Shown here: positions 1 through 64,000 of the stretch, one piece after another
Position numbering within the stretch: position 1 is the first letter of the stretch
Layout of the letters: each line of letters starts with the position of its first letter
Position numbers and translations under genes: made by a program
The notes under the pieces: generated by a model
Seen by the model: the letters and a program-made list of their open reading frames with translations, nothing else
What the model was told of the DNA's origin: nothing
Database searches by the model: none
DNA from: Acidobacteriota bacterium
GTDB lineage: Bacteria; Acidobacteriota; Thermoanaerobaculia; Gp7-AA8
Assembly: GCA_021325515.1 (NCBI GenBank)
Contig: JAJPHC010000002.1
Location: 62,001 to 126,000 of the forward strand
Direction: 5' to 3'
Length of the DNA stretch: 64,000 bases

Positions 1-1
1 T

Positions 2-1342
2 CCTGCGACGGCACAGAACACGGATATCGAATCTCTCTCCGGTCTTCAGTTCAACTTCGGGAACCCCGGCGCACGTTCGCTCGGCATGGGGGGCGCGTTC
101 ATCGGTCTGGCCGATGATGCGTCGGCGGCCGAAGCGAATCCCGCGGGCCTGACGATTCTCCGCAAACCGGAGATTTCGATCGAAGGCCGCAATTACCTCG
201 AACAGCAGTTGCTCACGACGAGCGGCACGTTCCCCGACGTACAGCGCACGGCATTCACGCATTACAGCGACCGCGTGCAGTTCGCGTTTGCCAGCGTGGT
301 CATGCCGCTGCCGCACAACTTCACGATCGGCGCTTACTTCCACGAGCCGCTGCGCAATTCGGGGGCGGGTCAGGTCGTCCCAGTGCGCGATCCGTTCACC
401 GGCCAGTTGAAGACGAACGTTCCGAACTTCTATCTGCCGTCGAGTGGTGGTAATCCGATCAGCAAGGCGGAATGCGATTCACTGCGCAACTCGACGAAGA
501 ATCCGTTCGCGTGTCTCGAGTATCGCGTCAACCCGTTCATCACCGCGCTCGACGTGAAGGAACAGACGTATGGTCTGGCGGGCGCGTGGCAGGTCGGCAA
601 GTTCTCGTTCGGCGCGACCGCGCGCTGGCAGAAGTTCGACGAAGGCGCGTTCACGTTCCGTTTCACGCAGGACTTCGATGTCGACAGCGTGTCGGTGCAG
701 GCGACCGCGAAAGCGAACGGCGCCGATGTCGCGATCAAGTCGCAGCATGACCTGACGTTCGGCGCCGGCATGAAGTGGGCGCCCAGCGACAAGTTCAGCC
801 TCGGCGCCGTCTACAAGAAGGGTGCGACGTTCGATACGCCGACCTTCATCGCCAACGGTCAGACCGGCTTCGACTTCGTGAAGCTCGCCGACACGACGTT
901 CCACATTCCCGATGTCGCCGGCATCGGCGTTTCAGTCCGTCCGATTCCTGTGCTGACCATCAATGCGGATGCGGTGCATGTGACGTACTCCAACCTCACC
1001 GACAACTTCGTCTCCACCGCGACGGGCATTCAGGATGCGAGCGGCTATCAGGCGAAGGACGTCACCGAACTGCACCTCGGCGGCGAATACTTCTTCCCGA
1101 CGAAGGTCCCGTTCGCACTGCGCGCCGGTGTCTGGCGCGATCCCGCGCATTCGATCGAATGGCGCGGACCGATCAATCAATTCGAAGGAGTCGCCGCGGC
1201 GCTGCTCTATCCGAAGGGCGAATCGCAGATGCACTATTCGGTCGGCGCCGGCGTGGCGTGGCCCAGGTTCCAGATCGACGCCGCATACGACTCCTCGAAG
1301 CACTACAAGGTCGGGTCGCTCTCGGTGGTCACGAGGTTCTGA
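2..1342 (+). CDS. OmpP1/FadL-type outer membrane protein (5' end outside window)
   Basis: Frame is open from base 2 (PATAQNTDIESLSGLQFNFGNPGARSLGMGGAFIGLADDASAAEANPAGL...), a FadL-like N-terminal motif; beta-rich C-terminus ending in F. Confidence 0.8.
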   Translation, partial: PATAQNTDIESLSGLQFNFGNPGARSLGMGGAFIGLADDASAAEANPAGLTILRKPEISIEGRNYLEQQLLTTSGTFPDVQRTAFTHYSDRVQFAFASVVMPLPHNFTIGAYFHEPLRNSGAGQVVPVRDPFTGQLKTNVPNFYLPSSGGNPISKAECDSLRNSTKNPFACLEYRVNPFITALDVKEQTYGLAGAWQVGKFSFGATARWQKFDEGAFTFRFTQDFDVDSVSVQATAKANGADVAIKSQHDLTFGAGMKWAPSDKFSLGAVYKKGATFDTPTFIANGQTGFDFVKLADTTFHIPDVAGIGVSVRPIPVLTINADAVHVTYSNLTDNFVSTATGIQDASGYQAKDVTELHLGGEYFFPTKVPFALRAGVWRDPAHSIEWRGPINQFEGVAAALLYPKGESQMHYSVGAGVAWPRFQIDAAYDSSKHYKVGSLSVVTRF

Positions 1343-1427
1343 AAACGCGAGGCGCGAGTCGCGAGTCGCGGGGCGCGGAAGAACCCGTCCCATGCGCCCC
1401 GCGCCCAGCGCCTCGCGCCCTGAAAAC
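1343..1427. repeat. Heptad-period inverted repeat without an ORF
   Basis: Left gcgaggc-gcgagtc-gcgagtc-gcggggc-gcgg; right gcgcccc-gcgccca-gcgcctc-gcgccct. The right arm matches the right arm at 3009-3050. Confidence 0.65.
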
Positions 1428-2621
1428 ATGGAATACGACATCTTTTTTTCCATCTGCCAGACGGAGGTACATGGGTACCTCCCGTCTGAGCGGGTGATGC
1501 TCGAGAACTTCTTCGAGCAGGTGGAGCTCGCGGACGAGCTCGGATTTGGCACTGCCTGGGTCGCCGAGTCGCATTTGTCGACCGAAGTGCAGAAGACGAA
1601 TCCGGGAGCGGTGATCCCGCATTTCACGGGCGAGATCGGTCTCAACACCGACATCCTTCAGCTTGCGCATCGCGTGTTCGGGCGGACGAAACGGCTCGGC
1701 GTCGGGTCAGCGATTCTGAATATTCTCTGCAACGGCGGGCCGATCGCGCACGCGGAGCGGATCAAGACCTTTCTCGCGCTGCACGGCCTCGATCCGAAGG
1801 AGTCGCGCACGCTGACGATCGGCTTCGCGTCGGGACGATTTCCGTTCATCAACGTGCCGTACGGGATCGTGCCGCGGAATCCCGTCGAAGCCGCGGCGTG
1901 GCCTATCGTGAAGAACAAGATCTTCGAGGAGGCGACGGAGATCTTCCTCCGCCTGCTGAAAGGGGAGACGCTGAACTCCGGAATGATCGGGACGCGCACG
2001 TTGAAGCGCTCCGATTTCCGCAGCGACGCCGACTGGCAGCGGGTGCAGGATGCAGTTGGTCAATACGTTGACGAAGTGCCTCTCGAGCCGCGCTGGCGCT
2101 TCCCGAACCTGAAGATCGTCCCGCAGGAATCGCGGATGGACCTGCTGCGGCTCTCGATCGGATCCCACGATCCGGCGACGCAGCTCTTCGCCAATACGAT
2201 CATGCCGGTCGGCGTCTTCAATCTGTCGATCACGCCGGGAGACGAGATCGAGAAGACGAATGAGCGGATGCTCACCGCGTATCACGCAGATGGCGGCGGG
2301 TGGCATCGCCGTCTGATGCCGCGCACCGTCCTCGTGTTCATCAACGACGACGCGCAGAAGGCGAAAGAAGAAGCGCACGACGCGCTGTCGAACTATTGGA
2401 AGGCGCTCGAAGGAACGCTGGACCAAGCGAAGGTGCAGCGTGCGACCAACAACGCGCTGGTCGGCGATGCGCCGGCGATCATCGAGCAGATGAAGCAGCG
2501 ATTCCATCCCGAGGACCGGCTGATGTTGTGGTTCGATTTCAACAATCACGACTCGAAGCGGGTGATGAAGAACATGCGCGATTTCATGACCGCCGCCGCT
2601 GCCTTGGGCGCCGGGCGCTAG
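1428..2621 (+). CDS. LLM-class flavin-dependent oxidoreductase (luciferase-like monooxygenase)
   Basis: MEYDIFFSICQTEVHGYLPSERVMLENFFEQVELADELGFGTAWVAESHLS...; bacterial luciferase-like N-terminus. ATG at 1428 preferred over the 1035 ORF start. Confidence 0.8.
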   Translation: MEYDIFFSICQTEVHGYLPSERVMLENFFEQVELADELGFGTAWVAESHLSTEVQKTNPGAVIPHFTGEIGLNTDILQLAHRVFGRTKRLGVGSAILNILCNGGPIAHAERIKTFLALHGLDPKESRTLTIGFASGRFPFINVPYGIVPRNPVEAAAWPIVKNKIFEEATEIFLRLLKGETLNSGMIGTRTLKRSDFRSDADWQRVQDAVGQYVDEVPLEPRWRFPNLKIVPQESRMDLLRLSIGSHDPATQLFANTIMPVGVFNLSITPGDEIEKTNERMLTAYHADGGGWHRRLMPRTVLVFINDDAQKAKEEAHDALSNYWKALEGTLDQAKVQRATNNALVGDAPAIIEQMKQRFHPEDRLMLWFDFNNHDSKRVMKNMRDFMTAAAALGAGR

Positions 2622-3027
2622 GCGCTGGGCGCATGGGACATGACGCGCGCAGAACGATTCGAGGACCTCATCGCCTGGCAACTGGCGCGCGAACTGACAA
2701 GGGATGTCTATGACGTTACCCGGTCACGTGAATTCGGTCGGGATTGGGCCCTCGCCTCGCAGATGCAGCGAGCAGCAGTATCGATCATGGCAAACCTTGC
2801 CGAAGGTTTCGATCGAGAAGGCTCTACCGAGTTCCACCGGTTTGTGACCATTGCGCGGGCGTCCTGCTCTGAACTGAAATCTCACATGTATGTCGCGCTC
2901 GATGCAGGTCATATTTCGCAGAGCGATTTCGAGCGAATGCGAATCGCAGTCGATGAAGTCGGCCGGAAGCTAGGGGCACTTCGTCGAAGTTTGAAGAAGG
3001 ACTAACAGTCCCATGCGCCCAGCGCCC
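2621..3027. mobile_element. Putative IR-flanked cassette A carrying a four-helix-bundle ORF
   Basis: Perfect 19-bp inverted repeat ggcgctgggcgcatgggac (2621-2639) / gtcccatgcgcccagcgcc (3009-3027), extended by heptad repeats (tgggcgc/gcgccca) on both sides, tightly enclosing ORF 2640-3005. Confidence 0.6.
2640..3005 (+). CDS. Four-helix-bundle protein (23S rRNA intervening-sequence/S23 family)
   Basis: FEDLIAWQLARELTRDVYDVTR...QMQRAAVSIMANLAEGFDREG...FVTIARASCSELKSHMYVALDAG; canonical IVP family motifs, 121 aa. Confidence 0.85.
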   Translation: MTRAERFEDLIAWQLARELTRDVYDVTRSREFGRDWALASQMQRAAVSIMANLAEGFDREGSTEFHRFVTIARASCSELKSHMYVALDAGHISQSDFERMRIAVDEVGRKLGALRRSLKKD

Positions 3028-3102
3028 AGCGCCCAGCGCCCAGCGCCTCGTGCCACTGGCGCCGCCATCGCACTCCACGCGTAACGTTAGAATTGAGAAA
3101 GA

Positions 3103-4164
3103 ATGTTCGACGAGTCCGCTGCTCCTAACTTCGCGCGCCCGATGCCCAACTGGCAGCCGCTCGTCGAATACCGGCGCAACGGCGTCGCGGAGAACACGGT
3201 GCATGGCGCGGTCTCCTGGGTGTCGGGCCGCAACGTCATCTACTCCTTCGGCGGCAACGTCGAGGTCTACGGACGCTCGATGGTCAAGCCGATCATGATG
3301 AAGGTCTTCGCGCGCGATTTCGCGCGTGAGCTCACCGGCGAGCAGCAGGCGATCTCCGTCGCATCGCACAACGGCGATACGGAGCATGTGCGCGTCGCCC
3401 GCTCGATTCTGCGCGAATCCGAATGGGGTCTGATGCAGGCGCCCCACGACGTCCCGCTCGTGCAGTTCGGCCGTCAGGTGCGCAGACCTCGCCGCTGGTA
3501 TCACTGCTGTTCCGGCGAGCACGCTGCGATCCTGCGTGGCTGCCGCGTGCGCGGCTGGTCGCGCGTCGGCTACGTCTGGCCCCACCATCCATTCTTTCGG
3601 GAATACCTCGGCTACATCCGCGGCGTGCTGGGGCCGGATTGGAAGATGGGAACGATCGCCAAGGATGGCTGCGGCCTGCCGACGGTCTCGATGACCGTCA
3701 CCGATCTCGCGCGCCTGTTTGCCAATCTCGTCACCGAGCGGCAGCAGGATTGGATCTGGGACTCGATGGTCGCGCATCCCGATCTCATCGGCGGTTTCAA
3801 CCGGCTCGACTCGACGATCCTCAAAGCGTGTCACGGCCGCGTCATCGCGAAGGAGGGAGCTGATGGATTGCTCGGCCTCGCGATCGAGCATCCCGAGTTT
3901 CCTGACGGTCTCGGCGTCGTCGTGAAGATCGCGCACGGCTGGAATCCGCAGGCCACCTGGTACATCGCCCGTTACATCCTCGGCGTGCTCGGCTTCGAGT
4001 TCCGCAATCCTTACAAGCTGCGAAGGCAGAAGGCGTTCATCGTCCCCGAGGTGATTCCGCCAGAGTTGCGCGAGCGGATGGCGGCCATCGTGCCGTGGGA
4101 TTCGTGGGATCCCGACATCGATCGCTGGGAGTTCGATCCGGAGGAATTCCTTGCAGCTCGGTAA
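3103..4164 (+). CDS. Asparaginase II family protein
   Basis: VEYRRNGVAENTVHGAVSWV...GRSMVKPIMMKVF...SIASHNGDTEHV-like and CSGEHAA motifs. Confidence 0.75.
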   Translation: MFDESAAPNFARPMPNWQPLVEYRRNGVAENTVHGAVSWVSGRNVIYSFGGNVEVYGRSMVKPIMMKVFARDFARELTGEQQAISVASHNGDTEHVRVARSILRESEWGLMQAPHDVPLVQFGRQVRRPRRWYHCCSGEHAAILRGCRVRGWSRVGYVWPHHPFFREYLGYIRGVLGPDWKMGTIAKDGCGLPTVSMTVTDLARLFANLVTERQQDWIWDSMVAHPDLIGGFNRLDSTILKACHGRVIAKEGADGLLGLAIEHPEFPDGLGVVVKIAHGWNPQATWYIARYILGVLGFEFRNPYKLRRQKAFIVPEVIPPELRERMAAIVPWDSWDPDIDRWEFDPEEFLAAR

Positions 4165-5575
4165 CTTCATCGGCGGTAAGTTTTGTCCACCGCATTCCGG
4201 CGCCTACATCGATGACCTCAATCCGGCGACGGAAGAAGTCATCGTCCGGATCCCCGACAGCGATGGTCAAGATGTTGACGACGCTGTCGCTGCGGCGAAA
4301 GCCGCGTTTCCGGCGTGGTCGCGGACACCGGCCGCGGAGCGGAGCCGGCTGCTGCTCAAGCTTGCCGATCTCATCGAGCAGAATCTCGAGGAGCTCGCGC
4401 AACTGGAGTCTCGCGACAACGGGAAGACGATCTCGCTCGCGCGGCGGCTCGACATTCCGCGCGCCGTCGCGAATTTTCGCTTCTTCGGAACCGCGATCCT
4501 GCATCACGGCAGCGAAGCGCATCCGATGGACGGCGTTGCGCTCAACTACACGCTGCGCCAGCCGCTCGGCGTGGCGGGCCTCATCTCGCCGTGGAATCTG
4601 CCGCTCTACCTCCTCTCGTGGAAGATCGCGCCGGCGGTTGCCAGCGGGAACACCTGTGTCGCGAAGCCGAGCGAGCTCACGCCGTTGACGGCGAACCGTC
4701 TGGCCGAACTGTCGCTCGAAGCGGGGATTCCGGCCGGAGTGATCAACATCGTGCACGGCTACGGCGCGAAGGCCGGCCGCGCGCTCACTGTGCACGACGA
4801 CGTGCCGGTGATCTCTTTCACGGGAGGCACCGTCACGGGCGCCGCGGTGGCGACGAATGCCTCGCCGCGATTCAAGAAGATCTCGCTGGAGCTCGGCGGA
4901 AAAAATCCGAACGTGATCTTCGCCGATGCCGATCTCGACGACGCGGTCGCGACGACGATTCGCTCCAGCTTCTGGAATCAGGGCGAGATCTGTCTCTGCG
5001 GCTCGCGCATCTTCGTCGAGCGCGCCAGATACGACGAGTTCCTCGAGCGCTTCATCGCTGCCACGAAGAAGCTGAAGATCGGCGATCCGCTCGACGAGAC
5101 AAGCGATGTCGGCGCGCTGATCAGCGCCGATCATCTGAGGAAAGTCACCGGCTACATCGAGCTCGCGAAACGGGAAGGCGGGTCTGTCGTCTGCGGCGGG
5201 AATCGCGTCGACCGCCGCGGCTACTTCGTCGAGCCGGCGATCATCACCGGGCTCGGCGTGAATTGCCGCGTGCTGCAGGAAGAGATCTTCGGGCCGGTCG
5301 TGACGGTGACTCCGTTCGACGGCGAGGAAGAGGCGATCGCGTTTGCGAACTCCACGCGCTATGGGCTGGCGGCGACGGTGTGGACGCGCGATCTGCAGCG
5401 CGCCCACCGTGTCGCTGCCGCCATCGACAGCGGCACGGTCTGGATCAACTGCTGGCTGCTGCGCGATCTGCGCGTCCCCTTCGGCGGCATGCGCGAGAGC
5501 GGCGTCGGCCGCGAAGGCGGCTTCGAGTCCCTCGAGTTCTTCACCGAGACGAAAAACATCTGCGTAAAGCTGTAG
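4151..5575 (+). CDS. Aldehyde dehydrogenase, 2-aminomuconic/2-hydroxymuconic semialdehyde dehydrogenase-like
   Basis: IGGKFCPPHSGAYIDDLNPATEEVI...ISPWNLPLYLLSWKIAPAVASGNTCVAKPSE...SFTGGTVTG...LELGGKNPNVIF...NQGEICLCGSRI. Overlaps the asparaginase end by 14 nt. Confidence 0.9.
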   Translation: MQLGNFIGGKFCPPHSGAYIDDLNPATEEVIVRIPDSDGQDVDDAVAAAKAAFPAWSRTPAAERSRLLLKLADLIEQNLEELAQLESRDNGKTISLARRLDIPRAVANFRFFGTAILHHGSEAHPMDGVALNYTLRQPLGVAGLISPWNLPLYLLSWKIAPAVASGNTCVAKPSELTPLTANRLAELSLEAGIPAGVINIVHGYGAKAGRALTVHDDVPVISFTGGTVTGAAVATNASPRFKKISLELGGKNPNVIFADADLDDAVATTIRSSFWNQGEICLCGSRIFVERARYDEFLERFIAATKKLKIGDPLDETSDVGALISADHLRKVTGYIELAKREGGSVVCGGNRVDRRGYFVEPAIITGLGVNCRVLQEEIFGPVVTVTPFDGEEEAIAFANSTRYGLAATVWTRDLQRAHRVAAAIDSGTVWINCWLLRDLRVPFGGMRESGVGREGGFESLEFFTETKNICVKL

Positions 5576-7615
<2,040 letters not shown>

Positions 7616-7630
7616 GGCCCCCAAGGCAAA

Positions 7631-8992
7631 ATGATCCAAAAAGCGTTTATCGTGCCGGGCCAACCCCACCCGCTACTCGCTCCGGACCGCAACGCCGGCT
7701 GGATGCGGCTTCGCCAGGCGTACGAAGCGGTTGGCCGCGAGATCGAGCGCTCCGGCGCGGAGCTGATGCTCGTCTACTCGACGCAGTGGTTCTCGGTCAT
7801 CGGCCACCTGTTTCAGGTCGATCCCAAACCGTCGTGGACGCTCGTCGATCCGAACTGGTACGAGTTCGGCGAGATCCCTTACGAGTTCCGCATCGATCCG
7901 AAGTTCGGCGAGCTGTATGCGCGGCTTTGCAAGGAGCACGGCATGCAGGCTGCGACGGTGAACTATCGCGGGTTTCCAATCGACACCGGCACGGTCGTCG
8001 CGCTGAAACTGCTCAATCCGAACAACGCGATCCCGGCGAGCATCGTCTCCTGCAACATCTACGCGGAGCGTGAAGAGACTCGTGCTCTCGGCTTCGCGGG
8101 GCGCGCGGCGATCGACCGTTACGGGAAGAAGACGATCGTCGTCGTCGTGACGAATCTCTCCAACCGGTACGAAGTCGCGGAGATCGATCCGGCGAACGAC
8201 CGCATCTCGTCGCAGAAAGATGACGAGTGGAACCGCAAGATCCTCGAGATGCTCGGCGAAGGCCGCCTCGAGGATGTCGCGCAGGTCGCGCGCGAGTTCG
8301 GCCGCGAAGCGAATGCCGACATGGGCTTCAAGGCGATCTGGTGGCTCGGTGCCGTGATGGGTGAGCACAATCGCTACGACGGCAAGGTGTGGGAGTACGC
8401 TCCGGTGTGGGGCACGGGCAACGCGATCGCCGAGCTGACGCCGAACGATCGAAAGGAAATCGAGTTCGAAAAGGAATTCGACGAAGGTCCCATCCCGAAC
8501 TTCGAAGACCTCGGCACCGGCCTCGAGACGCACAACGTACTCGCCGAAAGCCCGCGCACCCACACGCAAAGTGAAATGTCCGAGCAGGACGACATCGGCG
8601 GCCCGCCGCCCGAAGCGCACAACGTCGTCATTACGCCGAAGGCAGCGAAGCCGGTCGGTCCTTATCCCCATGCGCGGCGCGTCGGAGACCTGCTGTTTCT
8701 CTCCGGCATCGGTCCGCGCCGCGCGGGAACGAACGAGATCCCCGAAGGGATCGAAGCGCAGACGCGCTCGGTGGTCGACAACCTCCGCGCGATCCTCGAG
8801 GAAGCAGGGAGCTCGCTCGACAAGATCCTCGACGTGACGGTCTACCTCACCGACATGAAGCGCGACTTCAACACATTCAACAAGGTGTATGCCGAGTACT
8901 TCGGCGCGATTCAGCCGACGCGTACGACCGTCGGCGTTGATTCGCTGCCGACTCCGATTTCCGTCGAGATGAAAGTGATCGCCGCGATATGA
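7631..8992 (+). CDS. Fusion protein: LigB-type extradiol dioxygenase (AmnA/AmnB-like) + RidA (2-aminomuconate deaminase-like) domain
   Basis: N-terminus MIQKAFIVPGQPHPLLAPDRNAGWMRLRQAYEAVG...EYAPVWGTGNAIAEL; C-terminus VITPKAAKPVGPYPHARRVGDLLFLSGIGPR...VVDNLRAILEEAGSSLDKILDVTVYLTDMKRDFNTFNKVYAEYFG...PTRTTVGVDSLP is RidA/YjgF. Continuous 453-aa frame. Confidence 0.85.
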   Translation: MIQKAFIVPGQPHPLLAPDRNAGWMRLRQAYEAVGREIERSGAELMLVYSTQWFSVIGHLFQVDPKPSWTLVDPNWYEFGEIPYEFRIDPKFGELYARLCKEHGMQAATVNYRGFPIDTGTVVALKLLNPNNAIPASIVSCNIYAEREETRALGFAGRAAIDRYGKKTIVVVVTNLSNRYEVAEIDPANDRISSQKDDEWNRKILEMLGEGRLEDVAQVAREFGREANADMGFKAIWWLGAVMGEHNRYDGKVWEYAPVWGTGNAIAELTPNDRKEIEFEKEFDEGPIPNFEDLGTGLETHNVLAESPRTHTQSEMSEQDDIGGPPPEAHNVVITPKAAKPVGPYPHARRVGDLLFLSGIGPRRAGTNEIPEGIEAQTRSVVDNLRAILEEAGSSLDKILDVTVYLTDMKRDFNTFNKVYAEYFGAIQPTRTTVGVDSLPTPISVEMKVIAAI

Positions 8993-9570
8993 AGACGCTT
9001 CTCGCAGCCGTGACAGCAGCACTGCTCGCCGCATGCGCGAGCACTCCTTCCGGTTCTCCCGCAGAGCGCATCGCCGCGGCAGAGAAAGAGCTGCTCGCTG
9101 CGAAGCAGGTCACGCTCCGGTTCTCGACGCGGACCACAGGCGCCGTCGAGTCGCATTTCAGCGGTGCGATGAACGTGTTGCAGGGCAACATCGCATCGAT
9201 CGACGCCGACGGCGAGATGGCGAAGAAGAGCGCCACGATCCGCTACAGCGCGAACGGCAAGCCGGCGCACGTGAGCGATGCGCTCGTCATCACGCTCGTA
9301 CGGATGGGGCTTACTCACGATCTCTACGAGCTCTCGAACGGACAACCGCCTTCGTTCATCGAGAGCGGCGCGGAACAAAGCCTGAAGCTGTCGCAAGTGC
9401 AGTGGGACGCGAAGGAGAAGAAGTTCACCTATCACCTCGTCGTCGAAGGTGCAGACGCGGGTGAAGGGGAGCTCTGGGTGGGGCGGCACGACTATCCGGT
9501 GCGGCGCAAGCTGACCGTACACTTTCCCAACGGCGACATGAAAGTCGATGAACGTTACGAATGGCGCTGA
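8989..9570 (+). CDS. Hypothetical secreted lipoprotein
   Basis: MKTLLAAVTAALLAACASTPSG lipobox; overlaps both neighbours. Confidence 0.7.
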   Translation: MKTLLAAVTAALLAACASTPSGSPAERIAAAEKELLAAKQVTLRFSTRTTGAVESHFSGAMNVLQGNIASIDADGEMAKKSATIRYSANGKPAHVSDALVITLVRMGLTHDLYELSNGQPPSFIESGAEQSLKLSQVQWDAKEKKFTYHLVVEGADAGEGELWVGRHDYPVRRKLTVHFPNGDMKVDERYEWR

Positions 9571-10184
9571 TCGACATCTCGCCGGCGATTGATGCCGGCA
9601 TCGGCGTCTGGCCCGGTGATACGCCGTATGTGAAAACCACGAATCTCGAGATCGCGGCCGGCGCGAACATCACGCTGTCGGATATCAGGACGACCGTGCA
9701 CGTCGGCGCTCACACGGATGCGCCGAATCACTACATCGCGCATGGACAGGACGTCGCCTCCCGCAGCCTCGATTACTACCTCGGCCGCTGCAACGTCATT
9801 CACGTTTTCGTCGAGCGGGGCAAGCGCATCATGCCTGCGGATCTTGCCGGAAAGCAGATCACCGCGGCGCGCGTCCTGCTGCAGACGCTGACCTTTCCCG
9901 ATCATCGCAACTGGAACACGGACTTCGCGAGCCTCTCACCGGAGATCGTCGAATTTCTTCACAACCGCAACGTGATCACGATCGGCATCGATACTCCGTC
10001 GGTCGATCCGTTCGATTCGAAGGCGCTGGAGGCGCATCACGCGTTCGCGCAGCACGACATGGCGGTGCTCGAGGGACTCCTGCTCGATGGTGTCGCGGAA
10101 GGGGAGTACGAGTTGATCGCGCTGCCGCTGCGGCTCGTCGGTGCGGATGCGAGTCCGGTGCGCGCCGTGCTGCGCACGCTGTAG
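9561..10184 (+). CDS. Cyclase family protein, kynurenine formamidase (KynB)-like
   Basis: LIDISPAIDAGIGVWPGDTPY...TVHVGAHTDAPNHY...ITIGIDTPSVDPFDSK...HHAFAQHDMAVLEGL; HxGTHxDxP-type motif. Confidence 0.85.
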   Translation: MALIDISPAIDAGIGVWPGDTPYVKTTNLEIAAGANITLSDIRTTVHVGAHTDAPNHYIAHGQDVASRSLDYYLGRCNVIHVFVERGKRIMPADLAGKQITAARVLLQTLTFPDHRNWNTDFASLSPEIVEFLHNRNVITIGIDTPSVDPFDSKALEAHHAFAQHDMAVLEGLLLDGVAEGEYELIALPLRLVGADASPVRAVLRTL

Positions 10185-10187
10185 GTG

Positions 10188-10256
10188 TAGGTCAGGCGCC
10201 CCGCCTGTCCCCTCGGTCCTGTCCATAGGACGGACAGGCGAGGGCGCCTGTCCTAC
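10188..10256. repeat. Palindromic REP-like element between convergent genes
   Basis: gtaggtcaggcgccccgcctgtcc ... ggacaggcgagggcgcctgtcctac, near-perfect inverted repeat. Confidence 0.75.
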
Positions 10257-12190
10257 ACGGCGGTGCGTTTTCCCAGCAGGTATTTTTCCAGCTGTTCCGC
10301 GGCGAGCGGCGCGCTGTAGAGAAACCCCTGAATGCGATCGCAGCCCTGGCTGCGCAGAAACTCGAACTGCGCTTCGGTCTCCACACCTTCGGCCACGACG
10401 ACGAGGTCGAGACTGTGCGACATCGCGATGACCGCGCTCACGATCGCGGCATCGCTCTGCTCCGTGAGTACTTCGCGCACGAACATCTGATCGAGCTTGA
10501 GAGTGTCGATCGGAAAGCGCTTCAGATAGTTGAGCGATGAATAGCCGGTGCCAAAGTCGTCCATCGCGATGCGGACGCCGAGGCCCTTCAGCTCGCGCAG
10601 CGTGTAGATGGTGTTGTCGGAGTTCTGCATCGCGCTGCTCTCGGTGATCTCGAGCTCGAGGCATTCGGGAGGCAGCCCGCTCTCATCGAGCGCGCGGCGG
10701 ACCTGCCCCACGAGATCCGGCGCCTGAAACTGCCGCGCGGAGAGATTGACGGCGATCGTGATCGGATGATCGAGCCTGCGGTGCCACGCCCTGACCTGCT
10801 TGCAGGCGGTCCGCAGCACCCACTCGCCAATCGGAATGATGAGTCCCGACATCTCGGCGACGCTGATGAAATTCGCGGGCGAAAGAAGGCCGAGCTCCGG
10901 ATGCCGCCAGCGGATCAGTGCCTCCAGCCCGTCGATGGAGCGAGTCGCGACATTGACCAGCGGCTGATAGTAGAGGACGAGCTCCTTCTGACTCAGCGCC
11001 TTGCGCAGCATGGTCTCCAGCGCGAGCCGTTCGAGTGCGCGGGCGTTCATCGCCGGCGCGTAGAGCTGATAGTTGTCGCGTCCCTGATCCTTGGCTCGAT
11101 ACATCGCTGTATCGGCATTGCGCACCAGCGTCTCCGGGTCGGCGCCGTCGTTCGGATAGATGCTGACGCCAACGCTGGTGGTGACGAACAGCTCGCGATC
11201 GTTGATGAAGAAGGGAATCTTCAGCGTCTCGATGATCTTCTGCGCGATCTTCGCCGCGTCGTCGACGTTGTCGATGTTCGGGACGAGCAGCGTGAACTCG
11301 TCTCCGCCGAAGCGTGCGACCGTGTCGCCTTCGCGCACGCAGTGACGGATGCGGTCGGCGGCCTCCTTCAGGAGCTGGTCGCCGGTCGAGTGGCCGAGCG
11401 AATCGTTGATGTCCTTGAAGCGGTCGAGATCGAGGAAGAAGACCGCGAGGTGGCGTTCATTGCGCGCCGCCTGCGCGAGGCCGACGATCAGCCGGTCGAT
11501 GAAGAGCGGACGGTTCGGCAGCCCCGTGAGCGCATCGTGATAGGCGAGGTGCTCGATCTCGACCGTCGCCAGCTCCGCCGCCTCGCGCTCATCTTCGAGC
11601 AGGCAGGCGATCATGCCGACGCCCATCACCGTCTGCAGGAGAAAGTCGAGATAGCCGATGTAGGGCGAGACGCGAACCAGCGCGAGCGGAGCGATCGCCC
11701 CCGACATGAAGAAGGCGGCGCCGAGGACGAGGAAGCCGACGCCTTCGCGTTGCTTGCGCTTCTGCCAGAGGACGAGCGCCGTCAGCACGAACACGATCGC
11801 CGAGATCGCTTCGCGGACGCCGGGCGCGAGCCATGCGACCGCACCGGCCACTCCCAGCGCGATGAGAATGTTGCGCGCGTCGAGGAGGCGGACAGGGCGG
11901 CGCCGTACGAGCTCGAACACTCCGAAGCCGAACCACGCGATCAGCAGGCAGCCGGCCTCGCTGGAGATCACCATCAGCGGGATGCGCGCGGGGTGCGATT
12001 CCCCCAGCAGCATGGCGATTCCGCGCGCGAAGTGAAAGACCGCCGATGCCGCCCATCCCAGCGTCCAGTGGAAGAGATATTCCTTCCGGTACTGGCGATT
12101 GAAGGCGAGCAGGAGCACGGACATGACGACCGCGCCGACCGTCTGGGCGGAGAATGTTGCGGCGACCGACAGGTCGGGTGCGCTCATCAC
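10253..12190 (-). CDS. Membrane-anchored GGDEF/EAL protein
   Basis: N-terminal TM segments; AYHDALTGLPNRPLFIDRL...ARFGGDEFTLLV (GGDEF); YQPLVNVATRSIDGLEALIRW...MDDFGTGYSSL (EAL). Confidence 0.92.
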   Translation of the reverse strand: MMSAPDLSVAATFSAQTVGAVVMSVLLLAFNRQYRKEYLFHWTLGWAASAVFHFARGIAMLLGESHPARIPLMVISSEAGCLLIAWFGFGVFELVRRRPVRLLDARNILIALGVAGAVAWLAPGVREAISAIVFVLTALVLWQKRKQREGVGFLVLGAAFFMSGAIAPLALVRVSPYIGYLDFLLQTVMGVGMIACLLEDEREAAELATVEIEHLAYHDALTGLPNRPLFIDRLIVGLAQAARNERHLAVFFLDLDRFKDINDSLGHSTGDQLLKEAADRIRHCVREGDTVARFGGDEFTLLVPNIDNVDDAAKIAQKIIETLKIPFFINDRELFVTTSVGVSIYPNDGADPETLVRNADTAMYRAKDQGRDNYQLYAPAMNARALERLALETMLRKALSQKELVLYYQPLVNVATRSIDGLEALIRWRHPELGLLSPANFISVAEMSGLIIPIGEWVLRTACKQVRAWHRRLDHPITIAVNLSARQFQAPDLVGQVRRALDESGLPPECLELEITESSAMQNSDNTIYTLRELKGLGVRIAMDDFGTGYSSLNYLKRFPIDTLKLDQMFVREVLTEQSDAAIVSAVIAMSHSLDLVVVAEGVETEAQFEFLRSQGCDRIQGFLYSAPLAAEQLEKYLLGKRTAV

Positions 12191-13210
12191 TTAGGCGTCT
12201 GCGTAGACCGAAAGCAGACGCGCTGCAGCACGAGCATAGCCAAATTCGAGCGAACGGTGTGAGACGGAGTTACGGAGATCGCTTTTTCGGAGCAGCTCCG
12301 CCGCCTTCGCGGCGAGGGCTTCCGGAGTCGCGGCGGAGGCGATGTGATCGGCGCCGGTGAGCGCGGCGACGCCATCGATCGGATAGCTGGCGGCCGGAAC
12401 GCCGCACGCCATCGCCTCCAGAATGGCGCGATGTCCTTCGTCCGATCCCTTCTCCGTGAACAGCAGCAGATCCGCCGCGCGATAGTGCTCCGCAAGGTCA
12501 TCCTCGTGATAGCCGGCCCACGTCACGCGTGGTGCAACGCTTAGTTGGGATGCGAGCGCCTCCAGCGCGGGGCGATGAGGCCCGTGGCCGATGATCATCA
12601 GGCGCATGTTCCGATCGCAGGCCGCCAGCGTGCGCAGAATCTGCTCGAACCCGCGGTCCGCCGTCAGCTTGCCGATCGCCACGAGCAGGGTCGCCTCCGG
12701 CGGGATTCCATACGAAGCGCGGACGTTCTCTCCCTCGGGGTGGAACTGACGGTGATCGACCGGCGGCGGAGTGAATCGCGCGCCGGGAAGATCGAACGTG
12801 TCGTTGATCACGCAGCGGATCGGGGTCTTCGCCAGCAACGCGCGCGAGAATGGATCGGAGCGAAGCACACGGCGCGAGTGAAACGTGCGCGCGATGCGGA
12901 CGCCCTTCGGCGCGGCGAAGCGCGCCAGCCAGTGGTCGTACGTGAGATGCGCGTGCACGATGGTGATGCCGCGCTCGGTGACGAAGCGGCGAATCGCGCG
13001 GACGGTGCGGTGGAACGAGAGTGGGTTCTGCGCCTTCTCGATGAGCGCATGGGCGAAGTCGAGATGTCCGATCTTCTGCTCGAGCTTGTAGCCGCCGACG
13101 TAGGCGTAGTGCGCGTCGACTCCCGCCCCGCGCAGAGCTTCCACTTCGGCGAATGCAGGCGCAGCAGCGCCCGTCCAGCGATTCCCCGCTGCAAGATGGA
13201 GAACGTTCAT
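12191..13210 (-). CDS. Glycosyltransferase family 4 protein
   Basis: MNVLHLAAGNRWTGAAAPAFAEVEALRGAG...LVAIGKLTADRGFEQILRTLA...LLLFTEKGSDEGHRAILEAMACGVP. Confidence 0.85.
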   Translation of the reverse strand: MNVLHLAAGNRWTGAAAPAFAEVEALRGAGVDAHYAYVGGYKLEQKIGHLDFAHALIEKAQNPLSFHRTVRAIRRFVTERGITIVHAHLTYDHWLARFAAPKGVRIARTFHSRRVLRSDPFSRALLAKTPIRCVINDTFDLPGARFTPPPVDHRQFHPEGENVRASYGIPPEATLLVAIGKLTADRGFEQILRTLAACDRNMRLMIIGHGPHRPALEALASQLSVAPRVTWAGYHEDDLAEHYRAADLLLFTEKGSDEGHRAILEAMACGVPAASYPIDGVAALTGADHIASAATPEALAAKAAELLRKSDLRNSVSHRSLEFGYARAAARLLSVYADA

Positions 13211-13278
13211 CGCGGTGCAGCTTATCAAGCCAGGCAACGCCGGTTGCCTGTTGCCTGGTCTGTTATCATCCGCGCCCG

Positions 13279-13518
13279 ATGGCCATTGACACCGAACTGC
13301 TCGAGATCCTCGCCTGTCCGCTGTGCAAGCAGGAAGTGAAGCTCGTGCCGCTATCCGCGGCAAAGCAGACGCTCGTTCGCGACAAGTACCGCGAGAAGTT
13401 CCGCGGTGAGGAACCGGTCGTCGAGCAGGGGCTGCAGTGCGTGAAGTGCCACCGCGTTTATCCGGTCGTCAGCGATATCCCGGTCATGCTCGTCGAAGAA
13501 GCGTTCGACGAGGCGTGA
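13279..13518 (+). CDS. Trm112 family protein
   Basis: MAIDTELLEILACPLCKQEVKLVPL...GLQCVKCHRVYPVVSDIPVMLVEEA. Confidence 0.88.
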   Translation: MAIDTELLEILACPLCKQEVKLVPLSAAKQTLVRDKYREKFRGEEPVVEQGLQCVKCHRVYPVVSDIPVMLVEEAFDEA

Positions 13519-13519
13519 C

Positions 13520-14743
13520 GTGTCGCTTGCCGATCGCATCGGGTTTCCTCGCGGACTTCCCTTCGCACTCCGCCTCGCGCTCGGCTGCTATCTCCTCCAC
13601 GTCTTCTGCCAGGGAAAGATCGCGCTCGCCGAGAGCTTTGCCGGCCTGACGATCGTCTTTCTCTGGTGGGCGCTGCTGCTGAAGAAGCAGATCCGGCCCT
13701 CCTTCCACATCCTTCTGTACCCGCTCGCGCTGTACGGAATCGCTTCCACCGCCTCGGCGATCGCCGCGTCGCGATCGATCCACATCTACTTCGAGGGAAT
13801 GGTCTGGGTGAAGATGCTGACCTTTCCCATCGGGCTGATGTTCTTCCGCACGTTCCCGCGCGTGCGGAACATCGCGCTCTGGCTGCACATCCTGATGGGA
13901 ACGATCAGCGCGATCATCGGGCTCGTTCAATATTTCGGACTCGGCCGCCACGACCTCGAGCATCGCATCACCGGGCCGTCAACGCACGTGATGACGTTCT
14001 CCGGCCTGCTGCTTCCGGTGTCGCTGCTGCTCATCGTTCTGGCCTTTCACATCCGCAAGTGGTGGCTGATTCTCCCAGCGTCGATCGTGACCGTGACGCT
14101 GCTGCTCACGTTCACGCGCAGCATCTGGCTCGGCTGGATCTTCGGGCTTCTCGCCGTGCTGCTCTTCACGCGGCCGCGGATGATCGCCTGGGCCGTACCC
14201 GCGTTCATCCTCTTCGTGACGTTCATGCCCCTGCCGCTCTTCAGCCGGCTGATCTCGATCTTCGACGCGAAGCAGGAGTCGAATCTCGATCGGATTCGCA
14301 TGGCCGAGGCGGGCGTCGAGATCATCCGCGACTACCCGTTGCTGGGGGTCGGACCTGCGAATGTCAAGGAGATCTATCCGCTCTACCGGCGGCATGACGC
14401 GCCGCGCTTCCGGATCCCGCATCTCCACAACACGGTGCTGCAGCTATGGGCCGAGCGCGGGATCGTCGCGGTCATCGCCTACTTCCTGCTGCTGGGGCTG
14501 TTTCTTCGCGAGTGTTGGCGCGGATGGAACGGTCCTGCGCGCGCATTTGCGAGAGCGGGGGCGGCGATCGCGGTCGGGCTCGCCGTCGCCGGGCTCTTCG
14601 AGTTCAACTTCGGCGACACCGAAGTGTTTTACATCATGCTGGATCTGTTCGCCTTAACGGTGGCTGTGCTCGAGCGAGGCACGCCTGCTGACGAGGTCGT
14701 CCGGCTCGGTGCAGAACAGCATCTCGGGTTGTCCCCCGCCTGA
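13520..14743 (+). CDS. O-antigen ligase/polymerase family membrane protein
   Basis: Multi-TM; LLTFTRSIWLGWIFGLLAVLLF...MAEAGVEIIRDYPLLGVGPANVKEIYPLYR...HLHNTVLQLWAERGI. Confidence 0.85.
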   Translation: MSLADRIGFPRGLPFALRLALGCYLLHVFCQGKIALAESFAGLTIVFLWWALLLKKQIRPSFHILLYPLALYGIASTASAIAASRSIHIYFEGMVWVKMLTFPIGLMFFRTFPRVRNIALWLHILMGTISAIIGLVQYFGLGRHDLEHRITGPSTHVMTFSGLLLPVSLLLIVLAFHIRKWWLILPASIVTVTLLLTFTRSIWLGWIFGLLAVLLFTRPRMIAWAVPAFILFVTFMPLPLFSRLISIFDAKQESNLDRIRMAEAGVEIIRDYPLLGVGPANVKEIYPLYRRHDAPRFRIPHLHNTVLQLWAERGIVAVIAYFLLLGLFLRECWRGWNGPARAFARAGAAIAVGLAVAGLFEFNFGDTEVFYIMLDLFALTVAVLERGTPADEVVRLGAEQHLGLSPA

Positions 14744-14800
14744 CCGCCCGCGAAGGACGAGCGGAGAGCTTGTCCTACACGCAATTCCGGTGATTGTCGT

Positions 14801-15451
14801 ATGGTTCCCACAAACCGGGCCCGTAACCTTTTCGACATGCCGCCGTCCAAACAGCGAGAAACAGGGGAGATGAACCACCTGAGCGATCAGGAGCTGATGC
14901 GTATCGTTCAGGCGGGCGATCTCTCTCCCGCTTCGGAGATCTACGACCGCTACAGCGGCAGGATCTACAACTTCGCGTTCCGATTCCTCAAGAACGCCGA
15001 GGCGGCTGAGGATGCGGTGCAGGAAGTCTTCGTCAAGATGATCAAGTACGCGAACCAGTTCCATGGCGACGCAAAGTTGTCGACGTGGCTGTTCTCCATC
15101 ACGGCGAACTGGTGCCGCGACTACCTGCGTAAAGCGGACAACAAGTCGAAAGAAACAGAAGACGTTCTCATCTCGCTGCCGGCCCCGCTGGAACATGGTC
15201 CGGATCGGGCGCTCGAGCAGCGTGAGGACGAGTTGCGGGTGCAGCGGGCACTCCAGGCGCTGACGCCTGAGCAACGCGAGGCGATTCTCCTCTCGCGTTA
15301 CCAGGGGCTGTCCTACGCCGAGATCGCGCAGATTGCCGGATGCAGCGAAGGCGCGGTGAAGACGCGAGTCTTCCGCGCGATGGAAACGCTGAAGAAGGCG
15401 CTGACGACCGAAACCCGCGGAGGTGACCGATGGCTGAATGCAGTGCAATGA
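14801..15451 (+). CDS. ECF-type RNA polymerase sigma factor
   Basis: YDRYSGRIYNFAFRFLKNAEAAEDAVQEVFVKMIKYANQFHGDAKLSTWLFSITANWCRDYLRK...LTPEQREAILLSRYQGLSYAEIAQIAGCSEGAVKTRVFRAMETLK. Start may lie downstream (ATG 14837 or 14870). Confidence 0.92.
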   Translation: MVPTNRARNLFDMPPSKQRETGEMNHLSDQELMRIVQAGDLSPASEIYDRYSGRIYNFAFRFLKNAEAAEDAVQEVFVKMIKYANQFHGDAKLSTWLFSITANWCRDYLRKADNKSKETEDVLISLPAPLEHGPDRALEQREDELRVQRALQALTPEQREAILLSRYQGLSYAEIAQIAGCSEGAVKTRVFRAMETLKKALTTETRGGDRWLNAVQ

Positions 15452-16425
15452 GAGAGAGCTTTCCGCTGCTGCTGACCGAGTCGCTCGATGCGCGTTCGCG
15501 CGAGCTGACGCATCAGCACATCGAGAGTTGCAGCGAATGCGGCGCCGAGTGGCTGGCGACGAAAGAGACGTGGCGCCTGATGGAGGCGCTGCCCGAGCTC
15601 ACGCCGCCCCCGCGGATGCGCCAGCGTTTCCTCGCGGAGATCGGCGTCGAAGAGAAGCCGGTTGAATCGAACATCCTCTCCTTTCCGAAGCGAACCTGGG
15701 CCCGCTGGCTTTCGCAGGCCGCCGCCGTAGTGATCGTGGCGGGCGGCTCGTATCTCTACGGCCATCGCACGCAGCCGGTGAGGCTCGCCCCGCAGCAGGC
15801 GACGCTGAACAGCATTCAGCCGGTCTCGATCGCCGAGTCGCGCGTCGTGAAGTCGTCGGCGCTCAGCCCGAACATCGAAGGGCGTCCCGACATCGAGAAC
15901 GTACAGTTCATCGACACGAACCCCAATGACGACGAAGTGTCGTTGTCCTTCGACATCACGCAGCACATGACGGTGACCGGCAATCGTTCCGACAAGAGCA
16001 TGGTGCAGTTGATGGCGTACGTGATGCAGAACGAGGACAAGGCTCAGCCGTCGACCACGCGCGCCATCGACATCGTCAAGCAGACCTACGCGAACTCGCA
16101 TCAGCCGGAGCCGGAGATCGCCGGCGCCGTCGCCCGGGTGCTTCGCAACGACGAGCACGAAGGTGTGCGCATCAAGGCGGTCGACACGCTGAAGACGCTG
16201 CCGACGGCGACGAGCGAAACGCGCGAGGCGCTGATCGCCGCGCTGAAGAACGATCCGAATCCTGCGGTGCGCATCAAGGCAGTGGACGCACTCGCAAAGA
16301 TCGCCGCCAGCGGTCAGCTCGACCAGGCAGCAGTCGACACGCTCCGGCAGAAAGCGATGCAGGACGACGAGAACCTCTACGTTCGTACGAAGGCAGCGGA
16401 AGCTCTGAAAAAACTCAATCCTTGA
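15430..16425 (+). CDS. Zinc-finger anti-sigma factor with C-terminal HEAT repeats
   Basis: LDARSRELTHQHIESCSECGAEW (ZAS-like), one TM helix, then VRIKAVDTLKTLPTA.../AVRIKAVDALAKIA.../VRTKAAEALKKL repeats. Confidence 0.8.
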   Translation: MAECSAMRESFPLLLTESLDARSRELTHQHIESCSECGAEWLATKETWRLMEALPELTPPPRMRQRFLAEIGVEEKPVESNILSFPKRTWARWLSQAAAVVIVAGGSYLYGHRTQPVRLAPQQATLNSIQPVSIAESRVVKSSALSPNIEGRPDIENVQFIDTNPNDDEVSLSFDITQHMTVTGNRSDKSMVQLMAYVMQNEDKAQPSTTRAIDIVKQTYANSHQPEPEIAGAVARVLRNDEHEGVRIKAVDTLKTLPTATSETREALIAALKNDPNPAVRIKAVDALAKIAASGQLDQAAVDTLRQKAMQDDENLYVRTKAAEALKKLNP

Positions 16426-16432
16426 TCAGTCG

Positions 16433-17950
16433 ATGATGAATTCCTTTCTACGAACCGGCGGTCTGGCGGTCGCGCTCTTCGCGTGCGCGTCGCTGTTCGC
16501 CGCTACGCACACGGAGCGCTTCACGCGCGATTTCCCGCTGGGAATCGGCGGATCGCTCTGGATCGAGAATCCTGTCGGCGACGTCGAAGTGATCGGCGTC
16601 GAAGGCTCGACGCTATCCGTGTCCGTTACGAAGAATGTCAACGCACCCGATGCAACCTCTCTCGGCGAAGGCCGCGAGCAGACGCAGGTCTACATGGGCG
16701 GCGACGGCAAAGCCTTCGTCGTGCGCACCGTCGTCGGCGCCCCGCCGGGAGCGAAGTGGAAGAGCAACGTCAGCTACTCCATCCGCGTGCCGCGCGTCGC
16801 GCAGGTGCACATCGTCGCCGCGGTCGGCGAGCGCATTCGCGTGGCCGGCATTTCGAGCGCCGTCACCGTCAAGAATTTCTCCGCCGACATCACGCTCGAG
16901 AACATCGCCGGTGCCGTGACCGTCGATACGACGAACGGGGACATTCACTTCATCACCGATGCGCGCCCCGCGGCCGCCGTTCAGCTCTCGACGATCAACG
17001 GCGGTATCGAAGTGCAGGTGAATCCCGATTCGAATCTCGACTGGATCGCGCAGTCGATCTCCGGCGACGTCCGGACGAACTTTCCGGTGAAGGGCCGCTT
17101 CTCCGGCAACGGATTCCGCGGCCTCGTCAACGGCATCGGCGGTCCGACGATCGCCACGACGGCCGTGATGGGCAACATCTTCATGCTCAAGCGCGGCGGG
17201 CGCCAGGATGAGATCAAGTCGCTGCGCGCCGTCATCGAGAACAGCGGCGGTCCGACGATCTTCAAGAAGACCGCGATCGAAACGCCGCTGGTGCAGGGCA
17301 ATTTCATCTATCCCGCCTCGGCCGACATCGTCAGCTTCAACATCGGTGAGATCCGCGGCTTTGCCAACATCGCCACTGCTGCCGGTCAGGTGAATCTCGG
17401 CACGGTCATGGGCGACGTCACCGTACGCTCAGGCGGCGGCCCGTTTGACTTCGGCGCGGTCTTCGGCGTCATCAACGCGCACACCGACGCCGGTGAAGTG
17501 AATGTCGGCAACGCGTACAAGGGCGGCGAGATCTCCACGAGCGGCGGCACGCTGCAGGTCACGTTCTCCGGCGGGCCGCTCACGCTGCAGAACGGCGGAG
17601 GAGACATCGTCGTCCGGCATGCGGCGTCGTCCGTTTCGGCCGAGACGCGCTCCGGCGATCTGTCGATCACTCTCGACCCGAACTCGCGCAGCCAGCGCAT
17701 CACCGCGAAGACGACGAAAGGAAACGTGTTTCTGGCGGTCGGGCAGCGCTTCGGTGCAGATGTCGAGGCGACCGTGCTGACGTCGAACGACGAAGCGAAC
17801 CCGATCCATGCGGACTTCAACGGCCTGACGATCAAGCGCGATCAGTTCAACGGCAAGACCCGCATCCGCGCGACGGGAAAGATCGGCGGCGGCGGCGAGA
17901 AGGTCGAGCTCTACTCCGAAGAAGGGGAGATCCGGATCACGCAACGGTAG
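16433..17950 (+). CDS. Secreted DUF4097-type beta-helix protein
   Basis: Signal peptide; repeated DITLENIAGAVTVDTTNGDIHF / NVGNAYKGGEISTSGGTLQVTFSGGPL pattern. Confidence 0.75.
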   Translation: MMNSFLRTGGLAVALFACASLFAATHTERFTRDFPLGIGGSLWIENPVGDVEVIGVEGSTLSVSVTKNVNAPDATSLGEGREQTQVYMGGDGKAFVVRTVVGAPPGAKWKSNVSYSIRVPRVAQVHIVAAVGERIRVAGISSAVTVKNFSADITLENIAGAVTVDTTNGDIHFITDARPAAAVQLSTINGGIEVQVNPDSNLDWIAQSISGDVRTNFPVKGRFSGNGFRGLVNGIGGPTIATTAVMGNIFMLKRGGRQDEIKSLRAVIENSGGPTIFKKTAIETPLVQGNFIYPASADIVSFNIGEIRGFANIATAAGQVNLGTVMGDVTVRSGGGPFDFGAVFGVINAHTDAGEVNVGNAYKGGEISTSGGTLQVTFSGGPLTLQNGGGDIVVRHAASSVSAETRSGDLSITLDPNSRSQRITAKTTKGNVFLAVGQRFGADVEATVLTSNDEANPIHADFNGLTIKRDQFNGKTRIRATGKIGGGGEKVELYSEEGEIRITQR

Positions 17951-17998
17951 ACCTGCTTCTTGGGTGGCGCCCGGTGTTGGCAGATAGGATTCGCCCTG

Positions 17999-18033
17999 CG
18001 CCTTGGTTGATCCTTCGCTTCGCTCAGGATGAC
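17999..18033. repeat. Dispersed palindromic repeat (TGATCCTTCGCTTCGCTCAGGATGAC family)
   Basis: cgccttggttgatccttcgcttcgctcaggatgacg; related copies at 46968, 47145 and 55966. Confidence 0.8.
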
Positions 18034-18039
18034 GTGGGG

Positions 18040-18918
18040 CTACCAACCCTTCGCTTTCATCCACGACGCGATCGCTTCATTGAGCGCCTGCGGTTTTTCC
18101 AGCATCAGGAAGTGGTCTGCATCGTCGACGGTGACGTAGCGCAGATCGCGCGCCATGGCGCGTACCGCTTCGACGTATTTCGCGCTCCAGAACGGCGAGG
18201 CCGCGTTCACCACGAGCAGCGGAATCGTGATCCTGTCGCTCTTCCAGATCGCAGGGTCGTACATCCCTTCCATCGAGCTGACGATCACCTGTTGCGGCGT
18301 GCGTGTCGCGGCGTTGCGGAGGTCTTCACGCAGCGCGGGACTCGCCTTCTCCATCATCGCGTCGAACATCGCGGCGAGGTTTTTCTGATACTCGTTGCCG
18401 CGCATCGGCGCGATGACTTTCTCGACGGCCTCCGGCGGCATGTTCATGACCAGCGCACCTTCGACGGCGACCAGTCCCCGGACGCGTGTCGGATAGAGAC
18501 GATCGAGCTCGCGGATCACCGGCGTTCCCATGCTGTGCCCGACGAGAATCGCGCGATTCACTCCGGCGTCGTCCATCGCCGCGCGGACTGCGCGCGCGAA
18601 GAACTTCATCGTGTATTTCACGTTGTCCGGTTTGTCGCTTCCGCCGTAGCCGGGAAGATCGACGACCAGCAGACGCGCGCGCGGCGCGAAGTAGGAGACC
18701 TGTTCGCGCCAGACGCCCATCTCGCCGCCGAGGCCGTGAACGAACACGAGAGTATTGCGGCCGCGGCCGAGGAGCTTGTAGTGGACGCGGATGCCATTGA
18801 AGCTTGCGTAGCGCGAAGGAGCGGCGGCGAGCTCGGGACCCGCGTCGATTGCCTGGAGAGGGAGGGCGAAAAGAAGGAGGACCGCGACAAGGAGGAGATG
18901 CTTTTCTCTTGTCAGCAT
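18040..18918 (-). CDS. Alpha/beta hydrolase, secreted
   Basis: Signal peptide MLTREKHLLLVAVLLLFALPLQA; FVHGLGGEMGVW, LVGHSMGTPV, DADHFLMLEKP. Confidence 0.88.
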   Translation of the reverse strand: MLTREKHLLLVAVLLLFALPLQAIDAGPELAAAPSRYASFNGIRVHYKLLGRGRNTLVFVHGLGGEMGVWREQVSYFAPRARLLVVDLPGYGGSDKPDNVKYTMKFFARAVRAAMDDAGVNRAILVGHSMGTPVIRELDRLYPTRVRGLVAVEGALVMNMPPEAVEKVIAPMRGNEYQKNLAAMFDAMMEKASPALREDLRNAATRTPQQVIVSSMEGMYDPAIWKSDRITIPLLVVNAASPFWSAKYVEAVRAMARDLRYVTVDDADHFLMLEKPQALNEAIASWMKAKGW

Positions 18919-18973
18919 TGCGCGAGTGTAGCGGAAGCAACTACGATTCGCGCCCGCGACATCAGGAGGATCC

Positions 18974-19774
18974 ATGAAGAAGCTGATCACGATCGCCATC
19001 CTTGCCGCAGCGATCGGCTGCGCACCGAAGGAGAGCACCACCACCACATCGGAAACCACGTCCACCACCGCAACGGCCGCGACGCAAACGGTCGGTACGG
19101 CACCGCAGAGCGACACCGCCGCAACCGCGGCTACCGCCACGACGGCGACCACCGCCACGACAGCCACGACAACGACCGGAACCGCGACCACCACGGCGCC
19201 GCCGGCCTCTGACAAGAAAGCCGTGGAGAAGGAGAAAAAAGTGTCCAGCAATCCCTACGAAGGAAAGATCGCCGAGATCCACACGGAGAAGGGTGAGATC
19301 GACATCCGCTTCTTCCCCGACGTCGCTCCGAATCACGTCAAGAACTTCATCGATCTCGCGAACAAGGGTTTCTACAACGGGATCCGCTTCCATCGCGTCA
19401 TCGCCGGCTTCATGATCCAGGGCGGCGATCCGAACACGATCTCCGGTCCTCCGTCGACCTGGGGCACGGGCGGTTCTCCGAACAAGCTGAAGGCCGAGTT
19501 CAACAGCGTGCACCACGCGCGCGGCATCGTCTCCGCGGCGCGGACGAATGATCCGAACAGCGCCTCCTCCCAGTTCTTCATCTGTGTGGCCGACGCCGGC
19601 TTCCTCGATCGCCAGTACACCGTCTTCGGCGCGGTGACGAAAGGCATGGACGTTGCGGACAAGATCGTCGAGGCGGCGAAGGGGCAGGAGCTCCCGTCGA
19701 ATCCGGTGAGGATCGAGAAAGTCGTGATTCGCGACGCGAAGACGCCGGAGGAGAAGGCGCCGACACCGAAATGA
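18974..19774 (+). CDS. Cyclophilin-type peptidyl-prolyl cis-trans isomerase, lipoprotein with Thr/Ala-rich linker
   Basis: MKKLITIAILAAAIGCAPKE lipobox; GIRFHRVIAGFMIQGGDP; AARTNDPNSASSQFFICVAD. Confidence 0.92.
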   Translation: MKKLITIAILAAAIGCAPKESTTTTSETTSTTATAATQTVGTAPQSDTAATAATATTATTATTATTTTGTATTTAPPASDKKAVEKEKKVSSNPYEGKIAEIHTEKGEIDIRFFPDVAPNHVKNFIDLANKGFYNGIRFHRVIAGFMIQGGDPNTISGPPSTWGTGGSPNKLKAEFNSVHHARGIVSAARTNDPNSASSQFFICVADAGFLDRQYTVFGAVTKGMDVADKIVEAAKGQELPSNPVRIEKVVIRDAKTPEEKAPTPK

Positions 19775-20688
19775 CGAATTCGCCGTCCGTTCTCCCCGCT
19801 GAAGCCGCCGCATTTCTGCGCGAAAGCGAAGGGGATGACTGGACGGTCGAGCCGCTGGCGGGCGATGCGTCGGTGCGGGCTTACTACCGCATCCGCCGCC
19901 GCGACGGCTCGACGTTGATGCTGGCCTGGTATCCGGCCGAGGTGCGAGGGCAACTCGGCCGGTTTCTCCGCTCGTACGAGGCCGTCTCTCCGCATGCTCC
20001 GGTGCCGCGTCTGCTGCGCGCGGACGGGACGACGGTGCTGCAGAGCGATGCCGGCGACCGGACGCTCTTCGATGTCCTGCATGAGAACCGTGAGCTCGGC
20101 ATCGAGCTGTACCGCCGCGCGATCGGCGTGCTGCGCGATTTTCAGAAGGCTGCGCCGCAGGAGGAGATCAATCCGCCGTTCACCGCGGAGCTCTTCTTCA
20201 ACGAGCTGGAGATGACGCGCGAGTACTACGTGGAGAAGCTGAAGGGAGCGGACGGCGCGCCGCTGGTTTCATGGTTCAAAAGGATTGCCGACAATGTTGC
20301 AGCGCATCCCTACGTTCTATGTCACCGTGATTATCACGGCCAGAATATTCACGTCGTAAATGATGATCTATTTGTGATCGATTATCAGGATCTGAGAATG
20401 GGGCCTGACACCTACGACCTCGCCTCGCTTCTCCGCGACCGCGGCGTGGCCCGCATCCTCGGCGAGCAAACGGAGCTGGAGCTCATCGCCGAGTATGGCC
20501 GCCCCCGCGCGCGGTACTTCGAGACGCTTCTGCAGCGCTCGATCAAGATTCTCGGTACATTTGCGAAGCAGGCGATCGTCCGCGGCCGCCGCCACTACCT
20601 CGAGTTCATCCCGCCGGCGCTGGAGAGCGTGCGGCGCTGCATCCTGGAACTGCCCCAATACAGCGAATTAGGAGACCTGTTGCCATGA
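19771..20688 (+). CDS. Aminoglycoside-phosphotransferase-fold sugar kinase (AmgK-like)
   Basis: VEPLAGDASVRAYYRIRRRDGSTLMLAWYP...VLCHRDYHGQNIHVVNDDLFVIDYQDLRMGPDTYDLASLL. Confidence 0.85.
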   Translation: MTNSPSVLPAEAAAFLRESEGDDWTVEPLAGDASVRAYYRIRRRDGSTLMLAWYPAEVRGQLGRFLRSYEAVSPHAPVPRLLRADGTTVLQSDAGDRTLFDVLHENRELGIELYRRAIGVLRDFQKAAPQEEINPPFTAELFFNELEMTREYYVEKLKGADGAPLVSWFKRIADNVAAHPYVLCHRDYHGQNIHVVNDDLFVIDYQDLRMGPDTYDLASLLRDRGVARILGEQTELELIAEYGRPRARYFETLLQRSIKILGTFAKQAIVRGRRHYLEFIPPALESVRRCILELPQYSELGDLLP

Positions 20689-21710
20689 GTCACGTGATCA
20701 CCCTCCTTCCCGGCGACGGCATCGGCCCGGAAGTCACCGCCTCGGTCGTGGCCATCATCGAGTGCGCCGGCGTCGACATCGAGTGGGAAAAGTACTTCGT
20801 CGGTTCCGAAGCGATCTCGCGTTACGGCGATCCTCTGCCGCCGGAAGTGCTGGAGTCGATTCTGCGCAACAAGGTCGCGTTGAAGGGACCGGTGACGACG
20901 CCGGTCGGAACCGGCTTCGCATCCATCAACGTGCGGCTGCGCAAGGCGCTCGATCTCTACGCGAACCTCCGTCCGGTCAAGTCGATGCCGAACATCATCA
21001 CGCGCTACGAGAACGTCGACGTGATCGTGGTGCGCGAGAACACCGAGGATTTGTACTCGGGGCTGGAGCACGAGGTGGTGCCGGGGGTGGTGGAGTCGCT
21101 GAAGATCATCACCGAGCGCGCCTCGACGCGCATCGCGCGCTTCGCGTTCGAGTACGCGCGCACGCATGGGCGAAAGAAAGTCACCGCCGTGCACAAGGCC
21201 AACATCATGAAGATGTCCGACGGACTCTTCCTGCAGTGCTTCCGCAACGTGGCGAAGGAGTATCCGAACATCGAGGCCGACGACAAGATCATCGACAACC
21301 TCTGCATGCAGCTCGTCGTGAACCCGAATCAGTTCGACGTGCTGCTGCTCGAGAATCTGTATGGCGACATCGTCTCCGATCTCGTCGCGGGCCTCGTCGG
21401 CGGCCTCGGCGTGGTTGCCGGCGCGAACATCGGCGAGAACGGCGCGGTCTTCGAAGCGGTGCACGGCAGCGCGCCCGACATCGCCGGCCAGAACAAGGCG
21501 AACCCGCTGGCGCTGCTGCAATCGGCAGTGCTGATGCTCCATCACATCGGCGAGGGCCGCGCCGCGCAACGCGTGCAGGATGCGATCGTGAAAGTGCTCG
21601 CATCAGGCCCGGAGCAGCGCACGCGCGACATCGGCGGAACAGGAACGACCGCCGATTTCACAGCAGCGATGTGCGAGGCGCTGAGAAAAGGAACGAGAGC
21701 AGGAGATTGA
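20685..21710 (+). CDS. Isocitrate/isopropylmalate dehydrogenase family protein
   Basis: ITLLPGDGIGPEVTASV...ALKGPVTTPVGTGFASINVRLRKALDLYANLRPVKS...VVRENTEDLYSGLEHE...VHGSAPDIAGQNKANPLALLQS. Confidence 0.93.
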   Translation: MSHVITLLPGDGIGPEVTASVVAIIECAGVDIEWEKYFVGSEAISRYGDPLPPEVLESILRNKVALKGPVTTPVGTGFASINVRLRKALDLYANLRPVKSMPNIITRYENVDVIVVRENTEDLYSGLEHEVVPGVVESLKIITERASTRIARFAFEYARTHGRKKVTAVHKANIMKMSDGLFLQCFRNVAKEYPNIEADDKIIDNLCMQLVVNPNQFDVLLLENLYGDIVSDLVAGLVGGLGVVAGANIGENGAVFEAVHGSAPDIAGQNKANPLALLQSAVLMLHHIGEGRAAQRVQDAIVKVLASGPEQRTRDIGGTGTTADFTAAMCEALRKGTRAGD

Positions 21711-21870
21711 TGGGATGGGAGAATGGGACGGATGGGACGGATAGGACGGATGGGACGGATGGGACGGATAGGACCTATGGGACCTATGGGACCTATGGGA
21801 CCTATAGGCGGAGCCCGATGCTACCCATAGGTCCCATAGGTCCTATAGGTCCCATTCGTCCCATCCCATG
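21711..21870. repeat. 9-bp-period inverted tandem-repeat hairpin H1
   Basis: Left arm ~11 units of gggacggat/gggacctat; right arm cccatag-gtcccatag-gtcctatag-gtcccattcgtcccatccc; between IDH stop and DUF309 start. Confidence 0.9.
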
Positions 21871-22236
21871 TTCAAAGAAAAACTGCTCGAAGGCCTTGCG
21901 CACTTCAATCACCAGGAGTTCTGGGAAGCCCATGAGAGCTGGGAAGTTCTCTGGCTCGAGTCGGAGACGGACCTTCACCAGTATCTTCAGGGGCTCATCC
22001 AGCTTGCGGCGGCGTATCACCATGTGAAGCGCGGAACGACGCGCGGCGCGATCCGTCTTTTCGATGCGGCGCTTGCGAAACTCGGTGCGTTTCCTACGGT
22101 GCACTGCGGCATTGATCGTGCTTCGGCAGTCGCCGCGGCAGGACGCGATCGCGAGCGCCTAGTCCGCGGCGAAGAGGCGGGTGAATTTCCGTCGCTCGAA
22201 ATCGCCAGCGAAGTGCCGCAGCTTGAATCGTGGTGA
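21868..22236 (+). CDS. DUF309 domain protein
   Basis: GLAHFNHQEFWEAHESWEVLWLESETDLHQYLQGLIQLAAAYHHVKRGT; ATG is formed by the end of the right repeat arm. Confidence 0.85.
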   Translation: MFKEKLLEGLAHFNHQEFWEAHESWEVLWLESETDLHQYLQGLIQLAAAYHHVKRGTTRGAIRLFDAALAKLGAFPTVHCGIDRASAVAAAGRDRERLVRGEEAGEFPSLEIASEVPQLESW

Positions 22237-22290
22237 GATACAATTCCCGTTGTCTCCACCACGTCACCTCACGTACACGCGAGGATCCGT

Positions 22291-23295
22291 ATGCAGGACA
22301 TCGATCAACGGGACCGGGAGCTGCTGGGAGCCCTGCAAGGTGAAATCCCCCTGGTGTCCACTCCTTTCGCTGTCGTCGGTCAGATGATCGACATGTCGGA
22401 GAAAGAAGTGATCAAGCGCACCGAGCGTCTGAAGCGCGACGGGATCGTGAAGCAGATCTCCGCGCAGTTCGACACGCGGGCGCTGGGCTATCGCTCCTGT
22501 CTCGTCGCGGCGCGCGTTCACCCCGATCACATCGATGAGCGTGCGAATGTCATCAGCGCGCATCCGGGCGTGACGCAGAACTACCGGCGCAATCACGATC
22601 TGAATCTCTGGTTCACGATCGCGGTCGGCCCGACCTCGCGCGCAGGTCTCGACAGAACGATCGAGCTCCTCGGCGAAGAAGCGGAGTGCGATACGATCCG
22701 CCGTCTGCCGACGCTGAAGACCTACAAAGGCAGCGGCTACGACGCCGAGCATGAAGTGCATGGCGAGTTCGTGATGCCGAGTGCTGCGGAGATCGAGACC
22801 GTGCGGCTGCTGCAGCGCGACATCCCTCTGCAGCCGCGGCCGTTCGATGTGATGGCGCGTGCGGCGAGCATCGCCGCGGAAGATCTGCTCGCCGCTGCCC
22901 GCGCCCTGCAGGCGCGCGGCCAGATGCGGAAGTTCACGGCGTCGATCGCGACGCGCAAGCCGGGCTTCTCCGCGAGCGCGATGGGTGTCTGGATCGTCCC
23001 GCAGGAGAAGGCCGACGATTTCGGCGCGCAGATGTCGCAGAACCGCTCCGTGTCGCACTGCTATCTGCGGCCGACCTACGACGACTGGCCGTACAACCTC
23101 TACACGATCGTGCACGGCCGTTCGGTCGATGAGTGCGAGTCGATCATCAACGATCTCGCGATCGACACCGGCCTCTCCGACAAGCAGGCGCTCTATCCGA
23201 CACGCGAATACAAGAAGGCGAAGCTGTCCTTCTTCGCGCGCGAGGCGGAGGAGTGGGAAGCTGCGCACCTGCCGGCACGCGCCGCCGCTTCCTGA
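22291..23295 (+). CDS. Siroheme decarboxylase-like protein, fused AhbA/AhbB (NirDLGH)-type Lrp/AsnC domains
   Basis: DQRDRELLGALQGEIPLVSTPFAVVGQMIDMSEKEVIKRTERLKRDGIVKQISAQFDTRALGYRSCLVAARV...NYRRNHDLNLWFTIAV; second copy RDIPLQPRPFDVMARAA...MRKFTASIATRKPGF...NRSVSHCYLRPTYDDWPYNLYTIVHG. Confidence 0.8.
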   Translation: MQDIDQRDRELLGALQGEIPLVSTPFAVVGQMIDMSEKEVIKRTERLKRDGIVKQISAQFDTRALGYRSCLVAARVHPDHIDERANVISAHPGVTQNYRRNHDLNLWFTIAVGPTSRAGLDRTIELLGEEAECDTIRRLPTLKTYKGSGYDAEHEVHGEFVMPSAAEIETVRLLQRDIPLQPRPFDVMARAASIAAEDLLAAARALQARGQMRKFTASIATRKPGFSASAMGVWIVPQEKADDFGAQMSQNRSVSHCYLRPTYDDWPYNLYTIVHGRSVDECESIINDLAIDTGLSDKQALYPTREYKKAKLSFFAREAEEWEAAHLPARAAAS

Positions 23296-23339
23296 TTTCG
23301 AAACACGACCGTGTTGCACTCTCCGCCGTAGTTCCCCAC

Positions 23340-25475
23340 ATGCGGCTGCTGCGGCTCCTGGTCATATCCGCGATCGCTGTTCCGGCGTTCGGCCTCACCG
23401 GACGAGTGCTCGACTCGACCGGCGCGGCGCTCCCGGGTGTGACCATCGTGGCGACGAGTGCCGGGCGGGCATTCGTCGTTACGACGGAGCGCAGCGGCCG
23501 CTACTCTCTCGATCTCGTGGCGGGAACGTACGATGTCGCGTTCAGCCTCGCGAATTTCGCGACCGTGAGCATGTCCGGCGTCGACGCGAATGCGACGAAG
23601 GACGTGACGCTCGCGCTCACGAGTGGAGCGGAGGTCGTCGTTGCCGCCGACGAAGAAAAGGACCTGCTGGGCGTCGCAACGTCGGCCAGCGAGGGCGTCG
23701 TCACGGAAAAGCGGATCGAAAGCCGTCCCTATCAACGCGCGGGCGAGATTCTCGAGACCGTGCCGGGGGTCGTGATCAGCCAGCACAGCGGCGAAGGGAA
23801 GGCGAATCAGTACTACCTTCGCGGATTCAATCTCGATCACGGCACCGACATCGCGATCAGCGTTGCCGGTGTGCCCGTCAACATGCCGACGCACGCGCAT
23901 GGTCAGGGCTACGCCGATACGAACTTCGTGATCCCCGAGCTTCTCAGCGATGTGCAGTACCGGAAGGGACCGTACTTTGCGGAGGAAGGAGACTTTGCGA
24001 GCGCGGGCGCGGTGAGCATCGATTACCGCAGCATGCTCGAGAAGCCTGTCACGCTGCTCGAACGCGGGATGTTCGGCTACGACCGTGCACTCGCCGCCGC
24101 CTCGTCGGAGGCCGGCGAGGGCGTGCTGCTCTTCGCATTCGAAGCGGCGCGCAATCGCGGTCCGTGGAAAACGCCCGACGACTATCGCCGTTTGAACGGC
24201 GTCCTGCGCTACTCCACGAAGACGTTCAGCGTGACCGGCATGGCCTACGACGGCCGCTGGAACGCGACGGACCAGATTCCTGAGCGATCGGTCGCCGCCG
24301 GCGCACTCTCACGCTACGGTGCGGTCGATCCGACCGACGGCGGCTCGTCGTCGCGGTATTCACTCGCGGCCTCCTGGCAGCGCGATGAGGAGGGACACCA
24401 TACGCAGATCACCGCCTATGGCCTGCGTTACCGCCTCGATCTCTTCTCCAACTTCACCTACTTTCTCGACGATCCCGTCCATGGCGATCAGTTCGAGCAG
24501 AGCGACGATCGCCTGGTCATGGGCATGAGTGCAGCGCATCGTTGGGCTGCGATGGGCAGCGAGAACTCCGTCGGCGTTCAAGTGCGGGAAGACGACATTC
24601 ATCGCGTCGGGCTCTTTCACACCGTTGCACGGCAGAGGCTCGGCACGGAGAGGAACGATTCGATTCGGGAGCTGACTGCAGGTGTGTTCGCGCAGTCGGC
24701 GACGCAATGGCGTTCTCATCTTCGGACGACCATCGGCATTCGTGCCGATCACAACGTCACTTCGATCGTGAATCCGAAGTTGAGCGTGATCGCAGGACCC
24801 TGGCGGCAGACCGAGGTTTATCTGAATGCGGGAGGAGGCTTTCATAGCAACGACGCGCGATCGCCGGACCGCACGCTCGTGCGGACGAGAGGTGAGGAGA
24901 TCGGCGTCCGCACCACACCGCTGCCGCGCCTCCATGTCACGGCGACGCTCTGGCGTCTCGGCATTGCCTCCGAGCTCGTGTTTGCGGGGGATTCGGGAAC
25001 GACGCAGCCGAGCCTCGCGAGCCGCCGCACCGGCGTGGAGCTCTGGTCGTCCTGCGATCTCGCGAAGCATCTCGTGCTCGATGCCGAGTACGCGCGCTCG
25101 CATGCGCGTTTCGTGAACGGCGATCACATCCCCGGTGCCGTGGAAGGGGTCGCGACGGCGGGACTCGCGCTGGCGGATGCGGGGCGCTTCTCCGGAGAAT
25201 TGCGTTACCGCTACTTTGGCCCGCGGCCGCTCATCGAAGACAACAGCGTGCGTTCGAGCTCATCGCATCTCGTGAGTGCGCGCACCGGATACAGCCTCGG
25301 GCGCGGTGTGCAGTTGAACATCGACGTCTTCAATCTACTCAACGCGAAGGCTTCGGATGTCGACTACTTCTACGTTTCGCGATTGCGCAACGAACCAGCC
25401 GGCGGCGTCCCGGACGTGCATTTTCATCCTGTGGAGAAGCGCGCGATTCGAGCCGGCGTGAGGTGGGAGCTATAG
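23340..25475 (+). CDS. TonB-dependent receptor with N-terminal carboxypeptidase-regulatory-like domain
   Basis: GRVLDSTGAALPGVTIVATS...EILETVPGVVISQHSGEGKANQYYLRGFNLDHGTDIAISVAGVPVNMPTHAHGQGYADTNFVIPE. Confidence 0.9.
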   Translation: MRLLRLLVISAIAVPAFGLTGRVLDSTGAALPGVTIVATSAGRAFVVTTERSGRYSLDLVAGTYDVAFSLANFATVSMSGVDANATKDVTLALTSGAEVVVAADEEKDLLGVATSASEGVVTEKRIESRPYQRAGEILETVPGVVISQHSGEGKANQYYLRGFNLDHGTDIAISVAGVPVNMPTHAHGQGYADTNFVIPELLSDVQYRKGPYFAEEGDFASAGAVSIDYRSMLEKPVTLLERGMFGYDRALAAASSEAGEGVLLFAFEAARNRGPWKTPDDYRRLNGVLRYSTKTFSVTGMAYDGRWNATDQIPERSVAAGALSRYGAVDPTDGGSSSRYSLAASWQRDEEGHHTQITAYGLRYRLDLFSNFTYFLDDPVHGDQFEQSDDRLVMGMSAAHRWAAMGSENSVGVQVREDDIHRVGLFHTVARQRLGTERNDSIRELTAGVFAQSATQWRSHLRTTIGIRADHNVTSIVNPKLSVIAGPWRQTEVYLNAGGGFHSNDARSPDRTLVRTRGEEIGVRTTPLPRLHVTATLWRLGIASELVFAGDSGTTQPSLASRRTGVELWSSCDLAKHLVLDAEYARSHARFVNGDHIPGAVEGVATAGLALADAGRFSGELRYRYFGPRPLIEDNSVRSSSSHLVSARTGYSLGRGVQLNIDVFNLLNAKASDVDYFYVSRLRNEPAGGVPDVHFHPVEKRAIRAGVRWEL

Positions 25476-25478
25476 GGA

Positions 25479-25522
25479 GCGCGGACGTCCCGTCCGCAGT
25501 CGACGGACGTCCCGTCCGGGGG
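25479..25522. repeat. REP-like palindromes (gcggacgtcccgtccgc family)
   Basis: gcgcggacgtcccgtccgcagtcgacggacgtcccgtccgg; resembles the RAYT cassette arms at 5576/6235. Confidence 0.75.
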
Positions 25523-25534
25523 CAAGCGATCACG

Positions 25535-26191
25535 TCACGCAATCAGCTTCAGTAGACAAGCCTGCAGCTCCGCGGCGAAGTCGATCTTCATGGCCGAGAG
25601 GCGCGAATCGGAATCGAGGACTGCGGCGATTGCCGGCGACGGCTCCGCCATCTGCGAGAGGCCGACGACCAGCGCATGCGCGCGAAGAAAGAAGCGAAGA
25701 CCCTCGCCGCGCTGCATCGCGAGCACGGTTTCCGTTTTCGCGGCGGGAGCGGCGAGGAGCTCGGCGAGTCTCAGCTTGAATGCGAGCGCCGCTTCTTCGC
25801 CGACGTTGCGCTCGAGGACGGCGTGCAGGAGCGAGAGCAGCTTGCGCAGACGCGGCCGCGCGCCGAGTTGCAACGCGATCGCCTGGCAGAGCCGTGATGC
25901 GCGGCGCGACGGAGCCGCGTGCTCGAGCCGGTCCAGCTCCGCGCCGATCTCGGCGAGCCACGATTCGAGCTCTGCGATGAGCAGGTCGAGAAACAACGCC
26001 TCCTTCGTCGTGTAGTAGCGATACGCCGTTCCCTTCGCGAGACCGGCACGCTGGGCCAGCAGCGACATCGTGAAGCCGTCCCACCCCTTCTCGTCGAACG
26101 CGGAGCGCGCAACGTCCATGATCTGATCGCGGCGCTGGTCCTTCTGCTCGGGCTGCCGCGCGCGTACGAATGCGATCTTTCTGCGAGGCAT
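25535..26191 (-). CDS. TetR/AcrR family transcriptional regulator
   Basis: RDQIMDVARSAFDEKGWDGFTMSLLAQRAGLAKGTAYRYYTTKEALFLDLL HTH. Confidence 0.92.
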   Translation of the reverse strand: MPRRKIAFVRARQPEQKDQRRDQIMDVARSAFDEKGWDGFTMSLLAQRAGLAKGTAYRYYTTKEALFLDLLIAELESWLAEIGAELDRLEHAAPSRRASRLCQAIALQLGARPRLRKLLSLLHAVLERNVGEEAALAFKLRLAELLAAPAAKTETVLAMQRGEGLRFFLRAHALVVGLSQMAEPSPAIAAVLDSDSRLSAMKIDFAAELQACLLKLIA

Positions 26192-27030
26192 CAGCGCCCC
26201 GCGCCCGGTTGTGGGTAGCTGCCGCGCAGCATCCGATCCCATCCGCGATCGCCCAGCAGACGGCGGAGGTTCATGAAGAGCCGCGCAGAAGCCGTGACGC
26301 GGTAACGCGGCTTCGGCCTCGCCGTCTCGAGCGCGTGACGAATCGCGCGGGCGACATCCGCGGGCTCGCCTCCCAGTTTCGAAAGCCATCCCTTCACGTA
26401 CACCTCGTTCGTGGAGCGCGCGACTTCCTTTTCGAACTGCTCGTACGGTCCGCTGGCGATGTTCATGTGCTCCATGACGGCGTCGCTGAAGCCCGAGCGG
26501 ATGAGCCCCGGCTGGATCAGCACGACGTCGATGCCGAAGCCGTGAACCTCGAAGCGAAGCGCGTCGGAGATGGCTTCCAGCGCGTACTTCGTCGCGTGAT
26601 AGATCCCGCCGCCGGGGAACGTCAGCTGCCCGCCCATCGAACCGAGGTTGATGATGCGGCCGCGGCGGCGGGCGCGCATCGCGGGGAGGACGAGCTGCGT
26701 GAGGCGGACGAGCCCGAAGACATTCGTCTCGAACTGTTTTCGCACCGCGGCGATCGGGATCGTCTCGATGGCGCCCGACTGGCTGTAGCCGGCGTTGTTC
26801 ACCAGCGCATCGACGCCGCCCTCGGCCTCGACCGCGGCGACGGCGGCCGCCATCGATGCTTCGTCTGTGACGTCGAGTGGGAGCGTGCGGCAGCCGGCGG
26901 CACGGAGATCCTCGAGCGTCTCGATGCGGCGTGCGGTGGCCCAGACGGTCCAGCCCTGCCGTTGCAGTTCGAGCGCTGTTGCGTGGCCGATCCCGGAGGA
27001 GCAGCCGGTGATGAGAACGTTGCGATTCAT
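26191..27030 (-). CDS. SDR family oxidoreductase
   Basis: NVLITGCSSGIGHATALELQRQGWTVWATAR...LVNNAGYSQSG...YHATKYALEAISDAL. Confidence 0.92.
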   Translation of the reverse strand: MNRNVLITGCSSGIGHATALELQRQGWTVWATARRIETLEDLRAAGCRTLPLDVTDEASMAAAVAAVEAEGGVDALVNNAGYSQSGAIETIPIAAVRKQFETNVFGLVRLTQLVLPAMRARRRGRIINLGSMGGQLTFPGGGIYHATKYALEAISDALRFEVHGFGIDVVLIQPGLIRSGFSDAVMEHMNIASGPYEQFEKEVARSTNEVYVKGWLSKLGGEPADVARAIRHALETARPKPRYRVTASARLFMNLRRLLGDRGWDRMLRGSYPQPGAGR

Positions 27031-27033
27031 AAG

Positions 27034-27077
27034 TGACCCTCGGTCATTACTATAAGTGACCGCTGGTCACATGTCAA
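27034..27077 (-). promoter_or_regulatory. Sigma70-type promoter with paired TetR-type operators for the SDR-TetR operon
   Basis: Minus strand TTGACA (27077-27072), N17, TATAGT (27054-27049). Inverted repeats gtgacc-gct-ggtcac (27056-27070, in the spacer) and tgacc-ctc-ggtca (27034-27046). Confidence 0.8.
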
Positions 27078-27100
27078 GTCCATGGAGTGGGCCCGGCTCA

Positions 27101-27129
27101 TTTACATCGACATCACATCCCCGTAGAAT
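27101..27129 (+). promoter_or_regulatory. Sigma70-type promoter for DUF47-Pit
   Basis: TTTACA (27101-27106), N17, TAGAAT (27124-27129), upstream of the GGAGG and GTG start at 27159. Confidence 0.7.
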
Positions 27130-27158
27130 TCGCGCGCTTCGGACAGGAGGCAGCACAA

Positions 27159-27776
27159 GTGGCTTTCCGTCTCATCCCCCGTGAGGAACGATTCTTCGCC
27201 GATTTCATCGCTCTCGCGGACGAGATTCGCGCGGGTGCGCGGCTGCTCGATCAGATGCTCGCGGTCGACCCGCCACTGGCGGATCGCGCGCACGAGGTGA
27301 AGGAAGTCGAGCACAAGTGCGACTTCCTCACGCACGACATCATCCAGCGCCTCAACCAGACGTTCGTCACACCGATCGACCGCGAGGACATCCATCTGCT
27401 CGCGCGATCGCTGGACGACATCATGGATGCGATCGACGATGCGGCGGCGCTGATTCCTCTCTACCATCTCGAGCGTGTCCGTCCCGGCGCGCGCGAGCTG
27501 GCGAGTGTGATTTCCAGATCGGTCGATTCCGTGCGGGCGGCTCTGGCCACGCTGGAGAGCCGCAAGGGCGTGCTCGATCACGTCGTGGAAGTGAACCGGC
27601 TGGAGAACGAGGCCGACCGCATTCATCAGCGTTCCGTCGGACAGCTCTTCGATGAAGAGAAGGACGCGATCGAAGTGATGAAGTGGAAGGAATTCTTCGA
27701 TCTTCTGGAGGACGCGACCGATCGTTGCGAGGATGTCGCCAACCTCGTCGAAAACGTGGTCGTGAAACACGGCTGA
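27159..27776 (+). CDS. DUF47 (PhoU-like) phosphate transport accessory protein
   Basis: FRLIPREERFFADFIALADEIRAGARLLDQM...VKEVEHKCDFLTHDIIQRLNQTFVTPIDREDIHLLARSLDDIMDAID; GTG start with GGAGG. Confidence 0.9.
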   Translation: MAFRLIPREERFFADFIALADEIRAGARLLDQMLAVDPPLADRAHEVKEVEHKCDFLTHDIIQRLNQTFVTPIDREDIHLLARSLDDIMDAIDDAAALIPLYHLERVRPGARELASVISRSVDSVRAALATLESRKGVLDHVVEVNRLENEADRIHQRSVGQLFDEEKDAIEVMKWKEFFDLLEDATDRCEDVANLVENVVVKHG

Positions 27777-28780
27777 TGTCGACCTCGCTCGTCATCGTCG
27801 TCGGCCTCGTCATCGTTGCGCTGTCGTTCGATTTCATCAACGGCTTCCACGATGCTGCGAACTCGATCGCGACCGTCGTTTCGACGCGCGTTTTGTCGCC
27901 GGGCCAGGCCGTGATCTGGGCCGCGTTCTTCAATTTCATCGCCGCCTTTCTCTTCAAGAAAGGGGTGGCGAATACGATCGGATCGAAGATGATCGATCTG
28001 CACGCCGTGACGTTCGCCGTCATTTTCGGCGGGCTGGCCGGCGCGATCATCTGGGATCTCATCACCTGGTACTTCGGCCTGCCGACGAGCTCTTCGCATG
28101 CGCTCATCGGCGGCTATGCCGGCGCGGCGATCGCGCGCGCCTTCTCGTTCGACGTGATCATTCCCAGCGGCTGGACGAAGACGCTGATCTTCATCGTCGT
28201 TTCGCCGCTGATCGGAATGCTGGCCGGCCTCATGCTGATGACCGCGACGTTCTGGCTTTTCCGCCGCGTCGCGCCGTCGCTCGTCGACCAGTGGTTCCGC
28301 CGCCTGCAGCTCGTCTCCGCCGCGCTGTTCAGTCTCAGTCACGGCACGAATGACGCGCAGAAGACGATGGGCATCATCGCCGGGGTGCTCTTTACCGCCG
28401 GCATGATTCCGACCTTCACCGTGCCGTTGTGGGTCGTGCTGTCCGCGCATGCGGCGATCGGCCTCGGAACGCTGTTCGGCGGCTGGCGCATCATTCACAC
28501 GATGGGCTCGAAGATCACGAAGCTGCAGCCGGTCGGCGGATTCGCCGCCGAGACCGGCGCCGCCATCGCGATCTTCACCGCGACCGGCTTCGGCATTCCG
28601 GTGTCGACGACGCACGCCATCACCGGTTCGATCGTCGGCGTCGGCGCGACGCGCCGTCTGTCAGCCGTTCGCTGGGGCATCGCCAGCCAGATCGTCTGGG
28701 CCTGGGTCCTGACGATCCCCGCTGCCGGCATCATCGGCGCCTGCTCGTACTGGTTCGTCCACGCGTTCGGCGCCAAGTAG
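27776..28780 (+). CDS. Inorganic phosphate transporter, Pit family
   Basis: FDFINGFHDAANSIATVVSTRVLSPGQAV...TWYFGLPTSSSHALIGG...SLSHGTNDAQKTMGII...GIPVSTTHAITGSI; ATGA overlap with DUF47. Confidence 0.93.
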   Translation: MSTSLVIVVGLVIVALSFDFINGFHDAANSIATVVSTRVLSPGQAVIWAAFFNFIAAFLFKKGVANTIGSKMIDLHAVTFAVIFGGLAGAIIWDLITWYFGLPTSSSHALIGGYAGAAIARAFSFDVIIPSGWTKTLIFIVVSPLIGMLAGLMLMTATFWLFRRVAPSLVDQWFRRLQLVSAALFSLSHGTNDAQKTMGIIAGVLFTAGMIPTFTVPLWVVLSAHAAIGLGTLFGGWRIIHTMGSKITKLQPVGGFAAETGAAIAIFTATGFGIPVSTTHAITGSIVGVGATRRLSAVRWGIASQIVWAWVLTIPAAGIIGACSYWFVHAFGAK

Positions 28781-29245
28781 CCGCCGCCGGAGTCCCTTGA
28801 GCCCCTTCGTGGCTAACGCTTCGCTGCAGAAGCGGTCATCGCTCGTGACTTCGATCGCGCCCGCGGCCCATGGCGGCAGCGTGAATTTGTCGCGCGCCGC
28901 CGCGCTCCGGAATGCACACGCGAGCATGATCAGCCCCTCGAGCTTTCCCTCGAAGATGTCGAGGTGCAGATCGTGACGCCCTTCGCGCAGCGCGTAACGC
29001 TTCTTGCGAAGGCGATGGCCGCGCGTCGAAGGCCAGATCGCGTCGAACGCCCACTCGGGCATCGCGCTCGCCCACTCCTGTCCGTCCCGCGTCACCGCGA
29101 GCGTGCACGCCGTGCCCGCGCGGCGGACGACCATCTCCGCCTCCCCCGACACGAGGTAGCCCTGACGCACTTCGATCGACGGTTTGTCGTCGTGACGGGG
29201 AGGAGCGGCGAGCACCCATCTGCGCTCGATCGGTTTCTTCGGCAT
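28661..29245 (-). CDS. CYTH (triphosphate tunnel) domain protein
   Basis: MPKKPIERRWVLAAPP...IEVRQGYLVSGEAEMVVRRAGTACTLAVTRDG...RHDLHLDIFEGKLEGLIMLACAF. C-terminal ~40 aa overlap Pit on the opposite strand. Confidence 0.75.
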   Translation of the reverse strand: MPKKPIERRWVLAAPPRHDDKPSIEVRQGYLVSGEAEMVVRRAGTACTLAVTRDGQEWASAMPEWAFDAIWPSTRGHRLRKKRYALREGRHDLHLDIFEGKLEGLIMLACAFRSAAARDKFTLPPWAAGAIEVTSDDRFCSEALATKGLKGLRRRLLGAERVDEPVRAGADDAGSGDRQDPGPDDLAGDAPANG

Positions 29246-29271
29246 GCGGCCGATCATACAATCGCGGCGCG

Positions 29272-30081
29272 ATGAGTTCCGAGTTCGTGCTGCATCGCGG
29301 TGAGCCGCTGGACGATGCGTTCCGCCGGATCGCAGACGAGCAGCTCACGCGTGCCGCCGCGGCGCTGACGTCGCCGAAGCTCTCGCGCGACGCGCGCGTG
29401 CACGAGGCGCGCAAGCGATTCAAGGAGAGCCGCGCGCTGATGCGGCTCTACGGCCTCGACGAGCGCTGCGGCTGGTATCGCGATGCCGGCCGCGCGCTGT
29501 CGAAGTATCGCGATGCGACCGCGGTCGTCGAGGCGCTCGAGGCGGCGGACGCCGCGGAAGAATTGCGCGCGCAGATGCGCGAGCGCTGCGAGCAGCTCTA
29601 CGCGGATGTCGAGGAAGCGCAGCGCGACCTGCTCCAGCGCTTCGCCGCGGAGCGGCTGGCGCTGCACGGCGTGGAGCTCGACGATGCCGAGCGTGCCGTC
29701 GAGCGCGGACTCGCGGCGGCGATCCGGCGCGGCCGCCGGGCCATGCGCCTCGCGCGCGAGACGCGAACCGAATCGGCATTTCACGAGTGGCGCAAGCGCG
29801 TCAAGAATCAGTGGTATCACGCCCGCCTCTTTCGCAATGTCTCGCCCCGCCTCATGCGCCTGCACGAATCCGCGCTTCACGAGCTCTCCGACGTTCTCGG
29901 TCACCATCATGATCTGACGGTGGTGCGCGGCGTCGTCGAAGACGGCGCCCGTTTCATCGAGAAGCAGAGGGATCTCGAAGAGAAGGCGTGGCCCGTTGCA
30001 CAGCGGGTTTACGCGGGGAAAGCCAGGGGCCGCGCGAAGGAGATCATGGATTTGTGGAGGGCGTTCTTCTCGCCGTCCTGA
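29272..30081 (+). CDS. CHAD domain protein
   Basis: RDARVHEARKRFKESRALMRLY...FHEWRKRVKNQWYHARLF...HELSDVLGHHHDLTVV. Confidence 0.88.
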   Translation: MSSEFVLHRGEPLDDAFRRIADEQLTRAAAALTSPKLSRDARVHEARKRFKESRALMRLYGLDERCGWYRDAGRALSKYRDATAVVEALEAADAAEELRAQMRERCEQLYADVEEAQRDLLQRFAAERLALHGVELDDAERAVERGLAAAIRRGRRAMRLARETRTESAFHEWRKRVKNQWYHARLFRNVSPRLMRLHESALHELSDVLGHHHDLTVVRGVVEDGARFIEKQRDLEEKAWPVAQRVYAGKARGRAKEIMDLWRAFFSPS

Positions 30082-30127
30082 GCCGGCGAACGCCAGCCGT
30101 TCTCCGCGGCTGTATGCTTAAGGCGCC

Positions 30128-32356
30128 ATGTCCGTACTGCCTGAACAGCCGCGGCCGGCTCCCGCGGTGGCGATCGCAGAGACCGTCCGCTCGACGACCG
30201 AGGCGATCGTTCCGACGACGCAGCCGCTGCCGCTCTTCGATCGCGAGCTGAGCTGGCTCGAATTCAATCACCGCGTCCTCGCCGAGGCGCTCGATCCCGG
30301 CGTGCCGCTGCTGGAGCGGGTGAAGTTCCTGAGCATCGCCGCCAGCAATCTCGACGAGTTCGTGATGATTCGCCTCGGTGAGATGCGCGACGTCATCGCC
30401 GCGAAGGCCGCCTCGGATATCGACAAAGCCACCGACCGATTCGCAAAGGTTCGCAAGAGCTCGCACAAATTCGCGCAGGCGATGTATCGCTGCCTCAACG
30501 ACGACCTGCTGCCCGCGCTGAAAAAAGAGAACATCCGCATCGAGCGCGTGAGCGATCTCGGCAAGAAGGACCGCGCCGCCGTCGAGGAGTATTTCTGCGC
30601 GCATCTGGAGCCGATCCTCACGCCGCTGGCCATCGATCCCGGACATCCGTTCCCCTTCATCGCGAATCTCAACCTCAACCTGGCGCTGCAGCTCGAGTCG
30701 CCGCGCGGCGAGCTGCACACCGTCGTGCTGAAGATCCCCGAAACGCTTCCCCGTCTCTTCGCGCTCGAGAAGAAGCGCTTCGTCCTGCTCGAAGAGATCA
30801 TCTCCTCGCACGCCGGCCGCTTCTTTCCGGGACTCAAGCTGCGCACGTCCGTCGCCTTTCGCCTCATCCGGAACTCCGACGTCTCGATCAAGGAAGAAGA
30901 CGTTCAGGACCTGCTCAAGACGATGGAGAGCGAGTTGCGGCGGCGCGACCGGCGCGAGGTCGTCTGGCTGGAGATCGCGGAAGGTGCGTCCGAAGACGTG
31001 CTGCGCCTTCTGATCGAATCAACCGGCTCGAATGAGCACGACGTGTTCATCGCCGGAGGTGCTCTGCGCCTCCGCGATCTGATGCAGATCTACGGCAGCC
31101 TCGATGACGCGAAGCTGAAGGATCCGCCGTTCAATCCGCGGATCCCGGCGCAGCTCGCATCGACCGAGGACATCTTCTCGATCATCCGGCGCAGCGATGT
31201 GCTGCTGCATCGTCCCTACGATTCCTTCACGGCGGTCGTCGAGTTCGTGCAGGCCGCGGCCGAGGATCCGGATGTCGTGGCGATCAAGCAGACGCTCTAT
31301 CGCACTGATCCGGGCTCGCCGATCGTCGAAGCTCTCGTGAACGCGGCAAGCCGCGGCAAGCAGGTCACCGCCGTCGTCGAACTGCAGGCCCGCTTCGACG
31401 AGCGCAAGAACATCGACTGGGCGCGCCATCTCGAGAACGCCGGCGTGCAGGTCGTCTACGGCCTCGTCGGCATCAAGACGCACTGCAAGCTCTGTCTCGT
31501 CGTGCGGCGTGAAGACGGCACGCTGCGGCGCTACCTCCATCTCTCGACCGGCAACTACAACGCGAGCACAAGCCGCACGTATACCGACATCGATCTCTTC
31601 ACCTGCGACCCGGAGTTCGGCTCCGACGCCGCACAACTGCTCAATCTGCTCACAGGCTTCAGCGTGGCCGGCGTGCAGGAGCTGATCGAGCGCGGCGATG
31701 CGCCGCTCTCATGGAAGCAGTTCGTCGTCGCGCCGATGGACTATCTGCGCTGGGTCCTTCGCATGATCGAGCGCGAGGCGCAGCAGGCGGCCGCGGGGCG
31801 GCCGGCGTCGATCACGGCAAAGATGAACGCGCTCGTCGAGCCGGCGGTCATCGATGCGCTCTATCGCGCGAGCCGTGCCGGTGTGCGCATCGATCTGATG
31901 ATTCGCGGCATCTGCTGCCTGGTGCCCGGTCTGCCCGGCTTCAGCGAAAACATCCGTGTGGTCAGCGTCGTCGATCGTTTTCTCGAGCATGCGCGTGTGT
32001 TCCGTTTCGAGAATGGCGGCGCGCCGGAGGTCTACATCTCGAGCGGCGACTGGATGCCGCGCAATCTGCTGCGGCGCATCGAGACGACGTTTCCCATTCG
32101 CGACCTCGCGCTCCTCCGCCGAGTCGAGAAGCAGATCCTTCCCATCTCGCTCGGCGACAACGTGAAGGCGTGGGTGCTCGACAGCGAGGGCAACTATCGG
32201 CGGCGCACGCCGGGCGAGAACGAGCTTCCGTTGCGAAGCCAGGAGCAGTTCATCGCGATCGCGCGCGCCGAGGCGGTACATCTCGGCCCGTACGAGGAGA
32301 TCATCCGGAAGCCGGGATCATTCCGCCGCAAGGCGAAGAAGAAAAAGAAGCACTGA
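30128..32356 (+). CDS. ppk: Polyphosphate kinase 1
   Basis: PLFDRELSWLEFNHRVLAEALD...LLHRPYDSFTAVVEFVQAAAEDPDVVAIKQTLYRT...GIKTHCKLCLVVRREDGTLRRYLHLSTGNYN. Confidence 0.97.
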   Translation: MSVLPEQPRPAPAVAIAETVRSTTEAIVPTTQPLPLFDRELSWLEFNHRVLAEALDPGVPLLERVKFLSIAASNLDEFVMIRLGEMRDVIAAKAASDIDKATDRFAKVRKSSHKFAQAMYRCLNDDLLPALKKENIRIERVSDLGKKDRAAVEEYFCAHLEPILTPLAIDPGHPFPFIANLNLNLALQLESPRGELHTVVLKIPETLPRLFALEKKRFVLLEEIISSHAGRFFPGLKLRTSVAFRLIRNSDVSIKEEDVQDLLKTMESELRRRDRREVVWLEIAEGASEDVLRLLIESTGSNEHDVFIAGGALRLRDLMQIYGSLDDAKLKDPPFNPRIPAQLASTEDIFSIIRRSDVLLHRPYDSFTAVVEFVQAAAEDPDVVAIKQTLYRTDPGSPIVEALVNAASRGKQVTAVVELQARFDERKNIDWARHLENAGVQVVYGLVGIKTHCKLCLVVRREDGTLRRYLHLSTGNYNASTSRTYTDIDLFTCDPEFGSDAAQLLNLLTGFSVAGVQELIERGDAPLSWKQFVVAPMDYLRWVLRMIEREAQQAAAGRPASITAKMNALVEPAVIDALYRASRAGVRIDLMIRGICCLVPGLPGFSENIRVVSVVDRFLEHARVFRFENGGAPEVYISSGDWMPRNLLRRIETTFPIRDLALLRRVEKQILPISLGDNVKAWVLDSEGNYRRRTPGENELPLRSQEQFIAIARAEAVHLGPYEEIIRKPGSFRRKAKKKKKH

Positions 32357-32362
32357 AGGCCA

Positions 32363-32833
32363 CTAGCTCCGGATGCGCCGCAGCGCCCGCGGCGGCAGCA
32401 TCCACTCGAGTGTGAGTCCCTCCCGCGAGACGCGCACTCCGTAGCAGCCGCCCTTCTTCAACTCCGATTCCATCGCGATCGCTTCGCTGAGATACGGCTC
32501 GTGGCCGACGAGAATGATGCGGCGCGAGCGCGTCGCGTCGATCAGTTTGCGCAGAGACGAGCGGTCGCCATCGGGGCGGAGATCGTCGCTCGTCTCCAGC
32601 TCCAGCCGGCCGCCATACGCCTTCTCGACCCATTCCGCGGTTTGCGTGCAGCGAATGAGCGGACTCGAGATCAGCCGTGTCGCCTTCGGAAAGAGGTTCG
32701 CAAGACCGCGCGCCACTTCCTTCATCCGGCGATGTCCAGCCTCGGTGAGATCGCGCTCCTCTTCCGGCTTCGTTCCGCGTGGGTGCGCGATTCCATGCCG
32801 CAACAGCACGACGAACTTTTCGGCCTGTTCCAT
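32363..32833 (-). CDS. sixA: Phosphohistidine phosphatase SixA-like
   Basis: VVLLRHGIAHPRGTKPEEERDLTEAGHRRMKEVARGL...ISSPLIRCTQTAEWV...LVGHEPYLSEA. Confidence 0.85.
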   Translation of the reverse strand: MEQAEKFVVLLRHGIAHPRGTKPEEERDLTEAGHRRMKEVARGLANLFPKATRLISSPLIRCTQTAEWVEKAYGGRLELETSDDLRPDGDRSSLRKLIDATRSRRIILVGHEPYLSEAIAMESELKKGGCYGVRVSREGLTLEWMLPPRALRRIRS

Positions 32834-32841
32834 CAGATCAC

Positions 32842-32866
32842 CTCGGAGCGCGGACGTCTCGTCCGC
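32842..32866. repeat. REP-like palindrome (gcggacgtctcgtccgc)
   Basis: gcgcggacgtctcgtccgcac, related to cassette B arms; followed by a second palindrome cgggcgtctcgcccg. Confidence 0.7.
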
Positions 32867-32905
32867 ACTGCTCGGGCGTCTCGCCCGGGCAGCAATGATA
32901 AGTCG

Positions 32906-34426
32906 TCAGATCACCTCGAACTTCACGCGTGTATCGAACACCTTCGAGAAATACTTCGCGCGCTTCTCCGCGCTTTCGATTTCGATCGATGCATCCGATC
33001 GCGTGCGCGCCACGACGCGAACGCCTTTCGATCCGTTGTTCACGGCGACATCGCGCACGCGCTGGCGATGACCGCGATCGAGTCCTTCCGCCACGCGCAG
33101 AATCGCGGCGAGGCGCGCCACCGTCTCCTGCTGCTCTTCGCTCAACTCCGCGAAGTTCGGATCCTCGAGATCCGGCACCGACTTGCGGTAGTAGCGCGCG
33201 ACATTGGCGACGATCATCAGTTGCTCGTCGGTGAAGCCGCGCAGATCTCCGTGGCGAATCAGGTAGTACGTGTGCTTGTGAATGCCGCGGTCGCTGATGT
33301 GTGCACCGCTCTCGTGCAGCAGAGCGGCGTACTCGAGGAGCTCGCGCGTATCGCCGTCGAGCCGATGCAGCTTCTGTGTCTGATCGAAGATGCGCGTCGC
33401 GAGCCGCGCCACGTGAAGAGCGTGGCGCATGTCGCAATCGGTGCGCTCGGCGAGATGCATGACGGACTTGCGGCGCACGCCGCCGCCGGCCGTCGATTCC
33501 GTGCGTGATTTCGCGATGCGGCTCTCGATGATCCCTTCGCGAATTGCGACGGGGCAGGCGAGCAGCGTCTGCACTCCGAGCGAGGTCATGATGGCCTCGA
33601 GCGCGACGGCACCTCCGAGAATCGTGGCGGCGCGCTTTTCATCGATGTTGAATTTCGCTTTCCGCTCGTCGGAGGTCATCGCAGCGAGGGCCGGGATGAT
33701 GGCGGCGAGACGGGCGCGCTCGAGGGTGAGCAGTCCGCTCGCCGGCTCGCGCTCGGAACAGATCGCCGCCAGCGCGAGAATCGTTCCCGAGGTGCCGATC
33801 GTCTGGTCGAAGCCGATGCGGCGAATGCGCTTTCGGATCTTCGCCGTGCGCTCGATCACCAGCTCGCGGCAGTGAACGACGGAGCTGACGTGTGGCCGCT
33901 CCTTCAAATCGAAGCGCTGCGAGAGACGGAGCGATCCGAGTGGCTCGCTCGCCGTGAAGTAGATCTCGTCGGCCGTCCCGACGATCATCTCCGCGCTGCC
34001 GCCGCCGATGTCGATACAGAGCGCCGTGCTCGATCCGATGTCGACGGCGGAGCGCACTGCGCGAAAGATGTAGTCGGCCTCTTCCTCGCCGGAGATCACG
34101 CGGACTTTGATGCCGGCGTAGTCGCGGACGCGCTTCAGGAAATCGCGGCGGTTCGGCGCTTCACGCACCGCGCTCGTCGCGACGGCGATGATCTCGTCCG
34201 CTTCCCAGCGCCGCGCGATCTCCGCCATCTTCGTGATCGTGTTGACGCCGCGGTCGATGGCATCTTCGGTCAGCGGCTGGCCGTCGAGACTGGAGAGGCC
34301 GAGCTGCACCATCTCCTTTTCCCTGTCCACCACTCGATAGCCGCGGCTCCGCGCCTCGGCCACGATCATGTGAATCGAGTTCGTGCCGATGTCGATTGCG
34401 GCAATTCGTTTCGGCTTCGCGGGCAT
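32906..34426 (-). CDS. ppx: Ppx/GppA phosphatase with C-terminal HD domain
   Basis: IAAIDIGTNSIHMIVAE...CIDIGGGSAEMIVG...GTSGTILALA...HALHVARLATRIFDQTQKLH...LLEYAALLHESGAHI. Confidence 0.92.
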   Translation of the reverse strand: MPAKPKRIAAIDIGTNSIHMIVAEARSRGYRVVDREKEMVQLGLSSLDGQPLTEDAIDRGVNTITKMAEIARRWEADEIIAVATSAVREAPNRRDFLKRVRDYAGIKVRVISGEEEADYIFRAVRSAVDIGSSTALCIDIGGGSAEMIVGTADEIYFTASEPLGSLRLSQRFDLKERPHVSSVVHCRELVIERTAKIRKRIRRIGFDQTIGTSGTILALAAICSEREPASGLLTLERARLAAIIPALAAMTSDERKAKFNIDEKRAATILGGAVALEAIMTSLGVQTLLACPVAIREGIIESRIAKSRTESTAGGGVRRKSVMHLAERTDCDMRHALHVARLATRIFDQTQKLHRLDGDTRELLEYAALLHESGAHISDRGIHKHTYYLIRHGDLRGFTDEQLMIVANVARYYRKSVPDLEDPNFAELSEEQQETVARLAAILRVAEGLDRGHRQRVRDVAVNNGSKGVRVVARTRSDASIEIESAEKRAKYFSKVFDTRVKFEVI

Positions 34427-34515
34427 TGTGGGCCATTATCGCGAAGTGTTGGAGAATTCGTGCGCAGCAAGCGGGGTTCGCCATCCGCGTGAATGAGGAA
34501 AGGGGTTTTTCGGAG

Positions 34516-35607
34516 ATGAGAAAGTTTTGCTTTGCCGCGGTGCTGACCGCGATGTTCGCGGCCGCAGCCGCGGCGCAGGTGACGCCCGCGCCAGCTTCCA
34601 CGCCGCCTGACGACACGCCGAAGTACAACATCGGCGCGACGCTGTTTGCGGACTACACGTACAACCAGTCGCCGGAAACGAAAGACGCGGATGGCAACCT
34701 GGTTCACAACAGCTCGTTCAACGTCACGCGCGCCTACATCAACGTCACGGGAAACCTGAACCATTGGATCGCGTTCCGCATCACGCCCGACGTGGCGCGC
34801 GAGACGGGCAGCGGCACTTCGCTCAACGGCAGCCAGGAGTTCCGCCTCAAGTTCGCCTACGCGCAGTTCAATCTCGACGACTGGTGGACGAAAGGTTCGT
34901 GGGTGCGTTTCGGCGTGCAGCAGACGCCGTACATCGACTTCAACGAAACCGCCTATCGCTATCGCTTTCAGGGATCGGTGTTCCCGGAGCGTGTCGGGCT
35001 GCTGTCGGGCGGCGATGCCGGCGTGACGGTGCATTACAACCTGCCGAACAACTACGGCGACATCCATGGCGGTTTTTACAACGGTGAGAATTACTTCAAG
35101 TCCGAAGTGAACAACGAGAAGGGCCTCGAGATTCGCGGTACCGTGCGTCCGCTGCCGCAGGGCGGCCCGCTGTGGAAAGGGCTGCGCGTCAGCGCGTTTC
35201 TCGTCGAGGATCACTATGTCGAGAACGCGAAGCGCGAGCGCATCATCGGCACCGTGCTCTACGAGCATCCGCGCGTGAACTTCGGCATCGACGTGCTGCG
35301 CGCGAAGGACCGCACGTCGGTGACGAAAGCCGAGACCGACTCGAAGGGCTGGGCGTTCTGGGTGACGCCGAAGTTCGGCAAGAGCGGATTCGAAGCGCTC
35401 ATCCGCCATGACAACTACACGCCGAACGACAAGGCGAGCTCACAGAAGCAGAAGCGCGACATCGACGGCATCGCCTACTGGTTTCCGAAGGTGGGAAACA
35501 AGGCGGTGGCGGTGCTCCTCGATCGCGATTCGCTCAAGCGCACGAACGTCACGCCGTCCGTTCCGAACACCACGAACTATGAAGTGAAAATGCTCGTGAG
35601 CTTCTAG
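34516..35607 (+). CDS. OprP/OprO-like phosphate-selective porin, copy 1
   Basis: Signal peptide; YNIGATLFADYTYNQSPETKDADGNLVHNSSFNVTRAYINVTGNLNHWIAFRITPDVARETG. Confidence 0.75.
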   Translation: MRKFCFAAVLTAMFAAAAAAQVTPAPASTPPDDTPKYNIGATLFADYTYNQSPETKDADGNLVHNSSFNVTRAYINVTGNLNHWIAFRITPDVARETGSGTSLNGSQEFRLKFAYAQFNLDDWWTKGSWVRFGVQQTPYIDFNETAYRYRFQGSVFPERVGLLSGGDAGVTVHYNLPNNYGDIHGGFYNGENYFKSEVNNEKGLEIRGTVRPLPQGGPLWKGLRVSAFLVEDHYVENAKRERIIGTVLYEHPRVNFGIDVLRAKDRTSVTKAETDSKGWAFWVTPKFGKSGFEALIRHDNYTPNDKASSQKQKRDIDGIAYWFPKVGNKAVAVLLDRDSLKRTNVTPSVPNTTNYEVKMLVSF

Positions 35608-35618
35608 GACGCTTCCAT

Positions 35619-35649
35619 GTGCAGGACAAGCTGAGAGCTTGTCCTGCAC
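35619..35649. repeat. Perfect 14-bp stem, 3-nt loop palindrome
   Basis: gtgcaggacaagct-gag-agcttgtcctgcac. No U-tract; related half at 14766-14782 (gagagcttgtcctacac). Confidence 0.85.
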
Positions 35650-35680
35650 GCAACTCCTCCTCGGCTCCTTCACGTCGAAA

Positions 35681-35708
35681 TTACATCGTTGGCAATCGCG
35701 CTTCATCG
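35681..35708 (+). promoter_or_regulatory. Candidate PhoB-regulated promoter motif
   Basis: ttacatcgttggcaatcgcgcttcatcg, matching the motif at 39036 upstream of pstS2. Confidence 0.5.
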
Positions 35709-35750
35709 CCGATCGCCGAAGATGCGCGCCAACACGAAGGGGGCCTTGGA

Positions 35751-36842
35751 ATGAAAACGTTTCTTCTTGCCGCGGCGCTGACCGCGATGTTCGCAGTCGC
35801 TGCCCGGGCGCAGGTGACGCCGGCTGCCGGCTATACACCGCCTGACGACACGCCGAAGTTCAACGTCGGCGCGACAATCTTCGCCGACTACACCTGGAAC
35901 CAGTCGCCGGAAATCAAAGACGCCGACGGCAATCAGGTTCACAACAGTTCCTTCAATGTCACTCGCGCCTACATCAACATCACCGGCAACCTCAATCACT
36001 GGGTCTCGTATCGCATCACGCCCGACATCTCCCGTGAAACCGGCACGTCGTCATCGCTGAGCGGCAGCCAGATCTTCCGCCTCAAGTACGCCTACGCGCA
36101 GTTCGGACTCGACGACTGGGCGACGAAAGGCTCGTGGGTTCGATTCGGCGTGCAGCAGACGCCGTACGTCGACTACACCGAAAGCATCTATCGCTACCGC
36201 TTCCAGGGGACGGTATTCGGCGAGCGCACCGGCCTGCTCTCGTCTGCGGACGCGGGTGTCAGCGGCCGCTACAACTTCGCCGGCAACTACGGCGATCTGC
36301 ACGCCGGCTTCTACAACGGCGAGAACTACAACAAGGCGGAAGTGAACAACGAGAAAGCGTTCGACATCCGCGGGACGGTTCGTCCTTTCCCGCTGGGCGG
36401 CACGTTTCTCAAAGGCCTCCGCCTGACAGGGTTCATCGTCGATGACCACTACGTAGGCAGCGCGAAGCGCCAGCGCACATTCGGTCAGATCACGTATGAG
36501 CATCCGCTGGTGAACGCGGGACTCGAGCTCGTGAAGGCGAAGGACCGCACGTCGGCGAGCAAGCCTCAGGTGGATTCGAAGGGCTGGAGCTTCTGGATCA
36601 CGCCGAAGTTCGGCAACAGCGGCTGGGAAGCGCTGATCCGTCACGACAACTTCGTACCCAACGAGAGCGTGAGCGCGCAGAAGCAGAAGCGCGACATCGA
36701 TGGCATCGCCTACTGGCTGCCGAATGCCGGCGGCAAGACCGTGGCCGTGCTTCTCGATCGCGATTCGCTCCAGCGCACGAACGTGACGCCGTCCGCGCCG
36801 AACACCACGAATTACGAAATCAAGCTGCTCGTGAACTTCTAA
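35751..36842 (+). CDS. OprP/OprO-like phosphate-selective porin, copy 2
   Basis: Tandem paralogue of 34516-35607: FNVGATIFADYTWNQSPEIKDADGNQVHNSSFNVTRAYINITGNLNHWVSYRITPDISRETG. Confidence 0.75.
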   Translation: MKTFLLAAALTAMFAVAARAQVTPAAGYTPPDDTPKFNVGATIFADYTWNQSPEIKDADGNQVHNSSFNVTRAYINITGNLNHWVSYRITPDISRETGTSSSLSGSQIFRLKYAYAQFGLDDWATKGSWVRFGVQQTPYVDYTESIYRYRFQGTVFGERTGLLSSADAGVSGRYNFAGNYGDLHAGFYNGENYNKAEVNNEKAFDIRGTVRPFPLGGTFLKGLRLTGFIVDDHYVGSAKRQRTFGQITYEHPLVNAGLELVKAKDRTSASKPQVDSKGWSFWITPKFGNSGWEALIRHDNFVPNESVSAQKQKRDIDGIAYWLPNAGGKTVAVLLDRDSLQRTNVTPSAPNTTNYEIKLLVNF

Positions 36843-36851
36843 GGGGAAGAA

Positions 36852-37868
36852 ATGAAAACAGTCATGGCCTTTCTGGCCGTCCTCGTGACGGCATGCTCGA
36901 TCTCTGTCTCCGCGCAGACGCTGCAGATCAACGGTGCAGGCGCGACGTTCCCGTACCCGATCTATTCGAAGTGGTTCGACGAGTATCACAAGGCTCATCC
37001 CGGCATTGAGATCAACTACCAGTCGATCGGTTCCGGCGGCGGCATTCGCCAGCTCAGCGCCGGCACGGTGTTCTTCGGCGCGAGCGATGGTCCCATGACG
37101 AACGAGCAGATCACTGCTGCGGGGTTTCGCGTGATGCATCTGCCGGCGGTTCTGGGCGGCGTCGTTCCCGTCTACAACGTGCCGGGTGCCGGCGAGCTGA
37201 AGTTCACCGGCCCGACGCTGGCGAACATCTTCCTCGGCAAGATCACGAAGTGGAATGATCCGGCGATCCGCGCCACGAATCCCGGCATGAATCTGCCGGG
37301 CGATGAGATCACCGTCGTTCATCGTTCCGATGGCTCGGGGACGAGTTACATCTGGTGCGATTACCTCTCGAAAGTCTCGCCGGAATATCGCCAGAAGGTC
37401 GGTGTCGCGACCGCGGTCAACTGGCCGGCCGGCGTCGGAGGCAAGGGCAATGAAGGGGTCGCCGGGCTCGTGAAGCAGACTCCGGGCTCGATCGGTTACG
37501 TCGAGCTGATTTATGCGCTGCAGAACAGGATCAGCTATGGCGCAGTGCAGAACATGGCGGGCGAGTTCGTGACTGCATCGACGGAGACGGTGTCGAACGC
37601 TGCATCCAGCGCGGCGAAGAACATGCCGAAGGACTTCCGCGTCTCGATTACCAATGCGCCGGGGAAGAATGTGTATCCGATCTCGTCGTTCACCTGGCTG
37701 CTGCTTCAGGAGTCGCCGCGCGATCTGCAGCGCTCGCGCGCGATGGTCGAGTTCGTGAAGTGGGCGATCACCGACGGTCAGAAGTACACGGCGCAACTCG
37801 GCTACGCGCCGCTGCCGAAGGAAGTGGTCGCGCTCGAGTTGGAAGCGATCAAGAGGATCAGGCAGTAG
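36852..37868 (+). CDS. pstS: Phosphate ABC transporter substrate-binding protein PstS (copy 1)
   Basis: LQINGAGATFPYPIYSKWFDEYHKAHPGIEINYQSIGSGGGIRQLSAGTVFFGASDGPM...VVHRSDGSGTSYIW. Confidence 0.96.
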   Translation: MKTVMAFLAVLVTACSISVSAQTLQINGAGATFPYPIYSKWFDEYHKAHPGIEINYQSIGSGGGIRQLSAGTVFFGASDGPMTNEQITAAGFRVMHLPAVLGGVVPVYNVPGAGELKFTGPTLANIFLGKITKWNDPAIRATNPGMNLPGDEITVVHRSDGSGTSYIWCDYLSKVSPEYRQKVGVATAVNWPAGVGGKGNEGVAGLVKQTPGSIGYVELIYALQNRISYGAVQNMAGEFVTASTETVSNAASSAAKNMPKDFRVSITNAPGKNVYPISSFTWLLLQESPRDLQRSRAMVEFVKWAITDGQKYTAQLGYAPLPKEVVALELEAIKRIRQ

Positions 37869-37871
37869 ACG

Positions 37872-39023
37872 TCATCCGTACTTCACGAGATGGCTCGCCG
37901 CGAAGTACCAGACGACAGCCGTTGCCGCGAGAGCAGCAATTCTCGCGGCTCTTCCGCTGCTGAGAATCACGACGGTGCTGATCAGAAAGAAATCGGCGAG
38001 CACTCGCACGAAGCTCACCTCGGCCCACATGTTGTGCGGCAGCGTTGACGCGAGTCCGAGATACGCAAGCCACGTCGCGCGCCATGTGACCTTCGTCGAA
38101 GCGAACCTCCAGGCTCCGATGACGATCGCCACGATCGCGCCGAGGAACGCGGCCTCGGTGAAGTAGAGGCGGGAGATCCCTCGAAGCGAAGAGTTGGCGA
38201 TGAGAAAGCGAACGTACTCGGCGAACGGCACGCTGAACTTCGGTGCGATCGAACCGAGCGGCGTGTCCGTTCCGAATCTCCACGCGATCAGCGCCTGCCA
38301 TGCGGCATATGCAGCAAGCGGGATCGCGAACGTTTCCGCGCCGTAGTCCTGAGCGCGTTTGCGGATGAAGCGGTAGGCGTAGATCACCAGCAGAGCCGCG
38401 GCGAGCACGATCGAAGTCTCGCGCGTCAGAACCGCGCAGGTCAGTAGCGCGGCGGCGATGAAGGACCTCCGCTTCTGCACCGCGTGAATCGCGGAGAGGA
38501 GGAACATGCACTGAACGATCTCGCTGAGATCGCCGGAGATCGTCGTCACGAAGCCCGGGTAGAGCGGCGCGATCACTCCCCACAAGGCATGGGCTCCGAA
38601 GTGCCGGCTCAGTTGCGCAGCGACGAAGGCGAGGACGAGCAGTGCGGCGACGTTCACCGCGACGAGCATCGCCGGAACCCATTCGACGCGGCCGAGCGAG
38701 GCGATGTGAACGAGCAGCGGATAGAGAATCCGCTGGCGCCGATACGCGGGATTGTCGAACTGGATTCCGTAGGTCTTTGTTGCCGTGGAGAATGGATCGG
38801 AGGCGAGGCGATAGAACCAGACGCCGTCGTATCCCGGCACATCGCTGCGCACGGTGAGTCCTCGCGGAGCCTGGCGCGCGTCGACGTTCGTTCCCGCCGT
38901 GACGAGCAGCGAGACATCGCCGCCTTCCCGCCGGATGTACGCCGTCAGCAGAATGCCGTAGCAGGCCGCAACGAACAGAACGGCGGCGAGGGGCGAATCG
39001 AGCAGAGATCTCCAGCGCGGCAC
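37872..39023 (-). CDS. Polytopic membrane protein, GT-C/mannosyltransferase-like
   Basis: Many TM helices; VRSDVPGYDGVWFYRLASDPFS...QRILYPLLVHIASLG...LLTCAVLTRETSIVLAAALLVIYA. Confidence 0.65.
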   Translation of the reverse strand: MPRWRSLLDSPLAAVLFVAACYGILLTAYIRREGGDVSLLVTAGTNVDARQAPRGLTVRSDVPGYDGVWFYRLASDPFSTATKTYGIQFDNPAYRRQRILYPLLVHIASLGRVEWVPAMLVAVNVAALLVLAFVAAQLSRHFGAHALWGVIAPLYPGFVTTISGDLSEIVQCMFLLSAIHAVQKRRSFIAAALLTCAVLTRETSIVLAAALLVIYAYRFIRKRAQDYGAETFAIPLAAYAAWQALIAWRFGTDTPLGSIAPKFSVPFAEYVRFLIANSSLRGISRLYFTEAAFLGAIVAIVIGAWRFASTKVTWRATWLAYLGLASTLPHNMWAEVSFVRVLADFFLISTVVILSSGRAARIAALAATAVVWYFAASHLVKYG

Positions 39024-39035
39024 TTCACACCGAAT

Positions 39036-39062
39036 TTACATCGAGTGGCATCGCACTTCATC
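39036..39062 (+). promoter_or_regulatory. Candidate PhoB-regulated promoter motif
   Basis: ttacatcgagtggcatcgcacttcatc, conserved with 35681-35708, including the downstream cgaRRatgcg region. Confidence 0.5.
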
Positions 39063-39083
39063 CGCAGTCCCGAGAATGCGGGC

Positions 39084-40124
39084 ATGAAGAAACTGATGAC
39101 ATGCATCGCGATGGCGATCGCGATTTCAGCCTGCAAGCCGGCGGAGACAACCGGAACGGCACCGGCCGCCGCTGCTTCGATTCAAATCAATGGCGCAGGG
39201 GCCACCTTCCCGTACCCGATCTACTCCAAGTGGTTCGAGGAATACGGCAAGACGCATCCGAACGTGAAGATCAACTATCAGTCGATCGGCTCCGGCGGCG
39301 GCATCAAGCAGCTCACCGCGCAGACGGTGTTCTTCGGCGCGACCGACGGCCCGATGTCCGATGAGCAGCTCAAATCGGCACCCGGTCCGATCCTTCATTT
39401 TCCGACCGTGCTCGGCGGCGTCGTTCCGATCTACAACCTTCCCGGCGTGACGTCGCAGCTCCGCTTCAGCGGTCCCGTGCTCGCCGGCATCTACCTCGGC
39501 CAGATCACGAAGTGGAACGACGCGCGGATCGCGAAGGAGAATCCGGGCGTCAATCTCCCCGCGACGGACATCGCGGTCGTGCATCGCTCCGACGGCTCCG
39601 GCACCACCTACATCTTCTGCGACTTTCTCTCGAAGGTCTCGCCCGAGTACAAGTCGAAGGTCGGCGTGAACACTTCGGTGAGCTGGCCGGCGGGTGTCGG
39701 CGCGAAGGGCAACGAAGGCGTCAGCGGCCTCGTGCAGCAGACACCGGGCGCGATCGGCTACGTCGAATTGATCTTCGCGCTGCAGAACAAGATTCCGTTC
39801 GCCGCCGTGCAGAACAAGGCCGGCGCGTTCGTCACCGCATCCCTCGAGAGCGTCACCGCGGCCGCGGCGAACGTAAAGATGCCGGATGACTTCCGCATCT
39901 CGATCACGAACGCCGAAGGGAACGACGCGTATCCGATCGCGTCGTTCACCTGGATGCTCCTCTATCAGAACCCGCAGGACACAGAGCGGGCGAAGATCAT
40001 GGCGGACTTCCTCAAGTGGGCGCTCAGCGATGGTCAGAAGGATGCGGCTGCGCTGCACTATGCGCCGCTCCCGAAGAGCGTGATCGATCTGGAGATGGCG
40101 GCGCTGGCGCGCCTCGCATCCTGA
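39084..40124 (+). CDS. pstS: Phosphate ABC transporter substrate-binding protein PstS (copy 2, lipoprotein)
   Basis: MKKLMTCIAMAIAISACKPAE lipobox; IQINGAGATFPYPIYSKWFEEYGKTHPNVKINYQSIGSGGGIKQLTAQTVFFGATDGPM. Confidence 0.96.
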   Translation: MKKLMTCIAMAIAISACKPAETTGTAPAAAASIQINGAGATFPYPIYSKWFEEYGKTHPNVKINYQSIGSGGGIKQLTAQTVFFGATDGPMSDEQLKSAPGPILHFPTVLGGVVPIYNLPGVTSQLRFSGPVLAGIYLGQITKWNDARIAKENPGVNLPATDIAVVHRSDGSGTTYIFCDFLSKVSPEYKSKVGVNTSVSWPAGVGAKGNEGVSGLVQQTPGAIGYVELIFALQNKIPFAAVQNKAGAFVTASLESVTAAAANVKMPDDFRISITNAEGNDAYPIASFTWMLLYQNPQDTERAKIMADFLKWALSDGQKDAAALHYAPLPKSVIDLEMAALARLAS

Positions 40125-40164
40125 TCGACGCGAAGGACACGACGAACAACGCCGGCAGGCTTGC

Positions 40165-41073
40165 TTGAACACCACATTCAAATCGAGGGACGATCGAGGT
40201 TTCCGCATCGGGACCGGCGCGATTGCCGCGCTGGTCCTGCTCGTGGTGCTCGGCATCGGCTTCGAGCTGACGCGCCAGTCGCTTCTCTCGATCGCGAAAT
40301 TCGGCTTCGGATTCTGGAAGGGAACGACGTGGGATCCGGTATCCGGCGAGTTCGGTGCGTTGCCCTTCATCTGGGGCACGCTCTATTCCGCGCTCCTGGC
40401 GCTGCTGCTCTCGACGCCGATCGCGATCGGCATCGCGGTGTTCATCTCCGAGCTCTCGCCGCGCGCGCTGCGCCAGCCGCTCACGTATCTGACGGAGCTG
40501 CTCGCCGCGATTCCCTCGATCGTTTACGGACTCTGGGGAGTCTTCGTGCTCGTGCCGGCGGTGCGCAAGCTCGAGCTGATGACGCCTGAGTCGTGGAAGA
40601 AGATCCCGCTGTTCAAAGGTCCGCCCCTCGGCGTCGGCATGCTCGCGGCGGCGTTGATCCTCGCCGTGATGGTGATTCCGCTGACGTCGTCAGTCGCGCG
40701 CGAAGTGCTGAAGAATGTTCCGTCGACACAGCGCGAAGCGGCGTATGCGCTTGGTGCGACGCGATGGGAGGCGATCAGGATTGCGCTCGGCTTCGGCCGT
40801 ACCGGCATCATCGGCGCGATCATGCTCGGCTTCGGCCGCGCACTCGGCGAAACGATGGCCGTCACGATGGTCATCGGCAACAACCCGCAGTTGTCCGCTT
40901 CGCTCTTCGCGCCGCAATACACGATGGCCGCGGTCATCGCGAACGAGTTCAGCGAGGCGGCGGACGAGTTGTATCTGCACGCGCTGATCGAGATCGGCCT
41001 GCTGCTCTTCATCATCACCATCATCGTGAATCTGATCTCGCGCGTCATGGTGCGTTCGCGGAGGACGGCATGA
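40165..41073 (+). CDS. pstC: Phosphate ABC transporter permease PstC
   Basis: [34 protein letters not shown]...[23 protein letters not shown]...[14 protein letters not shown]. Confidence 0.95.
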
Positions 41074-41921
41074 CATCGACCTCGCTTCGCAGGCGGCTCG
41101 TGTCGCGCGCGGCGGAAGCGTTCTGCGCAGTGTCGGTCGTCATCGCGCTGCTGCCGCTTGCGCTCATCCTCTTCTACGTCGTGAAGGAAGGGATCGGCGC
41201 ACTCAATGCCGACTTCTTCACGAAGATGCCGAAGCCTGTCGGCGAAGCGGGTGGCGGCATGGCGAACGCGATTGCCGGCACGCTCATCCTGATCGCGATC
41301 GCCGCCGGCTTCGCCGTTCCTGCCGGCGTGATCTGCGGCATCCATCTGTCGGAGTATCCGAAGTCGGCGTTCTCGACGATCGTCCGCTTCGCTGCGGATG
41401 TGCTCAACGGCGTGCCGAGCATCGTCGTCGGCATCTTCGTCTACGGCATTCTCGTGCTGCCGGTGAAGCGCTTCAGCGCGCTGTCGGGCGGCGTTGCCCT
41501 CGGGATTCTGATGCTCCCCATCGTGATACGCACGACCGAGGAGTTGTTGCGGCTCGTGCCTGCGGGCTTGCGCGAAGGTGCGCTGGCACTTGGTGCGACG
41601 CGCTCGCGTGCGATCTTCACCGTCATTCTTCCGGCGGCTCTGCCGGGCATCCTCACCGGTATTCTCGTCGCGCTGGCGCGCGTTGCCGGCGAAACGGCGC
41701 CGCTGCTCTTCACCGCATTCAACAACCGCTACTGGTCGACGAGCCTGACGCAGCCGATTGCGTCGCTCACCGTCCAGGTCTTCACCTACGCGATCTCGCC
41801 GTACGAAGACTGGCACCGGCAGGCGTGGGCGGGAGCGTTCCTGCTCGTGATGATGATTCTCGTCCTGTCGATCGCCGCCCGTCTCGCTGTTCGCCGTCTC
41901 GAGAGGATGAACCGCCCGTGA
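41070..41921 (+). CDS. pstA: Phosphate ABC transporter permease PstA
   Basis: [37 protein letters not shown]...[20 protein letters not shown]...[31 protein letters not shown] overlap with pstC. Confidence 0.95.
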
Positions 41922-42676
41922 ACGAACCCAAGATCCACGTCAAAGACTTCGACTTCTTCTACGGCGCATCGAAGGTGCTGCACGGCATCTCGATGGACAT
42001 TCCTGACCGGCAGGTGACCGCGCTGATCGGACCGTCGGGCTGCGGGAAGTCGACCTTCGTCCGTTCCATCAATCGGATGAACGACATCATCCCCGACGCC
42101 CGCGGCACGGGGACGATTCTCATCGACGGAAAGAACGTGTATGGACGCGACACCGACGTCGTCGCGCTGCGCCGCCGCGTGGGGATGGTGTTCCAGAAGT
42201 CGAATCCGTTTCCGAAGTCGATCTTCGAGAACGTCGCGTACGGCCTCCGGATCAACGGCGGGGGGAGCAAGCGCGAAATGGCGGAGATCGTGGAGCGCTC
42301 GCTGCGCCGCGCCGCGTTGTGGGAAGAGGTGAAGGATCGCCTGCACAGCAGCGCCTTCGCGCTTTCGGGCGGACAGCAGCAGCGTCTCTGCATCGCGCGC
42401 GCACTCGCCGTCGATCCCGAGATTCTTCTGATGGATGAGCCGGCGTCGGCCCTCGATCCGATCGCGACCACGAAAATCGAAGAGCTGATTTACGAGCTGA
42501 AGAGCAACTACACGATCGTCATCGTCACGCACAACATGCAGCAGGCGGCCCGCGTCTCGGACAAAACCGCGTTCTTCATGATGGGCAGGCTGGTCGAGCT
42601 CGGCGACACGAAAACCATGTTCATGACGCCGAAGGAAAAGATGACCGAGGATTATGTGACGGGAAGATTTGGATAG
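41918..42676 (+). CDS. pstB: Phosphate ABC transporter ATP-binding protein PstB
   Basis: [51 protein letters not shown]...[39 protein letters not shown] start. Confidence 0.96.
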
Positions 42677-42765
42677 GACGTATGGGACCGATGGGACGGA
42701 TGGGACGGATGGGTGGACGTCTCCCATCCGTCCCATCCGTCCCATCCGTCCCATCCGTCCCATTG
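42671..42765. repeat. 9-bp-period inverted tandem-repeat hairpin H2
   Basis: ggataggacgtatgggaccgatgggacggatgggacggatggg / cccatccgtcccatccgtcccatccgtcccatccgtccc; pstB stop TAG lies inside the left arm. Confidence 0.9.
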
Positions 42766-42773
42766 GAGTTTTT

Positions 42774-43433
42774 ATGCAACGACACTTCGACCGCGACATT
42801 GAAGAAATCAAGCAGCTTCTGCTCCGCATGGGCGGGCTCGTCGAGCAGCAGATGATGGACTCCGTCCGTGCGCTGCTCGACCGCAACAGCGATCTTGCGC
42901 AGCTCGTCATCGAGCGCGACAGCGAGATCGATCAGATGGAGCTTTTGATCGATCAGAAGACGATCGAGCTGATGGCCGTCATGCAGCCTGCGGCGAGCGA
43001 CCTCCGCTTCGTCGCCACGATCATGAAGATCACGCCGGAGCTGGAGCGCATCGCCGACCTTGCGCAGGACGTCTGCGAGCGCGCGATCGAGCTCAATCGC
43101 GAGCCGCAGCTCAAGCCGCTGTCGCAACTGCCGCTTCTCGCGGACAACGCGCAGAAGATGGTGCGCGAGTCGCTCGACTCGTTCGTGCGCGGCGATGTCG
43201 AGCTCGCGCGCAGCGTGATCCGCCACGACGACGTCGTCGATCAACTGACGGAAGACTCGTTCCGCTCGCTTCTCACCTACATGCTCGAGAACCCGCGTAA
43301 CATCTCATCGGCGATCCGCCTGACGTTCATCGGCAAGTACTTCGAGCGAATGGCCGACGGTGCGACGAACATCTGCGAGATGGTCGTCTATCTCGTCGAA
43401 GGAAAGATGATCAAGCACACGCACATGCAATGA
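42774..43433 (+). CDS. phoU: Phosphate signalling regulator PhoU
   Basis: MQRHFDRDIEEIKQLLLRMGGLVEQQMMDSVRALLDRN...SDLRFVATIMKITPELERIADLAQDV...GKYFERMADGATNICEMVVYLVEG. Confidence 0.95.
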   Translation: MQRHFDRDIEEIKQLLLRMGGLVEQQMMDSVRALLDRNSDLAQLVIERDSEIDQMELLIDQKTIELMAVMQPAASDLRFVATIMKITPELERIADLAQDVCERAIELNREPQLKPLSQLPLLADNAQKMVRESLDSFVRGDVELARSVIRHDDVVDQLTEDSFRSLLTYMLENPRNISSAIRLTFIGKYFERMADGATNICEMVVYLVEGKMIKHTHMQ

Positions 43434-44101
43434 AACGCATCGCGCTGATCGAAGACGACCACGACATCGCCTTCACCGTGAAGCTCAATCTGGAGCGGGA
43501 AGGCTATGCGGTGACTCACTATGGGCGGGGGCAGGACGGCCTGCTGGCCGTGCAGCGCGGCACGGCCGACTTCGTGGTGCTCGATCTCAATCTGCCCGAT
43601 CTCGATGGCCTGACGATCTGCCGGGAGTTGCGCCGCGATCCGCGCACGCAGGCGATTCCGATCCTGATGCTCACGGCGCGCGGCTCGGAGCGCGATCGCA
43701 TCACCGGCCTCGAGCTCGGAGCCGATGACTACCTCTCGAAGCCCTTCAGCGTGCGCGAGCTCGTCGCGCGTGTGGCCGCGGTGTGGCGGCGCGCGCGCGG
43801 CGGCGCGGACGAAGCCGCGGTCTATGACGACGGCGAGCTGCGGATCGATGAGAAGGCGTTCCGCGTCTACCGCCACGGCCAGGAAGTGAAGCTGGCGAAG
43901 AAGGAGTTCGAGCTCTTGTCGCTCCTCGTGCGCAATCGCGGCTCGGTCGTTTCGCGCGACCGGATTCTGTCGGAGGTGTGGCACATGTCGGACGAGATCG
44001 AGACGAGGACGGTGGATGCGCACATCCGCAACCTCCGGAAGAAAATCGGCGCGGAGCGGATCTCGACGATCGTCGGCTTCGGATACCGCTACGATGTGTA
44101 G
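43430..44101 (+). CDS. phoB: PhoB-like OmpR-family response regulator
   Basis: RIALIEDDHDIAFTVKLNLEREGY...ADFVVLDLNLPDLDGL...LGADDYLSKPFSVRELVARV; winged-helix C-terminus. Confidence 0.88.
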   Translation: MKRIALIEDDHDIAFTVKLNLEREGYAVTHYGRGQDGLLAVQRGTADFVVLDLNLPDLDGLTICRELRRDPRTQAIPILMLTARGSERDRITGLELGADDYLSKPFSVRELVARVAAVWRRARGGADEAAVYDDGELRIDEKAFRVYRHGQEVKLAKKEFELLSLLVRNRGSVVSRDRILSEVWHMSDEIETRTVDAHIRNLRKKIGAERISTIVGFGYRYDV

Positions 44102-44104
44102 AAG

Positions 44105-44156
44105 AGGCGCCTTCGCCTGTTCTCCCTTGATTCGACAGGCGAGGGCGTCTGTCCTG
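44105..44156. repeat. Palindromic REP-like element
   Basis: gaggcgccttcgcctgt ... acaggcgagggcgtctgtc; same family as 10188-10256. Confidence 0.7.
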
Positions 44157-44164
44157 CACCTGAC

Positions 44165-45328
44165 ATGCTGCCGATCGCGCTAACGCTCGTCATCGTGATC
44201 CTCGTGATCGTGCTGACGCGCGTCTTTGCCTCGACGCGCGCCTCGCTCGAAGAGCGTGATCGCGCGTTCAATGTGCTGCGCGGCCGTTTCGAGCTGATCT
44301 CGAGGCAGCGCGACACGATCATCCGCATTCTCGAGGGGCTTGGTGAAGGCGTGATCGCCGTCGATCACGAGCGGAAGATCGTGCTTGCGAATCAGCGGTT
44401 CGCGGAGATGTTCGGCGTGAGCGGAGAGCTCGTCGGCCGGCCGCTCGCCGAGGTGACGCGGGTTGCGCCGCTCTTCTCGGCGTTCGATACGGCGCTGCGC
44501 GGCGCCGAGGCGGCGCAGCGGTTCGGAATCGCGCTGGGAGTGGCGGAACGCCGCGTCGAGATGCGCGCCTTCGCACTCCCCTCGGCGGACATCGCCGCGG
44601 TCGCGCTCTTCATCGACGTCACCCAGATCGAGAAGCTCGAAGAGATCCGGCGCAACTTCGTCTCCGACTTCTCTCACGAGGTGCGCACGCCTCTCACCGG
44701 CCTGCGTTCGGCCGTCGAGTCGTTCGAGCTCGCCGGCGAGCATATGACCGCCGATGAGGATCAGCAGTTGCGCCGCATCATGTCGCGGCAGCTTCGCAGA
44801 ATCGAGCGGCTCGTCGATGATCTGTCGGAGCTGAGCCGCATCGAGTCAGGCGCGCTCCGCCTCGACATCACGCGCGTCGATCTCTTCGAGCTGATGCGCG
44901 ATCTCGCGGAGGACTTTCACGATCGTGCCGCCGAGAAAGGGCTGCGATTTCAGATTGCCGGCCAGCGATGCGAAGTCGCCGGTGACAACGACCGCCTTCA
45001 GCAGGCGTTCTCCAATCTCATCGACAACGCGATCAAGTACGGCGGCGAGCAGAGCACGATCGACATCGAAGTGTGCGGCGATCCGGACAACGGTGTCGTC
45101 CGGATCACGGACCATGGCGAAGGCATCTCGCCGGACGAGAAGGAACGAATCTTCCGGCGCTTCCACCGCATCGACAAGAGCCGTTCGCAGGAGATTGCCG
45201 GCACGGGCCTCGGGCTCGCCATCACGAAGCACCTCGTGCTGCTGCATCAGGGATCGATCGATGTGGAGAGCGAAGCCGGCAGGGGGACGACCTTCATCGT
45301 CAGGCTGCGCCGATGGATGTCGTCCTGA
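44165..45328 (+). CDS. phoR: PhoR-like sensor histidine kinase
   Basis: TM, PAS; NFVSDFSHEVRTPLTGLRSAVESFE (H-box), LIDNAIKYG, GTGLGLAITKHLVLLHQGSI. Confidence 0.88.
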   Translation: MLPIALTLVIVILVIVLTRVFASTRASLEERDRAFNVLRGRFELISRQRDTIIRILEGLGEGVIAVDHERKIVLANQRFAEMFGVSGELVGRPLAEVTRVAPLFSAFDTALRGAEAAQRFGIALGVAERRVEMRAFALPSADIAAVALFIDVTQIEKLEEIRRNFVSDFSHEVRTPLTGLRSAVESFELAGEHMTADEDQQLRRIMSRQLRRIERLVDDLSELSRIESGALRLDITRVDLFELMRDLAEDFHDRAAEKGLRFQIAGQRCEVAGDNDRLQQAFSNLIDNAIKYGGEQSTIDIEVCGDPDNGVVRITDHGEGISPDEKERIFRRFHRIDKSRSQEIAGTGLGLAITKHLVLLHQGSIDVESEAGRGTTFIVRLRRWMSS

Positions 45329-45377
45329 GCGGAGGATCTCCCGGAATCAGGAGATCCTCCGCGGTTCGGGATGGCGT

Positions 45378-45740
45378 CTAGAAGATCGGGTTTTCCGCGT
45401 GATGGTGGAAGTGCCAAACGTACTTATAGCCGGGGAAATCGACCGGCACGTCATATTCGACGTCCACCTTCATGCTGCTGTTGGTCCGTTCCAGTTTGAT
45501 GTTGTCGGCTGTGATGGGAAGGCCGTTGTCCCGCGCCTTGCGGAGGATCGCGTCCGTGATCTGTTCATCGCGATGCTGGCCGGCGGCTTTGGATTCATCT
45601 TCGACCACCTGCCGGATCTCGGCGGCCTTCACCTTGATCGGAATCAACTTGTAGGCAACGAAGAGACCGATCAGCAGAAAGATGAGACCGATCAGACATC
45701 CCAGTTGACCCTCACCGAGCTCGCGGCGGATTCGACGCAT
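45378..45740 (-). CDS. DUF4845-like small membrane protein
   Basis: MRRIRRELGEGQLGCLIGLIFLLIGLFVAYKLIPIKVKAAEIRQVVED..., one TM. Confidence 0.6.
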   Translation of the reverse strand: MRRIRRELGEGQLGCLIGLIFLLIGLFVAYKLIPIKVKAAEIRQVVEDESKAAGQHRDEQITDAILRKARDNGLPITADNIKLERTNSSMKVDVEYDVPVDFPGYKYVWHFHHHAENPIF

Positions 45741-45762
45741 GTAACGACCTCCGCCGGGGATT

Positions 45763-46356
45763 TTACTCGATCGGATGGAAGACGCGCGTCACGCGCAGCG
45801 ATTCGGTGAGCGCCGGACCCGCGGCGTGGCTCGTCGACGCGCTCGCTGCCGGTTGCGAGAGTCCGGAAGGGGAAGACCAGAGCACCATCCGGACGCGGCC
45901 GACGATGAGATCCGCCGGCAGCGGCCCCCAGCTGCGGCTGTCGAAGGAGTTCGCGCGGTTGTCGCCCATCACGAAGTAGCAGTTCGCGGGGACGATCTGC
46001 GGTGCGATGGAGCCGCTCGCGGCGGGGTCGTGCAGGTAGGTCTCCGCGAGCGCATGGGTACCGATCGTGACGCGTCCTTCGCGCGAGGCGACGAGGTCGC
46101 CGGCGGTGGCGATCACGCGCTTCACCATCAGCTCATCCGACGTCCGGGAACGAAAGACGATGACATCGCCGCGCGACGGCGGATCGTTGAAGAAGTGATA
46201 CGGAGTGACGAGGATGTGATCGCCGATCTGCAGCGTCGGCTCCATCGAGGCCGAGGGAATCGAGTAGAGGCGGAAGAAGGAATGGCGGACGAGCAGCGCC
46301 AGCGCGATGGCGATCGCCAGAGGCTGGAGGATGGTCCGCAGCATCGACTTCTTCAT
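45763..46356 (-). CDS. lepB: Signal peptidase I (copy 1)
   Basis: RLYSIPSASMEPTLQIGDHILVTPYHFF...PSRGDVIVFRSRTSDELMVKRVIATAGD...FVMGDNRANSFDSRSWG. Confidence 0.93.
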   Translation of the reverse strand: MKKSMLRTILQPLAIAIALALLVRHSFFRLYSIPSASMEPTLQIGDHILVTPYHFFNDPPSRGDVIVFRSRTSDELMVKRVIATAGDLVASREGRVTIGTHALAETYLHDPAASGSIAPQIVPANCYFVMGDNRANSFDSRSWGPLPADLIVGRVRMVLWSSPSGLSQPAASASTSHAAGPALTESLRVTRVFHPIE

Positions 46357-46407
46357 CAGCACGTTAAACGATACAGCCCGGATGAAAGTTCCGTCCACGG
46401 CTGTTCG

Positions 46408-46977
46408 ATGGCAGCGATGCCTCACGTGTTCCTTCTCTCGCCGGCCAGCCTGTCCGGCAAACGGGCGAAGCAGTTGACCTCGCCACGCGCGGACTTTTCT
46501 GCGGCGCGGCAGTATCGAAGCGAAGAGGGTGTGGCGATCGGCGAAGCCTTCGCGTTCATGAGCTCTCTCTATTTCCGCGGCAAGATCGCGTACGCGATGC
46601 ACTTCGGCGGCGCCGCGAACACGTTCGTGATCACCTCCGGCTTCGGCCTCGTTTCTCCCGACTGGCGGATGACGCCGGAGAGGCTGAAGAGGATGCAGCG
46701 GATCGACATCGATGTGAGGGCCCGCAGTTACGTGAAGCCGCTGCAGGAGACCGCGGCCGAGCTGCGCGCGCGCATCGCGGACGACGCGCACGTGGTTCTC
46801 CTCGGCAGCGTGGCAACTGGTAAATATATTGACGTGTTGCATCCGGTGTTCGGCGGCCGCCTGCACTTTCCAGCCCTCTTCGCCGGTCTCGGCGACATGT
46901 CGCGCGGCGGTCTGATGCTGCGCGCCGTAAGGGAAGAAAGCGAGCTCGAATACTCCCCGGTCCCCTCGTCATCCTGA
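46408..46977 (+). CDS. Conserved hypothetical protein
   Basis: MAAMPHVFLLSPASLSGKRAKQLTSPRADFSAARQYRS...VVLLGSVATGKYIDVLHPVFGGRLHFPALFAGLGDMSRGGLMLRAV. Confidence 0.7.
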   Translation: MAAMPHVFLLSPASLSGKRAKQLTSPRADFSAARQYRSEEGVAIGEAFAFMSSLYFRGKIAYAMHFGGAANTFVITSGFGLVSPDWRMTPERLKRMQRIDIDVRARSYVKPLQETAAELRARIADDAHVVLLGSVATGKYIDVLHPVFGGRLHFPALFAGLGDMSRGGLMLRAVREESELEYSPVPSSS

Positions 46978-47003
46978 GCGAAGCGAAGGATCAACGAAGG
47001 CGC
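46968..47003. repeat. Dispersed palindromic repeat (CATCCTGAGCGAAGCGAAGGATC family), inverted partner of 47145-47182
   Basis: gtcatcctgagcgaagcgaaggatcaacgaaggcgcc. Confidence 0.85.
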
Positions 47004-47029
47004 CGGCAGGATAAAGCAAGGAGTGGGAT

Positions 47030-47147
47030 CCTGAAGCACGCGCAGCGCCGATACGATGAAGCCTGAAGCACACGCCCCGCGGATACGATGAAGCCTGAAG
47101 CACGCGCCCCGCGGGTAGGATAGACGCATGAAGCACGTGCCCCGCGG
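47030..47147. repeat. ~32-bp direct tandem repeat, about 3.6 copies
   Basis: cctgaagcac(g/a)cgc(a/c)(g/c)cgc(c/g)gatacgatgaag starting at 47030, 47062, 47094; degenerate fourth copy from ~47127. Confidence 0.8.
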
Positions 47148-47182
47148 CGCCTTGGTTGATCCTTCGCTGCGCTCAGGATGAC
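47145..47182. repeat. Dispersed palindromic repeat, inverted copy
   Basis: gcggcgccttggttgatccttcgctgcgctcaggatgacc. Confidence 0.85.
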
Positions 47183-48137
47183 CGGGGGATGGAGGACGCA
47201 CCTGCCCGCTCGTAAGTTCACCATTCCGGACGACACCAACGAAGTCCTGGCGCGCTTCGGTGATCGCGAAGTCCGCCTCACGAATCTCCGGAAGATCTTC
47301 TGGAAAAATCTCGAGCTGACGAAGCGCGATCTTCTCCAGTACTACGCCGACATCTCCCCCTGGCTGCTCCCTCATATCGAAGGCCGCGCGATGGTCATGA
47401 AGCGCTACCCGAACGGCGCGGAGGGCGACTTCTTCTACATGAAGCGCGCGCCGGAGCCGCGGCCGGAGTGGATCGACATCTGCGGCATTCCTCACGACAA
47501 AGACATCGTCCGCTTTCCGATCGTGCAGGATCTTCCATCGCTCCTCTGGCTCATCAACCTCGGCTGCATCGATCTCAACCCCTGGTATGCGCGCTGCGAT
47601 GACTGGGACCGTCCCGATTTTCTCCACTTCGATCTCGACCCCGGTCCCGGTGCGGATTTCGCGAAGGTGCGCAGCGTCGCGCTGCACGTGCGCGACATCC
47701 TCGCCGCCCTGAAGGCGCCGGCGTACGCCAAGACCACGGGCTCGAAAGGGATACACGTCTACGTGCCGATCGTGCGCGGACCACTGCAGAAGGACGTCTG
47801 GTCGCTGGCGAAGGCGATCGCGATCGAGCTCGAGTCGCGCCATCCGCAGCTCATCACCGCCGAGTATCGCAAGGTGAAGAGGCCCTACGGCCGAGTGCTC
47901 GTCGACTACAACCAGAATGCGTGGGGCCGGACCCTTGCATCGATCTATTCCGTCCGCCCCACGCCGGTGGCCAGCGTCTCGGTGCCGGTGACGTGGGAAG
48001 AAGTGGAGGAGGGAGTGCGCATCGAAGACTTCCGCATCGACAACGCCGTCGCCCGCGTGCGCGAGCTCGGCGATCTCTGGAAGCCGGTGATCGCAGCGAA
48101 GAAGCGATTCGATCTGCGAAAGGTGTTCGGAGGATAG
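47178..48137 (+). CDS. LigD-type polymerase/primase domain protein
   Basis: REVRLTNLRKIFWKNLELTKRDLLQYYADISPWLLPHIEGRAMVMKRYPNGAEGDFFYMKRAP...FLHFDLDPGPGADFAKVR...KTTGSKGIHVYVPI. Confidence 0.9.
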   Translation: MTGGWRTHLPARKFTIPDDTNEVLARFGDREVRLTNLRKIFWKNLELTKRDLLQYYADISPWLLPHIEGRAMVMKRYPNGAEGDFFYMKRAPEPRPEWIDICGIPHDKDIVRFPIVQDLPSLLWLINLGCIDLNPWYARCDDWDRPDFLHFDLDPGPGADFAKVRSVALHVRDILAALKAPAYAKTTGSKGIHVYVPIVRGPLQKDVWSLAKAIAIELESRHPQLITAEYRKVKRPYGRVLVDYNQNAWGRTLASIYSVRPTPVASVSVPVTWEEVEEGVRIEDFRIDNAVARVRELGDLWKPVIAAKKRFDLRKVFGG

Positions 48138-48149
48138 GCGCAGCCTGAA

Positions 48150-49169
48150 ATGATCCAACCTCCCTATCCACCGATGGAAGCGAAGCGCGCCGATGCGATT
48201 CCTTCCGGCGATCGCTGGCAGTTCGAGCCGAAGTGGGACGGCTTCCGCGCCGTGATCTTTCGCGATGGTGCGGACGTTTACGTTCAATCGAAGGCGGGGC
48301 AGCCGCTGGCTCGTTACTTTCCGGAGATCGTGGAGGCGATCCGCTCGATTCGCGCAAAGCAGTTCGTGCTGGATGGCGAAGTCGTGATCCCGGCCGGAGG
48401 GCGGCTGTCGTTCGATGATCTTCTGCTGCGGATCCATCCCGCCGAGTCGCGCGTCAGGAAGCTCGCCACGGAGCATCCCGCGCACTATTTCGCCTTCGAT
48501 CTCCTGCATTGGAAGCGCGATCTGACGAAGAAGCCGATCGAGGAGCGGCGCGCGAAGCTCGAAGAATTCTTCGCCGCGATGTCTAACGATCTGCTGCACC
48601 TGTCGCCGGCGACGACGGACCGCCGAGTCGCGCGCGACTGGTTCGAGCATTTCGGCGCGCTCGGCCTCGACGGCATCATGGCCAAGCGCCTCGGCGAGCC
48701 CTATCACTCCGGCGATCGCGAGGGGATGGTCAAGGTCAAGCACATGAAGACGGCCGACTGCGTCGTCGGCGGCTTCCGCTATGGAGAAGGGACGAAGACA
48801 GCCGGCTCGCTCCTCCTCGGCCTTTACAACGAGGAGAAGAAGCTGGTGCACGTCGGGCACACCTCTTCGATCCGCGCCGCCGACCGGGCGGCCCTGACGA
48901 AAACGCTGGAGGCGATGCGCGGCGAGAATCCGTTCGAAGTGCGCATGCCCGGCGGTCCGTCGCGATGGTCCGGCCGCAGCGGAGAGTGGGTGCCGGTGCG
49001 CCCCGAGCTCGTCTGCGAAGTCGAGTTCGATTACTTCTCCCAGGGCCGCTTCCGCCACGGCTCGAAGTTCCTCCGCTGGCGTCCGGACAAGAAGCCGAAG
49101 CAGTGCACGATGGATCAGGTCGTACAGGAAGGAACGGCGGGCGGCGGGACGCTGTTCAAGGTGCTGTGA
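48150..49169 (+). CDS. ATP-dependent DNA ligase (LigD ligase-domain-like)
   Basis: FEPKWDGFRAVIFRDGADVYVQSKAGQPLARYFPE...FVLDGEVVIP...LGLDGIMAKRLGEPYHSGDREGMVKVKH. Confidence 0.93.
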   Translation: MIQPPYPPMEAKRADAIPSGDRWQFEPKWDGFRAVIFRDGADVYVQSKAGQPLARYFPEIVEAIRSIRAKQFVLDGEVVIPAGGRLSFDDLLLRIHPAESRVRKLATEHPAHYFAFDLLHWKRDLTKKPIEERRAKLEEFFAAMSNDLLHLSPATTDRRVARDWFEHFGALGLDGIMAKRLGEPYHSGDREGMVKVKHMKTADCVVGGFRYGEGTKTAGSLLLGLYNEEKKLVHVGHTSSIRAADRAALTKTLEAMRGENPFEVRMPGGPSRWSGRSGEWVPVRPELVCEVEFDYFSQGRFRHGSKFLRWRPDKKPKQCTMDQVVQEGTAGGGTLFKVL

Positions 49170-50560
49170 TCACAGCACGGCGACTCTTTCTCGTTTCTGC
49201 TCTCTGGTTTCTGGCCGGCGCCGCGAGCGCGCAGACGGTCCGCATCACCGACAAGCCGGCGACGCTCGTGCACGGCAAGTTCGTCGTGCCGATCGTCGCA
49301 GGCGATCCCGTGCAGCGCATCGAGCTCCTGATCAACGGCGTTCGCTACGCGCAGGCGATCGGGCAGCGCGCGAACTTCCAGGTGCACGTCGGCGAGTACA
49401 TCCGCCGTCTTCGCCTGCGCGCCGTCGGCTACGACGCGCAAGGTGCCGTCGCCGGCGACGACGAGATGGTGATCAACGATCCGCATCCGCCGTTCCGCGT
49501 CCGGCTGACCGCGCCCGCCGTTCTGCCATCGACCGGCATGGTCACCCTCGGCGCCAGCGTGATTCATCCCGAGGAGATGAGGGTGACGGGAGTGGATTTC
49601 TTTGTCGGGGAGACGAAGCTCGGAACCGCGGCGAGCGAGCCGTTTGCCGCGTCTTTCGACGCCTCGAAGTTTCCCGGTGCGGTCTACGCCCGCGTCGTGG
49701 CGCGGACCGCGGATGGCGAAGAGACCAACGATGTCGCCTTCTTCGGCTCGCAGCCGCGCGATCAGATCGACGTCACGCTGCAGCAGATCCCGTTGTCGGT
49801 CGCGAGCGGCACGACGCCGCTGCGCATCGAAGATCTCACGCTGTACGACGACGGCCAGCCGCGGAGGATCGAGGCGCTCTCCCCGGCGAGCGACCAGCCG
49901 CTGCACGTGATCCTGCTGATCGACTACTCGGAGTCGATGCTGGACGAGCTGCCGGTGGTGAAAGCCGCCGCGCGCCAGTTTGCGCAGGCGCTGCTGCGGC
50001 CGCAGGACCGCATCGCGATCGTCGGTTTCAATCAGCGCATCTTCTGGCTGACGCCATTCACGAATGACTGGAAGAGCGCGGCGGAAGCGGTCGATCGCGT
50101 GAAGCCGATCGGCGAGACGCATCTGTACGACAGCGCCATCGAGATGCTGTTCGAGCTGCAGAAGACTCCGGGCCGGCACGCGCTGGTCGTGCTGACCGAC
50201 GGCGTCGATCAGGGATCGGTCTTCAATCTCGACCATCTCGTCCACTACGCGCGCTACGCGGGCGTGCCGGTCTATCCGATCGTGAAGAACAAGATGCTGT
50301 CGCGCCTGATGCGCTTCGGCATCGGCCATCTCGAGGCGCGCAGGCTGGCCACGATTGCGAAGGACACTGGAGCGACGTACTTCATCATCAACAAGGAGCG
50401 CGAGCTGCCGAACGTCTACGCACGCCTCGCGCAGGAGCTGCGCCAGCAGTACCAGTTGATGTTCTACTCGCCTCCCTCCGCGACAGACCAGTGGCACGCG
50501 CTGAAGGTGGAGTCGCGAGGCGGCCAGGAGCTGAGGGTGCCGCGGGGATATTTTCCGTAG
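49166..50560 (+). CDS. Secreted VWA domain protein (Acidobacterial VWFA-related type)
   Basis: HVILLIDYSESMLDELPVVKAAARQFAQALLRPQDRIAIVGFNQRIFWLTPFTND...HALVVLTDGVDQGSVF...ELRQQYQLMFYSP. Confidence 0.85.
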   Translation: MITARRLFLVSALWFLAGAASAQTVRITDKPATLVHGKFVVPIVAGDPVQRIELLINGVRYAQAIGQRANFQVHVGEYIRRLRLRAVGYDAQGAVAGDDEMVINDPHPPFRVRLTAPAVLPSTGMVTLGASVIHPEEMRVTGVDFFVGETKLGTAASEPFAASFDASKFPGAVYARVVARTADGEETNDVAFFGSQPRDQIDVTLQQIPLSVASGTTPLRIEDLTLYDDGQPRRIEALSPASDQPLHVILLIDYSESMLDELPVVKAAARQFAQALLRPQDRIAIVGFNQRIFWLTPFTNDWKSAAEAVDRVKPIGETHLYDSAIEMLFELQKTPGRHALVVLTDGVDQGSVFNLDHLVHYARYAGVPVYPIVKNKMLSRLMRFGIGHLEARRLATIAKDTGATYFIINKERELPNVYARLAQELRQQYQLMFYSPPSATDQWHALKVESRGGQELRVPRGYFP

Positions 50561-50567
50561 AGGATTC

Positions 50568-50668
50568 TGGGGCTCTGGGGCTGGCGGGTGCAACGACTGG
50601 TTAGCCCGCCGATGACCCACCCAGTACCCCAGCCCCAGTACCCCCGCACCCCCGCCCGGCACGTCTCG
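50568..50668. repeat. 8-bp-period inverted tandem-repeat element
   Basis: tctggggctctggggctggcggg ... cccagtaccccagccccagtacccccgcacccccgcc. Confidence 0.7.
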
Positions 50669-50684
50669 TGAACAACGGAACGCT

Positions 50685-51842
50685 GTGATCGCGGCGGACT
50701 CACCGCTCTTCCCGCGCCCTGTAAAGCGGCACCGTGTTTTCGGCGGGCTGACCGAACGGCAGGAGCATGTCTTCACCTGGATCGCGGTCGTCGTCGTCCT
50801 TCTGATGATGACGGGCTGGGTCGGCGCGATTCAGGAGACGCTTCGGGAGCGCCGCCAGGCGATCGCCGAGGCGAGACGCGCGGGGATGCCGGCGCCGCCG
50901 CCTGTCGTTCCTACGCAGCACATCACGACCTCACTGCTCGGTCCGGCGAATCCGCCGGCGGCGGCCTTCATCAACGATGCGATGCTCGGCTTTCTGGCGC
51001 CGCTTCGTGGCCGCAGCGGCAAGCTGCGGTTCACGACGAAGCTCCCCGGCGCGCCGATCGCGCCGGCTCCGCCCAACGCGACGGCCGTCCTGTCCCAGGG
51101 CTCGGAGGAAGTCAGCTCATCCTTTACCGCTCCGGATCATCCCGGTGTCTACGACCTCGCGGTGAAGATCGATCAGGCCACGCGCGAGATCAGCGACTTC
51201 CGCGTCGTCACGCTGGTTCCCTTCGGCGAAAAGCAAGGCGGGCGAATCGGCCTCTACTATCTCGGCAACTGGCCCTTCGAGCGCGGCCAGCCGGCGAAGG
51301 CGGCGTATGCGAATCCAGCCGGATTCATCGAAGTGACGCAGGAGAACGCGGACACGCACGTTTCCGAGCACTTCAAGCTTCGCGACTTTCTCACGAAGGA
51401 TCAGCCGAACGTCTGGCCGAAGTATCTCCTGCTCAACCCCGCACTGCTCGACAAGCTCGAGCTGACGATTCAGGAGCTCGAGGCAACCGGTCATCCCGTG
51501 CGCAACATGCACGTGATGAGCGGCTTTCGCACGCCGAACTACAACGTGCACGGCGGCAATACGCAGGGACGCGCGAACCTCAGCAGACACATGTACGGCG
51601 ACGCGTCGGATGTGTTCGTCGACAACGATGGGGACGGTGTGATGGACGACCTCAACCACGACGGCCGCATCGACGTCGGCGATGCCGATGTCATTGCTCA
51701 GGCCGTGGAGCGCGTCGAGCGAAAGAATCCCGGGCTCGTCGGCGGCGTCGGCGTCTATTCACCCTGCTGCGGGCATGGTCCCTTTACGCATATCGATGTA
51801 CGCGGATTCCGCGCGAGATGGCGTGGATTCGGCAATGGCTGA
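50685..51842 (+). CDS. Membrane-anchored D-Ala-D-Ala-carboxypeptidase/DUF882-like (M15-type) protein with Ca-loop insertion
   Basis: NMHVMSGFRTPNYNVHGGNTQGRANLSRHMYGDASDVFVDNDGDGVMDDLNHDGRIDVGDADVI...GHGPFTHIDVRGFRARW. Confidence 0.75.
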   Translation: MIAADSPLFPRPVKRHRVFGGLTERQEHVFTWIAVVVVLLMMTGWVGAIQETLRERRQAIAEARRAGMPAPPPVVPTQHITTSLLGPANPPAAAFINDAMLGFLAPLRGRSGKLRFTTKLPGAPIAPAPPNATAVLSQGSEEVSSSFTAPDHPGVYDLAVKIDQATREISDFRVVTLVPFGEKQGGRIGLYYLGNWPFERGQPAKAAYANPAGFIEVTQENADTHVSEHFKLRDFLTKDQPNVWPKYLLLNPALLDKLELTIQELEATGHPVRNMHVMSGFRTPNYNVHGGNTQGRANLSRHMYGDASDVFVDNDGDGVMDDLNHDGRIDVGDADVIAQAVERVERKNPGLVGGVGVYSPCCGHGPFTHIDVRGFRARWRGFGNG

Positions 51843-52294
51843 TCGCGGAGGATCAGGTGGCTGAACAAGTGAAATGTCCGGACTGCAACGGATTGCGTTC
51901 CGATGCCTCGCATACGTGCCCCGCTTGTGGCGCGCCGCCGATGCATGAAGGCGAGCTGCGCGCGCATGAGGAAGAAGTGCGCGGCGAGGATCTCGAACCG
52001 TATGTGACGCTGCGCTACATCGCGCGGCTCTTCAAGGTTCTTGCGGCGCTGATGGTCGTGATGCTCGTCGGCGAGATCGTCAGCGGCCTCGTGGCCGCCG
52101 GCCAGGCAGCGCTGACCACGCTCCTCGGCGAAGCAACGCGGCTGCTCGTGCTGGCCGGCCTCATGTGGGGCGGCGGCGACATCACGCTGCTCCTCGTCGA
52201 CGCCGGCCACGACCTGCGCGTCGCGCGCATTCTGCTGGGCCGCATCAACAACGAGCTGCACCGCCAGGACGAAAGCGGAAAACGAGCGGCCTGA
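51818..52294 (+). CDS. Zinc-ribbon membrane protein
   Basis: VKCPDCNGLRSDASHTCPACGAPP, two TM segments. Confidence 0.7.
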   Translation: MAWIRQWLIAEDQVAEQVKCPDCNGLRSDASHTCPACGAPPMHEGELRAHEEEVRGEDLEPYVTLRYIARLFKVLAALMVVMLVGEIVSGLVAAGQAALTTLLGEATRLLVLAGLMWGGGDITLLLVDAGHDLRVARILLGRINNELHRQDESGKRAA

Positions 52295-52458
52295 TGATGG
52301 GAGTATGGGACGGATGGGACGGATAGGACCGATGGGACGGATGGGAAGAACCGCGTTCTCCCCATAGGTCCCATAGGTCCTATAGGTCCCATAGTCCCAT
52401 GCGACTCACAGCAAGAACCGCGTTCCCACCCATCCGTCCCATCAGTCTCATAGTCCCA
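52295..52458. repeat. 9-bp-period inverted tandem-repeat hairpin H3 between convergent genes
   Basis: gggagtatgggacggatgggacggataggaccgatgggacgg ... cccataggtcccataggtcctataggtcccatagtccc ... cccatccgtcccatcagtctcatagtccca; aagaaccgcgttc occurs twice. Confidence 0.88.
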
Positions 52459-53127
52459 TCAGTGCAGCCCGGTGAAGAACCGGTTGAAGCGCGGCACGTA
52501 GTAGTGATTCCGATCGAGGGAAAACGCGACCGCTAGCGCCTTGCCGACGATCTGCGTTCTCGGGATCAGGCCGATGTACCGGCTGTCCTTGCTGTTGTCG
52601 CGGTTGTCGCCCATCACGAAGTACATCCCCGACGGGACTTTCACCGGACCGTACGTGCTCTTCTCCGACATCGCATAAGGGCTGAGCATCACCTTGTGCT
52701 CGTGGCCGTCGAGATCTTCGTTCATCACATACGTGCGGCCCTGCAGCGGATCATCGACCGGATAGCCGGTGTCGGAGTGCGGCTGCTGCTTGCCGTTGAT
52801 GAAGAGGACGTTGTCTTTCAACTCGACCGTGTCGCCCGGAATGGCGATGACGCGCTTGACCAGCCGCACACCATCTTCCGGCGAGAACAGCACGACGATG
52901 TCGCCGCGATGCGGATCGCCCCACTTCACGATCTCGTAGGTCGTGAACGGGATCTTGAGGTCATAGGCGAGCTTGTTGACGACGACTCGATCGCCTTCCT
53001 GAATGGTCGGCTTCATCGATCCGGTCGGCACGTCGTTCCAGTCGGCAAGTGCCGAGCGGAGAGACGTGACGACGAGCAGCATCAAAGCAAAAACACGGAT
53101 TTCGTTGATGATCTTTTTCTTGTCCAT
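52459..53127 (-). CDS. lepB: Signal peptidase I (copy 2)
   Basis: DWNDVPTGSMKPTIQEGDRVVVNKLAYDLKIPFT...GDPHRGDIVVLFSPEDGVRLVKRVIAIPGDTVEL...YFVMGDNRDNSKDSRYIG. Confidence 0.95.
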   Translation of the reverse strand: MDKKKIINEIRVFALMLLVVTSLRSALADWNDVPTGSMKPTIQEGDRVVVNKLAYDLKIPFTTYEIVKWGDPHRGDIVVLFSPEDGVRLVKRVIAIPGDTVELKDNVLFINGKQQPHSDTGYPVDDPLQGRTYVMNEDLDGHEHKVMLSPYAMSEKSTYGPVKVPSGMYFVMGDNRDNSKDSRYIGLIPRTQIVGKALAVAFSLDRNHYYVPRFNRFFTGLH

Positions 53128-53176
53128 CGCTTACCGGATTCGTCCAACGCAGTGCAGGAGCAGCCCATTCCGAGCA

Positions 53177-55912
53177 CTAGGGAACTCCCACCACCACCAT
53201 CGTGACATCGTCTTCGAACATGCCGCGGCTGAATGCCGAGACGGCATCGATGACTGCCTGCTGCAGCGCCGCGGCGCATAGCTGCCGGTTCTTCACGATC
53301 AGATCGACGAGGCGTTCTTCGCCAAGATCCTCGCCCGCTGCGTTGCGTGCTTCGGTGACGCCGTCGGTGAAGAGCACGATGCGATCGCCGCTCTCGAGCG
53401 GCAGCGTCCCCTCGCTGTACGCGGTCTCGCGGAACAGGCGCGAAATGACCGGCCCGCCGGTCTCGAGCTGTTCGACCGCGCCGTGGCCGCGGACGACGAT
53501 CGGCGGATTGTGTCCCGCATTGCAGTAGCGCAGCGCGCGGCTCTTCTGATCGACGATGCCGAAGAAGAACGTGACGAACTTCCCTCCCGTGAGGCTGGAG
53601 ACGACGACGCGCCGCACGCGCTCGCACAGCGCGGCGGGTGAGACATCCGCTTCCGCCGACGCGCGCACGGCAGCCTGCAGGGTGGCCATCAGCAGCGCAG
53701 CGGGCATCCCCTTGCCGGCAACGTCGCCGATGCAGATCGCGAGCGAGCCGTCGCCGAGGTCGAGGCAGTCGTAGTAGTCGCCGCCGACGGTGCGCGCGGG
53801 CTCCCAGCGGCCGGCCACATCGAGTCCCGCGACGCGCGGCAGCTCGCGCGGCAGAAGCGTGCGCTGCATGTCGCGCGCTTGCTCGAACTCCACTTCTTCG
53901 CGCTGCAGGCGGATGCGGTCCGCGGTCATCGCGACGTGATCGGAGGCAGAGGAGAGAAAGTCGACGTCGTCGAGATCGAACTCGCGGTCGGAAAGCTTCG
54001 CCGCGAGCGCGATGAATCCCTGCACGCCCGCCGGCGTGCGCACCGGCACGATCAGCTGGGCATCGACTCGCCGCAGCGCCTGCGTGTCTGCGTCTCCCAT
54101 CGGCCGCCGCTGCGGTGCGAAGGGACGGTCGAGCATCGCCGTGAGCTCCGGCGAAGCCGCGAGCTGCAGCGTGCCGAGAATCGAATCGGGGAAGCCGACC
54201 TTCGCCGTGGCGACGAAGTCATTCTGTCTGCGGATGAAGATCGCGATGCCGCGCGTCTGCAGCGCCTGTTGCAGCGACTCCGAGACGAACTGCAGGAACT
54301 GCGGCAGGTCCTTCGCGGTGACCGACTCCGCGGAGATGTTGCGCAGCGCCTGCGGGTAGTCGTAACGGCTGCGGAAGAAGTTGCGGTCGATGAGCTGCTG
54401 CAGGCGATTGCGCAACGGCACGAAGATCAGCGCGAGGATCAGCGTCGCCGCCACGACCATCGTCTGGTTCTCGACGCCCGCGATGCGGATGAGAAGGCTG
54501 CCGATGCCGCCGACCAGAATCAGATAGAGGAGGATGAGCGCGCCGCTGAGCACTCCGTAGACGACGGTCTTCTTGATGATGATGTCGATGTTCATCAACC
54601 GGTATTTGAGAATCGCGGCTGCGAACGACAGCGGAATGAGCAGCGACAGCGCACGCGGCACGAGCGTCACGACGGACATGAAGCTCGCCGATCCGCTCAT
54701 CGCGGCGGGATGGAACGACACCCAGATGATCCAGAACATCATCGCGACCGTGCAGATGATTTTCGTCACGATAGCGGTGAACGTTCCCCACAGCGGCCAG
54801 CGCACCTGCCGCTTCTCTTCGAGCGAGGCTTCTTTGTAGCTCCGAGCGAGCGAATAGCAGGCGATGACCGGATAGAGCGCCAGTGCGCCTGCCGGAAGGA
54901 GGAACGCGATGCCGAGGATGACGGTGGCGATGATCGGCAGGTTGTGCGAGGTGGCGTCGAAGATCGCGAAGTCGATCGTCGCCGGCACGAACAGCGCGAT
55001 GAACGGGCGATTCGCCACCGCCGGCCGGAAGCCTTCGATCCGGATCTTTCGCGCCAGAAAGATCGCGGCTCCGATGCCGGCCGCGAGCAGCGCCGCCGCC
55101 ACGCGATCGAGAACGAACGACGCCTTCGTCGCGGTGGCGGTGCAGAGGAGAATCGCGCTGGCGATGAACACCGCGCATGCGGGAGCAGCGTAGATCCAGC
55201 GGATGATGTGCGGCCGCCTGCGCACGATCGGCCGGTCGTGCGGAAAGATCAGCGCGAGGTGGAGTGTGATCGGCAGGAACGCGATGCCGCAGAAGAGAAC
55301 GATGATCTCCGGCACGTTCGCCGAGGGTCTGAATGCGATGCCCCGCGCCTCGGACGTCGCAGTCGCTGCGCCGATCGCCACGATCATCGACGTCACCGAC
55401 GCGACGACCATCGCGTAGAAAACGACGGCGCGGTTGTCGTCGCTTCGCCGGAGAAAGATCAGCAGCCCGACGATGAGAAAACATGCGGCGATGCCGAGCG
55501 TGGCGATCGATTCGCGAAGGAGGCGCGGCTCGCGCGCCGGCGAAGAGAGCGTGACGCGCAGCGGAAAGACCCGGCCGTCGCGCTCGACCGTGTAGACGAT
55601 CGAGTTCCCGGTGCGCACGCTCGCGTCGAGGCGCAGCAGGCCGGCGGTATCCGTCAACGGGATGTTGTTGATGGCGAGGATGCGGTCGCCGCCGCGGATG
55701 CCGGCGCGCATCGACGGGCTGTCGGGAAACGTCATCAGCACGCGGCCCGTGCCGAGCTTCGCCGCGCGCCGCGACGCGCTGCGGATGAAGAGCGCACCGG
55801 TCCAGCCGCGCGAGTCCCACTCGCTCATCACGCCGGCAGTCCACCCCAGCGCCGTCGCAAGAAGGACGGCCGTCAGAGTCAAACCGATACCGATCCGGCG
55901 AGCCGGGCTCAT
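53177..55912 (-). CDS. PDZ-7TM-GAF-PP2C (RsbU/SpoIIE) phosphatase
   Basis: PDZ SPSMRAGIRGGDRILAINNIPL; polytopic region; GAF; EQARDMQRTLLPRELPRVAGLDVAGRWEPARTVGGDYYDCLDLGDGSLAICIGDVAGKGMPAALLMA. Confidence 0.9.
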   Translation of the reverse strand: MSPARRIGIGLTLTAVLLATALGWTAGVMSEWDSRGWTGALFIRSASRRAAKLGTGRVLMTFPDSPSMRAGIRGGDRILAINNIPLTDTAGLLRLDASVRTGNSIVYTVERDGRVFPLRVTLSSPAREPRLLRESIATLGIAACFLIVGLLIFLRRSDDNRAVVFYAMVVASVTSMIVAIGAATATSEARGIAFRPSANVPEIIVLFCGIAFLPITLHLALIFPHDRPIVRRRPHIIRWIYAAPACAVFIASAILLCTATATKASFVLDRVAAALLAAGIGAAIFLARKIRIEGFRPAVANRPFIALFVPATIDFAIFDATSHNLPIIATVILGIAFLLPAGALALYPVIACYSLARSYKEASLEEKRQVRWPLWGTFTAIVTKIICTVAMMFWIIWVSFHPAAMSGSASFMSVVTLVPRALSLLIPLSFAAAILKYRLMNIDIIIKKTVVYGVLSGALILLYLILVGGIGSLLIRIAGVENQTMVVAATLILALIFVPLRNRLQQLIDRNFFRSRYDYPQALRNISAESVTAKDLPQFLQFVSESLQQALQTRGIAIFIRRQNDFVATAKVGFPDSILGTLQLAASPELTAMLDRPFAPQRRPMGDADTQALRRVDAQLIVPVRTPAGVQGFIALAAKLSDREFDLDDVDFLSSASDHVAMTADRIRLQREEVEFEQARDMQRTLLPRELPRVAGLDVAGRWEPARTVGGDYYDCLDLGDGSLAICIGDVAGKGMPAALLMATLQAAVRASAEADVSPAALCERVRRVVVSSLTGGKFVTFFFGIVDQKSRALRYCNAGHNPPIVVRGHGAVEQLETGGPVISRLFRETAYSEGTLPLESGDRIVLFTDGVTEARNAAGEDLGEERLVDLIVKNRQLCAAALQQAVIDAVSAFSRGMFEDDVTMVVVGVP

Positions 55913-55965
55913 CTCACGATAGTACGTCGATGAAGGTCTGCGGTTTCGGCTTCATGGGATAAATC

Positions 55966-56028
55966 CTGAGCGCAGCGAAGGATCAGCCGCGGCGCTTGGT
56001 CGACGCTTCGCTTCGCTCAGCGTGAACG
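55966..56028. repeat. Dispersed palindromic repeat pair (AATCCTGAGCGCAGCGAAGGATC)
   Basis: aatcctgagcgcagcgaaggatcagccgcggcgcttggtcgacgcttcgcttcgctcagcgtga; hairpin-like inverted halves. Confidence 0.8.
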
Positions 56029-56032
56029 GGGA

Positions 56033-56668
56033 TCAATCGCGCTGCCCGCGGCGATTCACGATCGACATGAATTCCTGCCGCGTCCGCTCATCCTCGAGGA
56101 ACTCGCCGCGCAGCACGTTGGTCTCCATGAAGGACGATTCCTGCTCCACGCCGCGCATGACCATGCAGAGATGGATGCCGCCCATCCAGACGGCGATGCC
56201 GCGCGGCTCGAGGATCTTCTCGATCGTGTCGGCGATGTCGTGCGCGAGATGCTCCTGCGACTGCAGCCGCCGCATGTGGACGTCGACCACGCGCGGGATC
56301 TTCGATGCGCCGATGATCGTCTTCTCCGGAATGTAGCCGACGATGAAGCGGCCGAAGAAGGGGAGGATGTGATGCGCGCAGAGCGTCTTGTACGTGCCGC
56401 CGATGACCACGAGGTTGTTGCACTTCTCGTCGGCCTGCGAGCAGGTCTTGCGGAACAAAGTGGTCAACGTCTTGACGTCTGTGAAGTCGTAGCCGCTCGT
56501 CATCGTGACGAGCGACTCCGCCCACCGCCGCGGCGTGTCGCGAACATTCTCATCCTCGAGATCCACATGCAGCAGCCGCAGCACCTCCGTCAGATGTTCG
56601 GAGATCTTTTCGCGATCGACAGTAGGACGCGCCGGCGCAAGCAAGGCATCGAGCTCGAGGTCACTCAT
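56033..56668 (-). CDS. folE: GTP cyclohydrolase I
   Basis: VLRLLHVDLEDENVRDTPRRWAESLVTMTSGYDF...YKTLCAHHILPFFGRFIVGYIPEKTIIGASKIPRVVDVHMRRLQSQEHLAHDIADTI...CMVMRGVEQESSF. Confidence 0.97.
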   Translation of the reverse strand: MSDLELDALLAPARPTVDREKISEHLTEVLRLLHVDLEDENVRDTPRRWAESLVTMTSGYDFTDVKTLTTLFRKTCSQADEKCNNLVVIGGTYKTLCAHHILPFFGRFIVGYIPEKTIIGASKIPRVVDVHMRRLQSQEHLAHDIADTIEKILEPRGIAVWMGGIHLCMVMRGVEQESSFMETNVLRGEFLEDERTRQEFMSIVNRRGQRD

Positions 56669-56677
56669 GGGCGGTAG

Positions 56678-56816
56678 TGTATGGGATGGATGGGAGGATG
56701 GGACCTATGGGACCTATGAGACCTATGGGCGGAACCCACACCTCATTTTTCGGTTTTCTACGATCGGTCTCCCCCCATAGGTCCCATAGGTCCTATAGGT
56801 CCCATAGTCCCATCCC
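56678..56816. repeat. 9-bp-period inverted tandem-repeat hairpin H4
   Basis: gtatgggatggatgggaggatgggacctatgggacctatgagacctatggg ... cccataggtcccataggtcctataggtcccatagtcccatccc. Confidence 0.9.
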
Positions 56817-56847
56817 TTGGTCTCCCCCTTGCTAACATGTGTGACCG

Positions 56848-56876
56848 TTGACACTGAATGAGCATTCATTCATAAT
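56848..56876 (+). promoter_or_regulatory. Sigma70-type promoter with FadR-like TetR operator
   Basis: TTGACA (56848-56853), N17, CATAAT (56871-56876); embedded palindrome TGAATGA-GCAT-TCATTCA (56855-56872). Confidence 0.85.
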
Positions 56877-56915
56877 CCCTGAATCCCCGAAGCCATTCTT
56901 TGAAGGAGCATCACC

Positions 56916-58811
56916 ATGGCCGAAATCAAGTCCAAAGAAGCAATTGAAGCGATGGACGTCGCCGAGGCGTCGCGCGAGACGGAATGGGAAAAGCCTTCGT
57001 TCGTCGGCGGCCTCTTCCTCGGCAATCTCAATGTCGATCTCATTCATCCCTTCCCGGAACAGCCTGCTGCGGACAAGGCCGAGGCTGATGACTTCCTGAA
57101 ACGGCTCGAGCGGTTCATGGCGGAGAACGTCGACGCCGAGAAGATCGACGCGCAGGGCGAGTACGACTACGAGCTCTTCAAGGGATTCAACGAGCTCGGC
57201 GCGTGGGGCATGAAGATCCCGAAGGAGTATGGCGGGCTTGGTTTCAGCGCGACCAACTACAACCGTGCGATCGGCCTCGTCGCCACCTGGTGCGGCTCGA
57301 GCGTCGCATGGCTCTCCGCGCATCAGTCGATCGGCGTGCCGCAGCCCCTGAAGCTCTTCGGCACCGAGGAGCAGAAGAAGAAATACCTCCCGCGTCTCGC
57401 GAAGGGAGCGATCTCCGCATTCGCACTCACGGAACCGGGCGTCGGCTCGGATCCCGCGAAGATGCAGACGACCGCGACGCCGGCGCCCGACGGCAAGGGC
57501 TGGATCATCAACGGCGAAAAGCTCTGGTGCACCAACGGCACGAAGGCCGAGATCATCGTCGTGATGTGTCAGACGCCGCCGAAGGTGGTGAAGGGGAAAG
57601 AGAAGAAGCAGATCACGGCCTTCATCGTCGAGACGAACACGAAGGGCTTCTCCGTCGAGCATCGCTGCCAGTTCATGGGGCTGCGCGGCATCGGCAACGC
57701 GCTTCTGAAATTCGACAACGTCTACGTTCCGAACGAGAACCTTCTCTGGGGCGAAGGCAAAGGCCTCAAGCTCGCGCTCATCACGCTCAACACGGGACGT
57801 CTGACCATTCCCGCCGGTTGTGCCGCCGGCGCGCGCCGGATGCTCGAGATCGCGAAGGAGTGGGCTAACGATCGAGTGCAGTGGGGCGCGCCGATCGGCA
57901 AGCACGAAGCGGTGGCGCAGAAGATCGCCTGGATGGCATCGCACACCTTCGCGATGGAAGCGATCGTCTGGCTGACGTCGGGACTCGCCGATCGCGGCGA
58001 TGTCGACCTTCGTCTCGAAGCGGCGATGGCCAAGCTGTTCAACACCGAAGTCGCCTGGCAGTGCATCGACCATCTCGTGCAGATCCGCGGTGGACGCGGG
58101 TACGAGACTTCGGAGTCGCTGCGCGCGCGCGGCGAGAAGGGCTATCCGGTCGAGCGGATCATGCGCGACATGCGCATCAACCGCATCTTCGAAGGAACGA
58201 GCGAGATTCAGCATCTCTTCATCGCGCGCGAGGCCGTCGATCCGCACATGAAGCGCGGCTTCAAGATCCTGCAGCCGGAAACGCCGATGGGCGAAAAGGT
58301 GAGCGCAGCGGCCAAGGCAGGCGTCTACTACGCCGGCTGGTACCCGTCGCGTTACCTCGGCTGGAGCCGCAAGCCGAAGTACAACGAGTTCGGAAAACTC
58401 GGCGGGCACATGGCGTATGTCGACCGCACGTCGCGCCGTCTCTCCCGCTCGATCTTCCACGCGATGATGCGCTATCAGGCGAAGCTGGAACGGAAGCAGG
58501 CCGTGCTCTTCCGCATCGTCGACATCGGAACCGATCTCTTCGCAATGTCCGCGGCGATCAGCTACGCCGCGATGCTGGCGAAGAAGGGACAGAAGAACGC
58601 GATGGAGCTCGCCGATGTCTTCTGCCGCGAGGCTCGGATGCGCATCGAGAACACGTTCAACTGCCTCTTCACCGACTACGATGACGCCGCCTACAAGCTC
58701 GTACAGGAACTGATGAAGGGCCAGTACGACTGGTTCGAAGGCCAGCTTGTGCAGCCGGTGATGCCGACGGCCGAAGAGCTCGAGACCGTCGTCGCAAAGA
58801 TGGCGCGCTAA
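56916..58811 (+). CDS. Acyl-CoA dehydrogenase family protein
   Basis: MKIPKEYGGLGFSATNYNRAI...FALTEPGVGSDPAKMQTTATP...WCTNGTKAEIIVVM...IFEGTSEIQHLFIAREAVD. Confidence 0.94.
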   Translation: MAEIKSKEAIEAMDVAEASRETEWEKPSFVGGLFLGNLNVDLIHPFPEQPAADKAEADDFLKRLERFMAENVDAEKIDAQGEYDYELFKGFNELGAWGMKIPKEYGGLGFSATNYNRAIGLVATWCGSSVAWLSAHQSIGVPQPLKLFGTEEQKKKYLPRLAKGAISAFALTEPGVGSDPAKMQTTATPAPDGKGWIINGEKLWCTNGTKAEIIVVMCQTPPKVVKGKEKKQITAFIVETNTKGFSVEHRCQFMGLRGIGNALLKFDNVYVPNENLLWGEGKGLKLALITLNTGRLTIPAGCAAGARRMLEIAKEWANDRVQWGAPIGKHEAVAQKIAWMASHTFAMEAIVWLTSGLADRGDVDLRLEAAMAKLFNTEVAWQCIDHLVQIRGGRGYETSESLRARGEKGYPVERIMRDMRINRIFEGTSEIQHLFIAREAVDPHMKRGFKILQPETPMGEKVSAAAKAGVYYAGWYPSRYLGWSRKPKYNEFGKLGGHMAYVDRTSRRLSRSIFHAMMRYQAKLERKQAVLFRIVDIGTDLFAMSAAISYAAMLAKKGQKNAMELADVFCREARMRIENTFNCLFTDYDDAAYKLVQELMKGQYDWFEGQLVQPVMPTAEELETVVAKMAR

Positions 58812-58823
58812 GAAGAGGAGTCA

Positions 58824-58857
58824 CGCGGGCTCGCGGTTGCGTATCCGCGAGCCCGCG
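58824..58857. terminator. Strong hairpin between convergent genes (possible bidirectional terminator)
   Basis: Perfect 13-bp inverted repeat cgcgggctcgcgg (58824-58836) / ccgcgagcccgcg (58845-58857), 8-nt loop; no U-tract. Confidence 0.5.
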
Positions 58858-58863
58858 CTCCCC

Positions 58864-60567
58864 TCACTTCTCCCCGGCCGCCGGGAACACCGGCGTGATG
58901 TCGACCGGGATGTCGGCGAGCTTCCTGTTCACCGACTTCATCTCGTCCGTCTCGACCGCGTACTTTTTCAGCAGCGCATCCGCGCGATTGAAGTCGCCGG
59001 TGGCTTCGATCGTCAGCAACTCTGTGGCGAGCGCTTTGACGGCGTCGCGGAACTTCGCGAAGTCGACCGTGTAGCGGCCGTTGCTGTTCGGATTGATTCC
59101 GCCCTTCTCGCGCAGCCAGTTCCACTGCAATGCCGAGCCGCGGCCGTGCGCCTCGCCGATGCCGAACCGCAGGGAGCGGAACAGCAGCCCCGCGTACGTT
59201 GCGTACAGTTGATTCTCATCGTAGCCCGACAGCAGGTTGTGCTTCTGCGCGTAGACGATGTTCCACAGACCGAGTACGTCGGCCTTCGACTCTTCGATCG
59301 TGGAGTAGAGATTCTTCAGCGGAATGCGCGCTTCGATGCGCTTGCCGTCCGGTCCCGCGATCAGCCCCGGCCCGAGGCCGTGCGAGAGCTCGTGGAAGAG
59401 AATCTGATCGAAGAAGGCGTCGAACGACAGCATCGAAAGCTGCGAATCATCGAGCACGCGATGCGCGATCGGCTCTCCGCTCTGGCGATACTTCGCATTG
59501 ATCACATTCTTCAGCAGAACCTTCTTCGAGCCCTTCTTCTCGCGCACCACTTCGTCGTTCGGCAGATTGAATGCCGCGGTCTGCACGCCGCGGCGCGCGT
59601 CGCCCGCGGTGTAGAGCTCCTGCACGACTTTGATCGGCGAATCGCTTCCGCGATTCGGATTGCGATACTCCTCCGGCTCCGGAAGATTGCGCTCCATGTC
59701 GGGCAGCGCCTTCGCGTAGCGCGCGAGCTTCTGCGACTCGGGCGCGTCGACTGCGCAGATGAAGGCCTCGTACGAAGCCTTGTAGTTGAAGAGATTGTCC
59801 TCGTACACCTCGTACGGACCGATCACGACTTCCAGCGAACCGTTGAGGTCCATCCACGCCATGTCGCTGTCGCGATAGTCATCGCTGAGGAATGCGTCGG
59901 CGCGCTTGATGAGGAAGGTCTTCAGCGACTCGTCACTCGTCAGCTCCGCCGCCTCCTTCAGCCGCTGCGCGGCCGGCAGGAGAAAGTCGCGGTAGTACGC
60001 CGAATAGGGAACGCCGGTGAAATTCACGCCGTCGCGCCGCACCACGGTGAAGAGTCCGGTCAGCTCATCCTTCTGATTCGGATGCGCGGCGAGGTACTTC
60101 TCGAACTCCTCCTTCGTCATGTCGGTGGGATAGAACCCCGCCCCTTCCGGCTTCTTCATCGAACCGATGAACGGCTCGTCCGACTTGAGACGGTCCCACG
60201 GCCCTTTGTTGGCGATGAAGTAATCGAAGCCCGCCTGATCGAGCGGCGACAGCAGCGACTGTTTCGCGAGTGCCGCTTTCCACTTCGGATTCTCTTCCGA
60301 GACCTGGCGCCAGTAGATCTCGTCGATCTGCTTCGAAGCCTCGATGAGTTTCGCGACGACTGCGCGGTCCTTTTCGCTGAGCAGTGCGTGGTCGTAGTCG
60401 ACGGTCGTGCGCGGGAGCTGCGCAAGGCGCTGCGGCGTGTCGGGCGCGACCGTCAGTCTGGCAGCCGCGGCAGGCGCCGCAGCAGGCGCGGCCGCAGGTG
60501 GTGGCGCCGGAGCGGTTGTCTGACACGCTGCGGCAAGAGCGAGGAGCGGCAGAAGAAGGCGTTTCAT
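58864..60567 (-). CDS. Secreted zinc peptidase, dipeptidyl-peptidase III (M49)-like, lipoprotein
   Basis: Lipobox AAACQTT; FFDQILFHELSHGLGPG...STIEESKADVLGLWNIVYAQ. Confidence 0.75.
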   Translation of the reverse strand: MKRLLLPLLALAAACQTTAPAPPPAAAPAAAPAAAARLTVAPDTPQRLAQLPRTTVDYDHALLSEKDRAVVAKLIEASKQIDEIYWRQVSEENPKWKAALAKQSLLSPLDQAGFDYFIANKGPWDRLKSDEPFIGSMKKPEGAGFYPTDMTKEEFEKYLAAHPNQKDELTGLFTVVRRDGVNFTGVPYSAYYRDFLLPAAQRLKEAAELTSDESLKTFLIKRADAFLSDDYRDSDMAWMDLNGSLEVVIGPYEVYEDNLFNYKASYEAFICAVDAPESQKLARYAKALPDMERNLPEPEEYRNPNRGSDSPIKVVQELYTAGDARRGVQTAAFNLPNDEVVREKKGSKKVLLKNVINAKYRQSGEPIAHRVLDDSQLSMLSFDAFFDQILFHELSHGLGPGLIAGPDGKRIEARIPLKNLYSTIEESKADVLGLWNIVYAQKHNLLSGYDENQLYATYAGLLFRSLRFGIGEAHGRGSALQWNWLREKGGINPNSNGRYTVDFAKFRDAVKALATELLTIEATGDFNRADALLKKYAVETDEMKSVNRKLADIPVDITPVFPAAGEK

Positions 60568-60624
60568 GGCCGCGAATTCTACGCCTGCCGGAGCTATGCT
60601 ATCGTCCCCGCCGGAGCTGCCTGC

Positions 60625-61224
60625 TTGATCATCATCGAGTGCACGAGTTGCCATTCGAAGTACCAGTACGACGAAGATCGCTTCGACAGAAAACCGTCGA
60701 AGAAGATCAAGTGCGCGAAGTGTCAGACGGTGTTCGAGATCTTCAACCCGGCCTTTGCCAGCGCGCCGGCGAAACCGAAGATCGACGGCGACTCGACGAT
60801 GTCGCGCGACGAGACGCAGCATCGGAAGCTCGAGAAGAAGAAGGAAGAGACGACCGAGCAGTCGCCGCTTCCGGACAGCGCGCGAGGCACCGGCAAAGTC
60901 GTCGCTGCGCAACTGCCCACCGGCAAGCGTCTCTCGCTGGCGATCATCGATGGTCCCGATGCGGGCAGCGTCTATCGCATCGAGAAGCCGCGCGTGACGA
61001 TCGGCCGCGCGAATGCGGACTTCACACTGAACGATACCGAGTCGTCGCGCCAGCACGCCGCGGTCGAGATCCGCGACACCCTCTATCTGCTCGAGGATCT
61101 CGGCTCGACGAATGGCACGCTGCTCGACGGCCGCCGCATCACCGAACCGGCCGAGATTCAGGACAAGACGGAGTTCGTGGTCGGCGGAACGACGCTGATG
61201 TTCATCGTCACGGATGAGAGTTGA
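60625..61224 (+). CDS. Zinc-ribbon (MJ0042-type) + FHA domain protein
   Basis: IIIECTSCHSKYQYDEDRFDRKPSKKIKCAKCQTVFEIFNP; VTIGRANADFTLNDTESSRQHAAVEIRDTLYLLEDLGSTNGTLLDGRRI; TTG start inferred. Confidence 0.82.
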   Translation: MIIIECTSCHSKYQYDEDRFDRKPSKKIKCAKCQTVFEIFNPAFASAPAKPKIDGDSTMSRDETQHRKLEKKKEETTEQSPLPDSARGTGKVVAAQLPTGKRLSLAIIDGPDAGSVYRIEKPRVTIGRANADFTLNDTESSRQHAAVEIRDTLYLLEDLGSTNGTLLDGRRITEPAEIQDKTEFVVGGTTLMFIVTDES

Positions 61225-61298
61225 GTTCGCGGTTTCGCGGTCACGAGGGCTCGCGGTAGTGACAACCTCGTACCCGCGTGACCACGTGCCCGCGTAAC
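61225..61298. repeat. 8-bp-period inverted tandem-repeat element
   Basis: gttcgcggtttcgcggtcacgagggctcgcgg ... ctcgtacccgcgtgaccacgtgcccgcgtaac. Confidence 0.75.
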
Positions 61299-61301
61299 CA
61301 G

Positions 61302-62093
61302 ATGAACGAGCTCCAGTCACTCTTCCGCCACCGGCAGCTCATCGCTGCGCTGACCGCGCGCGATCTCAAGGCTCGTTACCGCGGCTCCATCCTCGGCTTC
61401 TTCTGGTCGCTCGCGAATCCGCTGCTGCTGCTCGGCGTCTACACGCTCGTCTTCACGCGCTTCTTCCCGCAGCAGGTCGTGAAGCCGTACCCGCTGTTTC
61501 TGTTCGCCGGCATTCTGCCCTGGACGTTTTTCTCCGCAGCCGTCCTCGAGTCGACCTCCTCGATCTCCAGCAATGCGGGGCTGATCAAGAAGGTGATGTT
61601 CCCGGCGGAGGCCCTGCCGCTCGTCGTGGTGATGTCGCATCTCGTCCACTTCGCGCTGGCCATTCCGATTCTCCTCGTGGCGACCGCGATCTTCATGCTG
61701 CTCGGCCAGGCGACGATCAGCGCGACGATCCTTCTCGTTCCGCTCGTGATGCTCGTGCAGACGCTCTTCGTCGCCGGCGTCGCACTCACCGTCTCGTCGG
61801 CGTCCGTCCTCTTCCGCGACCTGCGCGACATCATCACGAATCTGATGCAGCTCGGCTTCTTCATCACGCCGATCATCTATTTGATCGACAAGGTCGATTC
61901 ACGCCCGCTGCGCGCGCTGCTGCGCGCGAATCCGATGACGCCGTTCGTGATCGGCTATCAGCACATTCTCTTCTTCGGCTCGCTCCCGTCGCTCTCCGAC
62001 ACCCTGCTGATGCTGGCCTACGCATTCGTCTCGATCGCAACCGGCTTCTTCGTGTTCGACCGGCTGAGGGATACGCTGGCGGAGGCGATATGA
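61302..62093 (+). CDS. Polysaccharide ABC export permease (Wzm-like)
   Basis: FRHRQLIAALTARDLKARYRGSILGFFWSLANPLLLLGVYTLVF...VLFRDLRDIITNLMQLGFFITPIIY. Confidence 0.92.
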   Translation: MNELQSLFRHRQLIAALTARDLKARYRGSILGFFWSLANPLLLLGVYTLVFTRFFPQQVVKPYPLFLFAGILPWTFFSAAVLESTSSISSNAGLIKKVMFPAEALPLVVVMSHLVHFALAIPILLVATAIFMLLGQATISATILLVPLVMLVQTLFVAGVALTVSSASVLFRDLRDIITNLMQLGFFITPIIYLIDKVDSRPLRALLRANPMTPFVIGYQHILFFGSLPSLSDTLLMLAYAFVSIATGFFVFDRLRDTLAEAI

Positions 62094-62095
62094 AA

Positions 62096-62191
62096 GGGGC
62101 TCGCGGACACGCGGGCTCGCGGGCTCGTGGTGCTTCGCTCCTTCGGCATTCGTCTTTCACCGCGCGCCCGCGTACCCGCGTGCCCGCGAAA
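62096..62191. repeat. 8-bp-period inverted tandem-repeat element
   Basis: ggctcgcggacacgcgggctcgcgggctcgtgg ... ccgcgcgcccgcgtacccgcgtgcccgcg. Confidence 0.8.
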
Positions 62192-62199
62192 CCATCACC

Positions 62200-63555
62200 A
62201 TGAGCGACCCCGCCATTGCGATCCGCAACCTGAGCAAGAGCTACCGCCTCCTCGGTACACGCTCCCAGTTTGCGACGCTGAAGAGCGCGCTGCTCAAGCG
62301 CGATCTGAAGATCGATGCGGAGAAGAGTGTGCCCGCGCTGCAGGACATCTCCTTCGTCGTCGATCGCGGCGAGGCCTTCGGCATCATCGGCCGCAACGGC
62401 TCCGGCAAGTCGACGATGCTGAAGATCATCTCCGGCATCCTCAAGCCGACGGCGGGAACGGTCGCGGTGAATGGCCGTGTCGCTGCGCTGATCGAGCTCG
62501 GCGCCGGTTTTCATCCGGAGATCACCGGACGCGAGAACATCTACATCAACGGCATCATGCTCGGTCTCTCGCGGAAGGAGATCGACGCGCGCTTCGCCCG
62601 GATCGTGGAGTTCGCCGGCATCGGCGAGTTTCTCGATCAGCCGGTGAAAACGTACTCCTCCGGCATGTACGTCCGCCTCGGGTTCGCCGTCGCCGTGCAT
62701 GTCGATCCCGACATTCTGCTCATCGATGAAGTGCTCTCCGTCGGCGACGAGGAGTTCTCGCAGAAGTGCATCGCGAAGATTCAGGAGATGAAGTATCGCG
62801 GCGTCACTCTCGTCTTCGTGACGCATCAGCTCGACCAGGTGCGGAATCTCTGCGACCGCGCGCTGTGGCTCGATCGCGGACATGCGGAGGCGATCGGCGA
62901 TCCGGTGCGCATCGTCGATGCATATCTGCAGAAGGTCAGTGGAACGCAGACGGCCGCTGCGCCTCCGGCATCGGAAGCCGATGAAGAGAAGAAGGAGGAG
63001 CCGGCGAAGTCCGATGAGGCGCCGGAGGAGGAGCGCTGGGGCTCAGGCGAAGTGATTCTGCGCCGCGTCGCGCTGAGCGACGACCACGGACGCGAGCTCG
63101 TCGCGCTCGGTGCCGGAACGGCGGTCACGATCGAGATGGATGTCGAAGTGCGCACGCCGCAGGACGATTTCGTATTCGGCATCGGGATCTTTCACGCGGA
63201 CGGCAGTTGCGTCTACGGAACCAACACCGATCTCGAAGGGCTCGTGCCGCGGAGGCTGGAGAAGAGCGGCCGCGTGAAATTCATCATGCCCTCGCTCGAT
63301 CTCGTCGCGGGTGCTTATCGCATCGATGCCGCGGTGCACACGCGCAACGGCCGCGCGTTCGACTACCGGCGTGGCTGCATCCGCTTCGTCGTCGGCTCAC
63401 GCGTGCACGACACCGGCGTCTATCGCCCTCAGCACACGTGGGAGTTCGAAGGCGGCATCGAAGTCAGCGCGACGGATCCGCTGAAGAAGAATGTTCCGGC
63501 GCCGATCGCCGAAGCGATCCGCGAGACGCAATCGAAGAAACCGGGACGGCGCTGA
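62200..63555 (+). CDS. Polysaccharide ABC export ATPase with C-terminal carbohydrate-binding domain (Wzt-like)
   Basis: FGIIGRNGSGKSTMLKIISGILKPTAGTVAVNGRVAALIELGAGFHPEITGRENIYINGIMLGLSRKEID...LIDEVLSVGDEEFSQKC; Wzt_C-like C-terminus. Confidence 0.93.
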   Translation: MSDPAIAIRNLSKSYRLLGTRSQFATLKSALLKRDLKIDAEKSVPALQDISFVVDRGEAFGIIGRNGSGKSTMLKIISGILKPTAGTVAVNGRVAALIELGAGFHPEITGRENIYINGIMLGLSRKEIDARFARIVEFAGIGEFLDQPVKTYSSGMYVRLGFAVAVHVDPDILLIDEVLSVGDEEFSQKCIAKIQEMKYRGVTLVFVTHQLDQVRNLCDRALWLDRGHAEAIGDPVRIVDAYLQKVSGTQTAAAPPASEADEEKKEEPAKSDEAPEEERWGSGEVILRRVALSDDHGRELVALGAGTAVTIEMDVEVRTPQDDFVFGIGIFHADGSCVYGTNTDLEGLVPRRLEKSGRVKFIMPSLDLVAGAYRIDAAVHTRNGRAFDYRRGCIRFVVGSRVHDTGVYRPQHTWEFEGGIEVSATDPLKKNVPAPIAEAIRETQSKKPGRR

Positions 63556-63586
63556 GCAAAACGGGAAGCGCGTATACAATTTCCCA

Positions 63587-64000
63587 ATGCCGTTAGCATT
63601 CATCGCCCTTGTCATCTTCGGTCTTTATCTGCTCAGCTCGATCAAGATCCTGCCGGAGTACGAACGCGGAGTCATCTTTCGTCTCGGCCGGCTGCTGCCG
63701 GAGGCGAAGGGGCCGGGCATCTTTCTCGTTTTCGCGCCGATCGACAAGATCGTGCGCGTCTCGCTGCGGCAGGAAGCGTTCGAAGTTCCTCCCCAGGACA
63801 TCATCACGCGCGACAACGTGACGCTGAAGGTGAACGCGGTCGTCTTTCTGCGTGTCATCGAGCCGCGGCGCGCCGTCGTCGAAGTGTTCGACTACCGCTA
63901 TCAGACGTCGCAGTTCGCGCAGACGACGCTTCGCTCCGTCCTCGGCGAAGTGGAGCTCGACGACGTGCTCGCGCATCGCGATGCGCTGAACGCGCGCATC
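63587..64000 (+). CDS. Slipin/SPFH (stomatin) family protein, truncated by window end
   Basis: MPLAFIALVIFGLYLLSSIKILPEYERGVIFRLGRLLPEAKGPGIFLVFAPIDKIVRVSLR...NVTLKVNAVVFLRV; no stop before 64000. Confidence 0.92.
   Translation, partial: MPLAFIALVIFGLYLLSSIKILPEYERGVIFRLGRLLPEAKGPGIFLVFAPIDKIVRVSLRQEAFEVPPQDIITRDNVTLKVNAVVFLRVIEPRRAVVEVFDYRYQTSQFAQTTLRSVLGEVELDDVLAHRDALNARI

Follow-up and report, generated by a model that had tools for sequence, protein, structure and literature searches.

An S23p gene between inverted heptad arrays in an Acidobacteriota genome and its probable membership in a family of mobile hairpin elements

The locus described here raises the question why a gene of the S23p family lies between two protein-coding genes, directly enclosed by inverted arrays of 7-nt repeats, and how it is translated from such a position. 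S23p proteins have hitherto been known chiefly from insertions within rRNA genes; the 23S rRNA IVS was first described about 1990, and an S23p structure was solved in 2006. The locus, designated cassette A, is located in the window, the whole stretch of 64,000 nucleotides of genomic DNA that was analysed. Its coordinates and those of related features are collected in Table 1.

The inverted repeat of cassette A pairs positions 2605-2639 with 3008-3042 and comprises 35 nt with 94% complementarity. The left arm consists, in order, of the units tgggcgc, cgggcgc, taggcgc, tgggcgc and atgggac, and the right arm of gtcccat followed by four copies of gcgccca, with the array extending to 3047. The open reading frame begins immediately 3' of the left arm, and the stop codon TAG of the upstream monooxygenase (2619-2621) falls inside this arm, 18 nt ahead of the ATG. 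An earlier note on this DNA had described a four-helix-bundle gene flush between heptad inverted repeats of the type tgggcgc/gcgccca, with the monooxygenase stop in the left arm. This description was borne out, and the arrangement turns out to be general. Confirmed were also the end of the left arm at 2639, the ATG at 2640 and the end of the frame at 3005, while the right arm was found to start at 3008 and not at 3009, and the left arm at 2605 and not at 2619. The assignment to the tgggcgc type applies to the outer units only; the innermost heptad pair, atgggac/gtcccat, is a variant unlike the remaining TGGGCGC/GCGCCCA units. Nine copies of the inner motif GGGCGCATGGGAC are present in the genome, exclusively in cassette A and in gene-less arrays (reversed control, 0). 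For the cassette RNA, a folding energy of -210.6 kcal/mol was calculated (z = -5.0 against dinucleotide shuffles), the arms pairing as a 34-bp stem with the AUG at its inner end. Between positions 1300 and 8000 of the window, no match to an Rfam family was identified.

Table 1. Positions of cassette A, its neighbours and other repeat-bounded features in the window.
Feature	Position	Strand	Remarks
Luciferase-like (flavin) monooxygenase gene, upstream of cassette A	1428-2621	+	PF00296; TAG in left arm
Left arm of cassette A	2605-2639	+	Four tandem heptads of TGGGCGC type, plus inner ATGGGAC
S23p / 23S-rRNA-IVP four-helix-bundle gene, 121 aa	2640-3005	+	TIGR02436, PF05635, 2GSC, AlphaFold2
Right arm of cassette A	3008-3047	+	GTCCCAT, then four GCGCCCA heptads and one partial
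L-asparaginase II gene, downstream of cassette A	3103-4164	+	PF06089, E 5.3e-50
Gene-less hairpin before the monooxygenase gene, cassette A family	1346-1420		Right arm repeats that of cassette A, including GTCCCAT
RAYT (REP-associated tyrosine transposase) gene	5582-6232, within 5576-6261		Perfect 27-bp inverted repeats 5576-5602 / 6235-6261
Cassette B, second S23p gene (L013)	7187-7621	+	AAAATTG heptad arms 7187-7224 and 7584-7621
Gene-less 9-mer hairpin, ATGGGACCT/ATGGGACGG family	21713-21866		S23p-bearing member L015 elsewhere in genome
Gene-less 9-mer hairpin	42671-42763		Inverted arrays
Gene-less 9-mer hairpin	52295-52463		Inverted arrays
Gene-less 9-mer hairpin	56688-56815		Inverted arrays
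Gene-less 8-mer (CGCGGGCT) hairpin	62102-62188		S23p-bearing member L011 elsewhere in genome

By profile search and structure prediction, the encoded protein is a member of the S23p / 23S_rRNA_IVP family (PF05635, TIGR02436) with a predicted four-helix-bundle fold. It scored 101.9 bits against TIGR02436 (cut-off 24) and 106.9 bits against PF05635; the profile searches returned S23p/IVP families only, and no Y1 (HUH) transposase. The closest solved structure is that of XCC0516 (PDB 2GSC, E 4.5e-16), a homopentamer. The AlphaFold2 monomer model is a four-helix bundle (pLDDT 91), which superimposes on 2GSC with a TM score of 0.89, on 2RLD with 0.80 and on Avd of the Bordetella phage diversity-generating retroelement (DGR; 4DWL) with 0.77. 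Residues Q41, E55 and E78 are invariant or almost so across 113 homologues. In eight diverged pairs, the pN/pS of the ORF family amounted to 0.15-0.36, which reveals purifying selection and implies that the frame of cassette A belongs to a family that is translated, selected and genuinely protein-coding. Neither catalytic residues nor a co-encoded enzyme were found for the S23p cassettes, and the protein is apparently non-enzymatic.

Homologues align their methionine with position 2640, and no further in-frame ATG, GTG or TTG is present between the monooxygenase stop and the conserved S23p core; these findings support a start codon at 2640. The ATG is preceded by arm sequence only, in which the sole G-rich stretch, GGGAC, abuts the start codon, so that the proposed absence of room for a Shine-Dalgarno (SD) sequence holds for this copy. 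That translation must therefore be coupled or non-canonical, as the earlier note concluded, is too strong, since SD sequences appear to be weak in this genome generally and the cassette repeat itself can serve as SD in sister cassettes, for example AGGAGTCAGAATAAATG in L231. Anti-SD pairing of -4 kcal/mol or better was identified for 37% of the long ORFs of the genome compared to 29% at random; on this crude baseline the long ORFs hardly exceed random pairing, and the lack of an SD may be ordinary here. Among the cassettes, 63 of 113 reach -4 kcal/mol, and a comparison for SD dependence gave no clear difference for cassette A. Coupling is nevertheless plausible, because the upstream stop codons are located in or beside the left arm and the AUG lies at the inner end of a stem that a ribosome could open. 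In 52 of 68 cassettes, the end of a co-directional ORF with 150 codons or more lies in the left arm or no further than 30 nt from it (25 in the mirror arrangement), and in 46 of the 68 such an ORF begins no further than 60 nt from the right arm (mirror, 11). Translation of S23p by termination and reinitiation downstream of the monooxygenase stop is thus a plausible route for cassette A. In cassette B, no in-frame ATG precedes the conserved core, and the only candidates, ATT or TTG, are located near the left arm.

The cassette A genome (5.38 Mb) contains seven genes matching TIGR02436, and all seven lie between matched inverted arrays. Their units are GAGTGCT, TGGGCGC (cassette A), the 8-mer CGCGGGCT, AACGATG, AAAATTG, GCAGAAC and the 9-mer GGGACCTAT. 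In a set of 61 related genomes, of which named members such as the source of L190 are Acidobacteriota, matched arms (score of at least 16) were identified at 62 of 73 scorable S23p loci, compared to 15 of 600 when the left flank of one S23p locus was paired with the right flank of another. For the best 80 homologues in GTDB, from Cyanobacteria, Nitrospirota, Chloroflexota, Planctomycetota, Desulfobacterota, Gammaproteobacteria and others, matched arms were present at 54 of 77 loci, and most of their units follow the pattern GAGNNCT; because many members of this set share a unit of this type, its between-locus null is high (119 of 600). Carriage by phages was rejected, as 50,697 phage records gave no match. 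One S23p gene with AACGATG repeats, L012 (G000:C51:84753-85319), has a complete hairpin on either side and not one pair of arms. In the relative G034, TIGR02436 matched 26 times, in many cases over part of the profile or gene only, and L026 among these is without arms.

The same repeats are dispersed without a gene. In 1.19 Mb of the cassette A genome, 193 tandem arrays were identified, mostly of period 7, 8 or 9, compared to 3 in a first-order Markov shuffle of the same 1.19 Mb. About 50 inverted pairs are formed, the density of hairpins without a gene being about 40 per Mb, and most loops comprise 6-100 nt. Where the loop exceeds 150 nt, it contains S23p in five of six cases; the sixth (C40:171750-173954, 2.15 kb), the only loop above 600 nt and considered for other cargo, shows a number of unremarkable long ORFs and probably results from two unrelated arrays. 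The exact unit of an S23p cassette of the same genome was present in 40 of 50 hairpins, whereas the cassettes of seven other genomes accounted for at most 10 of the 50. A similar result was obtained for G008 (own unit in 11 of 18 hairpins, at most 6 for other genomes), while the hairpins of G009 are inseparable from those expected with G003 cassettes (13 of 28 own, 14 of 28 for G003), since GAGTGCT is common to both. The identity also extends to terminal motifs outside the repeat, which are common to S23p cassettes and gene-less copies. The non-repeat terminal motif of L014, AAAAGCGAAATNCAGAA, has 73 sites (control, 0), largely in convergent pairs about 80-110 bp apart, and a pair at 446 bp encloses the S23p gene of L014.

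Between genomes, hairpins accompany the cassettes. Cassette-rich genomes contain 42-90 hairpins per Mb, and none was found in 800 kb of stretches from five genomes without S23p, although phylogeny is a partial confounder because the S23p-less genomes belong to other families of the class. Within one genus, 90 hairpins per Mb were identified in G008 with eight cassettes and 10 per Mb in G015 with one, and the hairpin unit of G015 is the unit of its own cassette. A 21-nt AACGATG probe had matches in 8 of the 61 genomes and most strongly where the cassettes have AACGATG arms (G000, 72; G007, 35; G006, 7), with 21 further matches in G011. Genome G020 has 14 S23p genes yet a single hairpin in 100 kb, which counts against a mobile element.

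Protein and repeat unit are co-inherited. Across 113 cassettes, the similarity of the proteins correlates with that of the arms at a Mantel r of 0.57 (permutation sd 0.05, maximum 0.15), inside Acidobacteriota at an r of 0.35 (null sd 0.03), and for pairs below 0.6 protein similarity at an r of 0.27-0.29. On the protein tree, period 7 versus 8 requires three changes, and five unit classes require five changes over 33 labelled rows. Cassette A falls into a supported clade of 11, the ten others of which carry GAGNNCT-like units; its own unit, GGGCGCT, is two transitions away from GAGTGCT. The simplest reason for this co-inheritance would be that S23p binds the unit, but it could also result from linkage alone, without binding.

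Cyanobacterial plasmids indicate recent gain or loss. In those of Trichormus variabilis and Scytonema, an S23p cassette is located immediately 3' of a stop codon, and about 98% identical plasmids of Tolypothrix, Nostoc linckia and N. carneum contain neither a cassette nor an array at that site. The unfilled site reads AAAAAGTAATTAAC and the filled one AAAAAGTAAT-[element]-GTAATTAAC, corresponding to a 5-bp duplication. A uniform target-site duplication was not found across the filled and unfilled plasmids: GTAAT is cleanly duplicated in one comparison only (L231/L239) and approximately in two, and in others 10-16 nt of the target are replaced instead of duplicated. In Brasilonema, a gene-less hairpin occupies the site of the Trichormus/Scytonema cassette, and in Nostoc ATCC 53789 one sits in the position of the C052 cassette L237. 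The insertions are located at stop/start junctions of operons, one of them in antisense orientation between a pair of genes for ribonucleotide reductase. Two S23p cassettes (L236, L246) on plasmids from Pseudanabaena galeata and Anabaena sp. 90 lie where cas6 and cas4 of a type I-D CRISPR locus meet, and related plasmids are without a cassette there.

For cassette A itself, the monooxygenase-asparaginase junction was compared in relatives. The spacing between the two matches is 9-30 nt in the unfilled genomes (G006, 9; G007, 27; G002, 30) and 484 nt in the cassette A genome. In G003 it amounts to 752 nt and holds another S23p cassette, L107 (G003:C59:37896-38700), with arms of GAGTGCT/GAGTCCT; L107 and cassette A are sisters in the tree (support 81). 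For G012, of the same genus as G003, the spacing is 158 nt, and S23p was not matched there. The left arm contains the end of the monooxygenase frame in both filled genomes. Either one old insertion took place, with both arms switching their unit together, or two insertions occurred at one site. The right arm of L107 extends into the 5' end of the asparaginase gene.

We consider it likely, with a probability of roughly 0.7, that cassette A is a protein-coding member of a family of mobile hairpin elements. This reading starts from the observed anatomy and generality of the cassettes, the unit identity of cassettes and hairpins, the co-variation of protein and unit, insertion polymorphism and purifying selection; of the earlier interpretation it retains the anatomy and drops the obligatory coupling, and a mobile hairpin element had not been part of it. 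The transmissible unit would consist of two inverted arrays whose repeat measures 7 nt or, in sub-clades, 8 or 9 nt, with one copy per family carrying an S23p gene in the loop and many copies having only a short loop. S23p would probably bind its own unit, as DNA or as an RNA stem, and help its family to spread and to become homogeneous, in cis as well as, by mobilisation, in trans; the DNA chemistry of movement would be performed by a host enzyme. Within a transcript, the arms are predicted to fold the cassette into a self-contained stem, and the cassettes are mostly located where a co-directional gene ends, so that an arm supplies or overlaps its stop codon. The 23S rRNA IVSs would represent the rRNA-resident form of the element. 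Against this reading stand the lack of catalytic residues and of a co-encoded enzyme, the cassette-rich genomes without a reverse transcriptase and the irregular target-site duplications.

Four other explanations have to be weighed. The cassettes might be resident regulators whose stem serves as an RNase III site or terminator under S23p control and whose dispersal is ancient. The preference for sites between co-directional genes, the stable stem, the purifying selection on S23p and the cleavage of the Coxiella 23S IVS stem by RNase III (PMC4990558) would all be accommodated, but near-identical plasmids differ in the presence of a cassette and the gap at the asparaginase junction varies within one family, both implying recent gain or loss, and the cassette neighbours form no specific regulon. 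We regard this explanation as unlikely.

Quite unlikely is a route through an RNA copy, in which S23p acts like Avd and recruits a reverse transcriptase (RT) to the hairpin RNA. Among functionally described proteins, Avd (4DWL, 8UB7) matches the fold most closely (TM 0.67-0.77), PF05635 resembles Avd (PMC10053308), and the insertions are mostly sense-oriented within transcription units. However, no RT, TR or VR was present at any cassette examined, and no RT match was obtained for the cassette-rich genomes G003, G006, G007, G014, G018, G034 and G049; an RT as required partner was therefore rejected. The sole RT match of the cassette A genome is located on a separate contig (C26).

It is still less probable that the hairpins are ordinary tandem repeats born by slippage, and that S23p genes enter their pre-existing loops as safe sites. 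Array copy numbers do vary, hairpins far outnumber cassettes, and an independent slippage account of 7-nt repeats is cited in PMC4679880. Such an origin does not agree with the Trichormus-type plasmid sites that are unfilled and lack any array (L240, L242, L243), with the S23p-less genomes without hairpins, with unit and period tracking the S23p clade between genomes, or with non-repeat terminal motifs in both cassettes and gene-less copies.

Least probable is that the RAYT of the genome, of which one copy lies 2.5 kb from cassette A and which has counterparts in 51 of 61 relatives, moves the heptad hairpins with S23p as a passenger, in the way that REPINs, also hairpin elements, are presumed to be mobilised in trans (PMC3116915): this was disfavoured, since the RAYT of the window has its own inverted repeat with a different palindrome, G015 gave no RAYT match despite its cassette and a hairpin of matching unit, G036, G027 and G054 match RAYT yet have no hairpins in the stretches sampled, and the units follow the S23p phylogeny. 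The palindrome, GTGCGGACGCCTCGTCCGCAC, is unrelated to the heptads, and this locus is a classical RAYT/REP unit.

The proposed mobile hairpin element resembles several known systems without coinciding with any. Like the 23S rRNA IVSs of Coxiella burnetii (PMC4990558) and Leptospira, cassette A has an ORF of the S23p family between base-pairing inverted ends, and the Coxiella IVS shares tandem heptads (GACAGAT) immediately 5' of the ATG, a poor SD and a sporadic distribution. In contrast to the IVSs, which reside in rRNA helices, cassette A lies between monooxygenase and asparaginase genes and the heptad cassettes generally in protein operons, with heptad arrays as both arms and dispersed, family-specific gene-less hairpins. 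Excision by RNase III, with no subsequent ligation, is a further mark of the IVSs. For the Coxiella 23S IVS it was argued that S23p is probably not made in vivo (PMC4990558), which counts against the mobile-element reading. With RAYT/REPIN systems (PMC3116915), the cassettes share a protein gene that is typically present once for each repeat family and bordered by the repeat of that family, and many non-autonomous hairpins formed of inverted repeat pairs, with specificity per family, so that dispersed hairpins unit-matched to a flanked gene are found in both. However, S23p is a four-helix bundle without homology to Y1 (HUH) transposases, and the repeat is a tandem array of 7-9 nt units and not a REP palindrome. 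Avd of the DGRs (4DWL, 8UB7) has the same fold as S23p at a sequence identity of about 11%, but the heptad cassettes are without RT, template repeat or variable repeat. Terminal inverted repeats are shared with MITEs and insertion sequences, and no transposase is encoded in the element.

Dispersed heptameric repeats have been described as GGGAATC in Xanthomonas and GGGGA(C/T)T in Nostoc (PMC4692102), as TAACTGA in Beggiatoaceae and others (PMC4679880) and as cyanobacterial STRRs; like the cassette hairpins they are intergenic, family-specific and built of 7-nt units. GGGAATC forms 70-75 convergent inverted pairs per Xanthomonas genome, and that study named no associated protein and found the repeats without a general connection to mobile elements (PMC4692102); the TAACTGA study also named no protein and considered a repeat-binding protein merely as a possibility (PMC4679880). 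In the full-text literature, the only prior link between S23p and heptads was found in the Coxiella IVS paper (PMC4990558), where the heptads were noted and not generalised; subscription papers and preprints lay outside this search, and an earlier report is possible.

At even odds we place the wider proposal that S23p/IVP proteins serve as the unit-specific factors for selfish hairpin elements found throughout the bacteria, a class analogous but unrelated to RAYT/REPIN, which would supply much of the dispersed tandem repeats of 7-9 nt in bacterial genomes, STRRs, GGGAATC and TAACTGA among it, and of which the rRNA IVSs would be elements landed in rRNA helices. Two old puzzles, the function of S23p and the origin of the scattered heptameric repeats of bacteria (PMC4692102, PMC4679880), may then share one answer. 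The link would name a protein for each repeat family, so that repeat binding, mobilisation in trans and coupling become testable, and it would explain why a period of exactly 7 is so frequent and periods of 8 and 9 occur in certain clades of the protein. A different repeat type was observed at 46954-47196 of the window, where a 52-nt inverted repeat of the TCATCCTGAGCGAAGCGAAGGATC type surrounds a 32-bp tandem array.

Follow-up and report, generated by a model that had tools for sequence, protein, structure and literature searches.

The two-subunit 2-aminophenol dioxygenases AmnAB and CnbCaCb (PDB 8ihg, 3vsg and 7txy) consist of a beta subunit with a His-His-Glu metal site and an alpha subunit of the same family that lacks metal ligands. 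In Comamonas CNB-1, the alpha subunit, the beta subunit and a RidA protein are the products of three separate genes. The RidA-family deaminase of strain AP-3, AmnE (6izh), is a free homohexamer (PMC6742747). The classical route from tryptophan through 3-hydroxyanthranilate uses TDO, KynB, KMO, kynureninase, HAO and ACMSD, followed by an aldehyde dehydrogenase (ALDH) and a RidA. Two further families are relevant here: the class 3 L-asparaginases ReAIV and ReAV, which have two Ser-Lys tandems and a Zn site with two cysteines (PMC8602277), and luciferase-like flavin monooxygenases (LLM) such as diketocamphane monooxygenase and a Caenibius LLM, which act as Baeyer-Villiger monooxygenases (BVMOs) and convert a ketone to an ester.

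We analysed a stretch of 64,000 nucleotides from an Acidobacteriota bacterium (GCA_021325515.1, contig JAJPHC010000002.1; hereafter the window), in which relatives of all these enzymes except TDO, KMO, kynureninase, HAO and ACMSD lie in a single operon (Table 1). In contrast to Comamonas CNB-1, RidA is carried on the C-terminus of the alpha subunit, and the cluster includes an LLM, an asparaginase-II homologue (AsnII) and KynB. TDO, KynB, ALDH, RidA and an SDR beside ALDH are shared with the 3-hydroxyanthranilate pathway, whereas LLM, AsnII and AmnAB appear instead of its four remaining enzymes. We consider it probable that this fusion of an alpha subunit to a RidA of the 2-aminomuconate-deaminase type works within a gene set for tryptophan catabolism in which three activities stand in for KMO, kynureninase, HAO and ACMSD.

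Table 1. Features of the operon and its insertions, in window coordinates
Feature	Position	Strand	Evidence
FadL/TodX-type outer-membrane transporter	86..1342	+	Pfam PF03349 over cut-off; homologues upstream of LLM in L006, L008, L011, L013, L122, L125
Luciferase-like flavin monooxygenase (LLM), candidate for Baeyer-Villiger oxidation of kynurenine	1425..2621	+	Pfam Bac_luciferase over cut-off
Four-helix-bundle ORF (23S rRNA-intervening-sequence-protein-like), between LLM and AsnII	2640..3005	+	Resemblance to the 7210-7578 ORF; no HMM naming
AsnII, homologue of L-asparaginase II (class 3) and candidate beta-aspartyl 2-aminophenyl ester/anilide hydrolase	3103..4164	+	PF06089, 170.7 bits
Aldehyde dehydrogenase (ALDH), 2-aminomuconate 6-semialdehyde dehydrogenase-like	4151..5575	+	Pfam Aldedh, 581 bits; TTG start, overlaps AsnII
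REP-associated tyrosine transposase, operon insertion	5582..6232	+	NCBIfam NF047646 over cut-off
2-Aminophenol 1,6-dioxygenase beta (catalytic) subunit AmnB	6276..7199	+	PDB 3vsg_B E=7e-133, 8ihg_A 9e-129; His14/His63/Glu252
AAATTGA heptamer array, left flank of cassette	7193..7224		TRF, 4.6 copies, 100%
Four-helix-bundle ORF (23S rRNA IVP family), between AmnB and fusion	7210..7578	+	PF05635 and TIGR02436 over cut-off
CAATTTT heptamer array, inverted, right flank of cassette	7582..7615		TRF, 4.9 copies, 100%
Fusion, AmnA-like domain (residues 1-270), predicted non-catalytic 2-aminophenol 1,6-dioxygenase alpha	7631..8440	+	PDB sequence matches; metal ligands replaced
Fusion, linker (residues 271-330), mostly disordered	8441..8620	+	Variable length, poor conservation, low pLDDT
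Fusion, RidA-family domain (residues 331-453 and stop), predicted 2-aminomuconate-deaminase type	8621..8992	+	NCBIfam TIGR00004 (Rid family) over cut-off, 111.2 bits; 6izh; signature P346-H347, R431, K448
Lipoprotein-like ORF between fusion and KynB	8989..9570	+	NCBIfam lipoprotein match below cut-off; no Pfam match
KynB arylformamidase, N-formylkynurenine to kynurenine	9561..10184	+	TIGR03035, 229.8 bits (equivalog cut-off 223.05)

The fusion protein and its catalytic partner

The frame at 7631-8992 on the forward strand translates without interruption into 453 residues, of which 23-259 match LigB (57.9 bits, cut-off 26.3) and 337-453 match Ribonuc_L-PSP/RidA (103.3 bits, cut-off 27.3) in Pfam. 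An AlphaFold2 model has confident domains at about 1-275 and 331-453, with pLDDT below 50 over linker residues 293-329. Translation, Pfam, NCBIfam and the model thus bear out the first-pass annotation, which had described one uninterrupted frame with a LigB domain, a linker and a complete RidA domain. The search for LigB+RidA fusions that it had proposed recovered the same architecture in several phyla: 23 sequences in which a single frame covers the two domains were aligned, and they come from Acidobacteriota, Bdellovibrionota, marine Euryarchaeota MAGs and one Pseudomonadota MAG. In this alignment, the other sequences are 47-81% identical to the window protein, and the linkers are weakly conserved and vary in length from 44 to 89 residues. 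Since a same-frame fusion recurs across phyla with variable linkers, we can exclude chance, a lost stop and a sequencing frameshift, the kind of error between the domains that had been named as fatal to the reading. The joining of a LigB-family domain to RidA is a genuine, recurrent architecture. An internal start within the linker (MSEQDD, residue 317) was considered as the mark of a separate RidA gene and rejected, being absent from other linkers; initiation may occur there despite this lack of conservation. Frames of 677-683 residues that seemed to fuse ALDH to RidA in G145, G092 and G119 were also dismissed, because ALDH and RidA are read in different frames there; the apparent long frame is an artefact of GC-rich sequence.

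The two parts also occur apart. Alpha and RidA are separate adjoining genes in five Planctomycetota loci (L018, L020, L022, L030 and L031), and in some other lineages (L032-L035, L045) alpha stands without an adjoining RidA. On a tree of the AmnA (alpha) domain, the fused state needs four label changes, at least three of them forced by well-supported branches. A single origin is therefore rejected, and the fusion must have been gained or lost repeatedly.

The N-terminal domain (residues 2-269) is closest in the PDB to the alpha subunits of 2-aminophenol and 2-amino-5-chlorophenol 1,6-dioxygenases (7txy_A, 2.4e-55; 3vsg_A, 4.3e-51; 8ihg_B, 9.7e-49). In an alignment of the protein to beta subunits, Gly, Gln and Asp occupy the places of His13, His62 and Glu251 of 3vsg_B, which we take to be the metal ligands, whereas the beta family, including the AmnB encoded just upstream, keeps His-His-Glu. 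The fusion protein thus resembles proven alpha subunits, lies next to a ligand-bearing AmnB and is missing the His-His-Glu Fe(II) site of its own that a catalytic LigB extradiol dioxygenase would have. With all three ligands replaced, the alpha domain is predicted to carry out no ring cleavage itself, and on sequence grounds the fusion protein is the structural partner of AmnB, the catalytic subunit and holder of the metal site. The first-pass description of this half as 2-aminophenol dioxygenase-like was right about the family and wrong in implying a catalytic role.

The fused RidA has a Rid fold and carries Pro-His (P346, H347) where ordinary RidA proteins have Ser-Gln, and Lys448, the equivalent of Lys135, where these have Glu or Asp. 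Arg431, the equivalent of Arg117, is invariant in the alignment, so the conserved arginine noticed near the C-terminus in the first-pass annotation is indeed present. AmnE is among the best PDB matches of the domain and shares with it the Pro-His in place of Ser-Gln as well as the Ser, Gly, Asn, Arg and Lys; the window domain differs in having Asp at the position of AmnE Glu88 and in being covalently tethered. One could argue that the RidA half is a generic enamine or imine scavenger that guards the dioxygenase, in which case the fusion would say nothing about the pathway, and hydrolysis of reactive enamines is indeed common to RidA-family proteins (PMC4433059). We regard this as very improbable, given that the AmnE-type Pro-His and Lys are found in all of the more than 50 pathway homologues inspected, fused and unfused RidAs next to ALDH alike, and not in the two ordinary RidA genes of this genome (L003 and L004), which have Ser-Gln and Asp. 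By this signature, the fused domain is a specialised RidA of the predicted 2-aminomuconate-deaminase type. Of the two functions originally offered for it, deamination of 2-aminomuconate is retained and general removal of reactive enamines or imines is dropped; the name AmnD given to the deaminase also needs correction, as the nomenclature of strain AP-3 uses AmnE for the deaminase and AmnD for the decarboxylase (PMC6742747).

Gene neighbourhood and the exchange with classical kynurenine genes

In the window, the genes run in the order FadL, LLM, AsnII, ALDH, AmnB, alpha::RidA, lipoprotein-like ORF and KynB, interrupted by a transposase and two four-helix-bundle ORFs. In relatives without insertions, the core genes overlap or almost touch. 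The LLM-AsnII spacing is -4 bp in L008, L018, L027 and L032, ALDH-AmnB and AmnB-alpha are often spaced by -4 bp as well, and LLM, AsnII and ALDH overlap or almost touch in most relatives. The four-helix-bundle ORF between LLM and AsnII is probably inserted, as these two genes are almost contiguous in relatives. The inverted heptamer flanks of the ORF at 7210-7578, together with a similar ORF at this point of the operon in L005 and L013, suggest a small mobile or recurrently inserted cassette. Heptamer arrays (TGGGCGC at 2605-2637, CCCAGCG at 3010-3047) also border the ORF at 2640-3005, so the window operon holds two such cassettes. Promoter and terminator scans returned nothing beyond chance, and no flavin reductase was identified within the operon. 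Outside the operon, two adjoining window ORFs at 47178-49166 resemble the polymerase and ligase parts of bacterial LigD, here as separate genes.

The neighbours point to the substrate. AMSDH structures (4npi, 4i1w and 7bzv) are among the best PDB matches of the ALDH, and, together with the 3vsg and 8ihg matches of AmnB, they uphold the earlier view that these two genes fit the 2-aminomuconate pathway. KynB lies next to the cluster in Acidobacteriota, Planctomycetota and L032, and TDO adjoins LLM in four genomes (G115, G198, G300 and G305); the L018 locus reads TDO-SDR-LLM-AsnII-ALDH-AmnB-alpha-RidA-KynB. Taken together, KynB, the TDO linkage and the AMSDH-like ALDH make the cluster read as one for tryptophan catabolism. 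This genome has both enzymes of the canonical entry to kynurenine: KynB scores over its equivalog cut-off, and a divergent TDO-family protein, over the Pfam cut-off and below that of TIGR03036, is encoded at a site unlinked to the cluster. In the marine Euryarchaeota MAGs (L023-L029, L039), a gene for an amino-acid-permease-like transporter and a PanB-like gene follow the fusion, the transporter perhaps serving substrate uptake.

Fifteen genomes with the fusion, or with its counterpart as separate genes, were compared with 34 Acidobacteriota that encode a RidA at least 50% identical to the fused domain and no AmnAB; every genome in this comparison was chosen by a RidA or fusion match. LLM is present in all 15 (14 intact, one remnant in G029) and in none of the 34, as is AsnII at 60% identity or more. 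The classical genes have the opposite distribution. KMO is found in 0/15 against 32/34, kynureninase over cut-off in 0/15 against 29/34, HAO over cut-off in 0/15 against 32/34, and an ACMSD-like protein at 44% identity or more in 0/15 against 32/34, with a 37% paralogue in G246. Within Acidobacteriota alone (7 against 34 genomes), Fisher values range from 3.5e-5 to 4.4e-8 when relatedness is ignored. The same pattern appears in the eight genomes to which loci of Bdellovibrionota, Planctomycetota, Pseudomonadota and Euryarchaeota led, and a dispersed arrangement of the genes (G246, G115, G198 and G302) does not break it. The genome of the window lacks all four enzymes that the canonical pathway uses after kynurenine (KMO, kynureninase, HAO and ACMSD) and does not have even a kynureninase-like match. 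Among 297 sampled Acidobacteriota, LLM occurs in eight: the seven fusion/AmnAB genomes and G222, which has LLM-AsnII-ALDH and no detected fusion or AmnAB. In G029 (L013), AsnII, ALDH, the fusion and KynB are still present, but LLM has shrunk to a remnant of 63 residues and AmnB was not detected; this operon seems to be decaying. The fusion, its domain identities, the lost alpha ligands, the RidA signature, the clustering and this complementary distribution are all visible in the sequences themselves.

Two candidates were set aside in this comparison. The kynureninase-like proteins of G246 and G029 reach about half of the cut-off, and the neighbour of the former is an unrelated oxygenase-like ORF. 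Separately, G092 (L099) has a compact classical cluster at 3008-8102 and 10436-13160, comprising ACMSD, kynureninase, KMO, TDO and KynB, then ALDH, RidA and SDR. As the SDR thus stands beside ALDH in a classical cluster too, it lies outside the exchange.

It could be that the gene set degrades some other aryl-aspartyl or aminophenol compound and that its linkage to KynB and TDO is incidental, a reading consistent with the unlinked TDO-like gene of this genome. This seems quite improbable to us, considering how widely KynB is adjacent, that TDO adjoins LLM in four genomes, and that the loss of four kynurenine enzymes in a complementary pattern is in keeping with kynurenine as the substrate.

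A proposed route from kynurenine to 2-aminomuconate

Beyond what the first-pass annotation had proposed, the most likely source of the 2-aminophenol is tryptophan via kynurenine. Kynurenine is the common starting point of the two gene sets and 2-aminomuconate semialdehyde their common end, so that LLM, AsnII and AmnAB would stand in place of KMO, kynureninase, HAO and ACMSD. To convert kynurenine to 2-aminophenol, oxygen must be placed on the ring carbon that bears the ketone and the side chain must be removed; Baeyer-Villiger oxidation and hydrolysis fit these demands and leave aspartate. On balance, we favour an undescribed tryptophan route, used by bacteria and marine archaea, in which LLM oxidises kynurenine, an asparaginase-fold hydrolase releases aspartate and 2-aminophenol, and a dioxygenase with a deaminase-bearing structural subunit feeds 2-aminomuconate metabolism. 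We infer each of its reactions, above all those of LLM and AsnII. TDO and KynB would convert tryptophan to kynurenine. LLM would then place an oxygen atom beside the aryl ketone, and the product would be the 2-aminophenyl beta-ester of aspartate. Phenyl esters with an ortho-amino group are prone to rearrangement into anilides, and this ester may become N-(2-hydroxyphenyl)asparagine. Because the rearranged product is an asparagine derivative, the coupling of an asparaginase-family enzyme to a monooxygenase would make sense. AsnII would hydrolyse the ester or anilide to aspartate and 2-aminophenol, AmnAB would cleave the 2-aminophenol ring to 2-aminomuconate semialdehyde, ALDH would oxidise this to 2-aminomuconate, and the fused RidA would deaminate the latter to 4-oxalocrotonate. 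In the openly licensed literature we found no paper on a kynurenine-to-2-aminophenol route and no account of a LigB-RidA fusion.

LLM has no sequence match in the PDB. Its AlphaFold2 model (pLDDT 86.8) matches luciferase-fold monooxygenases in Foldseek, including LuxAB and the type II BVMO 4uwm. This true BVMO (TM 0.53, about 14% identity over the fold alignment) ranks below luciferases (TM about 0.6), and the modelled fold is luciferase-like but does not single out Baeyer-Villiger chemistry, an activity that is putative for the window LLM. Members of the family do oxidise ketones in this way, as in the conversion of progesterone to testosterone acetate (PMC12239570). An LLM homologue from a cultured organism, on the Streptomyces clavuligerus plasmid pCLA1 (L129, 15001-16242, 49% identity), has no pathway gene beside it and is a related enzyme, though probably a different one.

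AsnII matches ReAIV (8cly, about 78 bits) and ReAV (7os3) in the PDB. Both Ser-Lys tandems (Ser48, Lys51, Ser80 and Lys263 in ReAV) are retained, along with both cysteines of the Zn site. AsnII differs from ReAIV and ReAV in its operon context and in the third Zn ligand, Lys138, which is replaced by Glu in the window protein and most members of the family and kept as Lys in Bdellovibrionota. In L045 the Zn site is lost. The Zn of ReAV anchors the alpha-amino and alpha-carboxyl groups of the substrate (PMC12951835). This genome has another AsnII paralogue, on C18.

Two other ways of using LLM and AsnII have to be weighed, each of which we judge unlikely. In one, LLM is a C3 hydroxylase of kynurenine, 3-hydroxykynurenine is split by AsnII or some other enzyme to yield 3-hydroxyanthranilate, and AmnAB replaces HAO in cleaving the latter. 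The missing enzymes would then be accounted for as KMO, kynureninase and HAO, the end product would be the same, and TDO, KynB, ALDH and RidA would be shared. Such a route, however, needs a decarboxylase, and an ACMSD-type enzyme is absent in 15/15 genomes, G246 having only the paralogue noted above; this absence is evidence against 3-hydroxyanthranilate as the ring-cleavage substrate. AmnB is, moreover, close to proven 2-aminophenol and aminochlorophenol dioxygenases, and a Ser-Lys amidase fold is unlikely to serve as a PLP-free kynureninase. In the other, an unrecognised kynureninase, possibly AsnII acting as a C-C hydrolase, yields anthranilate, which LLM turns into 2-aminophenol by decarboxylating hydroxylation. 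This too would make 2-aminophenol and is compatible with the gene losses, and distant kynureninase-like proteins do exist in G246 and G029. It is countered by the lack of any kynureninase-like match in the genome of the window and by the catalytic set of AsnII, which is that of a beta-aspartyl amidase or esterase; we also know of no LLM that performs decarboxylating hydroxylation of anthranilate.

Possible role of the tether and wider meaning

With the ALDH step falling between ring cleavage and deamination, the fused domains serve steps that are not consecutive, and the earlier suggestion that 2-aminomuconate semialdehyde is channelled between the fused domains is at odds with the order of the pathway. 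The fusion probably tethers deaminase domains to the AmnAB dioxygenase, and we infer that its likely benefit is co-localisation. The semialdehyde is described as unstable and able to cyclise spontaneously (PMC10143591, PMC4286809). One particle could arise from dimeric dioxygenase pairs and trimeric RidA domains and recruit ALDH around the cyclising aldehyde.

If assays confirm it, the Baeyer-Villiger route would be new to metabolism. Tryptophan would then be broken down without 3-hydroxykynurenine, 3-hydroxyanthranilate or the release of alanine, three activities taking over from four classical enzymes and arriving at the same intermediate. The 2-aminophenol dioxygenases, otherwise known from pollutant degraders, would gain a biological origin, and an asparaginase-II-family enzyme and an LLM would each gain a physiological role. 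The fusion itself would be an example of tethering two non-consecutive enzymes around the unstable 2-aminomuconate semialdehyde. An annotation pipeline keyed to kynureninase or HAO would score organisms with this gene set as unable to degrade tryptophan by this route.
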